Of a stretch of 64,000 bases of DNA, positions 1 through 64,000 are shown one piece after another. Under the pieces are notes generated by a model. It was not told the DNA's origin. It worked only from the letters and a program-made list of their open reading frames with translations, and made no database searches. This DNA comes from Pseudomonas floridensis. GTDB taxonomy: Bacteria > Pseudomonadota > Gammaproteobacteria > Pseudomonadales > Pseudomonadaceae. Every line of letters starts with the position of its first letter. Within the stretch, counting starts at the first letter, position 1. The stretch is from assembly GCF_002087235.1 (NCBI RefSeq), contig NZ_MUIO01000079.1:1-64000 (forward strand), read 5' to 3'. Made by a program: the position numbers and the translations under genes.

Positions 1-189
1 GGTTTATGGATCGCATACGTTCAACGGCCAGCCGATAAGACGACCCAGATCGCGGGCGCTGAACCAAGGCTGGTGTTTGAGTAGGAGGGCTTGAAGCGGG
101 CGGTTGTGGCGGTGGAAGAGGGTGGGGATATGCGCGGACGTCACCGCGTCAAGTTGATGAGCTTGTACCTTGAGTCTGTCACTGAACAT
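1..189 (-). pseudogene. BRO-N domain (phage antirepressor-like) gene, apparently frameshifted, cut by window edge
   Basis: The reading frame starts at ATG 189 behind GAGG and stops at TAA 4-6 after 61 residues. The segment PWFSARDLGRLIGWPLN resembles the start of BRO-N domains, which occur in phage antirepressor-like DNA-binding proteins of Pseudomonas; I recognise it from memory only. Homologues as I recall them continue with N-E-R after GWPLN, and an alternative frame here reads E-R-M-R-S-I-N. The DNA reads TTGAACGTATG where TTGAACGAACGTATG would keep the frame open, so loss of one copy of a 4-bp tandem repeat (GAAC) would explain the early stop. The remainder lies outside the window. It could also be a genuine short protein. 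Confidence 0.5.
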
Positions 190-455
190 GCTGAACCTCT
201 ACGAAGGACTTGGAATAGTGCTAAAGACCAACGTAGAGCGGGCTCAAGAAATCCCAACGGAGCGGCTCGGCATTTCTAAATTTCCGTTCGGTGGAACGGA
301 AAAATTCAGAGTTAATGCTGAAGTCACTGTTTCTACGTTGGGTGTTTCTTAGGCACCGGTGAGTATTATAAAAGCATCATAAAGGATCGGCTGTCAGATT
401 TGCTGAGAAATGAGTGTAAGAAGCCTCTGATTTTAAAAGTTTGATGATTTTCTAA

Positions 456-1586
456 TTAATCGCTTTGTTTAAGGTTCTTTAATTTGCGGTCTGCGATTGA
501 TTCCTTATTGATAATTACCTGTTTCAGTGCTTCGTTTTTCTTTTCGCCTAAGGCACCGTAATGAATTTCTTTATGACATGTTGGGCAAACGGCGGCCACG
601 AATTTTGGATGATCTAGGCCTCCGTCAGATAACCGGTTTACATGATGGGGTTCCAAATAAGCTTGTCCTGCTTTAGTCACAAAAGGGGCCGGGGTTCCAC
701 AACTTTCGCATAACCCTTCTGCGCGCTTTAGGACATAAGCTTTAACATCTTTACTCCGACTATATAGGGTGCGTATGGTTTGCAGCTTATCTTTGTTGAA
801 GTTTGCTATTGTTGCTTCGTAGGCGCGCGCTCGCGAAGCTTCGAATTCGAAGCTTTGGTTGTCTGGTATTAATTTATCTGGTGCGGCTTCTTCATGCTCT
901 AAAAGATGTGATGCGGGAACTAGATTGAATCTAATGATTTTTCTAGTCTCTCCATTTTTATCTGGACCCTCAGCCCAGGAAAGATCCGCGCATACAAACT
1001 CTCCTATATATTTCTGTCCTTTTCTTTTTTCAAGAGTTTTAAAAAGATGGATCGCTCGACCAGTCGCGGCATGCTCGCGAATTGCTAGGTTTCCCCGAGT
1101 TAAAGTCATGTGGCCAACCTGGCCCTCTCCTGTGTATGAGTAAACTCCGCTTTCGTCCATCTCATCCACATAACCATACTGTTCGCCCGACGACCCCGTA
1201 AATAAGAAAATGGCAGGTGACTTATCTGAAGGTGCTATTCCGCTTTGAGAGCTACCTCCAAAGGGATCATGAATTTCAGATCGCCTATCATATATCTCGC
1301 CTTTTACGAACTCAGGTTTTGGTGCGCTCCGTAAATCTATGACCTTAAACCCACGGGCTCGAAGATAGCCGTTCGTCGGCATACCTCGGGTGAAATCTTT
1401 AACCGCCATATCTGTCGCTAGCGATACAATTTCTTTTGCAGGATACGATTTGCCTTCTACTAGGATGGCAAATTTGTGTGATCCGTTGGAATCCCATGCG
1501 GCCCACCCAGGCTGAAGTCTGAATTCTGTGTCGAATTTTCTCAGAGCTCGTTCAATTGCTTTTTTTTCAACCGCGGGGATCGCCAT
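456..1586 (-). CDS. HNH endonuclease with SRA-like domain, ScoMcrA-type (putative type IV restriction)
   Basis: This 376-residue protein has three visible parts. Residues 1-90 form a small head domain with GWAAWDSNG and the phrase KSYPAKEIVSLA, like the N-terminal head of ScoMcrA-family proteins. Residues about 97-230 (EIYDRRSEIHDPFGG, IFLFTG, GYVDEM, YTGEGQVG, HLFKTL, YIGEFVC) match the SRA/YDG-like fold that reads modified bases. Residues about 285-345 are an HNH nuclease with zinc-type cysteine pairs (CESCG, CPTCH) and the core EPHHVNRLSDGG. The expected role is cleavage of DNA carrying modified bases, as a defence against phage or methylated foreign DNA. No methyltransferase partner is visible, which fits type IV systems. 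AAGGA precedes ATG 1586. The gene is clearly more AT-rich than nrdB beside it, suggesting horizontal transfer. The substrate modification cannot be read from sequence. Confidence 0.78.
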   Translation of the reverse strand: MAIPAVEKKAIERALRKFDTEFRLQPGWAAWDSNGSHKFAILVEGKSYPAKEIVSLATDMAVKDFTRGMPTNGYLRARGFKVIDLRSAPKPEFVKGEIYDRRSEIHDPFGGSSQSGIAPSDKSPAIFLFTGSSGEQYGYVDEMDESGVYSYTGEGQVGHMTLTRGNLAIREHAATGRAIHLFKTLEKRKGQKYIGEFVCADLSWAEGPDKNGETRKIIRFNLVPASHLLEHEEAAPDKLIPDNQSFEFEASRARAYEATIANFNKDKLQTIRTLYSRSKDVKAYVLKRAEGLCESCGTPAPFVTKAGQAYLEPHHVNRLSDGGLDHPKFVAAVCPTCHKEIHYGALGEKKNEALKQVIINKESIADRKLKNLKQSD

Positions 1587-1691
1587 TTCGTCGTCCTTGT
1601 AGGAAAAATCTCCTGTGACTGTACGAAATGAGTGAGGCGGATGACTATCACTATTAGCCTTGAGAGCAAAATTTATTTAAGTTTTTTCCAT

Positions 1692-1722
1692 AAAAAAGGT
1701 CGCCTATTGGCGACCTTTTTGT
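1692..1722. terminator. Bidirectional rho-independent terminator after nrdB
   Basis: The stem AAAAAAGGTCGCC is followed by a TATT loop and then GGCGACCTTTTT. Runs of A and T on the two sides let it work on either strand. It lies 21 bp beyond the nrdB stop codon and so ends nrdB transcription, insulating it from the HNH gene. Confidence 0.85.
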
Positions 1723-1743
1723 TAACGAGCTGCCTGTCTAGAA

Positions 1744-2991
1744 TCAATCCCAGCTCAACGCCCCACCTGTCTGATACTCAATAACTCTCGTCTCGAAGAA
1801 GTTCTTCTCTTTCTTCAAGTCCATGATCTCGCTCATCCATGGGAACGGGTTGGTGGTGCCTGGGTACTCTTCCTTCAGACCGATCTGGCTCAGGCGACGG
1901 TTGGCGATGAACTTGAGGTAGTCCTCCATCATCGCTGCGTTCATGCCCAGTACGCCGCGTGGCATGGTGTCACGGGCGTATTCGATTTCCAGTTGGGTGC
2001 CTTGCAGGATCATCTGCGTGGCTTCTTCTTTCATCTCGGCATCCCACAGGTGCGGGTTTTCGATTTTGATCTGGTTGATCACATCGATGCCGAAGTTCAG
2101 GTGCATGGATTCGTCGCGCAGGATGTACTGGAACTGCTCGGCGACGCCGGTCATTTTGTTGCGACGGCCCATGGACAGGATCTGGGTGAAGCCGCAGTAG
2201 AAGAAGATGCCTTCCAGAACGCAGTAGTAGGCGATCAGGTTGCGCAGCAGTTCCTTGTCGGTTTCGACGGTGCCGGTTTCGAACTTCGGATCGGAGATCG
2301 AACGGGTGTACTTCAGGCCCCAGGCGGCTTTCTTCGCGACCGATGGAATCTCGTGGTACATGTTGAAGATCTCGCCTTCATCCATGGCCAGCGATTCGAT
2401 GCAGTACTGGTAAGCGTGGGTGTGGATCGCTTCCTCAAAGGCCTGGCGCAGAATGTACTGGCGGCACTCCGGGTTGGTGATCAGGCGGTAAACGGCCAGG
2501 ACCAGGTTGTTGGCAACCAGCGAGTCGGCGGTGGAGAAGAAGCCCAGGTTGCGCATGACGATACGACGCTCGTCGTCGGTCAGACCTTCCGGGTTTTTCC
2601 AGAGGGCGATGTCGGCGGTCATGTTGACTTCTTGCGGCATCCAGTGGTTTGCGCAACCGTCCAGATACTTCTGCCAGGCCCAGTCGTACTTGAAGGGTAC
2701 GAGCTGGTTCAGGTCGGCGCGGCAGTTGATCATCATCTTTTCGTCAACGGCAACGCGAGCGCTGGCGCCTTCGAGTTCGGCCAGGCCTTCGGCGACGTCC
2801 AGTGCGTCCAGCGCTTTCTTGGCGCGGATCAGGGCTGCGGAGTCGTTGGCGGTAACGGCACGTGCTTCCTGGGCCGCTGCGCCACCGGCGCTGTCGAGGC
2901 GGTCCATGTTGGCTTCGTTGGCGTGACCGGCGTTGGCCGCTTTGGCAACTACTTCGCCGTCTTCTTTATCGAATTCGTCCCAGCTCAGCAT
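1744..2991 (-). CDS. nrdB: Ribonucleoside-diphosphate reductase class Ia, beta subunit
   Basis: NrdB (415 residues) holds the diiron-tyrosyl radical that drives reduction of ribonucleotides by NrdA in the cytoplasm. Residues about 1-85 are an Ala-rich extension absent from the E. coli protein. The diiron ligands and radical site can be aligned with the E. coli enzyme: Asp156 in STADSLV, Glu187 and His190 in FEEAIH, Tyr194 in HAYQY (equivalent to Tyr122), then Glu in VLEGIFF and Glu/His in RDESMH. The C-terminal tail ends in TGGALSWD, the segment that docks on NrdA. It is transcribed separately from nrdA, with about 1.46 kb and a broken toxin-antitoxin module between them, and has its own likely promoter near 3265. 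Confidence 0.97.
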
Positions 2992-3264
2992 GGTGATGAG
3001 GCTCCCGCTTGAGGACCGCCGTAGCGATCTTGGTTAGATTTTAAGGTGTGAAGTGCCCACGTCGTCGGGTCGAAAACGCAGGTACTGAAATTGAGGCTGT
3101 CTTTGATGCTGCGATTGACCGGTTATGAACGTGTCGGTCGTCCGCTCGGTTTGCTGCCGTGGCAATGCCCTACAGGCGAGCAAAGCGAGTGATCTGGGTT
3201 GCTTTGAGGTGATGCAATTTTGCTGGTGCAAATTGTCATTCGAGTACCCTGAAGCGAGCGCGGG

Positions 3265-3295
3265 ATTATACAGATTTTGCCCGACACTTGTTGAA
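3265..3295 (-). promoter_or_regulatory. Likely nrdB promoter
   Basis: On the minus strand a perfect TATAAT (3265-3270) is preceded by AT-rich sequence and possible -35 matches such as TTCAAC or TGTCGG, neither ideally spaced. Initiation here would give an nrdB leader of about 265 nt. No convincing NrdR-type palindrome was found beside it. Confidence 0.45.
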
Positions 3296-3625
3296 CCGAA
3301 CGTAGATTTCGGTGGGTGATTCACGCTTTTTTCTCGTCGGCTTCAGCATCGGTTTACGCGAGGCTGAAGGCTGCAGGAAACTCGCTTGAATCCCTTATCT
3401 AGTGTTTTTTACATTTAGAAACGCAGCATATAGTGCCGGTGGGTTTTGGGCAACAGCGGTGCGTTGTCGCACATTAGGCAGGTTTTCACCGGTTCATAAC
3501 CGGGAGATTTTCTGGGCGTGGCGGCTGCCGGGCTTCTTGGCGTGATGAGGTGTTCGAGGGGATGATTTGCGGTCTTTCTCGGTGCTGATTCTAGCGGCGA
3601 ATTTATGATGGAATCGACGAGCGGT
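3296..3625. other. Intergenic spacer between nrdB promoter and fic remnant
   Basis: No supported gene. Around 3340-3375 there are related GC-rich words (GGCTTCAGCATCGG and GAGGCTGAAGG) that could pair into a weak stem. The short frames here lack ribosome binding sites and recognisable domains. Confidence 0.4.
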
Positions 3626-4035
3626 TCAGTTCTCAGGCGAGATAGGTTTTCCAATGCAGCGTTCGAATACATGGATAAGCGCGCCGTATTCGCAATGTAC
3701 GGCATCGATATTCGCTTGCGTCCACTCCTCGGCCTCGACTGCCCACCAGCTAATGTCGTAGCCAACGTTCATGATGAGATGTTCAAACAGAACTCGTTGA
3801 GCTCTGCCGTTTTCTTCCCTGAAAGGGTGAATGACATTGAGGTCACCGAATGCCTCGGCGCTGGCTTTCACAAGCTCATCCCGTTCCAGCTCTTGAAACC
3901 AGTGTGCTTTGGCAAGAGACGCAAATAGTTTTGTAGCTTCAGGCTCAATGCGAGTCGTCGTGCAAAAACGGGTGTCGCCTTTGGATAGGTCTACCGTGCG
4001 CAGCTCCCCTGACCAGCCCCGTATTTATCGAGCAT
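3626..4035 (-). pseudogene. fic: Fic-family AMP-transferase toxin, internal deletion and frameshift
   Basis: The gene starts at ATG 4035, which overlaps the antitoxin stop as TGATG. It reads MLDKYGAGQG and then runs out of frame to a TAG. In the neighbouring frame a Fic domain resumes at GELRTVDLSKGDTRF (GAG at 4006) and stays open to the stop at 3626. As I recall the family, about 60 residues normally lie between the two segments, so an internal out-of-frame deletion has removed the early helices and flap region. The catalytic motif reads HPFREENGRAQR where the family has HPFxxGNGRxxR, so a Gly is Glu. Fic proteins transfer AMP to targets such as DNA gyrase and topoisomerase IV. The sequence indicates this one is dead. 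Confidence 0.8.
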
Positions 4036-4205
4036 CAGGCCTGTTTGTTAAGGTAGGTTTTTAACAGCTCTTCTCGGGTTGGAAGAGGGCGTTCGACATC
4101 GAGTGGCGTGCTGTCGTAGCCTTCCAAGCGCAAGCTGGCTGCATAATTGGATCGGCGTACTTTTGCAAAGTGAGCTTTTTTTGCCTGAACCGAGAGCGAC
4201 GGCAT
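4035..4205 (-). CDS. YhfG/FicA-type antitoxin of a Fic module
   Basis: This 56-residue protein has the compact layout of the E. coli YhfG/FicA antitoxin: a basic helix (KVRRSNYAAS), the conserved RLEG and a C-terminal helix TREELLKTYLN. In the class I Fic modules the antitoxin carries the inhibitory helix that blocks ATP binding by the toxin. The frame is open further upstream, but ATG 4205 is the start that gives the family length; its ribosome binding site is weak (AGAG). The stop overlaps the start of the fic remnant. The antitoxin is intact while its toxin is broken, so it is probably a relic on its way out. Confidence 0.72.
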   Translation of the reverse strand: MPSLSVQAKKAHFAKVRRSNYAASLRLEGYDSTPLDVERPLPTREELLKTYLNKQA

Positions 4206-4393
4206 GATTGAAACTCTGATTTTGTAGAACCGTAAGTTTAGCCAAAAAATGAGGCATGTTGGAGGCCAGGTGATCAGAAACCTTTGCAACAGCAAACAAC
4301 GACCGGACAGGGGGGCTTGGCTTCCACGATGATCGACACTCTGACAGAGACCGACAACGCGCATCTGCACGATCAAACCGATTTCAGCCACAC

Positions 4394-4426
4394 AACAAAA
4401 AGCCCCTGAAAAGGGGCTTTTTGTTT
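4394..4426. terminator. Rho-independent terminator after nrdA
   Basis: AACAAAAAGCCCC, a TGAAAA loop and GGGGCTTTTTGTT form a strong stem with T-runs on both strands, 30 bp beyond the nrdA stop codon. It separates nrdA from the fic remnant and nrdB. Confidence 0.88.
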
Positions 4427-4455
4427 ACTGCCGTACAGGACTCAGATGCTCAGCC

Positions 4456-7368
4456 TTATTGGCAAGCCTCGCAATCCGGCTCGTCAATGGCGCACGCCTT
4501 TGGAACCGGTGCAGGACCTGCCGGTGCGGCTTCGGTCGGGCGTGGGGCGGTGATGGCCGAGTCGTCCGGGCCGTGACCGCCGCTCGATACGGCGTTGAGC
4601 TTGCCGGTGTTGACGGTCGACTTCTCGGTGCTGGTCGCCGCCAGGGCACGGAGGTAGTAAGTGGTTTTCAGACCACGGTACCAGGCCATGCGGTAGGTCA
4701 CGTCCAGCTTCTTGCCCGATGCGCCAGCGATGTACAGGTTCAGCGACTGAGCCTGGTCGATCCACTTCTGACGACGGCTTGCCGCGTCGACGATCCACTT
4801 GGTGTCCACTTCGAAGGCGGTCGCATAAAGCTCTTTGAGCTCCTGCGGGATGCGCTCGATCTGCTGTACCGAACCGTCGTAGTACTTCAGGTCGTTGATC
4901 ATGACCGAGTCCCACAGATCGCGTGCCTTGAGGTCGCGAACCAGGTACGGGTTGATTACGGTGAATTCGCCCGACAGGTTCGATTTCACGTACAGGTTCT
5001 GGTAGGTCGGTTCGATCGACTGCGACACGCCGGTGATGTTGGCGATGGTGGCGGTCGGTGCGATGGCCATGATGTTCGAGTTGCGGATACCTTTCTGTAC
5101 GCGGGCACGAACCGGCGCCCAGTCCAGGGTTTCCTTCAGGTCGACATCGATGTACTTCTCGCCGCGCTGCTCAATCAGGATCTGTTGCGAGTCCAGCGGC
5201 AGGATGCCCTTGGACCACAGCGAACCCTGGAACGTCTCGTACGCGCCACGCTCATCGGCCAGGTCGCAGGAGGCCTGGATGGCGTAGTAGCTGACCGCTT
5301 CCATCGACGTGTCGGCGAACTGCACCGCAGCATCGGAACCGTACGGGATGTGTTGCAGGTACAGCGCGTCCTGGAAGCCCATGATGCCCAGGCCGACCGG
5401 ACGGTGGCGCAGGTTGGAGTTCTTGGCCTGCGGCACGGAGTAGTAGTTGATGTCGATCACGTTATCGAGCATGCGCACGGCGACGTCGACGGTGCGCTTG
5501 AGCTTGTCGGTGTCCAGTTTGCCGTTGAAGATGTGATTGGGCAGGTTGATCGAGCCCAGGTTGCAGACTGCGATCTCGTCCTTGTTGGTGTTCAGTGTGA
5601 TCTCGGTGCACAGGTTCGAGCTGTGAACCACGCCCACGTGCTGCTGCGGGCTGCGCAGGTTGCACGGATCCTTGAAGGTCAGCCACGGGTGGCCGGTTTC
5701 GAACAGCATCGAGAGCATCTTGCGCCACAGATCCTTGGCCTGGATGGTCTTGAACAGCTTGATCTTGCCTGGGTACTCGGTCAGTGCTTCGTAGTACTCG
5801 TAACGTTCCTGGAAGGCTTTGCCGGTCAGGTCGTGCAGGTCCGGTACTTCGGAAGGCGAGAACAGGGTCCACGGGCCATCGTCGAAGACGCGCTTCATGA
5901 ACAGGTCAGGGATCCAGTTGGCGGTGTTCATGTCGTGGGTACGACGACGGTCATCACCGGTGTTCTTGCGCAGCTCGATGAACTCTTCGATGTCCATGTG
6001 CCAGGTTTCCAGGTAGGCACACACAGCGCCCTTGCGCTTGCCGCCCTGGTTGACCGCAACGGCGGTGTCGTTGACCACTTTCAGGAACGGCACGACGCCT
6101 TGCGACTTGCCGTTGGTGCCCTTGATGTAGGAGCCCAGCGCACGAACCGGCGTCCAGTCGTTGCCCAGACCGCCTGCGAATTTGGACAGCATGGCGTTGT
6201 CGTGGATCGCGTGGTAGATGCCCGACAGGTCATCCGGCACGGTGGTCAGGTAGCAGCTGGACAGCTGTGGACGCAGGGTGCCGGCGTTGAACAGCGTCGG
6301 GGTCGACGACATGTAGTCGAAGGACGACAGCAGGTTGTAGAACTCGATGGCGCGGTCTTCACGGGCTTTCTCTTCGATGGCGAGGCCCATGGCCACGCGC
6401 ATGAAGAAGATCTGCGGCAGTTCGAAACGCACGCCATCCTTGTGGATGAAGTAACGGTCGTAAAGGGTCTGCAGGCCCAGGTATGTGAACTGCTGATCGC
6501 GCTCGTGGTTGATCGCCTTGCCCAGCTTCTCGAGGTCGAACTCGGCCAGCACAGGGTTGAGCAGTTCGAACTTGATACCGGCCTCGACGTAAGCAGGCAG
6601 TGCCTTGGCGTACAGGTCGGCCATTTCGTGGTGAGTGGCGCTCTCGGCCACTTGCAGGAAGCTCAGGCCTTCGGCACGCAGGGTGTCCATCAGCAGGCGG
6701 GCGGTCACGAACGAATAGTTCGGCTCACGCTCGACCAGTGTACGGGCGGTCATGACCAGCGCAGTGTTGACGTCTTTCAGCGCAACGCCGTCGTACAGGT
6801 TCTTTAGGGTTTCGTTCTGGATCAGCGCGGCGTCGACTTCTTCCAGACCTTCGCACGCTTCGGTGACGATGGTGTTCAGACGACCCATGTCCAGCGGCGC
6901 GAAGCTACCGTCGGCGCGGGTGATGCGGATCGACGGATGAGCCTGAACTTCGGCTTCCGGTGCACGAACGGCGCGTTCCTTGGCACGCGAGTCACGGTAG
7001 ATGACGTAGTCACGAGCGACTTTCTGCTCGCCGGCACGCATCAGGGCCAGTTCGACCTGGTCCTGAATTTCTTCGATGTGGATGGTGCCGCCCGAAGGCA
7101 TGCGACGCTTGAAGGTCGCAGTGACCTGTTCGGTCAGACGGGCAACGGTGTCGTGGATGCGCGACGAGGCGGCGGCAGCGCCGCCCTCAACTGCAAGAAA
7201 CGCCTTGGTGATGGCAACGGTGATCTTGTCATCGGTGTAGGCGACGACAGTGCCGTTACGCTTGATCACGCGCAGTTGACCAGGAGCGGTGGCGGACAGG
7301 TCCTGTTGGGCCTGGCCTGACAACGGCGCAGTGGTCGGCGAGTTCTCGCGAGTTGTGTCTGTTTGCAT
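4456..7368 (-). CDS. nrdA: Ribonucleoside-diphosphate reductase class Ia, alpha subunit
   Basis: NrdA (970 residues) is the catalytic subunit that reduces ribonucleoside diphosphates using the radical supplied by NrdB. Two ATP-cone-like segments are visible at the N-terminus, one beginning RVIKRNGTVVAYTDDKI (about residues 33-120) and one beginning IRITRADGSFAPLD (about 147-235). A doubled ATP cone is known for the Pseudomonas aeruginosa enzyme. The core has SSNLCTEI and VCNLGSINL, and the tail ends CEACQ preceded by further cysteines, the redox pair that is re-reduced by thioredoxin. The frame is open 32 codons further upstream, but ATG 7368 follows GGAG at good spacing and gives the start MQTDTTREN seen in other pseudomonads. 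Confidence 0.97.
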   Translation of the reverse strand: MQTDTTRENSPTTAPLSGQAQQDLSATAPGQLRVIKRNGTVVAYTDDKITVAITKAFLAVEGGAAAASSRIHDTVARLTEQVTATFKRRMPSGGTIHIEEIQDQVELALMRAGEQKVARDYVIYRDSRAKERAVRAPEAEVQAHPSIRITRADGSFAPLDMGRLNTIVTEACEGLEEVDAALIQNETLKNLYDGVALKDVNTALVMTARTLVEREPNYSFVTARLLMDTLRAEGLSFLQVAESATHHEMADLYAKALPAYVEAGIKFELLNPVLAEFDLEKLGKAINHERDQQFTYLGLQTLYDRYFIHKDGVRFELPQIFFMRVAMGLAIEEKAREDRAIEFYNLLSSFDYMSSTPTLFNAGTLRPQLSSCYLTTVPDDLSGIYHAIHDNAMLSKFAGGLGNDWTPVRALGSYIKGTNGKSQGVVPFLKVVNDTAVAVNQGGKRKGAVCAYLETWHMDIEEFIELRKNTGDDRRRTHDMNTANWIPDLFMKRVFDDGPWTLFSPSEVPDLHDLTGKAFQERYEYYEALTEYPGKIKLFKTIQAKDLWRKMLSMLFETGHPWLTFKDPCNLRSPQQHVGVVHSSNLCTEITLNTNKDEIAVCNLGSINLPNHIFNGKLDTDKLKRTVDVAVRMLDNVIDINYYSVPQAKNSNLRHRPVGLGIMGFQDALYLQHIPYGSDAAVQFADTSMEAVSYYAIQASCDLADERGAYETFQGSLWSKGILPLDSQQILIEQRGEKYIDVDLKETLDWAPVRARVQKGIRNSNIMAIAPTATIANITGVSQSIEPTYQNLYVKSNLSGEFTVINPYLVRDLKARDLWDSVMINDLKYYDGSVQQIERIPQELKELYATAFEVDTKWIVDAASRRQKWIDQAQSLNLYIAGASGKKLDVTYRMAWYRGLKTTYYLRALAATSTEKSTVNTGKLNAVSSGGHGPDDSAITAPRPTEAAPAGPAPVPKACAIDEPDCEACQ

Positions 7369-7709
7369 GGGTGTCTCCACGTTCTTTAAGTTTGTTCGGG
7401 CATTGCTGCCCACCGTTCCGTTCTGTGACAGTGAGCCGCCAAACGGGCGACTCAATGACTTCAAAACGGAGGTGGAAGCGCAGGTTCACCGCGTCCGGGT
7501 TTTGAAGTCAAAAAGGGACTGGGTCATGTGCCCAATCCCTTGAAAATCTGCTGAAGCATGTGCGTTCTATGTTGCAAGACGTGTACCGGGTCGCCTGGAT
7601 GTAAGCGCGAGCGGTTTGGTTCGCCGAATACGTCTTAAAGTTCAACCCCATAAACGCAAGAAAAATGCTTGAATTTCTCGATTGAGTTGTGCTGGAGTTT
7701 TCGCAGAAA

Positions 7710-7725
7710 ACCCTACATGTAGGGT
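7710..7725. promoter_or_regulatory. NrdR-box-like perfect palindrome upstream of nrdA
   Basis: ACCCTACATGTAGGGT is a perfect 16-bp palindrome, the same length and A-C-n-C-T-A core as NrdR boxes (about ACACTATATATAGTGT). NrdR represses nrd genes when dATP is high. It lies about 340 bp upstream of the nrdA start. I found no clear second box at the usual spacing, so the assignment is tentative. Confidence 0.5.
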
Positions 7726-7784
7726 GTCGCTGCAGGTCGGGCTACAAGATAATGCGTTTCGGACATCAATTGCAACGTACGACC

Positions 7785-7793
7785 TGTGGATAA
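7785..7793 (-). promoter_or_regulatory. Consensus DnaA box upstream of nrdA
   Basis: TGTGGATAA is the exact reverse complement of the consensus DnaA box TTATCCACA. It is about 60 bp from the NrdR-like palindrome. DnaA controls nrdAB expression in E. coli, so a box here is consistent with coupling dNTP supply to replication initiation. A 9-bp match can also arise by chance. Confidence 0.5.
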
Positions 7794-8058
7794 AGTTGTG
7801 AGTACTTTGTGTATGAATCACCCACACCGCGTGTAGGCCGCATGGCTGCTGCGTTGGACCGTTTGTCACTGATTTTTACAGATGTCGTTGGGCCACGGCG
7901 GATTTTTGCGGGCGCGAACCCTATCACAAAAAAAACGCTCTGCAAGGGCGATCGGGCATGTCGTGTGCTTTGCCGCGCGGTTGCTACAATCGCCGGAGAT
8001 ACCCGTAGCGTTGCCAAGCCTTAATCCGCGTTCCAATAACAACAAAAGGAAGCCGTCT

Positions 8059-8796
8059 GTGGAGCCACACACCTGGCAGGTGCTGATTGTCGAGGACGAT
8101 CAGCGATTGGCAGAACTGACCTGCGACTACCTGCAGAACAACGGGCTGAACGTCAGCATTGAAGGCAATGGCGCACTGGCAGTGCAGCGCATCATCGACG
8201 AACAGCCGGATCTGGTAATTCTCGACCTGATGCTGCCCGGTGAAGACGGCTTCAGTATCTGCCGCAGGGTGCGTGACCGTTATGACGGGCCGATCCTGAT
8301 GCTGACGGCGCGCACCGATGACACCGATCACATTCAGGGGCTGGACACCGGCGCCGATGATTTCGTCTGCAAACCGGTTCATCCACGCGTCCTGTTGGCG
8401 CGCATTCATGCCCTGCTGCGCCGCAGTGAAGCACCGCAGGTGCCTGCCGCCGAACTGCGTCGGCTGGTATTCGGCCCGCTGGTGGTGGACAACGCACTGC
8501 GCGAGGCCTGGCTGCGTGAGCAGAGCATCGAACTGACCGGTGCCGAGTTCGACCTGTTATGGCTGCTGGTGGCCAACGCCGGACGCACCCTGTCCCGCGA
8601 GGAAATCTTCACCGCCCTGCGCGGCGTGGGCTACGACGGGCAAGACCGTTCCATCGACGTGCGCATCTCGCGCATCCGGCCCAAGATCGGCGACGACCCC
8701 ATCCACCCGCGTCTGATCAAGACCGTGCGCAGCAAGGGCTATCTGTTCGTGCCCGAAGCCGCGCAGGACATGAACGGCTACGTATTCAGCGGCTGA
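8059..8796 (+). CDS. OmpR-family response regulator, RstA-like
   Basis: This 245-residue response regulator has an N-terminal receiver domain (acidic pair VEDD, phosphoacceptor Asp in VILDLMLPGEDG, Lys in CKPVH) and a C-terminal winged helix (GAEFDLLWLL, SREEIF, DVRISRIRPKIG, TVRSKGYLF). GTG 8059 is preferred as start because AAAAGGAAG lies just upstream and the receiver begins directly after it; the frame is open further upstream. The sensor kinase gene follows after 6 bp, so the two form an operon. The pair most resembles E. coli RstAB, but the signal and regulon in Pseudomonas cannot be told from sequence. Confidence 0.9.
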   Translation: MEPHTWQVLIVEDDQRLAELTCDYLQNNGLNVSIEGNGALAVQRIIDEQPDLVILDLMLPGEDGFSICRRVRDRYDGPILMLTARTDDTDHIQGLDTGADDFVCKPVHPRVLLARIHALLRRSEAPQVPAAELRRLVFGPLVVDNALREAWLREQSIELTGAEFDLLWLLVANAGRTLSREEIFTALRGVGYDGQDRSIDVRISRIRPKIGDDPIHPRLIKTVRSKGYLFVPEAAQDMNGYVFSG

Positions 8797-8802
8797 CCCT
8801 TC

Positions 8803-10413
8803 ATGAATTCGATCTTTCTGCGGGTGTATGGCGGCATGCTCGGCGTGCTGGTGCTGGTGGCGCTGCTCGGCATGCTGGCGCTGCATGTGCTCAATCAAGC
8901 GCGTGGCGAGCAGTACCGCGAACGGCTGGCCCACGGCACCTTCACGGTAATGGCCGATAACCTGATTGCGCTTGACGATGTCGAACGCCGCCGTGCGCTG
9001 GCGGTCTGGGAGCGGTTGCTGGGTATTCCGCTGAGCCTGCAAAGCGTCGAACAGGCGCACCTGGACAGTGGCGCTCGCAGCCGTCTGGCGCGCGGGCAGG
9101 TGGTGGTCGAACAGCTCGGTCCGCATGCGGCGAAGGTCTATCGCCAGTTGAGTGACCGCGAACACCTGCTGCTGACCGGCGAAGTGCAGCAGATCACCGA
9201 GCAATTGGCGCGGGCGACGATCTATCTGTTGATCGACGAACTGGTTCGCTTTCCGGTCGATGAACAGCCAGCGCGCTTGCAGGCGTTGCGGGTCGACAAG
9301 GGGTTCGGTTTCGACATGCACCTGCTGGCGCTGGATCAGGCCGATCTGGACGATGACCAGCGCCGCCGCATTTATGAAGGCGATACGGTAATGGCGCTGG
9401 GCAAAGGTGGCGACTCGATCCGCGTACTGGCCGGGATCGTCGACACCAACTGGGTGCTGGAAATCGGCCCGCTGTATCAGATGAACCCTTATCCGCTGCA
9501 ATGGCTGGTGATGATTGCCTTGCTGGGCCTGTGTTTCATCGGGTTGGTCGTGTATCTGCTGGTGCGGCGTCTGGAGCGCCGAGTGCAGGCGCTGGAAGCG
9601 GCGGCCACGTTGATTGCGCAGGGCAGCCTGCAAACCCGCGTGCCGACCGAGGGTTCGGATTCGGTGGGGCGTCTGGCGGCGGCCTTCAACAGCATGGCCG
9701 AGCATTTGCAGCGCTCGCTGATGATCCAGCGCGAACTGGTGCGGGCGGTGTCCCATGAATTGCGCACGCCGGTGGCGCGTTTGCGCTTCGGTCTGGAGAT
9801 GATCAGCGACGCCACGACCCCCGAGGCGCGCCTCAAGTACATGCGCGGCATGGACAGCGACATTCAGGACCTCGACAAGCTGGTGGATGAAATGCTGACC
9901 TATGCGCGTCTGGAGCAGGGCGCGCCGACGCTGAATTTCCAGCGCATCGATCTGGACGCGCTGATCGATCAGGTCATCGCTGAACTGGCCCCGCTGCGTG
10001 CGGATGTGCGGGTAGCGCGGGGCGAGTGCAGCACCGCAGCCGAGGGTGAAAGTGCGTGGGTCGAGGCCGAGCCACGCTACTTGCACCGGGCGCTGCAGAA
10101 TCTGGTCAGCAACGCGATGCGCCACGCCGAGACGCAGGTGTACATCAGCTATCGGCTGGGCCCGCAACGCTGCCGCATCGACGTGGACGACGACGGCCCC
10201 GGCGTGCCGGAAGACGCCTGGGAGCAAATATTCACGCCCTTCATGCGCATCGATGACAGCCGCACCCGCGCCTCGGGCGGGCACGGGCTAGGCCTGTCGA
10301 TCGTGCGGCGCATCATCAACTGGCACGAAGGACGCGCCTTGATCGGCCGCAGCACAACATTGGGTGGCGCCTGCTTCAGCCTGTCCTGGCCCCGCACGCA
10401 GGCCCCGCGATGA
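8803..10413 (+). CDS. Sensor histidine kinase, RstB-like
   Basis: This 536-residue inner-membrane kinase is the partner of the regulator upstream. It has a transmembrane helix at about residues 7-29, a periplasmic sensor domain of some 200 residues and a second helix at about 228-252 (WLVMIALLGLCFIGLVVYLL). A HAMP segment follows, then the phosphoacceptor His in RAVSHELRTPVARLR and a HATPase domain with N, G1 and G2 boxes (LVSNAMRHAE, DDDGPGVPE, GGHGLGLSIVRR). The periplasmic domain is longer than in E. coli RstB (433 residues in total). ATG 8803 follows the regulator stop closely. Confidence 0.9.
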   Translation: MNSIFLRVYGGMLGVLVLVALLGMLALHVLNQARGEQYRERLAHGTFTVMADNLIALDDVERRRALAVWERLLGIPLSLQSVEQAHLDSGARSRLARGQVVVEQLGPHAAKVYRQLSDREHLLLTGEVQQITEQLARATIYLLIDELVRFPVDEQPARLQALRVDKGFGFDMHLLALDQADLDDDQRRRIYEGDTVMALGKGGDSIRVLAGIVDTNWVLEIGPLYQMNPYPLQWLVMIALLGLCFIGLVVYLLVRRLERRVQALEAAATLIAQGSLQTRVPTEGSDSVGRLAAAFNSMAEHLQRSLMIQRELVRAVSHELRTPVARLRFGLEMISDATTPEARLKYMRGMDSDIQDLDKLVDEMLTYARLEQGAPTLNFQRIDLDALIDQVIAELAPLRADVRVARGECSTAAEGESAWVEAEPRYLHRALQNLVSNAMRHAETQVYISYRLGPQRCRIDVDDDGPGVPEDAWEQIFTPFMRIDDSRTRASGGHGLGLSIVRRIINWHEGRALIGRSTTLGGACFSLSWPRTQAPR

Positions 10414-10501
10414 GGGGCCATGCAGGTTGCAGCGTACTCATCGAGCCGTAGCGATGCGTTTTTCTGGCAGAAGCAGATTTGAGTGCGTGGGTAGCTAACA
10501 A

Positions 10502-11101
10502 TCAAGGTATGAGCAGAACCGTTGCCAGATGCTTGAACACGGCGTCGGGCGGAGTTGCAGACATATCGGCGGGGTTTCTGTCTATCGCCAACGAGGCGTA
10601 ACCATGGGCCGCGCTCCAGGCCAGGACAGTGCGTTGTTCCAGCACTGTCGGGTCAGGTTCTGCACCATTTTGCTGTACCCAGGCGGTGCGAATTGACTGT
10701 CGAAGAAGTTGAAGGGCGGCTTCGCTGGATTCCCGAAGTCTGGGTGACGTGCGGGTTGCGCCATCGCTGCCCAGCATGAGCCGAAAATGATGGGGGTAGG
10801 TTGTCGCAAACTTCACGTATCCGAGCCCGCATCCCATCATCGGGTCTGCCCGTTCCAACTGAACGGTGCTGATGATTTCAATCATGCGCTCGTAGCCGTC
10901 GGCAGCAATCTCGGAAAGCAGATTATCCATTGACCCAAAATGATGGGCAGGTGCCGAGTGGGAAACATTGGCTCGTCGTGCGCACTCACGTAAGGAAAGG
11001 CCTCGCACTCCCGACTCTCCGACAATATCCCAAGCCGCCTGGCGCAAAACGGCAGCCAGGTTTCCATGGTGATAGGCGCGAGTGGTGTCTGGTTTCGGCA
11101 T
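10502..11101 (-). CDS. TetR/AcrR-family repressor with WHG-type C-terminal domain
   Basis: This 199-residue regulator has an N-terminal TetR helix-turn-helix (GVRGLSLRECARRANVSHSAPAHHFGS, residues about 32-58 taken as the recognition unit) and a ligand-binding domain of the WHG type (FATTYPHHFRLMLG). Such proteins repress a neighbouring gene until a small molecule releases them. It is divergent from the alpha/beta hydrolase at 11216, with a perfect 31-bp inverted repeat between them, so it probably represses the hydrolase and itself. The ligand is unknown. Confidence 0.88.
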   Translation of the reverse strand: MPKPDTTRAYHHGNLAAVLRQAAWDIVGESGVRGLSLRECARRANVSHSAPAHHFGSMDNLLSEIAADGYERMIEIISTVQLERADPMMGCGLGYVKFATTYPHHFRLMLGSDGATRTSPRLRESSEAALQLLRQSIRTAWVQQNGAEPDPTVLEQRTVLAWSAAHGYASLAIDRNPADMSATPPDAVFKHLATVLLIP

Positions 11102-11142
11102 GGAAACTCCCTACCTAAAATAAAAGTTATATAAGCTTCCTT

Positions 11143-11173
11143 CAGGCTATCTTGTCAATGACAAGATAGCCTG
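11143..11173. promoter_or_regulatory. Perfect 31-bp inverted repeat, probable TetR operator
   Basis: The arms CAGGCTATCTTGTCA and TGACAAGATAGCCTG are exact reverse complements around a single central A. The element sits between the divergent tetR-type gene (start 11101) and the hydrolase (start 11216), close to AT-rich TTATATAAG-like promoter words. This position and symmetry are typical of a TetR-family operator. Confidence 0.75.
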
Positions 11174-11215
11174 TTTAAATCCCGGCAGGTCTACTGATCT
11201 GCATGAGGAACCTCC

Positions 11216-12088
11216 ATGAAAAAGCCCAGGCACAATTTTCGTATAACGACCCAGCGACGTTTGCTGAAGCTGGCCAGTCGGGTCTCACCGGGCATCACTG
11301 GAAGATACCTTGCTCGACGGTTCATCACACCCCAGGCCGCTGGACGTGCAAAGGCCGCATCGGCCCTCGGCTTATCATCGGGGGTGCGCACTGACACGCT
11401 GATGCTGGACGGGATCGAGATATCCACCTATCAGTGGGGTGATCCTTCGCACGAACCCTATGTGTTGCTTTCTCATGGATGGTCGAGTTACGCATTGCGC
11501 TTCGCTGACTGGGTCCCCGTGCTGAGGTCCATGGGGTACGCGGTGGTCGGTTTTGATCAGCCTGCTCATGGATTGAGCGGCGGGAAAATCAGCCACATGC
11601 CGCAGTTTGTCGAGATACTTCAGGGCGTCGGTCGCCATTTTGGAAAACCGGCAGCCTTGATCGGGCACTCTCTGGGCGCCTCGGCTATCGTCTTTGCTCA
11701 AGAGAAAGAATGGTGTCCGGAGCGTTTCGTGCTGATCGCGCCGTTCGTGGCGCCAGCAGAGAACGCACTTCAACAATTTGACGCCGCCGGAATTGCGCAT
11801 CAGGCCTTCGCTCCGTTCGAAGATTACCTGCATGCGCTGACAGGTCGCCGATTCGCTGAATACGATGCTGCTGTGCAACTGCCAGGGTTTGACAGGCCTG
11901 CGCTGATTATTCACGACTTGCATGATCGTGAAACTCCATGGGAAAAGGGCGCCCGCTTTGCAAAGCTATGGCCGGGTGCACGCCTTTTCACTACGGAAGG
12001 GCTAGGGCACAACCGCCTCATCGACCACCCCTCGGTTATTGATGAGGTGGTCGCCTTTCTTAAGCCGGAAAAACCGCTGCCGGGTTGA
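11216..12088 (+). CDS. Alpha/beta-fold hydrolase
   Basis: This 290-residue serine hydrolase has the oxyanion segment HGWSSYALRF, the nucleophile elbow GHSLGAS, a likely acid in HDLHDRETPW and a catalytic His in EGLGHNRL. AGGAACC precedes ATG 11216. The N-terminal 60 residues are basic and contain no clear signal peptide, so the enzyme is probably cytoplasmic. It is divergent from a TetR-type repressor that likely controls it. The substrate, an ester or lipid, cannot be inferred further. Confidence 0.85.
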   Translation: MKKPRHNFRITTQRRLLKLASRVSPGITGRYLARRFITPQAAGRAKAASALGLSSGVRTDTLMLDGIEISTYQWGDPSHEPYVLLSHGWSSYALRFADWVPVLRSMGYAVVGFDQPAHGLSGGKISHMPQFVEILQGVGRHFGKPAALIGHSLGASAIVFAQEKEWCPERFVLIAPFVAPAENALQQFDAAGIAHQAFAPFEDYLHALTGRRFAEYDAAVQLPGFDRPALIIHDLHDRETPWEKGARFAKLWPGARLFTTEGLGHNRLIDHPSVIDEVVAFLKPEKPLPG

Positions 12089-12166
12089 TGCTCGGCACTT
12101 CAAGGCTGATGTTTGCTCACTTGCGAGTCATCAGGAAAATGTCATTGAAGAAGAGGTTGGCGACGT

Positions 12167-12853
12167 TTGACTCCTGATTCTCACGACTCTGCGAATCCTG
12201 AATCCCGTCTTTCCCGTGAAGAGGTGGCGCTTCCCGATCTGCTGCGCGCCGAGCGACTCGACGCGCTGTTGTTGAAGCTCTACGGCCCGGAATTGATGCC
12301 CAGCCATCGACCGGTGCTGGTGTCGCAATGGGCCAAGTATTACTTCATGCAGATTATCCCGCCGGTGCTTGCGGCCAGCCTGCAGCACAATCGTCATCAC
12401 GCGTTGCAACTGGAGCATGTCGCTCTGATGCTGGACGAGCGCGGTATTGCGGTGGGTATCCGGCTTGGGGCCGAGCGTGAGACTGCGCCGCAGGTCCAGT
12501 CCGATCCGTTTCAGCGCTTCGCCAGTCTGCTCGACGACAACCTGCAACCGTTCATTACTGCCTTGAGTCGTTACGCCGGGCTGCCCAGCCAGGTGCTGTG
12601 GAGCAGCGTCGGCGATACGCTGGAGACCTGTCTGACCCGAATGACCGGATGCAGCGATGCGTCATTGCGCGCCGGGTTTGCGTTGTTGACGACACGCAGA
12701 CGTCCGGATGGTCGGGTCAATCCGCTGTTTCAGACGGTGACTTACAGCGTGCAGCCCGACGTTGCCGCGCCGCGCAGGCAACGCAAGGCATGTTGCCTGA
12801 GTTATCAGGTCGAGTGGGTCGGGCGGTGCGAGCATTGCCCGCTGCCCGTTTGA
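12167..12853 (+). CDS. Siderophore-iron reductase FhuF-like (2Fe-2S) protein
   Basis: This 228-residue protein ends in a cysteine pattern KACCLSYQV...GRCEHCPL, that is C-C-x10-C-x2-C, the unusual 2Fe-2S ligand arrangement of FhuF. FhuF-type proteins reduce ferric siderophores in the cytoplasm to release iron. The best start is TTG 12167 behind GAAGAAGAGG, because an ATG at 12139 is in another frame and ends in a stop. It converges exactly on the phosphopantetheinyl transferase gene: their stop codons abut with no base between them. The neighbourhood of a carrier-protein activator for nonribosomal peptide synthesis suits a siderophore role. Confidence 0.82.
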   Translation: MTPDSHDSANPESRLSREEVALPDLLRAERLDALLLKLYGPELMPSHRPVLVSQWAKYYFMQIIPPVLAASLQHNRHHALQLEHVALMLDERGIAVGIRLGAERETAPQVQSDPFQRFASLLDDNLQPFITALSRYAGLPSQVLWSSVGDTLETCLTRMTGCSDASLRAGFALLTTRRRPDGRVNPLFQTVTYSVQPDVAAPRRQRKACCLSYQVEWVGRCEHCPLPV

Positions 12854-13579
12854 TCACGCCGGGACGGCAATCAGGCTCAGCAGATGGTCGTCCTGCACGC
12901 TGAACTGACCGTCCAGCTCCTTGCCTTTGTGCCATTCGCCGGACAGGTCGATCAACAGGCGCATGCGGGCGCTTCCATCTGCGTTCCACTCCAGCAGCTC
13001 GGCGTCTTCGAAGTAGAAACGTTGCTGCACGATGGGATAGAGCGCCTTGAACAGCGCCTCCTTGATCGAGAACGTCAGGGTTACCCGCAAAGCGATCTGG
13101 TCGTCCGGCGCTTCGGCCATCGCGGCCATTTCATCGGGCGTAAGGATTTCCTTGGCCAGCCGTGAGGCGCGGTCGTGGCTCAACAGGTTTTCAGTGTCCA
13201 GCCCCAGTCCGCGCCACTGTTGCTTGTGCGCGACCACGGCTGCGGCCCAACCGGTGCTGTGGGTGATCGAGCCGCAGATATCCAGCGGCCAGACCGGTGC
13301 CCGGTCTTCGCCGATGTCGGGGATGTGCTGGCGGGCATCAAGCCGCTGCAGTGCATCCCTGGCGCAGAGGCGTCCGGCAAGGAATTCGGTCTGGCGCTTG
13401 GCGACCGAGCGCTGAATGCTGGCCGGTGTCTGCACGGCGCAGCGCTGAAAATCGCCATCGGCAAGCTTCAGCGGATCGAAACGGCCACTGATCAGCACCG
13501 CCCCCGGCACCGCCTTAGGCAGCGGCCAGTGATGGAGCAGTTCGGGGCAACAGGCGGGGAGATGAGGGCGTTCAGTCAT
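12854..13579 (-). CDS. 4'-phosphopantetheinyl transferase, EntD/PcpS type
   Basis: This 241-residue enzyme transfers the phosphopantetheine arm of coenzyme A to carrier proteins of fatty-acid, polyketide and nonribosomal peptide synthesis. The Mg-binding motif GLGLDTENL, the SITHSTGWAAAVV segment and the FSIKEALFKALYP motif are all present, as in P. aeruginosa PcpS (242 residues), which serves both primary and secondary metabolism. The frame is open upstream of ATG 13579, but that start gives the family length. It is convergent with the fhuF-like gene and would activate siderophore and toxin synthetases elsewhere in the genome. Confidence 0.92.
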   Translation of the reverse strand: MTERPHLPACCPELLHHWPLPKAVPGAVLISGRFDPLKLADGDFQRCAVQTPASIQRSVAKRQTEFLAGRLCARDALQRLDARQHIPDIGEDRAPVWPLDICGSITHSTGWAAAVVAHKQQWRGLGLDTENLLSHDRASRLAKEILTPDEMAAMAEAPDDQIALRVTLTFSIKEALFKALYPIVQQRFYFEDAELLEWNADGSARMRLLIDLSGEWHKGKELDGQFSVQDDHLLSLIAVPA

Positions 13580-13714
13580 GGGCGGCATTCTGCCGGGGCA
13601 AGCCGACATGGACAAGTCCACTGGGGCTGGATCTTTACCCATCGTGCCCAGGCTCTGCGCAGGTATGTCATCAGTCAGGCTTTGCAGCCCGACATTTACG
13701 GCTACGTCTAAGCC

Positions 13715-13780
13715 CGGACGCGGAGCATGGGAACGATCAGGGTGAGGCTGCAATGTGATCGTGCCGATGCTCTGCGTCGG
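13715..13780. repeat. REP-like imperfect inverted repeat
   Basis: A 25-nt arm (13715-13739, CGGACGCGGAGCATGGG...) pairs with 13756-13780 (TGATCGTGCC...CTGCGTCGG) at about 21 of 25 positions, with a 16-nt loop. The word GAGCATGGGAACGATCA belongs to a short repeat family that I recall as abundant in P. syringae. It lies between two minus-strand genes and may act as a 3' stem-loop. Confidence 0.65.
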
Positions 13781-13790
13781 CAGCCTTCAC

Positions 13791-14579
13791 TCAGCCAAAG
13801 ATCTTCTTGAAGAACACTTGCATGTCCGACCATGAACTCTGGTCGGCGGCCTTGTCGTAGCCAATGTCCGGACCCCCGTGTTCGCCGTGGCTCAGGCGGT
13901 CGGCGTCGGGGTTGGTGAAGCCGTGTTTGGCGCCGTCGATGCTGACGAATTTGTAATCAGCCTTGGCGTCGTCCATTTCCTTCTTGAACGCCGCAACGTT
14001 CTCCGGTGTAACCATGCTGTCCTTGGCACCGTGCTCCACCAGCATGGGCACTTTGATGCCCGGTTTGGCCGGCGTGTTGGTAACCAGCGCGCCGTGGAAG
14101 CTCACCACGCCCAGCAACGGCTCGCCGCGACGGGCCGCATCGAGCACGATCTTGCCGCCGAAGCAGTAGCCGACGGCCGCGATTTTCGCAGGATCGGTCT
14201 GTGGCTGTTTCTTCAACTGTTCGAGCCCGGCATCGAAACGCTTGTCAGCCGCGTTACTGTCTTTCAGTGCGGCCTGCATGAACGCCATGGCATCTTTCGG
14301 GTGCTCGGTGTTCTTGCCGTCGCCGTACATGTCGATGGCCATGGCGCTGTAGCCCAACGCGGCCAGGTCACGGGCGCGACGCTTGGCGTACTCGTTCAAC
14401 CCCCACCATTCATGCACCACCAGAACCCCAGGGCGCGGGCCTTTTATCGCGTCGTCATAAGCGTAGTAGCCCACCAGTTTAGTGCCGTCGGCACTCTTGT
14501 AATCGACCTGCCCGGTCTTGATTGCCGCCTGGGCAAGCCCCGCAAGGCCCATCATGATCACTGTCATCAACACACGCAT
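13791..14579 (-). CDS. Dienelactone hydrolase family protein, exported
   Basis: This 262-residue alpha/beta hydrolase begins with a signal peptide (MRVLMTVIMMGLAGLAQA, cut after AQA). It has the family motif VLVVHEWWGLNEY and the cysteine nucleophile in GYCFGG, with an acid/His pair in the C-terminal part (SIDGAKHGF). Dienelactone hydrolases open the lactone ring in aromatic breakdown, but the exported forms have no assigned substrate. AAGGAG precedes ATG 14579. It is divergent from the phoPQ operon. Confidence 0.87.
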   Translation of the reverse strand: MRVLMTVIMMGLAGLAQAAIKTGQVDYKSADGTKLVGYYAYDDAIKGPRPGVLVVHEWWGLNEYAKRRARDLAALGYSAMAIDMYGDGKNTEHPKDAMAFMQAALKDSNAADKRFDAGLEQLKKQPQTDPAKIAAVGYCFGGKIVLDAARRGEPLLGVVSFHGALVTNTPAKPGIKVPMLVEHGAKDSMVTPENVAAFKKEMDDAKADYKFVSIDGAKHGFTNPDADRLSHGEHGGPDIGYDKAADQSSWSDMQVFFKKIFG

Positions 14580-14639
14580 GTTCAGCTCCTTCTTGGGTGG
14601 GTTGTCGCGTTGAAGGGCAAAGATAGCCGATTCCGCACC

Positions 14640-14678
14640 GTTCAGCGCAGGTTCATGCAGCGTTCAGTCGGGGTTCAG
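14640..14678 (+). promoter_or_regulatory. Four GTTCA(G/T) direct repeats at 11-bp period: probable PhoP-box array
   Basis: GTTCAG (14640), GTTCAT (14651), GTTCAG (14662) and GTTCAG (14673) are each separated by exactly 5 bp. Direct hexamer repeats one helical turn apart are how OmpR/PhoB-family regulators such as PhoP bind. A possible -10 hexamer TACTGT begins 11 bp after the last repeat (14690-14695), the spacing expected for an activator replacing the -35. The target is the secreted-protein gene and phoPQ. Confidence 0.72.
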
Positions 14679-14739
14679 CGCGGCGCGATTACTGTTGGCT
14701 CGTACCTTGACAGCGTCCCCGAGCGCAAAAGGAGTCCTT

Positions 14740-15099
14740 ATGCTGAGCCTCAACAAGTTTTTCCTGGCGTTGGCTTTTCTAGGTGGCAGTGCCGCGGCAC
14801 AAGCGGGTGATGGCAGGCTTGAGCTGACGCGCATCGAGCTCGGTAAAACCGAAAGGCTCGATGAGTCCAGTGGCTGGGCGCATGGCTGGAGTCATGAACT
14901 GGGCCGGCAAGGCCTGGACAGCGTGGCGATGGGGACGCAGTGGTCGCCGCCGGTTTACGGCGCGGTGTCGGGCACCCACAATGGTATGCCCGTCAGCCGC
15001 GAGCTCTTGCTCGGCAGCTATGATGTAAGACAGTCTGTGCCCGTCAGCGCCCGACTGTGGAGTACCGATGCGACGATGTCGTTTCATTCGATGTCTTGA
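14740..15099 (+). CDS. Small exported protein of unknown function, first gene of the phoPQ operon
   Basis: This 119-residue protein starts at ATG 14740 behind a good AAAAGGAG. It has a signal peptide (MLSLNKFFLALAFLGGSAAAQA) followed by a polar, probably soluble region with repeated Trp-Gly-Ser words (SSGWAHGWSHELG, TQWSPPVYGAVSG). I do not recognise a family. It precedes phoP by 38 bp, directly behind the PhoP-like repeats, the place that oprH occupies in the oprH-phoP-phoQ operon of P. aeruginosa. It is shorter than OprH (about 200 residues) and does not end in the Phe typical of beta-barrels. Confidence 0.75.
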   Translation: MLSLNKFFLALAFLGGSAAAQAGDGRLELTRIELGKTERLDESSGWAHGWSHELGRQGLDSVAMGTQWSPPVYGAVSGTHNGMPVSRELLLGSYDVRQSVPVSARLWSTDATMSFHSMS

Positions 15100-15137
15100 C
15101 TATGTCTTGAGGCCGGGGCTGTGCCTGGGAGGGCTGC

Positions 15138-15815
15138 ATGAAGTTGTTGGTGGTTGAGGATGAAGCGCTGTTGCGACATCACTTGCGGACCCGTCTGACC
15201 GAAGCGGGGCATGTGGTCGAAGCGGTGGCCAATGCCGAAGAGGCGTTGTATCAGGTGGCCCAGTTCAATCATGACCTGGCTGTGATCGATCTTGGCCTGC
15301 CCGGCATCGGCGGGCTGGACCTGATCCGTCAGTTGCGTGCCCTGGGCAAGGCATTTCCTGTCCTGATCCTGACGGCACGTGGCAACTGGCAGGACAAGGT
15401 CGAAGGGCTGGCCGCCGGTGCTGACGATTACGTGGTCAAACCCTTCCAGTTCGAAGAGCTGGATGCGCGGCTCAACGCCTTGTTGCGCCGGTCCAGCGGG
15501 TTCATTCAGTCCACGATCACCGCAGGTCCGCTGTTGCTGGACCTCAACCGCAAGCAGGCGGCGCTGTCCGAGCAGCCGCTGGCGCTGACCGCCTATGAAT
15601 ACCGGATTCTCGAATACCTGATGCTCCATCATCAACAGGTGGTGCCCAAGGAACGGCTGATGGAGCAGTTGTACCCCGACGATGACGAACGCGATCCGAA
15701 CGTCATCGAGGTGCTGGTCGGCCGTCTGCGCCGCAAGCTGGACGGCAACCTGGCGTTCAAACCCATCGAAACCGTGCGCGGCATGGGCTACCTGTTCACT
15801 GAGCGCTGTACGTGA
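15138..15815 (+). CDS. phoP: Response regulator PhoP
   Basis: This 225-residue OmpR-family regulator has a receiver domain (VEDEALLR, phosphoacceptor Asp in LAVIDLGLPGIGG, Lys in VVKPFQFEE) and a winged helix (TAYEYRILEYL, NVIEVLVGRLRRKLD, ETVRGMGYLF). With PhoQ it governs adaptation to low Mg2+ and cationic peptides, including lipid A changes. The segment PDDDERDPNVIEVLVGRLR is diagnostic of PhoP. It sits behind a possible autoregulatory repeat array at 14640 and overlaps phoQ by 4 bp. Confidence 0.94.
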   Translation: MKLLVVEDEALLRHHLRTRLTEAGHVVEAVANAEEALYQVAQFNHDLAVIDLGLPGIGGLDLIRQLRALGKAFPVLILTARGNWQDKVEGLAAGADDYVVKPFQFEELDARLNALLRRSSGFIQSTITAGPLLLDLNRKQAALSEQPLALTAYEYRILEYLMLHHQQVVPKERLMEQLYPDDDERDPNVIEVLVGRLRRKLDGNLAFKPIETVRGMGYLFTERCT

Positions 15816-17161
15816 TTCGCTCGCTTCGCCTGCGCCTGATGCTGGGCGCTGCGACCCTGGCGGTCATTTTCATGCTGCTGATGCTGCCTGCCTTGCAGAG
15901 TGCCTTCAGCCTGGCGTTGCGTGGCGCCATCGAACAGCGGCTGGCGTCGGACGTCACCACGATGATCTCGGCGGCGCGGGTCGAGGACGATCACCTGTTG
16001 ATGCCGTCCCTGTTGCCCGGCGAGCAATTCAACCTGCCGGGCAGCCGGCTGATGGGCTACATCTATAACCGTCAGGGGCAGATGGTCTGGCGTTCGTTGT
16101 CCACCGAAGCGATCGACATCGATTACCGCCCAAGCTACGACGGGCAGGGCAGTCAATTCACCAAGATCAAGGAAGTCAACGGCGACGAGTACTTCGTTTA
16201 CGACGTCGAGATTCGCCTGCTGGGTGGGCGCAATGCCGCTTTCAGTATTGTCGCCGTGCAACCGTTGCGCGGTTATCAGGAAACCATCAACGGGTTGCGG
16301 CAAAAACTCTATTTCGGCTTTGGCACCGCCTTGCTGGTTCTGCTGGGTCTGTTATGGGGTGGCCTGACCTGGGGGCTGCGTGCGCTCAGGGGGTTGAGCC
16401 AGGAACTCGATCAGGTCGAGACCGGTGTGCGCGACAGCCTGAGTGAAAAACACCCCAGCGAACTGCTGCGTTTGACCGACTCGCTCAACCGTCTGCTGCG
16501 CAGCGAGCGCGAGCAACGGGCGCGCTACCGTGATTCGCTGGGCGATCTGGCCCACAGCCTGAAAACCCCGTTGGCCGTATTGCAGGGCGTCAGCGAAAAC
16601 ATCGCCAAGCGTCCCGAGGATGTCGAGCAGGCTCGCGTGCTGCAATCGCAGATCGAACGCATGAGTCAGCAGATCGGCTATCAATTGCAACGTGCCAGTC
16701 TGCGCAAGAGCGGGCTGGTGCGGCATCACGTCATGCTGCGGCCAGTGGTCGAAAGCCTGTGCAACACGCTGGACAAGGTGTACCGCGACAAGCAGGTCAA
16801 GGTCACGCTGGACCTGCCCGAGCAGTGTCAGGTGCACATGGAAGAAGGTGCACTGCTGGAGATGCTCGGCAATCTGCTGGAGAACGCTTATCGGCTGTGC
16901 CTGAGCGAGGTCCGCGTCAGTTTCAGCGAATCAGAATCGGGCGACGAACTGTGCGTCGAAGACGACGGTCCCGGCGTGCCGCAGTATCAACGCGCACGGA
17001 TACTGGAGCGCGGCGAACGCCTTGACCGCCAGAATCCGGGGCAGGGCATCGGACTGGCGGTGGTCAAGGACATCATCGAAAGCTACAGCGCGAAGCTGAC
17101 CCTGGACGACTCGCCGCTGGGCGGCGCGGCATTCAGGATTCACTTTCTGGCGCAAGGCTGA
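15812..17161 (+). CDS. phoQ: Sensor histidine kinase PhoQ
   Basis: This 449-residue kinase starts at GTG 15812 within the phoP stop (GTGA). It has a first membrane helix at residues about 8-30, a periplasmic domain with acidic stretches (STEAIDIDY, KEVNGDEYFVYDVE) and a second helix at about 168-190. A HAMP-like linker follows, then the PhoQ-type H-box GDLAHSLKTPLAVLQ and a HATPase (LENAYRL, EDDGPGVPQ, GQGIGLAVVKDI). PhoQ phosphorylates PhoP when divalent cations are scarce. Its 3' end overlaps the convergent M20 gene by 29 bp. Confidence 0.94.
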   Translation: MIRSLRLRLMLGAATLAVIFMLLMLPALQSAFSLALRGAIEQRLASDVTTMISAARVEDDHLLMPSLLPGEQFNLPGSRLMGYIYNRQGQMVWRSLSTEAIDIDYRPSYDGQGSQFTKIKEVNGDEYFVYDVEIRLLGGRNAAFSIVAVQPLRGYQETINGLRQKLYFGFGTALLVLLGLLWGGLTWGLRALRGLSQELDQVETGVRDSLSEKHPSELLRLTDSLNRLLRSEREQRARYRDSLGDLAHSLKTPLAVLQGVSENIAKRPEDVEQARVLQSQIERMSQQIGYQLQRASLRKSGLVRHHVMLRPVVESLCNTLDKVYRDKQVKVTLDLPEQCQVHMEEGALLEMLGNLLENAYRLCLSEVRVSFSESESGDELCVEDDGPGVPQYQRARILERGERLDRQNPGQGIGLAVVKDIIESYSAKLTLDDSPLGGAAFRIHFLAQG

Positions 17162-18287
17162 GTGGCCGGTCGGCCCAGTCTTGGATCAGCACGGCATACA
17201 GATCGACGCACTGCAGCAGCTTCTGCACGTCGCAATACTCGTCGACCTTGTGTGCCATGCTCGGCTCTCCCGGGCCGAGAATCAGGGTTGGCGGATAGCC
17301 AATGGCTGGCAGCAGCACCGCGGCATCGGTGAAGTAAGGCACGACCTGCGCCTGCAAGGGCGCTTCATGCAATGCCTGGCAGCGTGCAAAAACCTGTCGC
17401 ACCCAAGGATTGTCGAGATCGGCGCAGACACCGGGCAAGTCAATCAGCGTGCTCAGGTGCGCATCACTGCCCAGGTGCGCCGCCAGTCGCTCGCGAATCT
17501 CGTCATGGTCCAGATTGGGCGCGGTGCGCAGATCGAGGGTGAACGCGGCATAATCGGGCACCGAATTGATGTTCAGACCGCCGCTGATGGTGCCCACGTT
17601 CAAGGTCGGGTTGCGCATCAACGGGTGGGCAGGGCCCACCTCGAAGGTTTGCGCACGCTCGATATTGCGGGCGGCCAGGTAGATGGCATTGACGCCTTCT
17701 TCCGGCATGGCTCCGTGTGCGGTTCGACCGTGACTGGCGCACTGCAACCATAGCGCGCCCTTGTGCCCGAGCACGGGCTGGTTGGCGGTCGGTTCACCCA
17801 CCAGCAGCGCGCCCAGCTCACCCAGCAAATGAGGAGCGTCGTGGCACATGGCCTTGGCGCCGTCACAGCCGGTTTCTTCACCGCCGGTCAGCAACAGACG
17901 AACGCCGGGACCACGCTGAATGGCGGCACGACTGCGCTGGCACGCTACGATGAATGCCGCGATGCCGGCTTTCATGTCGCTGGCACCGCGTCCGTAGAGC
18001 AGACCGTCGACGATGTCACCGGCAAACGGTGAGTAACGCCAGCCAGCGTTGCCCAGCGGCACGGTGTCGAGGTGGCCGGTGAAGCCCAGCGGCTTGCCAG
18101 GCCCTTCGCCCTCCAGCCAGGCCACCAGATTGAAACGACGCTCGCCAAAGCGCTGCAACTGGCAGGCAAAACCTTGGCGGGTCAGTTGCTCGGCAAGAAA
18201 CGCAGCGCATTCCTCTTCATCGCCTGGCGGGTTGAGTGTCTCGAACGCCAGCAGGGCGCGGGTCAGGGCAATCGGGTCATCAAGCAT
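17133..18287 (-). CDS. M20-family metallodeacylase (ArgE/DapE-like), last gene of the LacI-linked operon
   Basis: This 384-residue zinc hydrolase has the ArgE/DapE/ACY1 signatures: metal ligands in GHLDTVPLG and GRGASDMKAG, the catalytic Glu pair in GGEETGCDG, and GEPTANQPVLGHKG. It would remove an acyl group from an amino acid or related amide in the cytoplasm. It closes a minus-strand cluster with a ribose-type ABC importer, a phosphotriesterase-like protein and an amidotransferase-like protein, 12 bp after the latter. The true acetylornithine deacetylase is normally encoded elsewhere, so this is probably a catabolic paralogue with unknown substrate. Confidence 0.85.
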   Translation of the reverse strand: MLDDPIALTRALLAFETLNPPGDEEECAAFLAEQLTRQGFACQLQRFGERRFNLVAWLEGEGPGKPLGFTGHLDTVPLGNAGWRYSPFAGDIVDGLLYGRGASDMKAGIAAFIVACQRSRAAIQRGPGVRLLLTGGEETGCDGAKAMCHDAPHLLGELGALLVGEPTANQPVLGHKGALWLQCASHGRTAHGAMPEEGVNAIYLAARNIERAQTFEVGPAHPLMRNPTLNVGTISGGLNINSVPDYAAFTLDLRTAPNLDHDEIRERLAAHLGSDAHLSTLIDLPGVCADLDNPWVRQVFARCQALHEAPLQAQVVPYFTDAAVLLPAIGYPPTLILGPGEPSMAHKVDEYCDVQKLLQCVDLYAVLIQDWADRPLSLAPESES

Positions 18288-18299
18288 GGAAGGCTCCCG

Positions 18300-19055
18300 T
18301 CAGGCGCTGCGTGTCAGCCAGTCGAGGCTGTTGATCCAGAACTGACGGTAGCCGTTCCAGTCGAGAAACGCTTCCGGCAGCCAGTGTTCGGACAGGTCGC
18401 TGGTCCATGCCAGAGTACGCCCGGCACCGACTTCACGGGCCGCGAGCAACGGATGGTTTGTGCCTTCCACGGTGGCAAGCAATTGGGCTTGCGGGTGCAA
18501 CTCCACTTCGTTGTAACCCAGCAGATAAGGCCACTCGCCGTCCAGGCCGCTCAGGATCGGGTGCTCGCCCTTGATTTGCGGCAGAAAACCTTCGGGCACT
18601 TCAACGCGATCGTCGTAAGGCAGGCAACGCACCGGCAGCACTTCTTCCACTGCCGTGCCGCGATAGCGTGCGCCACCGTTGATGCCCTGAAAGCTGAAGT
18701 AACCGCCGACCATCATCAGCGCGCCACCTTGCAGCACGTAATCACGCAAGGCCTTGAGGCGGTTGGGCGTGCGTCGGCCGCGCAGCCAGGTGTCGGGATG
18801 CAGCAGCAGCGTATTGGCCCCGATGTCGGAAAGGATGACCGCTTCATAACGGTTCAGGTCTTCGACGGAGGCCGGAAAGTCTGTCTGCGCCTGATCGGCA
18901 CACATTTGCGTGATCTGATAATCGCTGTCGGCCATGACCGACAGCAAGCGCCGGGCGCCGTTGTGGGCGGTGACACTGTCGAACTGGTCGAAGCCCTTGA
19001 TGTGGGTCGACGTGCTGACCCAGGATTCGCCAGCCAGTAATACGGACTTTTTCAT
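18300..19055 (-). CDS. Glutamine-amidotransferase-like protein (GATase1-like)
   Basis: This 251-residue protein fits the GATase1-like family of flavodoxin-fold proteins (MKKSVLLAGESWVS start, LKALRDYVLQGGALMMVGGYFSFQG, PEGFLPQIKGEHPIL, GRTLAWTSDLSEHW). Such proteins sit in catabolic operons, and their reaction is not established. The nucleophile Cys of true class I glutamine amidotransferases is replaced here by the GGYFSF segment, so ammonia transfer from glutamine is unlikely. It lies between the phosphotriesterase-like and M20 genes and is probably co-transcribed. Confidence 0.75.
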   Translation of the reverse strand: MKKSVLLAGESWVSTSTHIKGFDQFDSVTAHNGARRLLSVMADSDYQITQMCADQAQTDFPASVEDLNRYEAVILSDIGANTLLLHPDTWLRGRRTPNRLKALRDYVLQGGALMMVGGYFSFQGINGGARYRGTAVEEVLPVRCLPYDDRVEVPEGFLPQIKGEHPILSGLDGEWPYLLGYNEVELHPQAQLLATVEGTNHPLLAAREVGAGRTLAWTSDLSEHWLPEAFLDWNGYRQFWINSLDWLTRSA

Positions 19056-19085
19056 GGTGAGTATTCCTTTGCAGTGAAAATGGAC

Positions 19086-20165
19086 CTAGAAGCCGCGCTG
19101 GAACACCCGGCGCGGGTTATCGATCAAGAGGGTTTCCAGTTGCTCGCCGGTGACGCCGTGACGGCGCAGGCGCGGGACGAAATGTTTGAGCAGGTAGCCG
19201 TAGCCATGTCCGCCGTAGCGGGTCAGCATGGTTTTCAGAAAAACATCCTGAGACAACAGCACGCGTGAGCCGAATCCGCGCTCGAGCAGCGCAACGATGG
19301 CGCGGGCGTTTTCCTCATCGCCGGGCGACTGGGCGTGCTCGTCCGCGAAGTAATAGCTCATGCCGATCATGTCGTATTCGAGAAACGCGCCGCGCTCGGC
19401 CAGTGCATGCTGGTATGCGGGGTCGCTGTGGCTGGGGTTCATGTGGCACAGCACGGTATGCCTCGGGTCGGCGCCTTCTGCCTCGACGATGTCCAGTACC
19501 CGATGGCCCAGACGCTCCCAGCCAGGCAAATGCACCGAAAGCGGCACACCGGTGGCGGCACTGGCGCGGGCGGCTGCGCGCAATGACTTTTCTTCGTTCG
19601 GGGTGAAGGCGGCAGACACGCCGATTTCACCGATCAGCCCGGCGATCACCTCAGGTTTTTCTTCGCCGCCGCCCACGTCATGGATGATCTGCTCTGTCAG
19701 TTGCTCGAGCGACTGCTCGTGCACGTACCTGGGGTGCGACGGTTCGAGGTAGAACCCTGCGCCCATGATGATGTTCAGGCCGGTAGTGCGGGCAATGCGC
19801 TGCAAGGCTTTCGGGTCGCGGCCGATGCCCAGGTTCGTCGGATCGACCACGGTTTCGCCGCCCAGCGCACGGTATTTCGACAGCTCCTCGCAGGCCAGAT
19901 CGACATCGAACAACTGGCAGTTGTCACGGCTGACCAGCGGGTTCATATACAGCTCGCCCAGCAGCTCGATGCTCACCGGGCGCTCGGCCAGATGGCGTTC
20001 GCCGCAGCAACTGGGTGGAACCCACTTGCCCGAAGCATCCAGCAGGATGTGTTCGTGCATCAGGGTCACGCCGAGACGGTCGACGGGAATGGGGCCGAGC
20101 ACGCTCATGGCGTGGCCGCTGTCGACGCCGACCGGCAGCGGTGACGGGTGACGAAACAGGCTCAT
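19086..20165 (-). CDS. Phosphotriesterase-family hydrolase
   Basis: This 359-residue amidohydrolase-superfamily enzyme has the metal motif HEH (LMHEHILLD), a bridging Glu in IGEIGVS in place of the carboxylated Lys of true phosphotriesterase, His residues in SVHLPGW and VLCHMNPSH, and the final Asp in LSQDVFLK. A Glu bridge is found in PHP-like and some lactonase members, so a lactone or phosphoester of the imported compound is a plausible substrate. The start overlaps the permease stop by 4 bp, indicating translational coupling. Confidence 0.88.
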   Translation of the reverse strand: MSLFRHPSPLPVGVDSGHAMSVLGPIPVDRLGVTLMHEHILLDASGKWVPPSCCGERHLAERPVSIELLGELYMNPLVSRDNCQLFDVDLACEELSKYRALGGETVVDPTNLGIGRDPKALQRIARTTGLNIIMGAGFYLEPSHPRYVHEQSLEQLTEQIIHDVGGGEEKPEVIAGLIGEIGVSAAFTPNEEKSLRAAARASAATGVPLSVHLPGWERLGHRVLDIVEAEGADPRHTVLCHMNPSHSDPAYQHALAERGAFLEYDMIGMSYYFADEHAQSPGDEENARAIVALLERGFGSRVLLSQDVFLKTMLTRYGGHGYGYLLKHFVPRLRRHGVTGEQLETLLIDNPRRVFQRGF

Positions 20166-21181
20166 GCTCCGGCCCTCCCGAGTGGCCGACCGGTGCGCAG
20201 GATGCGCGTATTCAGCCAGATGGCCAGCAGCACGATCAGGCCGGTGGCGATTTGCGTGTAGAACGGTGAAATGTGCGCCAGGATCAGACCGTTCTTGATG
20301 GCGGCCATGGTCAGCACCCCGAGCAAGGTGCCGACGATGGTGCCGAAACCGCCGAACAGGCTGGTGCTGCCCAGCACCACGGCTGCGATCACTTCCAGTT
20401 CGAAACCTTCACCCTGGTTGGACGAACCGCTGCCCAGCCGTGCAGTGACAATCATGCCCGCGAGTGCCGCCGCCATGCCGCTGAGCATGTACACCCGCAG
20501 CAGCACACCGCGGTGGTTCACGCCCGCGCGACGTACGCTTTCGGCATTGGCGCCGATGCCGGTGAGGTAACGCCCGAAGCGCATCTTGCCAAGCATCAAC
20601 GCGCCGCCAAGCGCCACCAGCAAGGCCAGCCAGGCGGCTAGCGGCACGCCGAGAAACCAGCCGCGACCCAGGGCCAGAAACAGCGTCTCTTCACGGGGCA
20701 CGGGAATCGAATAGCCTTGTGTCAGCAGCATGGCCATACCGCGAATGATCGTCAGCGTGGCCAGGGTGACGATGAACGCCGGGATCCCCGCGTAGGCAAT
20801 GAAATAACCGTTCATGGCCCCGATGAGTGCTCCAACGCCCAGCCCGCCGAGCAGCACCACCGGCCACGGCAGGTGCCAGACGTTGAGTGCCATCGCCGCG
20901 AGCGCACCGACCAGGGCCAGCGTCGAGCCGACCGACAGATCAATGCCACCTGTGGTGACCACCAGCGTCATTGCCACGGCAACGATCAGCAACGGTGCGT
21001 TCTGGCGGATGACATTGAGCAGGTTGGCGCTGCTCAGGAAGTTGTCCGTCACCACGGTGAACAGCACGAAGCACAGGGCGAAAAACAGACCGATACTGAC
21101 TACGCCGGGAAAGTCATGCGCCAGACGTTTGAGCGGCGACTGATGCAAAATGCGTTGGCGCGTGAGGTCGAGTGTGTTCAT
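20162..21181 (-). CDS. ABC transporter permease, ribose/RbsC type
   Basis: This 339-residue inner-membrane protein is of the branched-chain/ribose permease family: about eight to ten hydrophobic helices, the conserved segment TGGIDLSVGSTLALVGALAA and the ATPase-contact loop GANAESVRRAG. It would form the channel for uptake of a sugar or nucleoside-like solute with the ATPase and binding protein encoded just upstream. It is third in the operon and overlaps the phosphotriesterase-like gene by 4 bp. Confidence 0.92.
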   Translation of the reverse strand: MNTLDLTRQRILHQSPLKRLAHDFPGVVSIGLFFALCFVLFTVVTDNFLSSANLLNVIRQNAPLLIVAVAMTLVVTTGGIDLSVGSTLALVGALAAMALNVWHLPWPVVLLGGLGVGALIGAMNGYFIAYAGIPAFIVTLATLTIIRGMAMLLTQGYSIPVPREETLFLALGRGWFLGVPLAAWLALLVALGGALMLGKMRFGRYLTGIGANAESVRRAGVNHRGVLLRVYMLSGMAAALAGMIVTARLGSGSSNQGEGFELEVIAAVVLGSTSLFGGFGTIVGTLLGVLTMAAIKNGLILAHISPFYTQIATGLIVLLAIWLNTRILRTGRPLGRAGA

Positions 21182-21195
21182 GGGTTCATGTCCTC

Positions 21196-21972
21196 TCAGG
21201 CACAGGCGGAACGGGCGCTGAATTTGTGCCCGACGATGAGTTCGACGACTTCGTTGAGGTCGGTGTCTGCAATCCGTCGCTCTGCCAGGTTGGTGCCGTC
21301 GTACATCACCATGAGGCGGTCGCAGACCAGAAACAGGTCCTGCAGCCGGTGCGTGATCAGGATCACGCTCACCCCCTGGCGACTGATGGTGCGGATCAAC
21401 TCCAGCACCGCTTCGACTTCTGCCACCGCGAGCGCCGCAGTGGGTTCATCCATGATCAGCACCTTGGGCCCGAACGCGGCGGCCCTGGCGATCGCAACGG
21501 CCTGGCGCTGGCCGCCGGACAGGTGCCGGACTTGCGCACGGGTGTCCGGAATGGTGATGCCCAGCGCTTCGAGAATCTGCCGTGCTTCCAGGTGCATGCG
21601 TTTCTCGTCGAGCAACGGCACGCCCAGCACCCGACGCATCGGCTCGCGACCCATGAACAGATTACCGGCCACATCCACCGTGTCGCACAGCGACAGGTCC
21701 TGATAGACCATCTGGATATGGCAGCGCTGCGCATCGGCCGGACCGCTGAAGCTGACGTCTTCGCCATCGATGGCGATGCGGCCGCTCGTGGGCAGTTCGG
21801 CCCCGGAAAGAATCTTGGTCAGAGTCGACTTGCCGGCACCGTTGTCGCCCACCAGGCCCAACACTTCGCCGGGCTGCAATAGCAGGTCGACGCCGCGCAG
21901 CGAGGCGATCGAGCCGTAATGTTTGGTGATGCCAGTCATCTGCACTCGAGGCACTGCGTCAGGCGTAAGCAT
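21196..21972 (-). CDS. ABC transporter ATP-binding protein, single-domain sugar type
   Basis: This 258-residue ATPase has Walker A GDNGAGKST, the signature LSGGQRQAVAIARA, Walker B VLIMDEPTAAL and the switch His in LITHRL. Unlike RbsA it has a single nucleotide-binding domain, so it must act as a homodimer. It follows the binding-protein gene by 10 bp and precedes the permease. The combination of one short ATPase, one permease and one binding protein is typical of FrcA- and YtfR-related sugar uptake systems in proteobacteria. Confidence 0.93.
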   Translation of the reverse strand: MLTPDAVPRVQMTGITKHYGSIASLRGVDLLLQPGEVLGLVGDNGAGKSTLTKILSGAELPTSGRIAIDGEDVSFSGPADAQRCHIQMVYQDLSLCDTVDVAGNLFMGREPMRRVLGVPLLDEKRMHLEARQILEALGITIPDTRAQVRHLSGGQRQAVAIARAAAFGPKVLIMDEPTAALAVAEVEAVLELIRTISRQGVSVILITHRLQDLFLVCDRLMVMYDGTNLAERRIADTDLNEVVELIVGHKFSARSACA

Positions 21973-21982
21973 ACTGAGCCCC

Positions 21983-22933
21983 TTATTTGAATTCGGCGCG
22001 ATACGCGTCCAGGTTGGCTTTGGTCACCAGCGTGACGGGGATGCTCTGCTCGCGCGCCACGGTTTTCCCGGACAACAGCGCCAGAGCCGATTCCACCGCG
22101 GTCTTGCCCATGGCCTGGGTATTCTGTTGCACGACCACGGCGACGGACCCGTCATCCAGGCCTTGCACGGCCTGGGAAGACAGGTCCCAGCCGAAGATCT
22201 TCACCCGTTCACCGGCACCTTGCGACACGCTTGCCGCGACCGAGCCAATCAGGGCGGGCTCGCCGGTGGCATAGATGATCTGCAGGTCGGGGTTGGCGGT
22301 CAGCAGGTTTTCGGCGGCGGCCTGGGCGGTGTCCTGCACATTGTTGCCATCGACGGTATTGACGATCTTCGCTTGGCTGGCGCTTTTGGCCAGACCTTCG
22401 CGAAAGCCGTCCAGGCGCAGGTTCTGCACGTAGGAGCCGAGCGCGCCAACCACGCCGATGCTGGCTTTGCCCGCGAGTTCGCGATTGATGTACTGGCCGG
22501 TGTACTCGCCGATCTGGCGCGCCGCTTCGCGGTTATCCACCCCGACCTGCACGGCGTTGTCGCCATTGATCACGGCATCGATTGCGACCACCGGTATGCC
22601 GGCCTGGCTGGCGGCGGTGACGGCCGGTTTGATGCCGTTGACGTCGATGGCGCAGACCAGAATCGCATCGAACCTGTCCTGAATGTATGCCTCGATGGCG
22701 TCATTCTGGGCGGAGGGATTGTCGTTGGCGTTGAACACCACCAGTTCCGCCCCGGCGGCCTTGGCGGCGGTTTGAGCGCCTTGAGTGATCTGGGTGAAAT
22801 ACAGTGCTTGCTGATTGACCTGAACCAGTGCCAGACGTTTGCCGCTTTGTGCCTGGCTGAAGGTTGAAAACGCCAGAGCCAGGACGATGCCCAGGGTCAG
22901 GGTGAAACGCTTGCTTGAACGCAGCATTGCCAT
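21983..22933 (-). CDS. Periplasmic sugar-binding protein (RbsB-like)
   Basis: This 316-residue type I periplasmic binding protein has a signal peptide (RFTLTLGIVLALAFSTFSQA) and the RbsB-like features of two Rossmann lobes, with GAELVVFNANDN, DAILVCAIDVNGIKPAVTAA, GIPVVAIDAVING and a closing domain NPDLQIIYATGEPALIG. It captures the substrate for the importer. It is the first gene of the operon, behind AGGAGGAT and a 14-bp palindrome matching LacI-type operators. The ligand cannot be named; pentoses, polyols or nucleosides are the usual choices. Confidence 0.92.
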   Translation of the reverse strand: MAMLRSSKRFTLTLGIVLALAFSTFSQAQSGKRLALVQVNQQALYFTQITQGAQTAAKAAGAELVVFNANDNPSAQNDAIEAYIQDRFDAILVCAIDVNGIKPAVTAASQAGIPVVAIDAVINGDNAVQVGVDNREAARQIGEYTGQYINRELAGKASIGVVGALGSYVQNLRLDGFREGLAKSASQAKIVNTVDGNNVQDTAQAAAENLLTANPDLQIIYATGEPALIGSVAASVSQGAGERVKIFGWDLSSQAVQGLDDGSVAVVVQQNTQAMGKTAVESALALLSGKTVAREQSIPVTLVTKANLDAYRAEFK

Positions 22934-22969
22934 CCTCCTTGCCCGCTTTCCAACGCAGAAAACGGATCG

Positions 22970-22983
22970 GTAAACCGGTTTAC
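22970..22983. promoter_or_regulatory. LacI-type operator in front of the ABC/hydrolase operon
   Basis: GTAAACCGGTTTAC is a perfect 14-bp palindrome with the central CG typical of LacI/PurR-family operators. It lies 37 bp upstream of the binding-protein start, where it would block transcription, and faces the lacI-type gene at 23175. Confidence 0.8.
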
Positions 22984-23174
22984 TAAAAAGTCTTGAAAAA
23001 GGGCAAACAGTATTTACCCTCAGCTTCCCGAGAGGGTTGAAGCAGAATGTGTGCCAGTCATCGCCAGTCCCGCCGCAGGCCTTGCCACGCGGCGTTATCC
23101 GCCAAAATCTGAGGTGTGCGCCGCCTGGTCGGCGTGCACCGCATGAATGCGCGGTGTTACTTGATGCCCCATGA

Positions 23175-24188
23175 TCAATCGATGTGCATCGCTACCGTGC
23201 CTCGGCAGATCAGTTCCACCGGCACACGTTCGACACTGGCTGTGCAGGCACCGTCGGTCATCCGTTGCAGCAGCAGGGCGACGCCACGGCGACCCAGTTC
23301 TCGTGAGGACTGGCGGATCGTGCACAACGGCGGGGTCAACAGGCTGGCATACACCGCGTCATCGAACCCCACCAGCGACATGGCGTCAGGCACACCGATG
23401 TTGCGTGCACGCAGGGTGTCGAGCACGCCCAGGGCGATGAAGTCGCTGGCGGCGAAAATGGCTTGTGGCGGGCTGGCCAGTTCAAGGAGCTGTTGGGTGG
23501 CGACGCGGCCGTATTCCCGGCTGTAATCGCCGAAACGCAGATATTCGGGTGTTTCTGCGATACCTGCCGCCGCCAGCGCCTGGCGATAACCTGCATAGCG
23601 CTCGCGTACACTCATCAGCGCAGGCGGACCGGATACATGCGCGATGCGCCGATGGCCGTGGCGGATCAGATAATCCGTCGCCAGACGTCCGCCCTCGTGG
23701 TTGTCGGCAAACACTTTGGGTTGGGCAGTGCCGGGGACGTCTTCATCGAGCAGAATGATGTTTCGATAATCAGCCAGTTGCCCGGCCAGAGTGCCATCGT
23801 CCGGACGGTTGCTTACCAGAAGCAAGCCATCGACGCTGCGCGAGTCCAGCCAGCGAACGAAAGTGCTTTCACGTTCGAGCAAATTACGTGTCACGCACAG
23901 CACCAGGTTGTAGCCGTTGGCGGATGCCTCCTCTTCGGCAGCGTCGGCCAACTCGGCAAAGAACGGGTTGGCGATGTCGGGCAACACCAGCCCAATGGTT
24001 TCACTGCCACCTTTGCTCAAGCGTCGCGCCAGACTGTTGCCACGGTAGTCCAGGGCTTTCAGTGCCTTGTCGATACGCTGAGCGGTTTCGGCTGGCAGGC
24101 TGATGCTGTTGTTGAGATAGCGTGACACCGCAGCCTTTGAAAGGCCTGCATGGTTGGCGACATCCTGGAGCGTTACGGGTTTGGTCAT
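23175..24188 (-). CDS. LacI-family transcriptional repressor
   Basis: This 337-residue regulator has the N-terminal helix-turn-helix TLQDVANHAGLSKAAVSRYLNN with the hinge helix, followed by a periplasmic-binding-protein fold effector domain (GLVLPDIANPFFAEL, GLLLVSNRPDD, PQAIFAASDFIALGVL, VGFDDAVYASLLTPPLCTI). ATG 24188 gives the usual family length; the frame is open further upstream. It precedes the ABC/phosphotriesterase operon on the same strand and most likely represses it through the palindrome at 22970. Confidence 0.92.
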   Translation of the reverse strand: MTKPVTLQDVANHAGLSKAAVSRYLNNSISLPAETAQRIDKALKALDYRGNSLARRLSKGGSETIGLVLPDIANPFFAELADAAEEEASANGYNLVLCVTRNLLERESTFVRWLDSRSVDGLLLVSNRPDDGTLAGQLADYRNIILLDEDVPGTAQPKVFADNHEGGRLATDYLIRHGHRRIAHVSGPPALMSVRERYAGYRQALAAAGIAETPEYLRFGDYSREYGRVATQQLLELASPPQAIFAASDFIALGVLDTLRARNIGVPDAMSLVGFDDAVYASLLTPPLCTIRQSSRELGRRGVALLLQRMTDGACTASVERVPVELICRGTVAMHID

Positions 24189-24305
24189 GGTGGCCGGTGT
24201 GGGGCAGTTGAAAACACGGGGCGTCAGGCGCGGGCAGTGTTGCATATTGTCGTCGCGGGTAGCGAGCCGGGAAGGGTGCCCGACCGGACCGCGCACGGGT
24301 GAGTC

Positions 24306-24323
24306 GTTTCGTCGTTACGAAAC
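24306..24323. promoter_or_regulatory. Inverted repeat in the lacI-dctA intergenic region
   Basis: GTTTCGT and ACGAAAC are exact reverse complements separated by CGTT. It lies about 120 bp upstream of the lacI-type start and 140 bp upstream of the sigma-54 promoter, so either gene could be the target. The binding protein is unknown. Confidence 0.4.
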
Positions 24324-24372
24324 ATCGGGGAGGCGGATACCCGCCACTGCGGCCGGTTTTTCGGCTCGATAC

Positions 24373-24386
24373 GGCGGAAAACCGCC
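24373..24386. promoter_or_regulatory. Possible DctD upstream activator site
   Basis: GGCGGAAAACCGCC is an inverted repeat resembling the rhizobial DctD site core TGCGGAAAnCCGCA. It lies about 80 bp upstream of the sigma-54 promoter of dctA, the distance expected for an enhancer site. A related half-site, TTTTTCCGGTTTCCG, follows at about 24392. Confidence 0.5.
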
Positions 24387-24462
24387 ACCTGTTTTTCCGG
24401 TTTCCGTCTATCGTTAGCCCCACGGCCTTGTAAACCGGGGCCTTGATGTCATTTGGCCTCTA

Positions 24463-24478
24463 TGGCACGCCTATTGCT
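24463..24478 (+). promoter_or_regulatory. Sigma-54 promoter of dctA
   Basis: TGGCACGCCTATTGCT matches the sigma-54 consensus TGGCACG-N4-TTGCW exactly, with GG and GC at the required -24/-12 spacing. Transcription would begin near 24490, about 115 bp upstream of dctA. Sigma-54 control by DctB/DctD is well known for dctA genes. Confidence 0.9.
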
Positions 24479-24606
24479 ATCTAACCGGCAGAGGTCTGCC
24501 CCGCGCAGCTCGACAAAACAAATCCCTCCAGTGCAGGAGGGTTAGCGCTTTATAGGCTCGCGTGCATCAGGTAACGATGCCGACGATGCCCTTGAGGATA
24601 ACTGCA

Positions 24607-25959
24607 ATGACGACTCGTCAGCCCATCTACAAATCCCTCTATTTTCAGGTAATCGTAGCGATTGTTATCGGTATCCTGATCGGCCATTTCTACCCCGACA
24701 CCGGCAAGGCCTTGAAGCCGCTGGGGGACGGGTTCATCAAGCTGATCAAGATGGTTATCGCCCCCATCATTTTCTGTACGGTTGTCAGCGGCATCGCCGG
24801 CATGCAGAACATGAAGTCGGTCGGCAAGACCGGTGGTTACGCACTGCTGTATTTCGAAATCGTTTCGACCATCGCCCTGTTGATCGGCCTGATCGTCGTG
24901 AACGTGGTTCAGCCGGGTGCCGGCATGAACATCGACGTCAGCACCCTGGACGCCTCCAAAATCGCGGCTTACGTCACGGCCAGTAAAGACCAGAGCATCA
25001 TTGGCTTTATCCTCAACGTGATTCCAAACACCATCGTCGGCGCGTTCGCCAACGGTGACATCCTGCAAGTGCTGATGTTCTCGGTGCTCTTCGGTTTCGC
25101 CCTGCATCGCCTGGGTGCCTATGGCAAGCCGGTGCTGGACTTCATCGATCGCTTCGCCCACGTGATGTTCAACATCATCAACATGATCATGAAGCTGGCG
25201 CCGATCGGTGCGTTCGGTGCCATGGCCTTTACCATCGGTGCCTACGGCGTGAGCTCGCTGGTGCAGTTGGGCCAGTTGATGATCTGCTTCTACGTTACCT
25301 GCGTGCTGTTCGTGGTGCTGGTACTGGGCGCCATTTGCCGCGCTCACGGCTTCAGCGTCTTCAAGCTGGTCCGCTACATCCGTGAAGAGCTGTTGATCGT
25401 ACTGGGTACTTCCTCGTCGGAATCGGCTCTGCCTCGCATGCTGATCAAGATGGAGCGTCTGGGTGCCCAGAAGTCCGTCGTCGGTCTGGTGATCCCTACC
25501 GGTTACTCGTTCAACCTGGACGGTACATCGATCTACCTGACCATGGCTGCCGTGTTCATCGCTCAGGCGACCAACACCCACATGGACATCACGCACCAGA
25601 TCACCCTGCTGCTGGTGTTGCTGCTGTCGTCCAAAGGTGCTGCGGGCGTGACCGGTAGCGGCTTCATCGTGCTGGCGGCTACCCTGTCTGCGGTCGGTCA
25701 CCTGCCGGTTGCCGGTCTGGCGCTGATCCTGGGTATCGACCGCTTCATGTCCGAAGCCCGTGCTCTGACCAACCTGGTCGGTAACGCCGTTGCTACCGTC
25801 GTGGTTGCCAAGTGGGTCGGCGAGCTGGACACCGACAAGCTGCAGTCCGAGCTGGCTTCCGGTGGCTCCGCCATCCTGGAAACCCGTCCTGAAGACGATC
25901 TGGGCGTTGCTGAAGGCCCGACGCCAGCCAACGCGGTGAACACTGGCAAGACTGTGTAA
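24607..25959 (+). CDS. dctA: C4-dicarboxylate transporter DctA
   Basis: This 450-residue inner-membrane symporter of the DAACS family imports succinate, fumarate and malate with cations. Recognisable segments are [19 protein letters not shown], the hairpin motif [30 protein letters not shown] and the ion-binding region [20 protein letters not shown] 24607 follows GAGGATAACTGCA and gives the usual start; the frame is open 15 codons further upstream. It is preceded by a sigma-54 promoter and followed by a strong terminator. Confidence 0.96.
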
Positions 25960-26000
25960 TCAAGCCAGCACCGTCTGACTGACCATCAGGCCATGAAATG

Positions 26001-26029
26001 AAAAAACCCATCTTCGGATGGGTTTTTTT
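26001..26029. terminator. Bidirectional terminator between dctA and sprT
   Basis: AAAAAACCCATC, a UUCG tetraloop and GATGGGTTTTTTT form a stable stem with T-runs on both strands. It serves the convergent dctA and sprT genes. Confidence 0.92.
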
Positions 26030-26049
26030 ATGCCTGCGATTCTTGACGT

Positions 26050-26544
26050 TTATTCGGTGCGCGTCTCGCCACTGAACACCAGTGTCTGTCGGCAGCGCCT
26101 GCATAAGTAGCGTCGACCCTTGCTGACCATGTTGTGGCGTTGGGCCGAGAACGGGAAGTCGCTTCCAGCGCAAGGACAGCGGTAGATGTAACGGGTCACG
26201 CTGCGACGTTTGACAGCGTAGGTGTGGCAGCGGTTGGGTGGCAGCTCATACACGCCGCGCATGATCAGTTGCCACTCTTCTCCGTGGGGCTGAATGCTGC
26301 CACCGAACAGTTGATGAGCGATCAGGTGCGCGACTTCGTGCGGCACGGTCTGGCGCAGAAAGTCTTCGGCATTTTCCTGATACAGCTGTGGATTGAAACG
26401 CAGCAGGTTTTCGTGCAAATGGGCGACGCCGGCTTTCTGACCGCGCAGCTTGAAGCTGACGACCGGTCGTTTGAACGTGCGTTTGAAGAAGGCTTCGGCT
26501 TGTTGATAACAGGTTTCGACGCGGGAATTGAGTTGCTCGGGCAT
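26050..26544 (-). CDS. sprT: SprT-family zinc metalloprotease-like protein
   Basis: This 164-residue protein has the HEVAH zinc motif within LRQTVPHEVAHLIAHQLFGG, a third ligand region HGEEWQ, and a C-terminal zinc-finger pair (YRCPCAG and YLCRRCRQ). It matches bacterial SprT, a relative of the eukaryotic SprT/Spartan proteases that act on DNA-protein crosslinks; the bacterial role is less well defined. It stands alone between dctA and a Yip1-type gene, convergent with dctA. Confidence 0.9.
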   Translation of the reverse strand: MPEQLNSRVETCYQQAEAFFKRTFKRPVVSFKLRGQKAGVAHLHENLLRFNPQLYQENAEDFLRQTVPHEVAHLIAHQLFGGSIQPHGEEWQLIMRGVYELPPNRCHTYAVKRRSVTRYIYRCPCAGSDFPFSAQRHNMVSKGRRYLCRRCRQTLVFSGETRTE

Positions 26545-26664
26545 GCTTTGTGGCTCTCCAGTGCGCCAAGTATGCCGTAATGTGGGGGCGCGCTGAAAAC
26601 ACCAGCCGCCCGGTGGTCATTTACATAGACGGGTCCGCGAAGGGCGGACCCGCTCAGCTCCTGC

Positions 26665-27264
26665 TCAATTAGTGTATTCCGGACCTATTCCAATGCCCCA
26701 CAGCACGACGGTAAAAGCCATGATTGCAACCAGCACCACCAGACCGACTGCCAGTACGGAACTGGAGAACATGAAGCCTTCTTCGGAAGGCAGATTCATG
26801 AACGTCGGCAGGCCAACGTACAACAGATAGACCGTGTAACAGACCGCCGCGGTCCCGGCCACCATGCCGAGCCACAGGTGTGGATAAAGCGCTGCCAGAC
26901 CGCCAAAGAACAGGGGCGTTGCGGTGTAGGTGGCGAATGCAATGCATTGGGCGAGAGTGGGCGTCGCGTTGTAAGTGCGCGCCATCCAGTGAATGAAGCT
27001 GCCCATGACCGCCACGCCTGCCAGCATGGAAATGTACGACATCAGCGCCATCCAGACTGCGCTGCCGTGGGTGAGCATGACCGGCGGTCGCTCGCCGATC
27101 ACCCAGCCCACCTGAGTGGTGCCTATATAAGCTGAAACCACCGGGATCGCTGCCAGAATCAGCGTATGCGTAAGGTACATGTGGCCGATGGATTCTTCCT
27201 CGCCACGGATCTGTTTCCATTCCTGATCGGGGTGCGTGAACAGTCCCCAGACATGATGGATCAT
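26665..27264 (-). CDS. Yip1-family inner-membrane protein
   Basis: This 199-residue protein has five or six hydrophobic segments, starting with MIHHVWGLFTHPDQEW, the N-terminal phrase of bacterial Yip1-domain proteins, followed by HTLILAAIPVVSAYIG and later TATPLFFGGLAALYP. ATG 27264 is chosen because AAAGGAGT lies just upstream; the frame is open 11 codons further. The function of bacterial Yip1 proteins is unknown. It is divergent from ttcA. Confidence 0.85.
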   Translation of the reverse strand: MIHHVWGLFTHPDQEWKQIRGEEESIGHMYLTHTLILAAIPVVSAYIGTTQVGWVIGERPPVMLTHGSAVWMALMSYISMLAGVAVMGSFIHWMARTYNATPTLAQCIAFATYTATPLFFGGLAALYPHLWLGMVAGTAAVCYTVYLLYVGLPTFMNLPSEEGFMFSSSVLAVGLVVLVAIMAFTVVLWGIGIGPEYTN

Positions 27265-27482
27265 GTGCGTACTCCTTTCTTTCGGATACGACTTCATGAA
27301 CCAGTATAGAAACCCCGCCCGTTGATATAACCGAATGCTTAGAGCGTTTGGCGATGGGGTGTGACCTGTTAATAGCCAGTGGCGCTGTTCTCAAGGCTTA
27401 CGCGTGTTGTTTAACCTGCGGGCGGTTTTGCGTAAAATGGCCGCCTTTTCTCACTGTCATCGTCAGCGGATACCACCAGTAC

Positions 27483-28307
27483 ATGGGCACCCTTTCAGTC
27501 AATCAGAACAAACTGCAGAAACGCCTGCGTCGGCTGGCCGGCGAAGCGGTTGCCGACTTCAACATGATTGAAGAGGGTGACAAGGTCATGGTCTGCCTGT
27601 CCGGCGGCAAGGACAGCTACACCATGCTCGATGTGCTGATGCACTTGCAGAAAGTCGCGCCGGTGAAGTTCGACATCGTGGCGGTCAACATGGACCAGAA
27701 GCAGCCGGGCTTTCCCGAACATGTGTTGCCGGCCTACCTGAAAGAACTGGGGGTCGAGTACCACATCGTCGAGAAGGACACTTACTCGGTGGTCAAGGAA
27801 CTGGTGCCCGAAGGCAAGACCACCTGTTCGCTGTGCTCACGCCTGCGTCGCGGCACGCTGTATACGTTCGCCGACGAAATCGGTGCAACCAAGATGGCGC
27901 TGGGGCATCATCGGGATGACATCGTCGAGACCTTCTTCCTCAACATGTTCTTCAACGGTTCGCTCAAGGCGATGCCGCCCAAACTGCGTGCCGACGATGG
28001 CCGTAACGTAGTGATCCGCCCGCTGGCGTACTGCCACGAGAAGGACATTCAGGCCTATTCGGACTTCAAGGGTTTTCCGATCATTCCGTGCAACCTGTGT
28101 GGTTCGCAGGAAAACCTGCAGCGTCAGGTGGTCAAGGAAATGCTCCAGGACTGGGAGCGCAAGACGCCCGGCCGCACCGAAAGCATCTTCCGCGCCCTGC
28201 AGAACGTGCAGCCTTCACAACTGGCCGACCGCAACCTGTTCGACTTCACCAACCTGCGCATCGACGAAACCGCCGCTTCGCGGTTCGTCAATGTGGTCAA
28301 TATCTGA
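27483..28307 (+). CDS. ttcA: tRNA 2-thiocytidine(32) synthetase TtcA
   Basis: TtcA (274 residues) thiolates C32 of certain tRNAs using ATP and an iron-sulfur cluster. The PP-loop SGGKDS lies near residue 42, and the two CxxC motifs that bind the cluster, CSLCSR and CNLCGSQ, are both present. ATG 27483 gives the family start [18 protein letters not shown]; the frame is open upstream. It is convergent with the glycosylase gene, with 6 bp between stops. Confidence 0.95.
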
Positions 28308-28313
28308 GCGTGA

Positions 28314-28985
28314 TCAGTGGTTGACCGTGAATGCCAGCATGGCTGATAGCTGGCACATCGGTCTGCCACTTTCGGCGTGCCACTGATTGAAGACATCCTG
28401 CACGATGGCCTGATCGCGCTTGCTGGTAGGCACCCGGTCGACGATGTCCTGCGCGTTCAGCGCCGCTACCACATCATTGGTGGGGATGAACGTGTCCTTG
28501 CCGACCATGCGCAGGAAGCGTGGCGCGGACAGCCCGCCCATCTGATTGCCATGTTTGGCCAGGTACTGCCACAGCCCGGTAATGTTATCCACCGGCCATT
28601 GCGCGATGAACTGACCAAAGCTGCCGTGCTCCTGCTCGATGTCCAGAATCAGCTGCGCGTTACGCGGCACGCTTTTGAGTTTGCCCAGATGGCGGATGAT
28701 CCGGGCGTCCTGCATCAGGCGCTCCAGATGGTCGGCGCCCATCAACACGACCTTTTCCGGATCGAAACGGAAGAACACTTCTTCGAACGCTGGCCATTTG
28801 GAGTCCACCAGGCTGTGCTTCAGGCCGGCGCGAAACACGCGCAGCGCCAGCGTCGAGAGGTAACGGTCGGCGCTGATGGCTTGCAGCTGTTTGGGTGTCT
28901 TGGGGGTGGGCAGGTAGGCTTCCAGAGCTTTGGCGGAGCCGAAACGGTTCAGGCAATACGCGTTCAGCCATTTGTAATCGTGCAT
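28314..28985 (-). CDS. DNA-3-methyladenine glycosylase I family protein
   Basis: This 223-residue protein resembles the Tag family of base-excision repair glycosylases in its helical layout: FEEVFFRFDPEKVVLMGADHLERLMQDARIIRHLGKL as the helix-hairpin part and KDTFIPTNDVVAAL later. Canonical E. coli Tag (187 residues) starts with an MERCGW zinc motif; here the N-terminus is MHDYKWLNAYC, so the substrate may differ. It sits between ttcA and a DUF2069 gene. Confidence 0.72.
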   Translation of the reverse strand: MHDYKWLNAYCLNRFGSAKALEAYLPTPKTPKQLQAISADRYLSTLALRVFRAGLKHSLVDSKWPAFEEVFFRFDPEKVVLMGADHLERLMQDARIIRHLGKLKSVPRNAQLILDIEQEHGSFGQFIAQWPVDNITGLWQYLAKHGNQMGGLSAPRFLRMVGKDTFIPTNDVVAALNAQDIVDRVPTSKRDQAIVQDVFNQWHAESGRPMCQLSAMLAFTVNH

Positions 28986-29023
28986 CGGTTCTCCAAAGGA
29001 CAGTCAAAAGGCAGGTCGAGGGT

Positions 29024-30388
<1,365 letters not shown>

Positions 30389-30520
30389 TTGCAGGTCGCA
30401 TCCAGCAGGGAGTGACGCGTATTCTACCCACGCGACGGCACTGTTCGACATATCGAGCGGTCAATAGTCGCATTCAGGGTCATAAGTAACCGGTCTTCAG
30501 AGTCGAATAAGGAAACACAG

Positions 30521-30988
30521 ATGGTCAGGCGATTGGCAGCAGCGGTGACGCTTATCGGCAGTTTGCTGCTCAGCGGGTGTGGCGTGGATCTGGGCGCGGA
30601 CCAGAACGGCCAGAAGGTGTCGAGCGACCGGATCGACGGTCACTGGCTGGTGGTCAACTACTGGGCCGAGTGGTGCGGGCCGTGCCGCGTGGAGATTCCG
30701 GAATTCAACAGCTTGTCCGAGCAGTTGAAGGACAAGAAGGTCACTGTGCTGGGCGTCAATTTCGACAACCTGCAGGGCGACGAGTTGAAAAATGCCGCGA
30801 ACGCGATGGGCATCAAGTTCACCGTGCTGGCGCAGGATCCGGCCGAGCACTACGACTTGCCGCCCTCCGAAGCGCTGCCGGTGACCTATATCATCGACGA
30901 CAAGGGCAAGATGCGTGAACAACTGCTCGGTGAACAGTCAGCCGCGACCGTGATGCAGAAACTCAAGGCGCTGCGTGGGGAAGGCTGA
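30521..30988 (+). CDS. TlpA-like thiol:disulfide lipoprotein
   Basis: This 155-residue protein begins with a lipoprotein signal (LLLSGC lipobox, Cys near residue 20) and carries a thioredoxin fold with the active site WCGPC, followed by NFDNLQGDELKN and the cis-Pro region ALPVTYIID. It would be a membrane-anchored periplasmic thiol reductant of the TlpA/ResA group. It is divergent from the arsC operon. The short segment of about 15 residues between lipobox and fold is a tether. Confidence 0.9.
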   Translation: MVRRLAAAVTLIGSLLLSGCGVDLGADQNGQKVSSDRIDGHWLVVNYWAEWCGPCRVEIPEFNSLSEQLKDKKVTVLGVNFDNLQGDELKNAANAMGIKFTVLAQDPAEHYDLPPSEALPVTYIIDDKGKMREQLLGEQSAATVMQKLKALRGEG

Positions 30989-31062
30989 TGGCGGCTGCCG
31001 ATGGGTTCTCATGCTGGTTGGTCGTCCCGGCCCACACGGCTGGCTGAACGAATACAAAACAC

Positions 31063-31160
31063 CGTGGGTGTGAGCTTGCTTGCGATAGCGCTGGTTCAGC
31101 CGACCCGAACGTGGACAGTCGTGTCGGCCTCTTTGCAAGCAAGCAAGCTCCTGCGAACGT
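31063..31160. repeat. Pair of inverted REP sequences (BIME-like)
   Basis: GTGAGCTTGCTTGCGATAGCG at 31070-31090 faces TTTGCAAGCAAGCAAGCTCCTGCG at 31132-31155 in inverted orientation, with GTCGGC-type inner arms (CAGCCGAC and GTCGGCC). This matches the common Pseudomonas intergenic repeat family built on GGAGC-AGCTTGCT-GCGA. It lies between the convergent TlpA-like and META genes. Confidence 0.82.
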
Positions 31161-31161
31161 A

Positions 31162-31569
31162 TCAGCTTTCTTCCAGCCAGAACCGCAAGGGCTTGCCTTC
31201 AGCCGGCCACAGGCGCAGTTGCTGGATGGGCGAAATGTCCCAGCGCTGGACGCTGGACATGGACTTGAGGAAGCGTTCTTCCTGTTCCATCAGTGCCGGA
31301 GCGCACAGTTTGCGGGTCCTGCCCAAGGCCCCGAAGCTGATGGTGCCGTCGCGCAGGGTGTAAGGCGCAAACCAGTGGTTGCAGCCGGCGTTGCCATAGG
31401 CTCGACCGTCGGCGCCCAAGGTCATGGTCAGACGGCTGTTGTCGATCAGCGGACGTTCGCCGATCCATTCCATGACGTAGCTCTGATCGTGATGGATGGT
31501 CTGCGGGTCAGAGGCGCAGCCGGTCACCAGCGCCCCACCGATCAACACGAGTAACAACCGCTGTTTCAT
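31162..31569 (-). CDS. META-domain lipoprotein (HslJ-like)
   Basis: This 135-residue protein has a lipoprotein signal (LVLIGGALVTGC) and one META domain: WIGERPLIDNSRLTMTLGADGRAYGNAGCNHW, then ISFGALGRTRKLC, here with its two characteristic cysteines. HslJ-type proteins are linked to heat shock and novobiocin resistance, without a known biochemical role. ATG 31569 overlaps the upstream gene's stop (ATGA), so the pair is translationally coupled; the frame is open six codons upstream. Confidence 0.85.
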   Translation of the reverse strand: MKQRLLLVLIGGALVTGCASDPQTIHHDQSYVMEWIGERPLIDNSRLTMTLGADGRAYGNAGCNHWFAPYTLRDGTISFGALGRTRKLCAPALMEQEERFLKSMSSVQRWDISPIQQLRLWPAEGKPLRFWLEES

Positions 31570-32003
31570 GCCGCTTGCCCCTGGCACTTCTTGCAGAAGT
31601 GCTTCTCGCCTTCGGTTTTCCAGCCCAGTTCAGCGATGCGTGCGGTGGCGGCAGGTTTCTGCGCCTTGACGCCCAGCTTGCTCTCGACCATGAATTCGAA
31701 ATTCAATTCGGCGTTGCAGCTGTCGCAGTGGACCTGCCACTGGTGGATCGCCAGCTCGTCGAACACCGGCCCGTGAGCGACGGCGACCCACTGGCCAGGC
31801 GGGTTGATCAAATGCCGGACTTTCTCGACCGACAGACGCATGTAAAGACTCTTGCTGCCCTTGATGGTCACCAGCAACTGGTCGTTGTTGTGGATCGAGC
31901 CGCCATTGCCGGTGACCTGATAACGACCAGGCCCCAGAGTGCGGCATTCGGTCAGCGTGTGTTGCGGATTGAGCATGCTGTAGCGGAAATCGTGTTCGAC
32001 CAT
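31566..32003 (-). CDS. Conserved hypothetical protein with a zinc-ribbon-like cysteine set
   Basis: I do not recognise this 145-residue protein with confidence. It is soluble and has a beta-rich N-terminal half. Two cysteine pairs, CDSC near residue 93 and CKKC near 138, could bind zinc. The start MVEHDFRYSMLNPQHTL follows TGGAGGACC at ATG 32003. Its stop overlaps the META lipoprotein start by 4 bp. Function unknown. Confidence 0.75.
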   Translation of the reverse strand: MVEHDFRYSMLNPQHTLTECRTLGPGRYQVTGNGGSIHNNDQLLVTIKGSKSLYMRLSVEKVRHLINPPGQWVAVAHGPVFDELAIHQWQVHCDSCNAELNFEFMVESKLGVKAQKPAATARIAELGWKTEGEKHFCKKCQGQAA

Positions 32004-32048
32004 GGGTCCTCCAAAATTGCGCGCATCCTAACACGCAGCGGCGTGAGG

Positions 32049-33038
32049 TTAACCCTCTACCCGGTTCTGCGGCGTACCGGCCGACCAGGCGACGATGTTG
32101 TCCAGCGTGGTGCGGGCAATCGCACCCAACGCTTCTTTGGTCAAAAACGCTTGATGCGCGGTGACGATGACGTTGGGAAAGGTCAGCAAACGCGCCAGCA
32201 CGTCATCCTGCAACGGCAGGTCCGAACGGTCGGTGAAAAACAGCTGGGCTTCTTCTTCATACACATCGAGCCCCAGATACCCCAGTTGCCCGGTCTTGAG
32301 GGCGTCGATCAGCGCGGCGGTCTCCACCAGCGCACCGCGTCCGGTGTTGATCAGCATGGCGCCGGGTTGCAGGGTCGCCAGCGATTGTTCGTTGATCAGG
32401 TAACGGGTCTGCTCGGTGAGCGGGCAATGCAGGCTGATGATCTGCGCCTGGGCCAGCAGGTCCGGCAGGCTCAGGTACCGGGCACCCAGCGCTTGCAGTT
32501 CAGGGTTGGGAAAGGGGTCGTGTGCCAGCAGTGTGCAGCCGAATCCGGCCATGATTTTTGCGAACGTCGCGCCGATCTGGCCGGTGCCCACCACTCCGAC
32601 AGTCTTGCCAACCAGATCGAAACCGGTCAGGCCGTGCAGGCTGAAGTCGCCATCGCGGGTGCGATTGCAGGCGCGGTGCAAGTGCCGGTTGAGCGACAGA
32701 ATCAGCGCCACCGCGTGCTCGGCCACGGCGTGCGGCGAATACGCCGGTACCCGCACGACGCTCAGGCCCAGACGCAAGGCAGCAGGCAGGTCGACATGGT
32801 TGTAACCGGCCGAGCGCAGCGCAATCAGCCGAGTGCCGCCGGCCGCCAGTCGTTCGAGCACTGGCGCACCGAGGTCATCGTTGATGAACGCACAGACCAC
32901 CTCGAAGCCATCGGCCAGAGCGGCGGTTTCGAGGGTCAGCCGAGCAGGCTGAAAACTCAGTTCCAGGGTCTGCGGCAGGCGTTCGGCGAGGAAGCTGGCG
33001 CGGTCGTATTCCTGGCTGCTATAGATCAGTACACGCAT
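32049..33038 (-). CDS. ldhA: D-lactate dehydrogenase (2-hydroxyacid dehydrogenase family)
   Basis: This 329-residue fermentative enzyme converts pyruvate to D-lactate with NADH. It has the nucleotide-binding loop GVVGTGQIGATFA, the active-site Arg in NTGRGALVE, a Glu in GLDVYEEE and the His in VIVTAHQAFLT, as in LdhA. RSAGYNHVDL marks the substrate side. ATG 33038 follows a GAGTGAG-like site and gives the family start; the frame is open ten codons further. It stands beside gacS, as in other pseudomonads. Confidence 0.93.
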   Translation of the reverse strand: MRVLIYSSQEYDRASFLAERLPQTLELSFQPARLTLETAALADGFEVVCAFINDDLGAPVLERLAAGGTRLIALRSAGYNHVDLPAALRLGLSVVRVPAYSPHAVAEHAVALILSLNRHLHRACNRTRDGDFSLHGLTGFDLVGKTVGVVGTGQIGATFAKIMAGFGCTLLAHDPFPNPELQALGARYLSLPDLLAQAQIISLHCPLTEQTRYLINEQSLATLQPGAMLINTGRGALVETAALIDALKTGQLGYLGLDVYEEEAQLFFTDRSDLPLQDDVLARLLTFPNVIVTAHQAFLTKEALGAIARTTLDNIVAWSAGTPQNRVEG

Positions 33039-33114
33039 GAGTGAGTCCTTTTTCGAATGGCTGATCACGCAGAAATTCCAGCGCGTACGCAGGCGCTCGA
33101 TCAGCCCATGACGG

Positions 33115-35868
33115 TCACGCTGTTACCCGCGCCTCTGCCGCCAGTCGGGTGATGGCCTTGTCGAGGTCATCCAGCGCGTCTTCGGTGTGCGGCGCGTCTT
33201 GTTTGAGCAGGGTTTCTGCGCGCTGGCAGGCAGCGCGCAATTGCGGGACGCCGCAGTAACGCGTCGCGCCATGCAGGCGGTGCACGCGTTCGATGAGGCC
33301 TTGAATGTCTTCGCTGGCCCGCGCCAGACGAATCGCTTCGCGGTCGGCGTCCAGCGAGGCGAGCAGCATGGCCAGCATGTCCGCGGCCAGATCCGGCTTG
33401 CCCGCAGCCAGCCGCAGACCTTCGTCGTGGTCCAGCACCAGCGGGCCGACATGCGCGTCGGAGGATTCGGTCTGGCGTTCCGGAACCGGGTTGCGCAGCG
33501 CCAGCCCGGTCCACTTTAGGACCACCTGTGCCAACTGGCGTTCGCTGATCGGCTTGGTCAGGTAGTCGTCCATGCCACTCTGCAGCAGTGAGCGTTTTTC
33601 GTTGGCCATGGCGTGGGCAGTGAGCGCCACGATTGGCAGCGAGGTCTGATTGCGTTCGGTTTCCCAGGCACGGATCGCTTCGGTGGCCTGGCAGCCGTCC
33701 ATGCCGGGCATCTGCACGTCCATCAGCACCAGGTCGAAGGCTTCCTGTTGCACCGCGCTGACGGCGGCATAACCACCATCGACCGCCATGACCTCTGCAC
33801 CCATGTCTTCGAGCAGGGTCTGCACCAGCAACAGGTTGGCCGGGTTGTCGTCCACGCACAGCACACGAGGCGCGCGACTCGACAGCGGCAGGCTGACGTC
33901 GGCGCGAACCGCACGCGGTGCGATCAGCTCGGACAGCGCTTTCTGCAACTTACGGGTACACGCCGGTTTGGCCTGCAACTGGGTATACACATCGTGTACC
34001 GACATCTGGAACAGCGCGTGCTCGGTGGTCGGGCACAGCACCATGACCTTGCAGTTGAGGTTTTCCAGGTCCCAGATGTGCTGGCGCAAGCGTTCCGGGG
34101 AAATCTCCAGCGCCGTGACGCCCAGCACCACCAGATCGATGGCGTGCGGCGTCTCGTGCGCGGCGGTCACGCCGTTGAGCAGGTTTTCCAGGTTGGTGAA
34201 CACCACCGTCTGCAAACCACAGTCTTCCAACTGGTGTTCCAGCGCCTGACGCGCCAGATCGTGATGTTCAAGCACCGCTGCGCGCAGGCCCTGAAGTGCC
34301 TGGTTGGCTGTCTCTTCCTTGTCTTCGCGGGCCTTGGGCAGGTTGAGGCTGATCCAGAATTCGGAGCCTTCGCCGGGGGTGCTGTCGACACCGATTTCAC
34401 CGCCCATCTGCTCGATGAGGCGCTTGGAAATCACCAGCCCAAGCCCGGTGCCGCCCGGTTGGCGCGAAATGGAGTTGTCGGCCTGGCTGAACGCCTGAAA
34501 CAGTGCCCGCACGTCCTGACTGGACAGGCCGACACCGGTGTCCTGTACGCTGATGCGCAACTGGGCGTGTTCTTCGGTTTCGTCTTCAAGCATGGCGCGC
34601 GCGACAATGGTGCCCTGACGGGTGAACTTGATCGCGTTGCTGACCAGGTTGGTCAGGATCTGCCGTAACCGTAGCGGGTCGCCGGACAGGGCCAGCGGCG
34701 TGTCGCGGTAGACGAGGCTGACCAGTTCCAGCTGTTTGGCGTGGGCCGCCGGAGCGAGGATGGTCAGGGTGTCCTGCAGCAGATCACGCAGGTTGAACGG
34801 AATGTTGTCCAGCACCAGCTTGCCGGCCTCGATTTTCGAGAAATCGAGAATCTCGTTGATGATGCTCAGCAGGTTGTCGGCGGATTTTTCGATGGTGCCC
34901 AGATAATCGTACTGGCGCGGCGTGAGTTCGCTTTTCTGCAACAAATGGGTGAAACCGAGTATTCCGTTGAGCGGTGTGCGGATTTCGTGGCTCATGTTGG
35001 CCAGGAATTCGGATTTGATGCGGCTGGCTTCGAGAGCCTCCTTGCGCGCCATATCCAGTTCGATGTTCTGGATTTCGATGGTTTCCAGATTCTGCCTGAC
35101 GTCCTCGGTCGCCTGATCGATGCTCAGTTGCAGTTCTTCCTGCGCATTCTGCAGGGTGGCGGCCATGCGGTTGATGCCGGATGCGAGTTCGTCCAGCTCG
35201 CGGCTGCCGAGCGGCGGCAGGCGTGTTTCCAGATTGCCATCCTTGAGTTGCGAGACCGCCTGTTTGATCTGGCTCAGCGGACCGTTGATGGTGCGGCTCA
35301 TGCGCACCGCCAGAATGGCCGTGAAAGCCAGGCCGCTGGCGATCAGCAACAGGCTGGCGAACAGGCTGCGGTAACCTCGCAGCAGCGTGCCGTTGTGAGA
35401 GATTTCGAGTTCCACCCAGCCCAGCAGCGTGTCGGCTTCGGCGGGTATGATCGGGCTGGTCAGATGACGCTGATGGCCAAAGACCGGCAGCAGGTAGCGC
35501 GTGGCGTCGTTGCCGGACGAATTGAGCAACTGAGTGCTGCTGCCAATGGGCGAGGGGCTGATCATGGTCGGACCGGCGTGGGCCAGCACGCTGCGGTCGG
35601 TGTCCAGAAACGACACGGCGCGCACATCGGCCTGTTCCAGGGTCTGGGTCGCGATGCGGGTCAGCAGGATCTTGTCCTTGCGCCCCAGCGCATTGGCCGA
35701 CAGCGGCGCCAGGTCCTGCACGATCATTTCGCCACGCTGCAATAACTGGCTCTGCAGTTCGTAAAGCTGCATCCAGGTGAAATAGCCGCCCAGTACCGCC
35801 GCCATCAGACTGGCGGGCAGAATGGTCAATAACAATACACGACCTTTTATGCCCAGCTTGTTCAGCAC
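33115..35868 (-). CDS. gacS: Hybrid sensor histidine kinase GacS
   Basis: GacS (917 residues) feeds GacA and the Rsm small RNAs that switch on toxins, siderophores, biofilm and virulence. The order is: membrane helix (about 11-32), periplasmic domain, second helix (about 167-188), HAMP, dimerisation domain with His294 in [15 protein letters not shown], HATPase ([29 protein letters not shown]), receiver with Asp717 in [13 protein letters not shown], and an HPt domain with His863 in [10 protein letters not shown]. All three phosphorelay residues are present, so the protein should be functional. GAGAACG precedes ATG 35868. Confidence 0.97.
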
Positions 35869-36153
35869 GCTCGTTCTCCAGCTACCGGTATCAGTCCGTC
35901 GATATCAGGCAGCAGTTGCCTGGCCCTATCGGCACAAGGGGATGAGTTTAGCCATTTACCGGCAGCCTGGGCATATTAGTGTGGGGTTGTCGAAACCCGC
36001 GTGCCCGGCATGGCGACGTTAAGTGCCCGGGCGTCAGGCACAATACCGAGCGCGTTATAGCGTTTGGTTATAGGTCGCGCACTTTGCGTGATATGGGCTT
36101 TGGGCGTTTGCCGTTATGATAGGCGCCCCCGCAGTCTGGATTGCGAATACGCC

Positions 36154-37056
36154 ATGACCCTGCAGTATCAAACCATTGCCGATTGCGTCGGCAACACCCC
36201 GCTGGTGCGTCTGCAACGCATGGCGGGTAATACCAGCAATACCCTCTTGTTGAAGCTTGAAGGTAACAACCCGGCTGGCTCGGTGAAAGACCGTCCCGCG
36301 CTGTCGATGATCACCCGTGCCGAGCTTCGTGGCCAGATCCACGCCGGTGACACCCTGATCGAAGCCACATCCGGCAACACCGGTATCGCCCTGGCGATGG
36401 CCGCGGCGATCAAGGGATACCGCATGATCCTCATCATGCCGGACAATTCCAGCGCCGAGCGCAAGGCTGCGATGACCGCCTATGGTGCCGAGCTGATTCT
36501 GGTCAGCAAGGAAGAAGGCATGGAAGGTGCTCGCGATCTGGCCGAACGCATGCAGGCCGAAGGGCGCGGCAAGGTGCTGGACCAGTTCGCCAACGGCGAC
36601 AATCCTGAAGCGCATTACACCTCCACCGGTCCGGAAATCTGGCAACAGACGGGCGGAACCATCACTCATTTCGTCAGTTCGATGGGCACCACCGGCACCA
36701 TCATGGGCACGTCGCGCTACCTCAAGGAGCAGAATCCCGAGGTGCAGATCGTCGGTCTGCAACCGATGGAAGGTGCGTCCATTCCCGGTATCCGCCGCTG
36801 GCCTTATGAGTACCTGCCGAAGATCTATCAGGCCGACCGTGTCGATCGCATCATCGACATGGGCCAGACCGAAGCCGAAGACACCATGCGTCGGCTGGCG
36901 CGTGAGGAAGGTATTTTCTGCGGCGTGTCATCCGGCGGTTCGGTGGCGGGCATGCTGCGCATCTCCCGTGAAGTCGAAAACGCCGTGATCGTGGCAATCA
37001 TCTGTGACCGAGGCGACCGTTACCTGTCGACTGGCGTCTACGACGCGCCTAACTGA
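36154..37056 (+). CDS. cysM: Cysteine synthase B
   Basis: CysM (300 residues) makes cysteine from O-acetylserine and sulfide or thiosulfate. It is a PLP enzyme with the Lys in GSVKDRPA, the Asn loop [12 protein letters not shown], the phosphate-binding stretch [16 protein letters not shown], and the CysM-type [17 protein letters not shown] 36154 gives the family start [21 protein letters not shown]; the frame is open 30 codons upstream. The stop overlaps the rlmD start as TGATG. It is divergent from gacS. Confidence 0.96.
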
Positions 37057-38411
37057 TGGCCAAGCATGAGAGAGGACTGCGCTTCCAGCCCGCTGGTGGC
37101 GTCAAGACCGTGCAGGTCCCGGTGGGTAAAAAGCAGCGTCTGACCATTGAGCGTCTGGCGGATGACGGGCGCGGCATTGCGTTTCTTGAAGGCAAGACCT
37201 GGTTCGTCGCTGGCAGTCTGGCGGGCGAAGAGGTCGAGGCGCGAGTGCTCAACGCGCGTGGCAAGGTGGTCGAAGCGCGTACCGAGCGTGTATTTGCCGC
37301 CAGCGAGATGCGCCGTGCACCGCTGTGCAAGCACTTCGGGCGATGCGGCGGTTGCAGTGTCCAGCATGTGCCTCATGACGAACAGCTTGCCCTGAAACAG
37401 CGCATGCTCGCCGAGCAATTGCTGCGTGTGGCCAACGTCACGCCGCAGGAATGGGCCGCGCCTTTGAGCAGCTCCGAACTGGCCTACCGCAGACGTGCGC
37501 GGGTCGCCGTGCGCTGGGACATGAAGGCCAAACGGCTGGAGGTCGGTTTCCGCGCCACCGCCAGTCAGGACATCGTCAGCATCGAAGAATGCCCGGTGCT
37601 GGTACAAGCCTTGCAGCCGATCATGACGCAGTTGCCGGCCATGTTGCAGAGCTTGAGCAAACCGCAGGCGCTGGGGCATGTCGAGCTGTTCAGCGGCTCG
37701 GCGATTGCCGTGCTGCTGCGCCATACCGCGCCGCTGGCCGACGCGGACCTGGCGATCCTGCAGGCGTTTTGCGCAGAGCACGACGCGCAGCTGTGGCTGC
37801 ACGGCGAAGGCGATCCGCAACCGGCGAACTCAGGTGATGAGTTGGGTTATCGCCTTGAACCGTGGAACCTGCAACTTGACTGGCGACCGGGAGATTTCAT
37901 TCAGGTCAACGCGGCGGTCAATACCGCGATGATCGAGCAGGCACTGGATTGGCTGGCGCCTGCGGCCGATGAACGGGTCCTGGACCTGTTCTGCGGGCTC
38001 GGCAATTTTGCCTTGCCGCTGGCCGGCAAAGCCAGAGACGTGGTGGCGGTCGAGGGCGTTGCGACCATGGTCGAACGTGCAGCCGCCAACGCAGTGAGTA
38101 ATGATCTGCACAATGTGCGGTTTTTTCAGGCGGATCTTTCGCAGCCGCTGACGAACGCCGATTGGGCCGCCGAGGGGTTTTCTGCGGTACTCTTGGACCC
38201 ACCGCGTGACGGTGCATTCGAAGTGGTACGCCAGATCAGGAAATCAGGCGCCCGACGGTTGCTCTATGTGTCCTGCAACCCGGCAACTTTGGCTCGCGAC
38301 ACGGTCGAACTGGTCAATCAGGGCTACCGACTGAAACGTGCCGGAATTCTCGATATGTTTCCTCAGACGGCGCATGTCGAGGCGATGGCTTTATTTGAAA
38401 TGAGTAAGTGA
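37056..38411 (+). CDS. rlmD: 23S rRNA (uracil(1939)-C5)-methyltransferase RlmD
   Basis: RlmD (451 residues, formerly RumA) methylates U1939 of 23S rRNA. The N-terminal TRAM domain ([20 protein letters not shown]) is followed by the iron-sulfur cysteines [10 protein letters not shown] with a further Cys in IEECPVL. The methyltransferase domain has [14 protein letters not shown] for AdoMet and the catalytic Cys in [12 protein letters not shown]. It overlaps cysM by one base, so the pair is co-translated. It is followed by relA in the conserved Pseudomonas order. Confidence 0.95.
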
Positions 38412-38568
38412 GCGGCGGTTCATTGGATCGAGTCAGCTGCTGACAGGGAATCTCATTTAATCCGACTGGCCCGCGAATGCCGGTCCTTGCTTGCCCGGCA
38501 AGTGGCATTCGCTCAGAAGGCTGGCGACTGATGGCGCTATTCATCGCGCCGTAGGGAAGGTAAGCAGC

Positions 38569-40812
38569 ATGGTACAGGTGAGAGCGCACCAGCCGATAAA
38601 CACAGACGGCAGCATCAACCTCGACGCATGGCTCGATCATATCGTCAGCGTCGACCTGGTCCTGGACCGGGAAGTCATGAAACAGGCCTGTGAGTTCGCC
38701 CGGCAAGCCGAGCGGAACGACAAGGCGCTGAAGAATCACTGGGCAGACGGCACCTCCAGTTTCCAGACCGGTCTGGAAATCGCGGAGATTCTGGCTGACC
38801 TCAAGCTGGATCAGGACTCGCTGGTAGCAGCGGTCATTTACCGTGGCGTGCGCGAAGGCGTGATTCCGTTGCCGGATGTCGAGCAGCGCTTTGGCGCGAC
38901 GGTCGCCAAACTGATCGACGGCGTTCTGCGCATGGCTGCAATCAGTGCCAGCCTCAGCCCGCGCCAGTCGCTGGTGCTGGGCAGTCAGGCGCAGGTCGAG
39001 AACCTGCGCAAGATGCTGGTGGCGATGGTCGATGACGTGCGTGTCGCGCTGATCAAGCTGGCCGAGCGGACTTGCGCCATTCGTGCGGTGAAGAACGCCG
39101 CCGACGAGAAGCGCAACCGTGTCGCACGGGAAGTCTTCGACATCTACGCGCCGCTGGCCCATCGCCTCGGCATCGGGCACATCAAGTGGGAACTGGAAGA
39201 CCTGTCTTTCCGTTACCTGGAGCCTGAGCAATACAAGCAGATCGCCAAGCTGTTGCACGAGCGTCGGCTGGACCGCGAGCGGTTCATCAGCGACGTGATG
39301 TCCCAGCTGGAGAACGAACTGCTGGCCACCGGCGTTACCGCCGACATCAGTGGCCGTGCCAAACACATCTATTCCATCTGGCGCAAAATGCAGCGCAAGG
39401 GCCTGGCGTTCAGCCAGATCTACGACGTACGCGCGGTGCGTGTGCTGGTTCCGGAAATGCGCGATTGCTACACCGCGCTGGGGATCGTGCACACCCTGTG
39501 GCGGCATATCCCCAAGGAGTTCGACGACTACATCGCCAACCCCAAGGAAAACGGTTATCGCTCGCTGCACACTGCGGTCATCGGTCCTGAAGGCAAGGTG
39601 CTGGAAGTGCAGATCCGCACTCACGCCATGCACGAAGAGGCGGAGCTGGGTGTCTGCGCGCACTGGCGCTATAAGGGCACCGACGTCAAATCCGGTTCCA
39701 ACCACTACGAAGAGAAGATCTCCTGGTTGCGTCAGGTGCTGGAATGGCACGAAGAACTGGGCGACATCGGTGGGCTGGCCGAGCAATTGCGGGTCGATAT
39801 CGAGCCGGACCGTGTCTATGTGTTCACGCCGGACGGTCATGCAATCGACCTGCCCAAAGGCGCGACGCCGCTGGACTTCGCCTACCGCGTTCACACCGAG
39901 ATCGGCCATAACTGCCGTGGCGCGAAGATCAATGGCCGCATCGTGCCGCTCAACTACAGCCTGCAGACCGGTGAGCAGGTCGAGATCATCACCAGCAAGC
40001 ACGGCACGCCGAGCCGCGACTGGCTGAACTCGAACCTGGGTTACATCACCACCTCGCGTGCGCGGGCCAAGATCGTCCACTGGTTCAAATTGCAGGCCCG
40101 CGACCAGAACGTGGCCGCCGGTCGAACCCTGCTCGAACGCGAGCTGGCGCGTCTGGCATTGCCGCAGGTCGATTTCGACAAGCTGGCCGACAAGGCCAAT
40201 CACAAGACCGCCGACGACATGTTCGCCGCGCTGGGTGCCGGTGATCTGCGTCTGGCGCAACTGGTCAACCTGGCTCAGCAGCAGGTCGAACCGGACCGCA
40301 TGAACGAACAGCTGGAGCTGATTCCGCGCAAGGCCACAGGCTACAAACCGGGCAAGCGCGGCGATATTCAGATCCAGGGCGTGGGCAACCTGATGACGCA
40401 AATGGCTGGCTGCTGCCAGCCGTTGCCGGGCGATGCCATCGTCGGTTACATCACTCAAGGCCGCGGCGTGAGCATTCACCGTCAGGACTGCGCCTCGGTG
40501 CTGCAACTGGCCGGCCGCGAACCGGAGCGTATCATTCAGGTCAGTTGGGGGCCGGTGCCGGTGCTCACCTACCCGGTGGACATCATCATCCGCGCCTACG
40601 ACCGCTCCGGTCTGTTGCGTGACGTGACGCAAGTGTTGCTCAACGAACGGATCAACGTGCTGGCGGTCAACACCCGCTCCAACAAGGAAGACAACACCGC
40701 GCTGATGTCGCTGACCATCGAGATTCCGGGGCTGGACGCGCTGGGGCGGTTGCTGGGGCGTATTTCCCAGTTGCCGAACATCATTGAAACACGGCGTAAC
40801 CGGACGCCCTGA
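38569..40812 (+). CDS. relA: GTP pyrophosphokinase RelA
   Basis: RelA (747 residues) makes (p)ppGpp on stalled ribosomes. The N-terminal HD domain lacks a clear His-Asp pair, as in RelA-type synthetase-only proteins (YRGVREGVIPLPDVEQ). The synthetase domain has IYDVRAVRVLV and NGYRSLHTAVIGP, TGS follows at VYVFTPDGHAIDLPKGAT, then the zinc-finger region CCQPLPGD and an ACT domain at the C-terminus (IIIRAYDRSGLLRDVTQVL). ATG 38569 matches the family start MVQVRAHQPI; the frame is open upstream. Confidence 0.96.
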   Translation: MVQVRAHQPINTDGSINLDAWLDHIVSVDLVLDREVMKQACEFARQAERNDKALKNHWADGTSSFQTGLEIAEILADLKLDQDSLVAAVIYRGVREGVIPLPDVEQRFGATVAKLIDGVLRMAAISASLSPRQSLVLGSQAQVENLRKMLVAMVDDVRVALIKLAERTCAIRAVKNAADEKRNRVAREVFDIYAPLAHRLGIGHIKWELEDLSFRYLEPEQYKQIAKLLHERRLDRERFISDVMSQLENELLATGVTADISGRAKHIYSIWRKMQRKGLAFSQIYDVRAVRVLVPEMRDCYTALGIVHTLWRHIPKEFDDYIANPKENGYRSLHTAVIGPEGKVLEVQIRTHAMHEEAELGVCAHWRYKGTDVKSGSNHYEEKISWLRQVLEWHEELGDIGGLAEQLRVDIEPDRVYVFTPDGHAIDLPKGATPLDFAYRVHTEIGHNCRGAKINGRIVPLNYSLQTGEQVEIITSKHGTPSRDWLNSNLGYITTSRARAKIVHWFKLQARDQNVAAGRTLLERELARLALPQVDFDKLADKANHKTADDMFAALGAGDLRLAQLVNLAQQQVEPDRMNEQLELIPRKATGYKPGKRGDIQIQGVGNLMTQMAGCCQPLPGDAIVGYITQGRGVSIHRQDCASVLQLAGREPERIIQVSWGPVPVLTYPVDIIIRAYDRSGLLRDVTQVLLNERINVLAVNTRSNKEDNTALMSLTIEIPGLDALGRLLGRISQLPNIIETRRNRTP

Positions 40813-40843
40813 GTCAGGGTACTCGTTCATGACGCCACCGCGC

Positions 40844-40893
40844 GCCGCCCTCAGGGCGGCTGACCACAGCAGCCCGGCCCTGAACAGGCCGGG
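40844..40893 (+). terminator. Two tandem GC-rich hairpins between relA and mazG
   Basis: GCCGCCC-TCA-GGGCGGC (40844-40860) and CCCGGCC-N7-GGCCGGG (40873-40893) are both perfect stems. Neither is followed by a T-run, so they may be mRNA-stability or attenuator elements instead of efficient terminators. They lie 31-80 bp after the relA stop and just before the mazG ribosome binding site. Confidence 0.5.
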
Positions 40894-40924
40894 CGCGGAG
40901 TCCGAGCGGTAAAGAGAGTTGCCA

Positions 40925-41758
40925 ATGCACACACTTGAAGACTTGCTGCACCTGATGGCCTGGTTGCGTGATCCGCAATACGGTTGCCCGTGGGATCTGA
41001 AGCAGACATACGCCACCATCGTGCCGCATACCCTGGAAGAGGCTTATGAAGTCGCCGATGCCATCGAGCAGGGCGATTTCGACCAGCTCAAGGGCGAACT
41101 GGGGGACCTGCTGTTTCAGGTGGTCTTTTATGCACATCTGGCCAGGGAAGAAGGGCGCTTCGAATTCGATGGCGTGGTGGACGGCATCGTGCGCAAGCTG
41201 CTGCGCCGCCATCCCCATGTGTTTCCGACCGGTGAGCTGTATGCCCCGCTGGAAACGCCGCGTCTGAGCGACGAGGAGGTCAATCGCCGCTGGGACGAAA
41301 TCAAGGCTCAGGAGCGTGCCGAAAAATCGTCAGCGCCTGAACAGTTGTCCTTGCTGGATGACGTTCCCGCAGCCTTGCCTGCCTTGAGTCGTGCCACCAA
41401 GCTGCAAAAACGTGCATCGCAGGTCGGCTTCGACTGGCCTGCGGCGTTGCCGGTGGTTGACAAGGTTCGCGAAGAACTCGATGAAGTGCTCGAGGCAATG
41501 GTCGATAATGATGCCGAGGGCATTGCCGAGGAAATCGGCGATCTGTTGTTCGGTGTGGTGAATCTGGCCCGACACCTCAAGGTCGATCCGGAAACTGCGT
41601 TACGCTCGGCCAACAGCAAGTTCGACAGACGCTTCCGATTCATTGAACAGGCCTTGCGCCACGCTGAGCGCCCCATCGAGGACTGCAGTCTCGAAGAAAT
41701 GGACGCTCTGTGGGGCGAAGCCAAACGTCAGGAAAAAAGCGCACCCCGCTGCGGCTGA
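40925..41758 (+). CDS. mazG: Nucleoside triphosphate pyrophosphohydrolase MazG
   Basis: MazG (277 residues) hydrolyses NTPs and dNTPs to monophosphates and lowers ppGpp-linked effects in E. coli. It has two MazG domains, with the metal motifs EEAYEVADAI and ELGDLLFQV in the first, and EELDEVLEAM and EIGDLLFGV in the second. The first begins MHTLEDLLHLMAWLRDPQYGCPWD. ATG 40925 follows AAAGAGAG; an in-frame TTG lies two codons upstream. It follows relA and precedes a DUF2058 gene. Confidence 0.95.
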   Translation: MHTLEDLLHLMAWLRDPQYGCPWDLKQTYATIVPHTLEEAYEVADAIEQGDFDQLKGELGDLLFQVVFYAHLAREEGRFEFDGVVDGIVRKLLRRHPHVFPTGELYAPLETPRLSDEEVNRRWDEIKAQERAEKSSAPEQLSLLDDVPAALPALSRATKLQKRASQVGFDWPAALPVVDKVREELDEVLEAMVDNDAEGIAEEIGDLLFGVVNLARHLKVDPETALRSANSKFDRRFRFIEQALRHAERPIEDCSLEEMDALWGEAKRQEKSAPRCG

Positions 41759-41784
41759 GTGGTTGCTTAAGAGAGAGAAAAGAG

Positions 41785-42327
41785 ATGGCGGGTATTTCAC
41801 TTCGCGACCAGTTGCTCAAGGCAGGCCTGGTCAACCAGAAGCAGGCCAAGCAGGTCAGCAAGGAAAAGCAGAAAGAGCAGCGTCTGGTGCATAAGGGCCA
41901 GGCTCAGGTCGATGATTCGCAGAAGCGTGCGGCTCAGGAAGCGCTGGCCGAGAAGGTCAAGCGTGATCAGGAACTCAACCGTCAGCAGCAGGAAAAGATC
42001 GAGCAGAAAGCCCGTACCGCTCAGGTCAAGCAGTTGATCGAAGCTTCGCGTCTGCCCAAGCTGACCACCGAGGACTATTACAACTTCGTCGACGACAAGA
42101 AGGTCAAGCGCATCTCGGTCAACACGCTGATGCGTAACAAGCTCAGCAGCGGTTCGTTGGCCATCGTCCATCATGGCGGCGGTTACGAGATCATCCCGCG
42201 TGAGGCGGCGCTGAAGATTCAGGAGCGCGATCCGCGCCGTATCGTGCTGCTCAACACCCCGACCGAAGCGCCGGATGCGGACGATCCGTACGCGGCGTAT
42301 CAGGTGCCTGACGACCTGATGTGGTAA
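41785..42327 (+). CDS. DUF2058 nucleoid/cytoplasmic coiled-coil protein
   Basis: This 180-residue protein starts SLRDQLLKAGLVNQKQAKQV and has a long charged coiled-coil at residues about 20-90, followed by PKLTTEDYYNFVDDKKVKRISV and a C-terminal globular part (VHHGGGYEIIPREAALKI). This is the DUF2058 family (E. coli YaiL group), whose function is unknown. It starts behind AGAGAGAAAAGAG, 26 bp after mazG, and is followed by a strong terminator. Confidence 0.9.
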   Translation: MAGISLRDQLLKAGLVNQKQAKQVSKEKQKEQRLVHKGQAQVDDSQKRAAQEALAEKVKRDQELNRQQQEKIEQKARTAQVKQLIEASRLPKLTTEDYYNFVDDKKVKRISVNTLMRNKLSSGSLAIVHHGGGYEIIPREAALKIQERDPRRIVLLNTPTEAPDADDPYAAYQVPDDLMW

Positions 42328-42342
42328 GCATCGGCTGGAAAG

Positions 42343-42369
42343 ACAAAACCCGCGATGAGCGGGTTTTGT
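42343..42369 (+). terminator. Rho-independent terminator after the DUF2058 gene
   Basis: ACAAAACCCGC, GATGA loop, GCGGGTTTTGT with further T-residues. It is 16 bp after the DUF2058 stop and also faces the small minus-strand gene at 42392. Confidence 0.88.
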
Positions 42370-42391
42370 TTTTACGATTCTGAAAGTGCGA

Positions 42392-42571
42392 TCAATGGTT
42401 CTGCTGGCTTTCCAGCGCTTCGAGCTCTTCCTTATAACGGTAGGCGTCGGATTCTACGTGAAACATGCCGACCAATTGGTCCTGTTGGTGCACGTCCCAG
42501 ATCTGGATGCCGTCGGCAACGGCTTCGTGAGAGAGGTGGGCGTCGTCGCGTTCAGTAACTCTGACAGTCAT
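42392..42571 (-). CDS. Small conserved hypothetical protein
   Basis: This 59-residue frame starts at ATG 42571 behind CAGGAG and reads MTVRVTERDDAHLSHEAV, then DGIQIWDVHQQDQLVGMFHVESDAYRY and ends ALESQQNH. It is acidic and soluble. The strong ribosome binding site, the coherent amphipathic composition and the flanking terminator support expression. I do not recognise its family. It is convergent with the DUF2058 gene. Confidence 0.72.
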   Translation of the reverse strand: MTVRVTERDDAHLSHEAVADGIQIWDVHQQDQLVGMFHVESDAYRYKEELEALESQQNH

Positions 42572-42887
42572 AGTAATCAGCTCCTGACTTGATGGCCTGA
42601 AAGGGTCAGGCCTCTGGATACTGCGGCGATGTGTCGCAGGCCTCTTTTATAGAATCTGTTAGCTGGCTAAGTAAATAGCCTGTTCAGGTTCCCGTCCGCT
42701 CAGAAAATGATCATCAGTCGCAAGGCCTCTAAATATGGGGTCTTCAGCTGATCGACGGTTAAATGAAGGATTTTTCATGTGCCTTGGCGGGTGGTACAAC
42801 TGCCATAAATGACGTTGTCTGATGGTGCGGGCAGGCAGCCTCAATGCTTCGTTTCTCAGCCACGGCCCTGACGGCCAGCCAAGAAAA
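42572..42887. other. Intergenic region without a supported gene
   Basis: About 315 bp. A weak inverted word pair AGGCCTCT occurs at about 42608 and 42638 as a direct repeat. A 61-codon frame on the minus strand has no ribosome binding site or recognisable family and is not annotated. The AT-rich stretch 42655-42780 presumably holds the promoter for the small gene or plus-strand transcription, but no clear boxes were seen. Confidence 0.4.
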
Positions 42888-42908
42888 AGCCCCGCATCAA
42901 GCGGGGCT
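42888..42908 (-). terminator. Rho-independent terminator after the DUF3108 gene
   Basis: On the minus strand AGCCCCGC, a five-base loop and GCGGGGCT are followed by TTTTTCTT. It is 23 bp beyond the DUF3108 stop and is the end of the purM-purN-DUF3108 strand. Confidence 0.9.
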
Positions 42909-42931
42909 CCTTGTTGCAGCAGTCGGGTCGA

Positions 42932-43645
42932 TCAGCTGCCTTTGACAGCCTTGCCGTTCACCGTACCGTCCTGCAGCATGATGTTGTATTCCTTGCCGTC
43001 GGTTTCGACCTGTTGCAGGCGAACCAGCAGGTAATCCCAGTCCTTGGCGAACCACAGCACGGTAATGCGCTTGCTTTGCGTCGGGTCGCGCACGCGCTCG
43101 ACCTTGATGGCATCGACCTGGCCGGCCTTGGTATCGACTTTCTCTGAACCCAGTACACGGAAGTCATAAGTGTCGACTTCGTCGCCATCGACCACCTGAT
43201 AGCTCATGCTCTTCTTGCCAGCGGCAACATCGTGCTGCAGCGCGAGCTGATAGGTGGATTTGTCGAGAATGCCACGATTGAGCGGCAGTTTGATCGCGTC
43301 GCCACGGTCGGTGCCGGTCACGAACTTGGTGTTCCAGTCGAAAGCCAGATCGACCTTTTTCGACTTGCCCAGACCACTGCGTTCAAAGGTGTAGGTCTGT
43401 GGCAGCAGAGTTTCCTTGTCGACTTTCAGCGTACTGACTTCGCTCAGGCTGGCGATCATCATCGATGCCTTGAAGTTCAGGGTCCAGGTGCCGTTGGGAC
43501 CGGCTTCCAGACTGCGTTCGGCCGTGCCGCTCATGGGCAGTTGCTTCCAGTCGGCGGTGTAGCTGGCGGAGAAGGGTTGAAGGTCTGCGGCCTGTGCAGC
43601 AGGCAAGGCAAGCAGAGCGAAAGCGAAGAGCAGAGCGCGACGCAT
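42932..43645 (-). CDS. DUF3108 exported protein
   Basis: This 237-residue protein has a signal peptide (MRRALLFAFALLALPAAQA) and a beta-rich body with ERSGLGKSKKVDLAFDW, LPLNRGILDKSTYQLAL and ERVRDPTQSKRITVLWFAKDWDYLLVRL, the layout of DUF3108, a periplasmic family of unknown function. It begins 8 bp after purN on the same strand and ends in a terminator, so it may be co-transcribed with the purine genes as in other pseudomonads. Confidence 0.88.
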   Translation of the reverse strand: MRRALLFAFALLALPAAQAADLQPFSASYTADWKQLPMSGTAERSLEAGPNGTWTLNFKASMMIASLSEVSTLKVDKETLLPQTYTFERSGLGKSKKVDLAFDWNTKFVTGTDRGDAIKLPLNRGILDKSTYQLALQHDVAAGKKSMSYQVVDGDEVDTYDFRVLGSEKVDTKAGQVDAIKVERVRDPTQSKRITVLWFAKDWDYLLVRLQQVETDGKEYNIMLQDGTVNGKAVKGS

Positions 43646-43653
43646 AATATCTC

Positions 43654-44304
43654 CTAGTGTCGAATCAAATGGCCGGTGGCCGGGAGTGCCTGGCCATCCA
43701 GTAATGCGCCTTCTTCGCCCAGGCTCAATCGGCCTTCGGCGAACCAGCGTATTGCCAGCGGGTAGATACGGTGCTCCTGGACGTGCACCCGTTGCGCGAG
43801 CGTGGCGGGTGTGTCGTTCAACTGTACCGAAATCACTGCCTGTACGACCAGTGGTCCGCCATCGAGTTCCTCGGTGACGAAGTGCACACTGCAGCCATGT
43901 TCGGTATCACCGGCTTCCAGTGCACGCTGATGCGTGTGCAAACCTTTGTAGCGCGGCAGCAGGGAAGGGTGGATGTTGAGCAGGCGGCCCTGGTAGTGAC
44001 GCACGAAGCCAGCGCTGAGAATGCGCATGAACCCGGCCAGTACCACCAGCCTGGGCTGAAAGGTATCGATCAATTCGATCAGCGCGGCATCGAAGGCTTC
44101 GCGACCTTCGTAGCCCTTGTGATCCAGAACGCAGGCTTCGATGCCCGCGTCCCGGGCGCGTTGCAGGCCGAAGGCATCGTCACGGTTGGAGATGACAGCG
44201 CGGATACGGACGGGGCTGGCCCCGTCCTTGAAACTGTCGATCATCGCTTGCAGGTTGCCACCGGTGCCGGAAAGCAGCACCACGACATCGCAGGTGGCTG
44301 ACAT
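43654..44304 (-). CDS. purN: Phosphoribosylglycinamide formyltransferase
   Basis: PurN (216 residues) formylates GAR with 10-formyl-tetrahydrofolate, step three of purine synthesis. It has the folate and substrate segments SGTGGNLQAMID, LAGFMRILS, the catalytic Asn/His stretch NIHPSLLPRYKG and the Asp in ELDGGPLVVQ. ATG 44304 overlaps the purM stop as TGATG. The longer upstream frame would run inside purM and is not preferred. Confidence 0.95.
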   Translation of the reverse strand: MSATCDVVVLLSGTGGNLQAMIDSFKDGASPVRIRAVISNRDDAFGLQRARDAGIEACVLDHKGYEGREAFDAALIELIDTFQPRLVVLAGFMRILSAGFVRHYQGRLLNIHPSLLPRYKGLHTHQRALEAGDTEHGCSVHFVTEELDGGPLVVQAVISVQLNDTPATLAQRVHVQEHRIYPLAIRWFAEGRLSLGEEGALLDGQALPATGHLIRH

Positions 44305-45362
44305 CAATGCGCCTTGAGGTTTTTCAGCTCGACTTGCGCTGCACCTTCGGCTGCGGTGGCGATCTGGCCGATCACCCATGGCTGCTCGCCCGCTTCGCGC
44401 AGAACGTTCAGTGCGGTTTCGACGTGCTCCTGCGCCACGCAGATGACCATGCCCACGCCGCAGTTCAGCACGCGGTGCATTTCGTTTTCTTCAACGTTGC
44501 CTTGCTGCTGCAGCCAGTCGAACACGGCCGGACGCTGCCAACTGGCGACGTCGACCACCGCCTGGGCGCCTTGTGGCAGAACACGCGGGATGTTGTCCAG
44601 CAGGCCACCACCGGTGATGTGGGCCATGGCCTTGACGGCACCGGTTTCCTTGATGAGCTTGAGCAATGGCTTGACGTAGATGCGGGTCGGCGCCATCAGC
44701 AGTTCGGTCAGTGGCTTGCCGTCGAGCTGGATGTTTTCGATGTCGGCACCGGCGACTTCGATGATCTTGCGGATCAGCGAGTAACCGTTGGAGTGCGGGC
44801 CCGACGATGGCAGGGCCAACAGGGCGTCACCGGCGGCAACTTTGGAGCCGTCGATGATGTCGGCTTTCTCGACCACGCCGACGCAGAAACCGGCCAGGTC
44901 GTAGTCTTCGCCTTCATACATGCCGGGCATTTCAGCGGTTTCGCCGCCGACCAGCGAGCAACCGGCCAGTTCGCAGCCAGCGCCGATGCCGGTCACGACC
45001 TGGGCGGCGGTGTCGACGTTCAGTTTGCCAGTGGCGTAGTAGTCCAGGAAGAACAGCGGCTCGGCACCGCAGACCACCAGATCGTTGACGCACATGGCAA
45101 CCAGGTCGATGCCGATGCTGTCGTGCTTGTTCAGGTTCAGCGCCAGACGCAGCTTGGTGCCGACGCCGTCGGTGCCGGAGACCAGAACCGGTTGCTTGTA
45201 ACCAGCAGGGATTTCGCAGAGGGCGCCGAAACCTCCCAGGCCGCCCATGACTTCCGGACGCTTGGTGCGCTTGGCCACGCTCTTGATGCGTTCGACCAAT
45301 GCTTCACCGGCGTCGATGTCTACACCGGCGTCTTTGTAGCTCAGGGAGGGTTGCTTGCTCAT
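44304..45362 (-). CDS. purM: Phosphoribosylformylglycinamidine cyclo-ligase
   Basis: PurM (352 residues) closes the imidazole ring to give AIR, the fifth step of purine synthesis. It has [19 protein letters not shown] at the start, [14 protein letters not shown], the nucleotide-binding [12 protein letters not shown] and the C-terminal [17 protein letters not shown]. It is coupled to purN. The start at ATG 45362 lacks a strong ribosome binding site (AAAGGCCTGGATTTTTTATG context). Confidence 0.96.
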
Positions 45363-45718
45363 AAAAAATCCAGGCCTTTAGGGGGGATTCGGAGGTATCG
45401 ACCGCTGCGCAGGGGCCCGTTCAGCAACACGCGGGGTGCGCAATGCTAGGGTGGGCCATCGCGATTGCCGGTCTGCGAAGGCGCGCGATTTTATCAGGCT
45501 TGCCCTCGGGGGGCCATCCTTGCGCCGACGGTAGGAGCAGGTTCTACTAAATAAACCGCACAGCCTTGCTCCGGGCACGTTCGACTCCATGTGTTTAGGG
45601 TGTACTTTAGGCGGGCGTTGAATGAAGAGTGGCCAACTGGTGTCTCACCGTTCGTGCTGCCCCTGAATCCGCCTTCCGAGACTGCTGTTTTTTACTTTTT
45701 TCCGTTCGGGAACTGTCC
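45363..45718. other. Divergent intergenic region between purM and the DUF2066 gene
   Basis: About 356 bp. The presumed promoters of both genes lie here. A GGGGGGATTCGGAGG stretch near 45380 and a T-rich run at 45686-45700 are visible. No PurR-type palindrome could be made out with confidence. Confidence 0.4.
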
Positions 45719-46816
45719 ATGCGTTTTTCCAGAATTCTTTTAGTCGGCTGCCTGTCCCTGTTCAGCCTGCCGACCCTTGCCGAAACAGTGAACAATCTTT
45801 ATCAGGTGCGTGAGCCGGTCAACGGCCAGTCGCCCGATGAGCGCACCCGCGCCACCCAGGCGGCGCTCGAAACACTGGTGCTGCGTCTGACCGGCGATGC
45901 CAAGGCTGCGCAAGGTTCTGCGCTGGCAGCGTTGCGCAAGGACCCGCAGCAGGTCATCAGTCAGTACGGTTACGAGGCCGGTCCGCCCGAGTCCTTGCTG
46001 GTCGATTTCGATCCGGCCACCACCGACCGCGCACTGCGTCAGGCCGGTCTGCCGATCTGGGGCAGCAATCGTCCGTCGATTCTGGGCTGGTGGCTGAATG
46101 ATTCGGTCGAGGGCTCCAATCTGGTCGGCGACGGCCAGGCGTCCGCCGAACCTCTGCGTCGTGCCGCGCAGCATCGCGGCTTGCCGTTGCGTCTGCCGCT
46201 GGCTGACTTGAGCGAGCAGGGCATCGGCACGGCCAAGACCCTCGAAGGCACCGATGCCGCGCCTTTAAAGGAAGCTTCCGATCGCTACGGCGCCGACGCG
46301 ATCCTGGCCGTGCACGCCAGGGAAGACACCGGTCAGTGGCAAGGCAAATGGAACCTGTGGCTGGGCGAGCAGCGCGAGCAGGGCACCGCGACCGGTGTCA
46401 GTCCTGAGGCGCTGGCCGATGCGGTGTTGCTGGCGGTGAGTCAGCGTCTGGCGCCGCGCTTCGTCGCCAAGCCGGGTGCTTCGACCGGTCTGCTGATGCA
46501 GGTTCAGGGGATGACCTTCGAGCGTTATGCCCAGTTACTGCAACTACTCGATCCGTTCGGCGTGCGTGTGACGCTGGTCGAAGGCGATCGCGTGACGTTC
46601 GAGGTCAACGGCAACGCCGATCAGCTTCGTTCGCAGATGGCGCTGGCTAAACTTCAGGAAGTCCCGGCCAGCGAAGCGGCTGCGGCTGCTCAGCCCGCGC
46701 CAACCGCGCCGGTCGATGCATCGGCACCTGTTCCGGTGCCGGGCTCTACGCCCGCGCCCGGTTCTGCACCCATGATCGTTCCGGCGTCCGCGCCGCAACT
46801 GTATTTCCGCTGGTAA
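45719..46816 (+). CDS. DUF2066 exported protein
   Basis: This 365-residue protein has a signal peptide (RILLVGCLSLFSLPTLA) and then the DUF2066 features NLYQVREPVNGQSPDERTRATQAALETLVLRLTG, with a low-complexity Pro/Ala tail (residues about 322-355, GSTPAPGSAP). It is conserved between purM and the AI-2E-type permease in Pseudomonas. Function unknown. ATG 45719 is chosen because it opens the signal peptide; the frame is open 30 codons upstream. Confidence 0.87.
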   Translation: MRFSRILLVGCLSLFSLPTLAETVNNLYQVREPVNGQSPDERTRATQAALETLVLRLTGDAKAAQGSALAALRKDPQQVISQYGYEAGPPESLLVDFDPATTDRALRQAGLPIWGSNRPSILGWWLNDSVEGSNLVGDGQASAEPLRRAAQHRGLPLRLPLADLSEQGIGTAKTLEGTDAAPLKEASDRYGADAILAVHAREDTGQWQGKWNLWLGEQREQGTATGVSPEALADAVLLAVSQRLAPRFVAKPGASTGLLMQVQGMTFERYAQLLQLLDPFGVRVTLVEGDRVTFEVNGNADQLRSQMALAKLQEVPASEAAAAAQPAPTAPVDASAPVPVPGSTPAPGSAPMIVPASAPQLYFRW

Positions 46817-46854
46817 CTCGGCAAGCGCATTTTCCACTGGGTTGAGAGGCATTG

Positions 46855-47928
46855 ATGACTGATACGCGACGTTGGTTCTGGATCGGCGGGCTGGCCCTGC
46901 TGGTTGCATTCGTGGTGTTGCTGCACACGATCCTTACCCCGTTTCTGGTGGCGCTGTTGCTGGCGTATATGGGCGATCCGCTGGTGGATCGTCTGGAACG
47001 TGCGGGTCTGTCCCGAACGCTCAGCGTGGTGGCCGTGTTCGGCCTGTTCACGCTGGTGTTGATGGCGTTGTTGCTGGTACTGGTGCCGATGCTGGCCAAG
47101 CAGTTGTATCGTCTGTACGAGCTGGCGCCGCAGATGCTCGACTGGCTGCAGCATTCTGCGCTGCCGTGGGTGCAGGCCAAGTTCGGGCTGTCTGATGGTT
47201 TCTGGAAGTTCGACAAGATCAAAGCAGCAATCTCCGAGCACATGGGGCAGGCGGGCGATATCGTTTCCATCGTCCTTTCCCAGGCCACCGCGTCAGGGCT
47301 GGCGCTGATCGGCTGGCTGACCAATCTGGTACTGATCCCGGTGGTGTGTTTCTACCTGCTGCGCGACTGGGATGTGATGATGGGCAAGATTCGCGGCCTG
47401 TTGCCTCGTCAGCGTGAAGGGCTGATCGTCAAGCTGGCAGGCGAGTGTCACGAGGTACTGGGTGCTTTCATTCGCGGCCAGTTGCTGGTCATGGTCGGTC
47501 TGGGTGTGATCTATGCGGCCGGCCTGATGTTGGTCGGGCTCGAATTGGGATTGTTGATCGGCGTGATCGCAGGTCTGGCGGCCATCGTGCCTTACATGGG
47601 TTTCGTGATCGGCATTGGCGCGGCGCTGATTGCCGGCCTGTTTCAGTTCGGTGGCGACCTGTATCCGATGTTGGGCATCGTTGCGGTGTTCATGATCGGT
47701 CAGGCGCTGGAAGGCATGGTGCTCACCCCCTTGCTGGTAGGTGACCGCATCGGTTTGCACCCGGTGGCGGTGATCTTCGCGATCCTGGCCGGTGGCGAAC
47801 TGTTCGGCTTTACCGGCATCCTGTTGGCGCTGCCGGTGGCGGCGGTCATCATGGTGCTGGTGCGTCACGTTCATGACGTCTACAAGGATTCGGAGATCTA
47901 CGCGGGTGCTGAAGATCCTGATTTATAA
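46855..47928 (+). CDS. AI-2E/PerM-family inner-membrane permease
   Basis: This 357-residue protein has seven or eight hydrophobic segments: WIGGLALLVAFVVLLHTIL, FLVALLLAYMGDPLVDRLER, SVVAVFGLFTLVLMALLLVLVPML, a soluble loop, and C-terminal helices with GLILVGL-like and GFTGILLALPVAAVIMVLVRH. This is the AI-2E transporter/PerM family, with assigned roles from autoinducer export to osmotic Na+/H+ exchange. ATG 46855 follows GAGAGG. A stem-loop lies just downstream. Confidence 0.9.
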   Translation: MTDTRRWFWIGGLALLVAFVVLLHTILTPFLVALLLAYMGDPLVDRLERAGLSRTLSVVAVFGLFTLVLMALLLVLVPMLAKQLYRLYELAPQMLDWLQHSALPWVQAKFGLSDGFWKFDKIKAAISEHMGQAGDIVSIVLSQATASGLALIGWLTNLVLIPVVCFYLLRDWDVMMGKIRGLLPRQREGLIVKLAGECHEVLGAFIRGQLLVMVGLGVIYAAGLMLVGLELGLLIGVIAGLAAIVPYMGFVIGIGAALIAGLFQFGGDLYPMLGIVAVFMIGQALEGMVLTPLLVGDRIGLHPVAVIFAILAGGELFGFTGILLALPVAAVIMVLVRHVHDVYKDSEIYAGAEDPDL

Positions 47929-47950
47929 GCGCTTTTCGGTCTGGTCGCGC

Positions 47951-47993
47951 GGCAGCACTTCACGGGTATCGGCGTGGTCCGTGAAGTGCCGCC
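47951..47993 (+). terminator. Long stem-loop between the permease gene and hda
   Basis: GGCAGCACTTCACGG pairs with CCGTGAAGTGCCGCC with one base offset, leaving a 13-nt loop. There is no T-run on the plus strand, so it is a candidate mRNA-processing or REP-type element more than a clear terminator. Confidence 0.5.
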
Positions 47994-48145
47994 AAATGTC
48001 CCGCCTGCTTCCCTGCTTTACCCGGCCAGACGCAAACCTTTGATTTTGCTTGGGGTCTGTCGCATTGTGCGACCAGCGTCACGGGTATAAACTTTGCGCA
48101 CTTTACACAGAGGCCCTTGGCGGTTCGCATGAACCGTTCGTCAGC

Positions 48146-48850
48146 ATGAAACCGATTCAGCTGCCCCTGAGTGTGCGTCTGCGTGATGACGCCACTTTCG
48201 TCAATTACTATCCAGGCGCCAATGCCGCTGCACTCGGCTATGTCGAGCGGCTGTGCGAAGCCGACGCCGGATGGACCGAAAGCCTCATTTATCTGTGGGG
48301 CAAGGACGGCGTAGGGCGCACGCATCTGTTGCAGGCGGCCTGCCTGCGTTTCGAGCAGATGGGCGAGCCTGCGGTGTACCTGCCGTTGGGCGAGGTTATC
48401 GATGAAGGGGTCGAGCTGTTCGACCATCTCGAACAGTACGAGCTGGTTTGCCTGGATGACTTGCAGGCCGTCGTGGGTAAGCCGGAGTGGGAAGAAGCCC
48501 TGTTTCATCTGTTCAACCGTCTGCGTGACAGTGGCCGGCGTTTGCTGATCGCTGCGTCCAAGTCGCCCCGTGAGCTGCCGGTCAAACTGCCGGACCTCAA
48601 GTCGCGCCTGACCATGGCGTTGGTGTTCCAGATGCGCGGCCTGTCCGATGAAGACAAATTGCGTGCCCTGCAACTGCGTGCATCCCGACGTGGCTTGCAC
48701 CTGACCGACGAAGTCGGCCATTTCATCCTCACCCGTGGCACGCGCAGCATGAGCGCGCTGTTCGAGCTGCTGGAGCGTCTGGATCAGGCGTCCCTGCAGG
48801 AGAAACGCAAGCTGACCATTCCTTTCCTTAAAGAGACGCTCGGGTGGTAG
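48146..48850 (+). CDS. hda: DnaA regulatory inactivator Hda
   Basis: Hda (234 residues) works with the DNA clamp to make DnaA hydrolyse its ATP, preventing re-initiation of replication. The AAA+ features are WGKDGVGRTHLLQA (Walker A, here with the Hda-type GVGRTH) and LVCLDDLQAV (Walker B). The C-terminal lid is present. The N-terminal clamp-binding QLPLSVRLRDDATF is visible near residue 5. The frame is open 32 codons upstream, but ATG 48146 gives the known 234-residue length. It overlaps the sir2-type gene by 7 bp. Confidence 0.94.
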   Translation: MKPIQLPLSVRLRDDATFVNYYPGANAAALGYVERLCEADAGWTESLIYLWGKDGVGRTHLLQAACLRFEQMGEPAVYLPLGEVIDEGVELFDHLEQYELVCLDDLQAVVGKPEWEEALFHLFNRLRDSGRRLLIAASKSPRELPVKLPDLKSRLTMALVFQMRGLSDEDKLRALQLRASRRGLHLTDEVGHFILTRGTRSMSALFELLERLDQASLQEKRKLTIPFLKETLGW

Positions 48851-49608
48851 ACGAGGCGCTGCTGATGCAGACGGCGGCTGCCCTGCGCCATGCACAGCGG
48901 ATTCTGGTGATCACCGGCGCGGGTCTCTCGGCTGACTCGGGTCTGCCGACCTATCGTGGCGTTGGCGGACTCTACAATGGCAAGACCGATGATGGCCTGC
49001 CTATAGAAGTGGCTTTGTCCGGCCCGATGCTGCGTCGTGATCCCGAGCTGTGCTGGAAGTACATCGCCCAGTTGGGCAAGGCATGCCTCGGCGGCCAGCC
49101 GAATTCGGCGCACTACGCCATCGCACAGTTGCAACGCATCAAACCCGAGTGCTGGGTGCTGACTCAGAACGTCGATGGCTATCACCGCGCGGCAGGCAGT
49201 CCGCCCGAGCGGCTGATCGAGATCCACGGTCAACTGACGCCGCTGTTCTGTCAGTCGTGCGGCGCCGAAGACACAGGGTTGAGCGAGCACCTTGGACGTT
49301 CTTTGCCACCTTTGTGTTCAATCTGTAATGGCGTTTTGCGACCGTCTGTCGTTCTTTTTCAGGAAATGCTCCCCGAGCTCGCCCTTGAAACACTGTATGA
49401 ACAACTGGCTAAAGGCTATGATGCAGTGCTGAGTATCGGCACCACCGCAAGCTTCCCCTATATCCATGAGCCGGTGATTCGCACCCGTGTTTCCGGGGGT
49501 TTTACGGCTGAAATCAATCCGCAACCGACGGATCACAGTGCGCAGATGGACGTGTTTTTGAAGTCCCGCGCCGTACATGTCATGGAAAAACTGATAAGTC
49601 ACATTTAG
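48844..49608 (+). CDS. Sir2-family NAD-dependent deacetylase
   Basis: This 254-residue sirtuin has the NAD site GAGLSADSGLPTYRG, the TQNVDGYHRAAGS loop, the catalytic His in IHGQLTP, four zinc cysteines (CQSC near 141, CSIC near 163) and the C-terminal SIGTTASFPY. It would remove acetyl groups from proteins such as acetyl-CoA synthetase. GTG 48844 lies inside hda, indicating coupled translation, an arrangement worth noting because Hda acts on DnaA, which is acetylated in some bacteria. Confidence 0.93.
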   Translation: MVDEALLMQTAAALRHAQRILVITGAGLSADSGLPTYRGVGGLYNGKTDDGLPIEVALSGPMLRRDPELCWKYIAQLGKACLGGQPNSAHYAIAQLQRIKPECWVLTQNVDGYHRAAGSPPERLIEIHGQLTPLFCQSCGAEDTGLSEHLGRSLPPLCSICNGVLRPSVVLFQEMLPELALETLYEQLAKGYDAVLSIGTTASFPYIHEPVIRTRVSGGFTAEINPQPTDHSAQMDVFLKSRAVHVMEKLISHI

Positions 49609-49683
49609 TTCGATTGAATTTGCAAATCGTTTTGATAGCGGGCATAGTCTCGCCTTCTTAACAGTTCAGCCACGGTCGTGCCC

Positions 49684-50409
49684 ATGCAAGTTGTTCGCTT
49701 CGCACCCCTCGTGCCCCTCGCACTCGTTACATTTCTGTTCGGTTGCTCGGCCAATTTGCCGGTTGCGCAGCAGGATCAGGTTCAGCCAAAGCCTCGTTAC
49801 CAGAACACGGTTACCGCACAGTCCGCAGCGCATCGCGCCGACGCCGTAGCCCTGCAGGACGAAATGGCCACTGAAGACGAGCTGGCTCAGTTTTCTGATA
49901 ACACATCCTACAAATTGCCGGTTCTGGCCGAAAGCATCCTCGAACGTGGCAAGTCTCTGATCGGTACGCGTTACCGGTTTGGCGGCACCTCCACCACGTC
50001 GGGTTTCGATTGCAGCGGTTTCATCGGTTTTCTGTTTCGTGAAGAGGCCGGCATGAACCTGCCGCGCTCCACTCGCGAAATGATCAACGTCGATGCACCT
50101 GTCGTCTCGCGTCAGAACCTCAAGCCTGGTGATGTGCTGTTCTTCAGCACCCGCGGTCGTGGCCGCGTCAGTCATGCGGCGATCTACGCCGGTAACGATC
50201 AGTTCATCCATTCCAGCAGCCGTCGCAGTGGCGGTGTACGCATTGACAGTCTTGATGATGCTTACTGGAATAAGACCTTCATCGAAGCCAAGCGTCCGCT
50301 GGCCATGGCACCCGGTGCCGTAGCTGTGAAGACGCCAGCGGTTGCCACACAGACAACGGCAATGACTTCGACTACAGTCAAGATCGCACCAAAACGCCCC
50401 AAGAAATGA
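49684..50409 (+). CDS. NlpC/P60 cell-wall peptidase lipoprotein
   Basis: This 241-residue lipoprotein has a signal ending in the lipobox LFGC and an NlpC/P60 domain at about residues 75-195: GTRYRFGGTSTTSGFDCSGFIGFLFR with the catalytic Cys, PRSTREM, and the His in RVSHAAIYAG. Such enzymes cut D-Glu-mDAP bonds in peptidoglycan. A Thr/Ala-rich tail ends in a basic RPKK. ATG 49684 is preferred; an in-frame GTG lies two codons upstream. Confidence 0.93.
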   Translation: MQVVRFAPLVPLALVTFLFGCSANLPVAQQDQVQPKPRYQNTVTAQSAAHRADAVALQDEMATEDELAQFSDNTSYKLPVLAESILERGKSLIGTRYRFGGTSTTSGFDCSGFIGFLFREEAGMNLPRSTREMINVDAPVVSRQNLKPGDVLFFSTRGRGRVSHAAIYAGNDQFIHSSSRRSGGVRIDSLDDAYWNKTFIEAKRPLAMAPGAVAVKTPAVATQTTAMTSTTVKIAPKRPKK

Positions 50410-50415
50410 AAAATG

Positions 50416-50452
50416 AAAAACGCAGACAGGCCGATGGCCTGTTTGCGTTTTT
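50416..50452. terminator. Rho-independent terminator between the two NlpC/P60 genes
   Basis: AAAAACGCAGACAGGCC, GAT loop and GGCCTGTTTGCGTTTTT make a long stem with a T-run. It begins 7 bp after the first lipoprotein's stop. Confidence 0.9.
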
Positions 50453-50499
50453 GAGCTTCTCGGCAGCGTAAGCCGCATCCGGATCAGGTTGTTGTGGTT

Positions 50500-51045
50500 A
50501 TGTCGATTGCTTTGCGCCTGATAGTCATCTCTGTTGCTGCGTTGCTCGGTGCCTGCGCCGGCGCACCGCCGCCCCCCGCTCAGCCCCGGGTCGTCTATCG
50601 CCCGGTGGTCACCGCGCCTCCCCAGATTCTTTCCCAGGCTGCCGAAGATGTGCTGTTTCGCGCATTGGGGCTGGTCGGCACGCCCTATCGCTGGGGCGGT
50701 AACACGCCGGACTCGGGTTTTGATTGCAGTGGTCTGATTGGCTACGTCTATCGTGACGCGGCGGGTATCTCGCTGCCACGCTCGACCCGCGACATGGTGG
50801 TGATGGGCGCACCCGATGTGCGTCGTGAGCAGCTGCAATCGGGGGATCTGGTGTTCTTCGCCACGTCGGGTGGCTCGCAGGTGTCGCATGCCGGTATCTA
50901 CGTCGGCGAGGGACGCTTCGTGCATGCTCCAGCCACCGGCGGCACGGTCAAGCTGGACAGCCTCGACAAGCCGTATTGGCAGAAAGCCTATCTCAACGCC
51001 AAGCGCGTGATCCAGCCTTCGAATCTGGCGCAGAATCGTCCGTAA
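50500..51045 (+). CDS. NlpC/P60 cell-wall peptidase lipoprotein, second copy
   Basis: This 181-residue lipoprotein (lipobox LLGAC) is a shorter relative of the preceding gene: GTPYRWGGNTPDSGFDCSGLIGYVYR with the catalytic Cys, LPRSTRDM and the His in QVSHAGIYVG. The two proteins share the same core motifs, so the pair probably arose by tandem duplication followed by divergence. ATG 50500 gives a clean signal peptide; an in-frame GTG lies two codons upstream. A weak terminator follows at 51107. Confidence 0.93.
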   Translation: MSIALRLIVISVAALLGACAGAPPPPAQPRVVYRPVVTAPPQILSQAAEDVLFRALGLVGTPYRWGGNTPDSGFDCSGLIGYVYRDAAGISLPRSTRDMVVMGAPDVRREQLQSGDLVFFATSGGSQVSHAGIYVGEGRFVHAPATGGTVKLDSLDKPYWQKAYLNAKRVIQPSNLAQNRP

Positions 51046-51106
51046 TCTCTACATACCCGCACATGTGACCCATCGTGATGCCTGATCACTTGCCGGTTCC
51101 AGTCCG

Positions 51107-51135
51107 GGCGCTCCCATCTGCATGAGAGCGCCTTT
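51107..51135 (+). terminator. Probable terminator after the second NlpC/P60 gene
   Basis: GGCGCTC, a 12-nt loop and GAGCGCC followed by TTTC. It lies 62 bp beyond the stop and 19 bp before the convergent dehydrogenase stop, so it could end the plus-strand transcript. Confidence 0.55.
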
Positions 51136-51153
51136 CGAAATGTTGATCTTGAG

Positions 51154-52482
51154 CTACTGAGCCGCCTTCGCGGACGTCACCCGCCAGATCTTGTTGCCCA
51201 CGTCATCCGCCACCAGTAAACCCCCGCGATGGTCATTGACGACGCCGACCGGGCGACCCATGGCTTTTTCGTCACTGTTCAGGAAGCCGGTCAACACATC
51301 GACCGGGGCGCCGTTCGGCTTGCCGTTGCTGAACGGCACGAACACCACCTTGTAGCCACTGTGCGGTTTGCGATTCCAGGAGCCGTGTTGGCCGATGAAC
51401 AGACCTTCGTTGAACGGTGCGGCCAGCGTTTTGCCGTCGGCGAAGACCAGGCCCAGCGAAGCTGTGTGCGGCCCGACGGCATAGTCCGGTTTGATAGCCT
51501 TGGCGACCAGCGCCGGATTCTGTGGCTTGACGCGCTCGTCCACGTGTTGGCCATAGTAGCTATAAGGCCAGCCGTAGAAGCCGCCGTCCTGTACCGATGT
51601 CACGTAGTCGGGCACCAGATCGCTGCCGATCTCGTCACGCTCGTTGACGGCGGTCCACAACTTGCCGGTGGTCGGCTCCCAGTCCATGCCATTGGGATTG
51701 CGCAGGCCTGAAGCAAAGATGCGATGGTTGCCGGTGGCCGCGTCCACTTCCCAGATCGCGGCACGGCCTTCTTCCTTGTCCATGCCGTTTTCGGCCACGT
51801 TGCTGTTGGAGCCGACGGTCACATACAGCTTGCTGCCGTCCTTGCTGGCGATGACGTTCTTGGTCCAGTGGTGGTTCAGCGTGCCGCCCGGCAGATCGAC
51901 GACCTTGGTCGGTTGCGCACTGATCGAGGTCTGGCCGTTTTCGTACGGGAAACTGATCAGGCGGTCGGTGTCGGCGACGTAGAGCTTATTGCCGACCAGC
52001 GTCATGCCGAACGGCGAATTGAGGTTCTGCAGGAACACCGTACGGGTTTCCGCGACACCGTCATTGTTGGTGTCGCGCAGCAGGGTGATGCGGTTGGCGC
52101 TCGGCACGCCCGCACCGGCGCGGCCCATGACCTTCTCCATGACCCAGCCGCGAATGCCCTTGGAGTCATCCGGTTTGGCCGGCGAATTGGTTTCCGCGAC
52201 CAGTACGTCGCCGTTGGGCAGCACGTACAACCAGCGCGGGTGATCCAGGTGCTCGGCGAAGGCCCCGACCTGGGTGCCCGCTGCCGCCACCGGTCTGGCG
52301 TCTTTTTCCCAGCCCACGGCCGGTGCGATGTTGACCGTGGGGATCAGTGTTTTGTTGGGTTCCGGCAGCTTCGGAGATGGCCCCGTTCCGTCCGAGACCT
52401 GCAGGGTCGATGACTCGCCGCAGGCCGCCAGGCCACCAGCCACCAGAAGCAATACGGCGTAATGAGGTCTGAGTTTGAACAT
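51154..52482 (-). CDS. Sorbosone-dehydrogenase-like PQQ-type lipoprotein
   Basis: This 442-residue protein has a lipoprotein signal ([11 protein letters not shown]) and a six-bladed propeller body with the glucose/sorbosone dehydrogenase features: [69 protein letters not shown] and [10 protein letters not shown]. Such soluble or anchored enzymes oxidise sugars or aldoses with PQQ in the periplasm; the substrate is unknown. It is convergent with the NlpC/P60 gene and divergent from the cobalamin operon. ATG 52482 follows GGAGATGCACC. Confidence 0.9.
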
Positions 52483-52654
52483 GGTGCATCTCCATCGATA
52501 AAGGCTTGGTCCAGTAAGGGGTAGAGACGCCTCGGCGGCCGAGGTTCAATCGCACACAGGTATTGGGCACCTCCGTGCAAGTGAATGGCCTGTACGCCGT
52601 TGCGCTGCAGTGTCGATTGACGCTCCATCCCCAACCCTCTACCCTTCGCGGTTC

Positions 52655-52845
52655 GTTTCAGGTGCTCTGCAATCCTCCCGATTGGCAGGGTGAAACAGGG
52701 AAGCCGGTGTGGGTCATGCGATCCGATCCCGGCGCTGCCCCCGCAACGGTAAATGAGTCAAGGCTGTGCACGACGCCACTGTGTTTCAACACGGGAAGGC
52801 GCGCAGTCGGGGTGACCCGCTCATGAGCCCGGAGACCGGCCTGAA
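52655..52845 (+). ncRNA. Cobalamin (adenosylcobalamin) riboswitch
   Basis: The conserved core is complete: GGTGCTCTGCAATC near 52661, GGGAAGCCGGTG at 52698, GCTGCCCCCGCAACGGTAA at 52734, the B12-box GCCACTG at 52775, GGGAAGGCGCGCAG at 52793 and the closing GAGCCCGGAGACCGGCC at 52825. It sits upstream of the ten-gene cobalamin operon and should lower its expression when adenosylcobalamin is plentiful. A CATCAC-GGAGG-GTGATG hairpin at 52857-52873, just beyond it, may be part of the expression platform. Confidence 0.93.
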
Positions 52846-52951
52846 TCAGTCAATGGCATCACGGAGGGTGATGTTCTGTGCAGGGCGTTGCCGTGCTGTT
52901 CAGTGCTGTCCTTCCGTCTGCCTTTCGCGTCCCCTATTGCGGAGAGCCGAG

Positions 52952-53563
52952 ATGAACGAATCCCCCGAACGCGACGAACGCCATCTGGCGCGCATGCAGC
53001 GCAAGAAAGCCGTGATGGACGAGCGCATCGCCAGCTCCCCCAATGAATGCGGGCTGCTGCTGGTGCTGACCGGCAACGGCAAGGGCAAGAGCAGCTCGGC
53101 GTTCGGCATGCTTGCGCGCGCCATGGGGCATGGCATGCAGTGTGGAGTTGTGCAGTTCATCAAAGGCCGCAACAGCACCGGCGAAGAATTGTTTTTCCGG
53201 CGTTTTCCCGAGCAGGTGCGGTATCACGTGATGGGCGAAGGGTTTACCTGGGAAACCCAGGATCGCCAGCGCGACATCGCTGCCGCCGAATCCGCTTGGG
53301 CCGTGAGTCTTGAAATGCTGCGCGATCCGGGCATCGGCCTGGTGGTGCTCGACGAATTGAACATTGCCCTCAAGCACGGTTATCTCGATCTTGAGCAGGT
53401 CCTGAGCGACCTGCAGGCCCGCCCGCCGATGCAGCATGTGGTGGTGACCGGCCGTGGTGCCAAACCCGAATTGATCGACCTGGCCGACACCGTTTCGGAT
53501 GTCGGCGTGGTCAAACACGCATTCCAGTCCGGAATTCGGGCACAAAAAGGTATCGAGTTATGA
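52952..53563 (+). CDS. cobO: Corrinoid adenosyltransferase
   Basis: CobO (203 residues) adenosylates cob(I)yrinic acid a,c-diamide and also salvages cobinamide and cobalamin. It has the P-loop LTGNGKGKSSSAFGMLARAMGHG near its N-terminus and the Walker B-like VVLDELNIAL. The start at ATG 52952 follows GCGGAGAG, about 110 bp after the riboswitch core; the frame is open through the riboswitch, so the upstream starts are discounted. First gene of the operon. Confidence 0.95.
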   Translation: MNESPERDERHLARMQRKKAVMDERIASSPNECGLLLVLTGNGKGKSSSAFGMLARAMGHGMQCGVVQFIKGRNSTGEELFFRRFPEQVRYHVMGEGFTWETQDRQRDIAAAESAWAVSLEMLRDPGIGLVVLDELNIALKHGYLDLEQVLSDLQARPPMQHVVVTGRGAKPELIDLADTVSDVGVVKHAFQSGIRAQKGIEL

Positions 53564-53573
53564 GTAACCTTTC

Positions 53574-54869
53574 ATGAGAACCCCCAGGGATTGTCCGGCA
53601 GTATTGATCGCTGCGCCTGCGTCAGGCCAGGGCAAGACCACCGTCACCGCTGCGCTGGCGCGCCTGCACCGTAACCAGGGTCGCAAGGTCCGGGTCTTCA
53701 AGTGCGGCCCCGATTTTCTCGATCCGATGATTCTGGAGCGGGCGAGCGGGGCGCCGGTGTATCAGCTTGACCTGTGGATGATCGGCGCTGACGAAAGCCG
53801 TCGTCTGTTATGGGAAGCTGCTGGCGAGGCGGACCTGATCCTGATCGAAGGCGTGATGGGGCTGTTCGACGGTACACCGTCCAGCGCCGATCTGGCGCGG
53901 CACTTCGGTGTGCCGGTGCTCGGCGTGATCGACGGCACAGCCATGGCCCAGACCTTCGGCGCGCTGGCGCTGGGGCTGGCACGCTATCAGCCGGACCTGC
54001 CGTTTGCCGGTGTGCTGGCCAACCGTGTCGGCACGGTGCGGCATGCGCAGTTGCTGGAAAACAGCCTGACCGAAGGCCTGCGCTGGTACGGGGCGCTGTC
54101 GCGGGAAACCGGTTTCGAGTTGCCCAGCCGTCATCTTGGCCTGGTGCAGGCCGACGAACTCAACGACCTGGATCTGCGTCTGGACATGGCGGCAGCAGCG
54201 CTGGCCACCACTTGCGAAGTCGCGTTGCCGCCTGCGGTGACCTTCACAGCGTCGGACCCGGTGCAGATCGAACGGTCGCTCGATGGCGTGCGCATTGCCG
54301 TGGCCCGTGACGAAGCCTTTGCCTTTACCTACGGTGCCAGTCTTGATTTGCTGCGCGACATGGGTGCCGAACTGACGTTCTTCTCGCCGATCCGCGACAG
54401 CCATCTGCCTGAGGCTGACAGCCTCTATCTGCCAGGCGGCTACCCGGAACTGCACCACGTCGAGCTTTCAGCCAATACCACCATGCTGGCGGACATCAAC
54501 GCTCACCATGCGGCTGGCAAACCCTTGTTGGCCGAGTGCGGCGGCATGTTGTATCTGCTGGATGCCTTGACCGACGTCGAGGGCGTACGCGCAGAACTGG
54601 TCGGCTTGCTGCCCGGTGAAGCCGCCATGCAGAAGCGTCTGGCGGCGCTCGCTCTGCAAGCGGTCGACATGCCTGAAGGCGAGTTGCGCGGCCATACCTA
54701 CCACCATTCGCTGACCAGCACCGAGCTGGAGCCGATTGCCCGCGGTGTCAGCCCCAATGGCGGACGCGGTGCCGAGGCGGTTTATCGTAAGGGCCGGTTG
54801 ACGGCCTCCTACATCCATTTCTATTTTCCGTCCTGCCCACAGGCGATTGCGGCCCTGTTCAAGCCATGA
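53574..54869 (+). CDS. cobB: Cobyrinate a,c-diamide synthase
   Basis: CobB (431 residues) amidates the a and c carboxylates of (hydrogeno)byrinate with glutamine and ATP. It has a P-loop-like N-terminal synthetase domain (APASGQGKTTVTAAL, FKCGPDFLDP) and a C-terminal class I glutamine amidotransferase domain with the Cys in LLAECGGMLYLLD and LRGHTYHHS. ATG 53574 is 10 bp after cobO; the stop overlaps bluB by 4 bp. Confidence 0.95.
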   Translation: MRTPRDCPAVLIAAPASGQGKTTVTAALARLHRNQGRKVRVFKCGPDFLDPMILERASGAPVYQLDLWMIGADESRRLLWEAAGEADLILIEGVMGLFDGTPSSADLARHFGVPVLGVIDGTAMAQTFGALALGLARYQPDLPFAGVLANRVGTVRHAQLLENSLTEGLRWYGALSRETGFELPSRHLGLVQADELNDLDLRLDMAAAALATTCEVALPPAVTFTASDPVQIERSLDGVRIAVARDEAFAFTYGASLDLLRDMGAELTFFSPIRDSHLPEADSLYLPGGYPELHHVELSANTTMLADINAHHAAGKPLLAECGGMLYLLDALTDVEGVRAELVGLLPGEAAMQKRLAALALQAVDMPEGELRGHTYHHSLTSTELEPIARGVSPNGGRGAEAVYRKGRLTASYIHFYFPSCPQAIAALFKP

Positions 54870-55516
54870 CCGAACACGCGTTCAACGACGATGAGCGGGC
54901 GGCGGTGTACCGCGCCATCGCCGAGCGCCGCGACATGCGGCATTTCATCGGCGGCAGTGTTGCGCCGCAACTGCTGGCCCGTCTGCTTGAGGCTGCGCAT
55001 CAGGCGCCCAGTGTGGGGTTGATGCAGCCCTGGCGCTTCATTCGTATCAGCGATCCGCAGCTGCGCAGCAAAATGCAGGCGCAGGTGGAAGAGGAGCGTA
55101 TCCGTACGGCCGTGGCGCTGGGCGAGCGTACCGACGAGTTCATGAAGCTGAAGGTCGAAGGGATCAACGATTGCGCCGAAGTGCTGGTAGCGGCGCTGAT
55201 GGAAGGGCGCGAGCAGCATATTTTCGGTCGCCGGACCTTGCCGGAAATGGACATGGCGTCGTTGTCCTGCGCCATCCAGAACCTGTGGCTGGCGTCGCGG
55301 GCCGAAGGGCTGGGCATGGGCTGGGTCTCGCTGTTCGACCCGGATGCACTGGCCGGACTGCTCGGCATGCCCGATGGCGCCAAGCCACTGGCGATCCTTT
55401 GCCTGGGGCCAGTGAAAGAATTCTACCCGGCGCCAATGCTGGTGCTGGAAGGCTGGGCGCAGGCGCGTCCGCTGAGTGAACTGCTGTATGAGAATCAATG
55501 GGGAGTGAGTCAATGA
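54866..55516 (+). CDS. bluB: 5,6-dimethylbenzimidazole synthase BluB
   Basis: BluB (216 residues) cleaves reduced FMN with oxygen to form the lower ligand of cobalamin, so it needs air. It has the nitroreductase-like fold with [29 protein letters not shown] and [10 protein letters not shown]. Its presence shows that the pathway runs aerobically and makes true B12. It overlaps cobB (ATGA) and cobD. Confidence 0.94.
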
Positions 55517-56421
55517 GTGTGGCGCTGTTGAGCGTAGCCGGAGTGGCGCTGGATGCGCTGCTCGGCGAGCCGAAACGCTACCATCCGCTGGTGGCGTTCG
55601 GGCGCTTTGCCAATCGCATCGAGCAGCGGTTCAACGGGGATGGTCGCGGCTGGCGCAGTCACGGCGTCACGGCCTGGTTCATCGCGGTGATACCGCTGAC
55701 GCTGCTGATCACGCTGCTCAGCTGGCTGCCATTGATCGGCTGGCTGGTGGAGATTCTGGCGCTGTACTGCGCGCTGGGCATGCGCAGCCTGGGCGAGCAC
55801 GTGCAACCGGTGGCGCAGGCCTTGCGCAGCGACGACCTGGACGAGGCGCGGCGTCGGGTCGGCTATCTGGTCAGTCGCCAGACCAGCGAGCTGGATGCCA
55901 ATGAGGTTGCGCGTGCGGCCACCGAGTCGGTGCTGGAAAACGGCAGCGACGCGGTGTTTGCCGCGCTGTTCTGGTTCGTGGTGGCCGGTGCTCCAGGCGT
56001 CGTGCTTTATCGCCTGAGCAACACGCTCGACGCGATGTGGGGCTATCGCAACGAACGCTTCGAGCGTTTCGGCTGGGCGGCGGCGAAGATCGACGACCTG
56101 CTCAATTACATTCCGGCGCGTCTGGTGGCACTGACTTACGCGCTGCTGGGCAAAACCCGGCTGGCATTGCGCTGCTGGCGCACCCAGGGACCCACCTGGG
56201 ACAGCCCCAACGCAGGTCCGGTGATGGCGGCGGGTGCGGGTGCGCTGGGCGTCGAACTGGGCGGTCCGGCGATCTATCACGGCGAACTGCATCAGCGTCC
56301 GCAACTGGGTGAGGGCGCAGCGGCCGATGCGGATTCTATCGATCGCGGCTGGGCGTTGGTGCAGCGCGGGGTCTGGCTGTGGCTGCTGGTGCTGTGCGTC
56401 GGGACTGAATTCTATGCTTGA
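55513..56421 (+). CDS. cobD: Adenosylcobinamide-phosphate synthase, membrane protein
   Basis: CobD/CbiB (302 residues) joins aminopropanol phosphate to adenosylcobyric acid at the inner membrane. It has the [24 protein letters not shown] start, several membrane segments ([28 protein letters not shown]), [25 protein letters not shown] and [25 protein letters not shown] 55513 overlaps the bluB stop; the frame is open five codons upstream. The end overlaps cobC by 8 bp. Confidence 0.94.
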
Positions 56422-57427
56422 GCACGGCGGACGGTTGCGCGCCGCGGCGCAGCATTACGGCATTGATCGCGCTCACTGGCTGGACCTGTCCACCGGCATC
56501 GCGCCGTGGGCGTGGCCCATCCCGGACATTCCCGCAAGCGCCTGGGCACGTCTGCCCGAAACCGACGACGGCCTGGAGTCGGCGGCCTGCGCCTACTACG
56601 GCGTCCCGTACCTGTTGCCGGTGCCCGGCTCGCAGGCGGCGATTCAGGCATTGCCACGGGTGCGTAGCCCCGGTCGGGTCGGGGTGCTCTCTCCGTGCTA
56701 CGCCGAACACGCCCACGCCTGGCGCAAGAGTGGCTTTGTGGTGCGCGAAGTCGGCGAGCATGAAGCGGATTACTTTCTCGACAGCCTCGACGTGCTGGTG
56801 GTAGTCAATCCCAACAACCCGACCGGCCTGCACCTGAGCGCCGAGCGGCTGCTGGGCTGGCATGCGCGGCTGGCGGAGCGGGGCGGCTGGCTGGTGGTCG
56901 ACGAGGCATTCATGGACAACACGCCGAGCCTGAGCCTGTCAGCCGAGACCTGGCGCATCGGTCTGGTGGTGCTGCGCTCGTTCGGCAAGTTCTTTGGCCT
57001 GGCCGGGGTCAGGCTCGGCTTCGTGCTGGCCGAGCCCGGCCTGCTCAGGTTGCTGGCGCAGGAAATCGGTCCATGGGCGGTGAGCGGGCCGACGCGCGTG
57101 CTCGGTCAGGCGTGTCTGAGCGATCGCGAGGGGCAGGCCCGGCAGCGAGAACGTACCGGTCAGGCACGTGACCGACTGGTGACGCTGCTTGAGTTGTACG
57201 GCTTTGCGCCGACTGGCGGCTGCGCACTGTTTCAGTGGCTGGTTACTCCTGAAGCGCAGGCGCTCTATGAATTTTGCGCCCGGCGTGGTGTGCTGTTGCG
57301 GCTTTTTGTCGGCGATGTTCCCGAAGCCTCCAGCCTGCGTTTCGGTCTTCCCTGCGACGAAGCCGACTGGCGGCGTCTGCACACTGTCCTGTTCGAATAC
57401 CGCAAGGAATCCTCATGGCCACGCTGA
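56414..57427 (+). CDS. cobC: Threonine-phosphate decarboxylase
   Basis: This 337-residue PLP enzyme makes (R)-1-aminopropan-2-yl phosphate for the aminopropanol arm (CobC in Pseudomonas naming, CobD in Salmonella). It has [25 protein letters not shown], and the PLP Lys in [19 protein letters not shown] 56414 overlaps cobD by 8 bp; the frame is open 60 codons upstream inside cobD but this start gives the conserved [12 protein letters not shown]. It overlaps cobQ by 13 bp. Confidence 0.93.
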
Positions 57428-58875
57428 TGGTACAAGGCACCACGTCCGACGCGGGCAAAAGCACGCTGGTAACAGCGCTGTGCCGCTGGCTGACGCGACA
57501 GGGCATCAAGGTCGTGCCGTTCAAGCCGCAAAACATGGCGCTCAACAGCGCGGTCACCGACGACGGCGGCGAGATCGGCCGCGCTCAAGCGGTGCAGGCC
57601 CAGGCCTGCTTCCTGAAACCGCATACCGACATGAATCCGGTGCTGCTCAAGCCCAATAGCGACACCGGGGCGCAGGTCATCATCCACGGTCGCGCCGTCA
57701 CCACCATGAATGCGGTGGCGTACCACGGCTATAAAGAGATCGCCATGCGTGCGGTGCTGGAATCGCATCAGCGTCTGGGCCAGCACTATCCGGTGATCAT
57801 GGTCGAAGGTGCGGGCTCGCCCGCCGAGATCAATCTGCGCGCCAATGACATTGCCAACATGGGTTTTGCCGAAGCGGTCGACTGCCCGGTGCTATTGATT
57901 GCCGACATCAACCGTGGCGGCGTCTTTGCCCATCTGGTCGGCACGCTGGAGCTGCTGTCGCCCAGCGAGCAGGCGCGGGTCAAGGGCTTCATCATCAATC
58001 GCTTTCGCGGCGACATCGCCCTGCTGCAGCCGGGGCTGGACTGGCTTGAAGCGCGTACCGGCAAGCCGGTGGTCGGCGTACTGCCGTACGTGATGGACCT
58101 GCACCTGGAGGCTGAAGATGGCCTGGATCAGCGTCAGACCGACAAGGTCGAGCAGGTGCTCAATGTGGTGGTCCCGGTGCTGCCGCGCATCAGCAATCAC
58201 ACCGACTTCGATCCGCTGCGTCTGCACCCGCAGGTCAATCTGCAGTTCATCGGGCCGGGCCAGACGATCCCGTCCGCCGACCTGATCATTTTGCCAGGCT
58301 CAAAAAGCGTGCGCAGCGACCTTGCCTATTTGCGCGCCAACGGCTGGGAAGACGCCATCCAGCGACACCTGCGCTACGGCGGCAAACTGATGGGGATCTG
58401 TGGCGGATTGCAGATGCTCGGCGAGCAGATGCATGACCCGCTGGGTCTTGAGGGGGCGGCCGGCTCCAGTCCCGGCCTCGGCCTGTTGGCGATGAGCACG
58501 GTGCTTGAGTCTGAAAAGCAACTGCGTAACGTGCGCGGGCGGCTGACGCTGGAAGGTGCTGAAGTCAGCGGTTACGAGATCCACGCCGGCGTTACCACGG
58601 GGGCGGCGTTGGAACAGGCCGCCGTTCAGCTGGATGACGGACGTTACGATGGCGCGCAGAGCCCCGACGGGCAGATTCTAGGCACCTACCTGCACGGCCT
58701 GTTCGAGTCACCTGCGGCCTGCGGCGCGTTGCTGCGCTGGGCCGGGCTTCGCGATGTGCAGACGGTGGATTACCACGCCCTGCGCGAGCGCGACATCGAG
58801 CGTCTGGCGGATCTGGTGGAAAAGCACCTGGACGGCGGCTTGCTGCGTCAATTGTGCGGCCTGGAGGCGAACTGA
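57415..58875 (+). CDS. cobQ: Cobyric acid synthase
   Basis: CobQ (486 residues) amidates four side chains b, d, e and g of adenosylcobyrinate a,c-diamide. It has the synthetase P-loop [42 protein letters not shown], and a C-terminal glutamine amidotransferase with the Cys in [12 protein letters not shown] and [18 protein letters not shown] 57415 follows AAGGAATCCTC; the upstream open frame lies within cobC and is not used. Confidence 0.96.
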
Positions 58876-58876
58876 A

Positions 58877-59398
58877 ATGCTGCAATTGATCCTGGGCGGT
58901 GCACGCTCCGGCAAGAGTCGTCTGGCCGAGAAACTGGCCGCGCAATCCGGCCTGGAGGTGATCTATATCGCGACCAGTCAACCCCTGGATGGCGAGATGA
59001 ACCAGCGGGTCGCCAGCCACCGTGCCCGACGTCCCGAGCAATGGGGGCTGGTGGAAGAGCCGGTCGAACTGGCCCGTGTTCTGCGGGAAACTGCCGCGCA
59101 CGACCAGTGCCTGCTGGTGGATTGCCTGACCCTGTGGTTGACCAATCTGCTGATGCTCGATGACCCCGAGCGTCTTGCCCGGGAACGCGACGCGCTGCTC
59201 GACGGGTTGGCTGCGTTGCCGGGTGAAATCATATTCGTCAGTAACGAAACCGGACTTGGCGTCGTGCCGCTCGGTGAGCTGACTCGTCGTTATGTCGATG
59301 AAGCGGGCCTGTTGCACCAGGCCCTGGCCGAACGTTGCCAGCGCGTGGTGTTGACCGTGGCTGGCCTGCCTCTGACTTTGAAAGGAACTGCGTTATGA
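58877..59398 (+). CDS. cobU: Bifunctional adenosylcobinamide kinase / GTP:adenosylcobinamide-phosphate guanylyltransferase
   Basis: This 173-residue enzyme (CobU, CobP in Pseudomonas naming) phosphorylates adenosylcobinamide and then transfers GMP. It has the P-loop [18 protein letters not shown], then [14 protein letters not shown] and the guanylyl-acceptor region [18 protein letters not shown] with His, [11 protein letters not shown] and [21 protein letters not shown] 58877 is one base after the cobQ stop; the stop overlaps cobT by 4 bp. Confidence 0.94.
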
Positions 59399-60447
59399 GT
59401 AACTCCTGGTGGCTTGAGCCCGCACAGGCGATCAACGCGGCGGTGCGTGAAGCCGCGCTGAACCGTCAGCAGCAACTGACCAAGCCGGCCGGTTCGCTGG
59501 CGCAACTTGAGCGGCTGGCGGTGCAGCTCGCAGGTCTGCAGGGCAGAGAGCGTCCGGCTGCCGATCAGGTGTGGATCGCCATTTTCGCTGGTGATCACGG
59601 AATCGTGGCCGAAGGCGTGTCGGCCTACCCGCAAGCCGTTACCGGCCAGATGCTGCACAACTTCGTCAACGGCGGCGCGGCGATCAGCGTGCTGGCGCGT
59701 CAGTTGTCGGCGCAACTGGACGTTGTGGATCTGGGCACGGTTCTGCCGATGGACCTGCCAGGCGTGCGTCATCTGCGGATTGGCGCGGGCACCGCCAACT
59801 TCGCTCAGGGCCCGGCCATGACTGCTGAGCAGGGCCACGCTGCCTTGCAGGCCGGGCGCGACAGCGTCTTGCGTGGCAAGGCGTCGGGGGCCGAGTTGTT
59901 CATCGGCGGCGAAATGGGCATCGGCAATACCACCGCTGCCAGTGCTGTGGCCTGTTCGCTGCTGGAGTGCGCCGCACAACTGCTGGTCGGCCCCGGCACC
60001 GGTCTGAACGCCGAAGGTATCGCGCACAAGACCCAGGTCATCGAACGTGCCCTTATGCTGCACGCCGAGCATGCCGGTGATCCGTTGCGCAGCCTGTTCA
60101 GCCTCGGCGGTTTTGAGATTGCCGCGTTGGCGGGCGCTTATCTGGCGTGTGCGCAGGAAGGCATCGCGGCGCTGGTCGACGGATTCATTTGCAGCGTGGC
60201 CGCGTTGGTGGCGGTGCGCCTGAATCCGTCGTGCCGCGACTGGCTGGTGTTCGGCCACCGAGGTGCCGAGCCTGGGCATCGCCATGTGCTGGAGATCCTG
60301 CAGGCCGATCCGTTGCTCGATCTGGGGCTGCGCCTGGGCGAGGGCAGTGGTGCGGCGCTGGCCGTGCCGCTGGTGCGTATGGCTTGCGAGTTGCACAACC
60401 GCATGTCGACCTTTGCCGAAGCCAGCGTCTCGGACCGTCCGGCATGA
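59395..60447 (+). CDS. cobT: Nicotinate-nucleotide--dimethylbenzimidazole phosphoribosyltransferase
   Basis: CobT (350 residues; cobU in some Pseudomonas annotations) activates dimethylbenzimidazole to alpha-ribazole phosphate. It has [48 protein letters not shown] and [15 protein letters not shown]. It follows cobU by overlap and precedes the phosphatase, giving bluB product a direct route into the nucleotide loop. ATG 59395 is within ATGA of cobU. Confidence 0.95.
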
Positions 60448-61016
60448 CTCTGCATCTGGACCTTTTGCGTCATGGCGAAACCGAGTTGGGCGGCGGCATG
60501 CGGGGCAGCCTTGACGATGCGCTGACCGAACCCGGATGGCAGCAGATGCGCAGTGCCGTCGCCGAAGCCGGTCCCTGGGACCGGATTGTGAGTTCTCCCT
60601 TGCAGCGCTGTGCACGATTTTCCGAAGATCTGGCCGAACGCCTGGCGCTGCCGCTGCAGTTTGAGGCCGGCTTGCAGGAGTTGCATTTCGGTGACTGGGA
60701 AGGTCGCAGCGCGGCACAGTTGATGGAAACGGACGAGGAAGGGCTGGGCCTGTTCTGGAACGATCCTTATGCCTTCACACCGCCCAATGGCGAGCCTGTA
60801 ATCGATTTCTCGACCCGTGTTCTGAACGCCGTGCAGCGCCTGCATCAGGCGTACGCCGGAGAGCGGGTGCTGCTGGTCAGTCACGGCGGTGTGATGCGTC
60901 TGTTGCTGGCGCGCGCGCGTGGTCTGCCGCGTGAGCAGTTGTTGCACGTGGTGGTCGGTCATGGCGCGCTGTTGTCGATCCGGGTCGCCGCTGATGGCGC
61001 TTTGACGGAGGCCTGA
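60444..61016 (+). CDS. Alpha-ribazole phosphatase, histidine phosphatase family
   Basis: This 190-residue protein is of the phosphoglycerate-mutase-like family: catalytic His in [12 protein letters not shown], then SSPLQRC, the second Arg/Glu region [15 protein letters not shown] and a late His in [10 protein letters not shown]. It would remove phosphate from alpha-ribazole phosphate or from adenosylcobalamin 5'-phosphate. It overlaps cobT (ATGA) and is followed directly by cobS. The symbol cobC is used for it in Salmonella but is taken here by the decarboxylase. Confidence 0.9.
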
Positions 61017-61017
61017 C

Positions 61018-61749
61018 ATGTTGCCGTTCTGGATCGCCCTGCAGTTTCTCAGCAGTCTGCCGGTTCGCCTTCCGGGCATGCCGTGCTCTGAGGAAAACGG
61101 TCGCTCGCTGCTGTTCTATCCGGTGGTGGGTGCGCTGTTCGGCATTGTGCTGATGGGCCTCGACGTTTTGCTTCAGGGCACGCCTTCGATGTTGCACGCC
61201 GCGCTGCTGCTGTGTGCCTGGGTGCTGTTGAGCGGCGCGTTACACCTGGACGGTCTCGCTGACAGCGCCGACGCCTGGCTCGGCGGTTTCGGTGATCGCG
61301 AACGCACCCTGACCATCATGAAAGACCCGCGCAGCGGGCCTATTGCCGTCGTGACGCTGGTGCTGGTGCTGCTGCTCAAGTTCACCGCCATCCTAGCGCT
61401 GATCGACAACGGTCACAGTATCGCGTTGCTGCTGGCCCCGTTGATTGGGCGCAGCGCGATACTGGGCCTGTTTCTGAGTACGCCTTACGTGCGCGCTGGC
61501 GGTCTTGGTCAGGCGCTGGCGGATCACCTGCCGCGCAGTGCTGCACGCCGGGTGCTGTTGATCAGCATGGCAGCTTGCGTTCTGCTGGCAGGCTGGTCAG
61601 GGCTGATCGCCGTGCTGGCGGCTATGCTCTGTTTTCTCTGGCTGCGCCAATTGATGATCCTTCGGCTTGGCGGCACCACTGGTGACACGGCCGGTGCGCT
61701 GCTTGAACTGCTGGAAGTGACCGCGCTGTTGGCGGTGGCGCTGCGCTGA
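61018..61749 (+). CDS. cobS: Adenosylcobinamide-GDP ribazoletransferase, membrane protein
   Basis: CobS (243 residues; cobV in Pseudomonas naming) joins adenosylcobinamide-GDP to alpha-ribazole, the last assembly step. It has six or so membrane helices and the conserved acidic loop LDGLADSADAWLGGFGDRERTLTIMKDPRSGPIAVV (Asp clusters for Mg). It starts one base after the phosphatase stop and ends the operon. Confidence 0.94.
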   Translation: MLPFWIALQFLSSLPVRLPGMPCSEENGRSLLFYPVVGALFGIVLMGLDVLLQGTPSMLHAALLLCAWVLLSGALHLDGLADSADAWLGGFGDRERTLTIMKDPRSGPIAVVTLVLVLLLKFTAILALIDNGHSIALLLAPLIGRSAILGLFLSTPYVRAGGLGQALADHLPRSAARRVLLISMAACVLLAGWSGLIAVLAAMLCFLWLRQLMILRLGGTTGDTAGALLELLEVTALLAVALR

Positions 61750-61865
61750 TTGCCACTCGGAAATCGCCCGATAACTGATTGACAGGCTCCAGCGCTGGAG
61801 CGTAATTTCGCCTCTATCCATTTACGGGTATATCCACGCATTTCGGTTTCGGGAGCACAACAATA

Positions 61866-63074
61866 ATGACATCGGTCTGGCGTACCAGTGGCTGGATACT
61901 GCTCGGGAGTGCACTGATTCTCGCGTTGTCCTTGGGGACAAGGCACGGTTTTGGTCTGTTTCTCGCGCCCATGAGCGTTGACTTTGGCTGGGGCCGCGAG
62001 GTCTTCGCCTTTGCCATCGCCCTGCAGAATCTGATGTGGGGTCTGGCGCAACCATTTGCCGGTGCTCTGGCTGATCGTTTCGGTGCTGCCAAAGTCGTGT
62101 TCGTTGGCGGTGTGCTGTACGCGGTAGGTCTGTTGTGCATGAGCATGGTCGATTCACCACTGACCCTCTCCCTGAGTGCGGGCTTGCTGATCGGCATCGG
62201 CCTGTCCGGTACGTCGTTCTCGGTCATCCTGGGGGTGGTCGGACGCGCGTTGCCCGCCGAAAAGCGCAGCATGGGCATGGGTATCGCCAGTGCTGCGGGC
62301 TCCTTCGGTCAGTTCGCGATGCTGCCTGGCACGTTGGGGTTGATCGGCTGGCTGGGCTGGTCCGGCGCCTTGCTGGTGCTGGGTGTGATGGTGGCGTTGA
62401 TCCTGCCGCTGGTGAGTATGCTCAAGGACAAGCCGACCGAGTCCGTCGGCATCCAGCAGACCCTGGGTGAAGCGTTGCGTGAGGCGTGCAGCCACTCCGG
62501 GTTCTGGCTGTTGGCGTTGGGTTTTTTTGTCTGCGGTTTTCAGGTGGTGTTCATTGGCGTGCATCTACCGGCGTATCTGGTGGATCAGCATCTGCCGGCC
62601 AAGGTAGGCACGACCGTGCTGGCACTGATCGGCCTGTTCAACATCTTTGGCACTTACACCGCCGGGTGGCTGGGCGGGCGCATGTCCAAGCCGCGTCTGC
62701 TGACCTTGCTGTACTTGCTGAGGGCGGTAGTGATCGTACTGTTTCTGTGGGTGCCGTTGAGCCAGACCACCGCTTACCTGTTCGGGGTGGCGATGGGCCT
62801 GTTGTGGCTGTCTACGGTGCCGCTGACCAATGGCACGGTCGCGACGCTGTTCGGGGTGCGCAATCTGTCGATGCTCGGTGGTATCGTCTTCCTGTTCCAC
62901 CAGTTGGGCGCTTTCCTGGGCGGCTGGCTGGGCGGGCTGGTGTATGACCATACCGGGAGTTACGACTTGATCTGGCAAGTGTCAATTCTGCTCAGTCTGC
63001 TGGCGGCAGCCCTCAACTGGCCTGTGCGCGAGCGCCCTGTGGCGCGGCTGCAGGCGCAGGCAAGTGTAGTGTGA
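61866..63074 (+). CDS. MFS transporter, OFA/YbfB-like
   Basis: This 402-residue major facilitator has twelve predicted helices and the loop motif ADRFGAAKVV after the second helix (GALADRFG), with LGTRHGFGLFLAPMSVDFGW at the start as in oxalate/formate-antiporter-like MFS proteins. Its cargo is unknown. It follows cobS by 116 bp, so it may be separately transcribed; a B12 link is possible but not shown. ATG 61866 follows a GGGAG site. A 40-codon membrane peptide gene starts within its stop codon. Confidence 0.85.
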   Translation: MTSVWRTSGWILLGSALILALSLGTRHGFGLFLAPMSVDFGWGREVFAFAIALQNLMWGLAQPFAGALADRFGAAKVVFVGGVLYAVGLLCMSMVDSPLTLSLSAGLLIGIGLSGTSFSVILGVVGRALPAEKRSMGMGIASAAGSFGQFAMLPGTLGLIGWLGWSGALLVLGVMVALILPLVSMLKDKPTESVGIQQTLGEALREACSHSGFWLLALGFFVCGFQVVFIGVHLPAYLVDQHLPAKVGTTVLALIGLFNIFGTYTAGWLGGRMSKPRLLTLLYLLRAVVIVLFLWVPLSQTTAYLFGVAMGLLWLSTVPLTNGTVATLFGVRNLSMLGGIVFLFHQLGAFLGGWLGGLVYDHTGSYDLIWQVSILLSLLAAALNWPVRERPVARLQAQASVV

Positions 63075-63193
63075 ACAGGCAATGGCCGTTGATGGTGGCG
63101 CTGGTCTGCGGCGCCGCGGTGTTGGCGCTGGTCTGGTGGGCCTGGCAGTACGTGGGCCTGGCCGCGCTGCAACTGGGCATGGTCGCTTGCTAG
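63071..63193 (+). CDS. Small membrane peptide overlapping the MFS gene
   Basis: A 40-residue frame begins at GTG 63071, overlapping the MFS stop (GTGTGA), and ends at TAG 63193. It reads MNRQWPLMVALVCGAAVLA then LVWWAWQYVGLAALQ, giving one clear transmembrane helix. The 4-bp overlap and the single hydrophobic helix suggest a translationally coupled accessory peptide for the transporter. There is no independent ribosome binding site. Confidence 0.55.
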   Translation: MNRQWPLMVALVCGAAVLALVWWAWQYVGLAALQLGMVAC

Positions 63194-63258
63194 GCAGAGG
63201 GCGCTTCTTGGGGTAGCGTATCGGCAGACAACCCAATCCATTCCGGGACGCCCTTTTG

Positions 63259-63810
63259 ATGAATACTCGCCTGATATCGATGCCTTTGCTGCTGCTGGCG
63301 ATGAGTGGCGCAGCGATGGCCGCCGACTGCCCGGCACTGCTGCAAGGGGAACTGCCCAAGCTGCGCTCCAAGGAAAACATCGACTTGTGCCAGCGCTACG
63401 CCGGCAAGCCGATGGTGGTGGTCAACACCGCAAGTTTCTGCGGCTTCGCGCCCCAGTTCAAAGGGCTCGAAGAACTCAACCAGCGCTACAAGAGCCAGGG
63501 CCTTGAGGTGCTGGGTGTGCCTTCCAACGACTTCAAGCAAGAAGCCAAGGACGGTGAAGAAACCGCCAAGGTCTGCTACGTCAATTACGGCGTAACCTTC
63601 ACCATGACCGAGCCGCAGGCGGTGAGAGGTGACGACGCCACCCACCTGTTCAAAGTGCTGGCCGAACAGAGCAGTGCGCCGCGCTGGAACTTCTACAAGT
63701 ATGTGGTGGATCGCCAGGGCAAGGTGATCGCCAACTTTTCCAGCATGACCAAACCGGACGATCCCGATCTGATCGCAGCGATCGAGAAGGCGATTGCGTC
63801 AAAGCCCTGA
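63259..63810 (+). CDS. Glutathione peroxidase family protein, exported
   Basis: This 183-residue protein has a signal peptide ([18 protein letters not shown]) followed by a glutathione-peroxidase fold: catalytic Cys in [30 protein letters not shown] with the Gln, and the Trp in [10 protein letters not shown] Cys peroxidase in the periplasm would act on hydroperoxides, probably with thioredoxin-like donors. ATG 63259 is preferred over the TTG one codon earlier. A strong terminator follows. Confidence 0.9.
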
Positions 63811-63874
63811 TCAAGCCTGCTGAAAGGCAGTCGGGAAAGATTCGGCTGCTGCCGCTTTCTCAATTACGAGGCAG

Positions 63875-63913
63875 CAAAAAGCCCGCAATCCCTGAGGACG
63901 TGCGGGCTTTTTT
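63875..63913. terminator. Bidirectional rho-independent terminator
   Basis: AAAAAGCCCGCA (63876-63887) pairs with TGCGGGCTTTTTT (63901-63913) around a 13-nt loop. It lies between the peroxidase gene and the convergent outer-membrane protein gene. Confidence 0.9.
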
Positions 63914-63934
63914 CAGCCGGTTTTCAGTGGTTTA

Positions 63935-64000
63935 TCAGAAGCGATAGGTGACCGATGTACCGACGCCGTGCGCAGTGTTGCGGAAGTCCGCGCTGTAGGA
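63935..64000 (-). CDS. C-terminal end of an outer-membrane beta-barrel protein (partial)
   Basis: The last 21 codons on the minus strand read SYSADFRNTAHGVGTSVTYRF before a TGA at 63937-63935. Alternating hydrophobic residues ending in a terminal Phe are the BAM recognition signal of beta-barrel outer-membrane proteins, including autotransporters and porins. The rest lies beyond the window, so the family cannot be named. Confidence 0.65.
   Translation of the reverse strand, partial: SYSADFRNTAHGVGTSVTYRF

Follow-up and report, generated by a model that had tools for sequence, protein, structure and literature searches.

The window (the whole stretch of DNA analysed, 64,000 nucleotides from the start of a Pseudomonas floridensis contig) begins with the 5' end of a BRO-N gene, followed by the gene of interest, P0001, and by nrdB and nrdA (Table 1). 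The P0001 open reading frame runs without interruption from an ATG at 1586 to a stop codon at 456-458, encodes 376 amino acids, and was the sole match at E ≤ 0.001 in its own genome. Its start lies about 158 bases past the stop codon of nrdB, both genes being on the same strand, and its composition, previously described as AT-richer than that of the flanking core genes, indeed differs from theirs (GC 42-46% across P0001 vs 55-62% across nrdB and nrdA). Sub-threshold Rfam matches align with the terminator-like hairpin between the two genes. The scan for sigma-70 promoters, whose output does not include this hairpin, returned 0 sites on either strand of positions 1-3100, where shuffled sequence gave a mean of 2.2. 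Between nrdA and nrdB (3626-4205) lie a short ORF for a Fic C-terminus (3626-3871), which appears shortened relative to longer copies in other loci, and an antitoxin ORF (4038-4205) that we take to be YhfG-like.

Table 1. Coordinates of the features discussed, in the window and in related loci.
Feature	Position	Strand	Basis
BRO-N gene, 5' end at contig edge; recurrent slot neighbour	4..189	minus	Pfam Bro-N in homologue L094
Leader hairpin upstream of BRO-N	163..272	minus	arms TTGGGATTTCTT and CTCTACG...CGTAGAG
P0001, head-SRA-HNH endonuclease gene, 376 aa	456..1586	minus	ORF, profile and structure evidence
HNH domain (268-351); C293/C296/C334/C337 for zinc; H315/H338 catalytic; aromatic F329 at the middle Asn position	534..785	minus	roles by alignment
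SRA domain, residues 93-230; pocket Y139, D141, Y151, T152, G153	897..1310	minus	structure and alignment
Head domain at the N-terminus (modelled as 1-92; ends ~90)	1311..1586	minus	head model, Foldseek, VIA
AAGGA, Shine-Dalgarno-like, 7 bases before the P0001 ATG	1594..1598	minus	read by eye
A/T-tailed hairpin resembling a terminator, in the nrdB-P0001 gap	1692..1720		by eye
nrdB, core gene marking the hotspot	1744..2991	minus	ORF call and nrdB searches
sRNA-Xcc1	L065 13859-13943; L063 5705-5790; L114 7079-7161; L128 4486-4569; L062 74-159		Rfam RF02221
Distant headless relatives near a strong C5-methyltransferase	L136 7028-7870 (G071); G220:C1:116573-117412		

The first-pass annotation had read P0001 as a head-SRA-HNH protein, an architecture borne out by matches to the SRA, HNH and ScoMcrA-head folds. 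Pfam placed HNH at residues 293-342, narrowly above its cutoff (21.6 vs 21.4 bits), and SAD_SRA at residues 96-223, under its cutoff (19.9 vs 30.7 bits, E = 6.6e-4); among 29 family members, SAD_SRA was found at E ≤ 0.01 in 8 (best 3.8e-7) and HNH in 28. Sequence searches matched EcoKMcrA (6ghc) to the HNH domain (residues 268-351, E = 3.3e-18; profile match 241-363) and ScoMcrA to SRA and HNH together (E = 1.6e-16). A reading of P0001 as IscB was discarded, as the NCBIfam guided_IscB model covered the HNH part only (residues 280-358) and scored 28.7 bits where its cutoff is 175. The AlphaFold model of the full protein, made from 17 sequences, was of middling quality (mean pLDDT 73.8, pTM 0.53), and with it Foldseek returned ScoMcrA as the top entry (1.2e-17), together with TagI (6.6e-9) and the SRA domain of SUVH5 (1.2e-6). 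By VIA-align, the P0001 SRA domain was superposed on ScoMcrA 5zmn_A (Z 13.4, 132 aligned, rmsd 2.7), SUVH5 3q0d (Z 12.8) and TagI 6ghs (Z 11.7, 133 aligned, rmsd 3.5). The head, modelled alone (pLDDT 80.3), had the ScoMcrA head as its sole clear match (5zmm_B: VIA Z 9.4, 74 aligned, rmsd 3.6; Foldseek E = 2.4e-3), with the next entry at Z 2.7. The sulfur-binding domain of ScoMcrA, given as residues 91-260 (PMC6224610, excerpt), has no counterpart in P0001: the aligned ScoMcrA ranges are 4-98 for the head and 257-403 for the SRA domain, and with the P0001 head ending near residue 90 and its SRA domain starting near 93 there is no room for it. The structural comparison with SRA and sulfur-binding domains that the annotation had proposed accordingly gave a clear SRA match and no sulfur-binding domain. 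Also missing from P0001 is the NEco specificity domain with which EcoKMcrA reads its mark, the N-terminal part of P0001 consisting of head and SRA.

Residue conservation was counted over 29 aligned family members, P0001 included. The pocket residues Y139, D141, Y151, T152 and G153, along with G155, were invariant (29/29). TagI uses Y55, D58 and Y67, with T68 nearby (PMC6212794, excerpt); because the Asp of P0001 stands at Tyr+2 instead of the Tyr+3 of TagI, we infer the placement of D141 in the pocket. In the HNH domain, C293, C296, C337, H315 and H338 were kept in 28/29 members and C334 in 29/29, the exception being the truncated L102. The position of the middle HNH Asn (329) held Tyr in 22 members, Phe in 7 and Asn in none; in TagI this Asn is described as frequently conserved and non-catalytic, yet essential according to conservation and mutagenesis (PMC6212794, excerpt). 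Of the structural features, it is chiefly the lost Asn that calls for caution over the activity of P0001. A second HNH family, the 237-aa type discussed below, keeps it (N202, invariant in 9/9 aligned members, with the equivalence based on our reading of the alignment).

We searched for relatives in a genus sample of 398 Pseudomonas genomes, the home genome included. Full-length or near-full-length relatives were present in 30 genomes and, the home copy aside, were 48-66% identical to P0001. Damaged copies among these carriers were those of G174 (in-frame TAG), G386 (no head), G051 (HNH cut) and G384, which ends after about residue 285, where a DDE transposase ORF begins. Not counted among the 30 are G034 and G316, whose partial or broken copies both adjoin nrdB, G244 with another such copy, and seven genomes with a distant headless relative (29-34% identity). 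Rather than being conserved at this site in all relatives, a pattern that the annotation had named as speaking against its reading, the gene lay within 6 kb downstream of nrdB in 14 of the 30 carriers, 4 times in the direction of nrdB, as in P0001, and 10 times convergent. For 11 carriers the nrdB coordinate was unlisted, and no nrdB match was found within 8 kb on each side of their genes (less at contig ends). A tRNA-Pro(ggg) gene is close to six of the relatives (L106-L108 and L111-L113), with a merR-like ORF alongside in the two that were read (L106 and L113), and an ORF near the relative in Pseudomonas sp. JUb42 (L031 9816-10697) matches the PADLOC candidate PDC-S42 (2.1e-38).

In a midpoint-rooted tree of 40 proteins (the truncated or headless L102, L124, L156 and L157 excluded, L094 not in the input), P0001 and the JUb42 protein (L031, beside nrdB) grouped with rows from IMG/VR, and a well-supported split parted them from the remaining ten rows located at nrdB. 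On this tree 3 changes are needed for the label "nrdB", and because well-supported branches force at least 2 of them, P0001-type genes probably entered the nrdB slot more than once, a conclusion weakened by the long branches of P0001 and L031. A family-profile search of IMG/VR yielded 21 loci, of which 20 had 47-56% identity and the last matched weakly and in the HNH part only; an integrase-like ORF was present in 5 of the 6 loci read (L144, L147, L149, L153 and L156, not L150), and Pfam Phage_integrase was confirmed in all four tested (L144, L147, L153 and L156). Ten GenBank phage records contained P0001 relatives, all below 60% identity and none covering 80% of the query, and 77 plasmid records did so, again all below 60% identity, with one covering 80%. 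The idea that this particular copy came from a phage or a plasmid was set aside, as patterns for close relatives gave no IMG/VR relative.

The small defence hotspot suggested next to nrdB turned out to be larger than proposed, with 14 of the 30 relatives and most of the testable HNH-only matches located there. The HNH-only matches, mostly members of a second HNH family, lay within 10 kb of nrdB in 55 of 64 testable cases, all downstream, where random placement would put about 0.16% (101 of the 102 HNH-only matches were entered, G134 being left out with its nrdB coordinate unlisted, and 64 had such a coordinate). The second family comprises ORFs of 237-252 aa with a conserved N-terminal domain (L066, L070, L075, L077, L081, L082, L084, L086, L087, L099 and L101), and the one member tested matched PADLOC mREase_IV (6.1e-31) and also PDC-S36. 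Other cargo included cytosine-methyltransferase matches (8 of 77 ORFs) and Vsr-like ORFs (cluster 16) in 9 sequences, of which the nrdB map includes 7, the one tested being Vsr (Pfam 2.9e-28); one gene (cluster 4) often formed the far edge of the slot. The 3' end of nrdB is partially duplicated downstream of intact nrdB in L064 (7068-7371, residues 315-415) and L065 (5931-6251, residues 309-415), and these are possible scars of cargo insertion via recombination in nrdB. A second full nrdB with other neighbours, including a shared large ORF (cluster 74), was seen in L137, L138 and L139 (G017, G048 and G032), and G052 has two nrdB matches. Among the open-licence papers covered by our literature search, none on the nrdB slot was found.

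If P0001 cuts 5mC DNA, its carriers would be expected to be without C5-methyltransferases. PF00145 was therefore searched in the same 398 genomes, with counts that reflect gene presence, not methylation, and matches at E ≤ 1e-40 were termed strong, a cutoff chosen after viewing the table. A strong C5-methyltransferase was present in 1 of 30 carriers compared to 125 of 368 other genomes (P = 1.5e-4), and the single case, G384 (2.7e-81), is a carrier whose nuclease gene has its HNH cut off. With G384 not counted as a carrier, the comparison became 0/29 vs 126/369 (Fisher P = 1.3e-5), and with undamaged carriers only, 0/26 vs 126/372 (P = 4.3e-5). Stratification by nrdB similarity, a coarse stand-in for the species tree as a control for ancestry, left the depletion in place (seven bins, 366 of the 398 genomes with a usable nrdB row, G384 counted as a carrier, permutation P = 1e-4). 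At a cutoff of 1e-10 the contrast was weaker (8/29 vs 199/369, P = 0.007; with G384 included 9/30 vs 198/368, P = 0.014). The home genome itself holds two weaker PF00145 genes, both above the Pfam cutoff, namely a 471-aa ORF and a 301-aa ORF that, from its GGFPCQ, ENS and QRDR motifs, looks like a real phage-type methyltransferase. None of the three genomes with partial or broken relatives (G034, G316 and G244) had PF00145 at E ≤ 1e-40.

The 16 carriers whose gene was not shown at nrdB likewise had 0 strong C5-methyltransferases (P = 0.002), which rules out competition for the slot as the cause of the avoidance. The N6-adenine methyltransferase family PF02384 was not depleted (16/30 carriers vs 179/368 others, P = 0.71), ruling out a general loss of restriction-modification systems in carriers. 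As a further control, genomes with the 237-aa-type HNH protein, which has no SRA domain, showed no depletion either, a strong C5-methyltransferase being present in 32/91 cases vs 94/307 (91 of 99 genomes; G042, G166, G180, G281, G301, G306, G320 and G390 were excluded as unlike in type or place). Of the 51 genomes with a strong C5-methyltransferase and both coordinates (from 82 typed places in 77 genomes of the longer PF00145 list), 16 had the methyltransferase no more than 15 kb from nrdB and always on its downstream side, and in G183 and G305 such a gene shares the slot with a 237-aa-type HNH gene; the 237-aa family therefore tolerates 5mC writers. Two of the seven distant headless relatives (G071 and G220) coexist with a strong C5-methyltransferase encoded on their own contig at a distance of about 10 kb, perhaps in an island where the two are reconciled. 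When all seven were counted as carriers the depletion persisted (3/37 vs 123/361, P = 7e-4), while the seven alone, few as they are, showed no avoidance (2/7 vs 123/361, P = 1). The avoidance is therefore either confined to the head-bearing subfamily or not absolute.

Together, the absent sulfur-binding domain and the avoidance of strong C5-methyltransferases point to 5mC or 5hmC, and not phosphorothioate, as the probable mark, which narrows the choice that the first-pass annotation had left among methylcytosine, hydroxymethylcytosine and phosphorothioate. From the domains, the conserved pocket, the location in the slot and the C5-methyltransferase avoidance, we consider P0001 likely to be a solitary type IV enzyme, as the annotation had held, that flips 5mC or 5hmC with its SRA domain and cuts nearby. 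P0001 would have entered the genome as slot cargo on the 3' side of nrdB. The flipped 5-methyl- or 5-hydroxymethylcytosine would sit in a pocket with Y139 and Y151 as its walls, D141 would read the cytosine edge, and the HNH domains at the C-terminus, forming a dimer like those of TagI and ScoMcrA, would nick or cut nearby, with the head as a putative accessory module contacting DNA or protein. Incoming 5mC or 5hmC DNA from a phage, a plasmid or a restriction-modification system would be destroyed in the cell, so that no stable sharing of the cell with a strongly active C5-methyltransferase would be expected. There is precedent in ScoMcrA, which cuts 5mC/5hmC DNA (PMC7461809, excerpt), and in the SRA-HNH enzymes TagI, ScoA3IV and TbiR51I, which do the same (PMC6212794, excerpt).

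We regard it as unlikely that the target is instead a bulkier or different modified base, such as glucosyl-5hmC or another phage hypermodification, with 5mC avoidance as a by-product. SRA domains of the PvuRts1I group do prefer glucosylated 5hmC, and several P0001 relatives adjoin phage integrases, so superinfecting modified phages could be the target; however, the P0001 segment YTGEG (151-155) resembles Y67-T68...G71 of TagI, which was modelled to clash with glucose (PMC6212794, excerpt, for both enzymes), and the avoidance of strong C5-methyltransferases is the more direct argument. Similarly improbable is a family of damaged or non-cutting HNH proteins serving as modification readers, as the Tyr or Phe at 329 in 29/29 members might suggest in light of the essential TagI Asn: the two His and the four Cys have all been retained by 28/28 members that still possess the HNH domain, and the one carrier of 30 with a strong C5-methyltransferase is one that has lost its HNH, as expected if the HNH does harm. 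Dependence on phosphorothioate, as in the phosphorothioate function of ScoMcrA, would fit ScoMcrA being the best overall structural match, but without the sulfur-binding domain it is very hard to credit. HNH genes can sit beside phage nrd genes, yet a homing-like nuclease of the nrd locus is also a most improbable reading of P0001, for although two HNH families are strongly linked to nrdB and partial nrdB 3' copies exist in L064 and L065, the protein has an SRA domain, its carriers avoid C5-methyltransferases, and 16 of the 30 genes are not shown beside nrdB, with relatives also found next to integrase genes of phages or close to tRNA-Pro.

Returning to P0001 as a type IV enzyme, we offer, as a tentative proposal that may well prove wrong in part or whole, that the 3' flank of nrdB in Pseudomonas serves as a permanent site for nucleases, into which two McrA-type HNH families, unrelated to each other, have been inserted several times by independent events. 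There, 5mC writers (Dcm-like methyltransferases, Vsr) and the 5mC-cutting head-SRA-HNH enzyme would take each other's place and would not both stay intact in one genome, and the enzyme would guard the whole genome against restriction-modification systems that write 5mC. Homologous recombination within nrdB would swap the slot contents and leave nrdB 3' fragments as scars.

Of the characterised enzymes, Streptomyces coelicolor ScoMcrA (5zmm/5zmn) shares with P0001 the order of head, SRA and HNH, the four zinc Cys and the two His, and an Asp two residues after the Tyr that aligns with D141. It differs in having a sulfur-binding domain and a middle HNH Asn (N522 by alignment) where the P0001 family has Tyr or Phe. 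The YTG segment of the P0001 pocket is UHRF1-like. In ScoMcrA, the residues that contact 5mC are described as not conserved (PMC6224610, excerpt). TagI, ScoA3IV and TbiR51I resemble P0001 in having SRA followed by HNH and the Tyr/Asp/Tyr-Thr pattern of the pocket; in contrast to TagI, P0001 has an additional N-terminal head, the Asp at Tyr+2 rather than +3, CxxC in place of CxxD and no middle HNH Asn (PMC6212794, excerpt). The slot is comparable to cDHS1 and cDHS2 of P. aeruginosa in its core-gene flanks, changing defence cargo and, for cDHS1, lower GC, and the merR/tRNA-Pro site of the six relatives appears to resemble the merR edge of cDHS1; the excerpt of that study does not name the nrdB slot (PMC10250203). 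Type IV enzymes and methyltransferases that exclude or silence each other are described for Mrr vs StyLTI and PcaII vs PcaI (PMC8989522, excerpt), pairs that involve another nuclease and other methyltransferases, the evidence for P0001 being genomic only. Already known, then, are SRA-HNH cutters of 5mC/5hmC DNA, the ScoMcrA order of head, sulfur-binding domain, SRA and HNH, and antagonism between type IV enzymes and methyltransferases; what differs here is a head-SRA-HNH protein without the sulfur-binding domain, the lost Asn, C5-methyltransferase avoidance across a genus sample, and the nrdB slot. Genome content yields a testable assignment of the DNA mark for an uncharacterised head-SRA-HNH subfamily and presents a natural, genus-wide case of a methylation writer in conflict with a methylation-cutting enzyme, and the nrdB-flanked slot of Pseudomonas can be mined for new defence systems.

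On its other side, P0001 is adjoined by a gene previously called a broken BRO-N; the neighbour is indeed BRO-N, but the break rests on the contig edge. The ORF runs into base 1 of the contig (C265) and its frame departs from those of its relatives within the last ~35 bases, and because the shift sits at the edge, a genuine break is indistinguishable from a contig-end error. BRO-N genes of at least 70 aa were called in 27 of 82 mapped sequences. The pattern of the leader hairpin had 14 sites in 14 sequences, the window included, of which the site in L085 looks like chance. The small RNA sRNA-Xcc1 (RF02221) was detected in 5 of 13 loci scanned (62.7-69.8 bits, cutoff 53) and in 4 of the 5 either overlapped the start of BRO-N or immediately preceded it, the L062 sequence being too short to show BRO-N. 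In Xanthomonas, sRNA-Xcc1 is reported upstream of symE within integron cassettes (PMC12444791, excerpt); a reading of the leader hairpin as an integron attC, prompted by this RNA, was dropped, as no copies were seen bounding the cargo at both ends. BRO-N and the small RNA perhaps form a toxin-antitoxin-like module, and the combination of BRO-N with sRNA-Xcc1 merits study.
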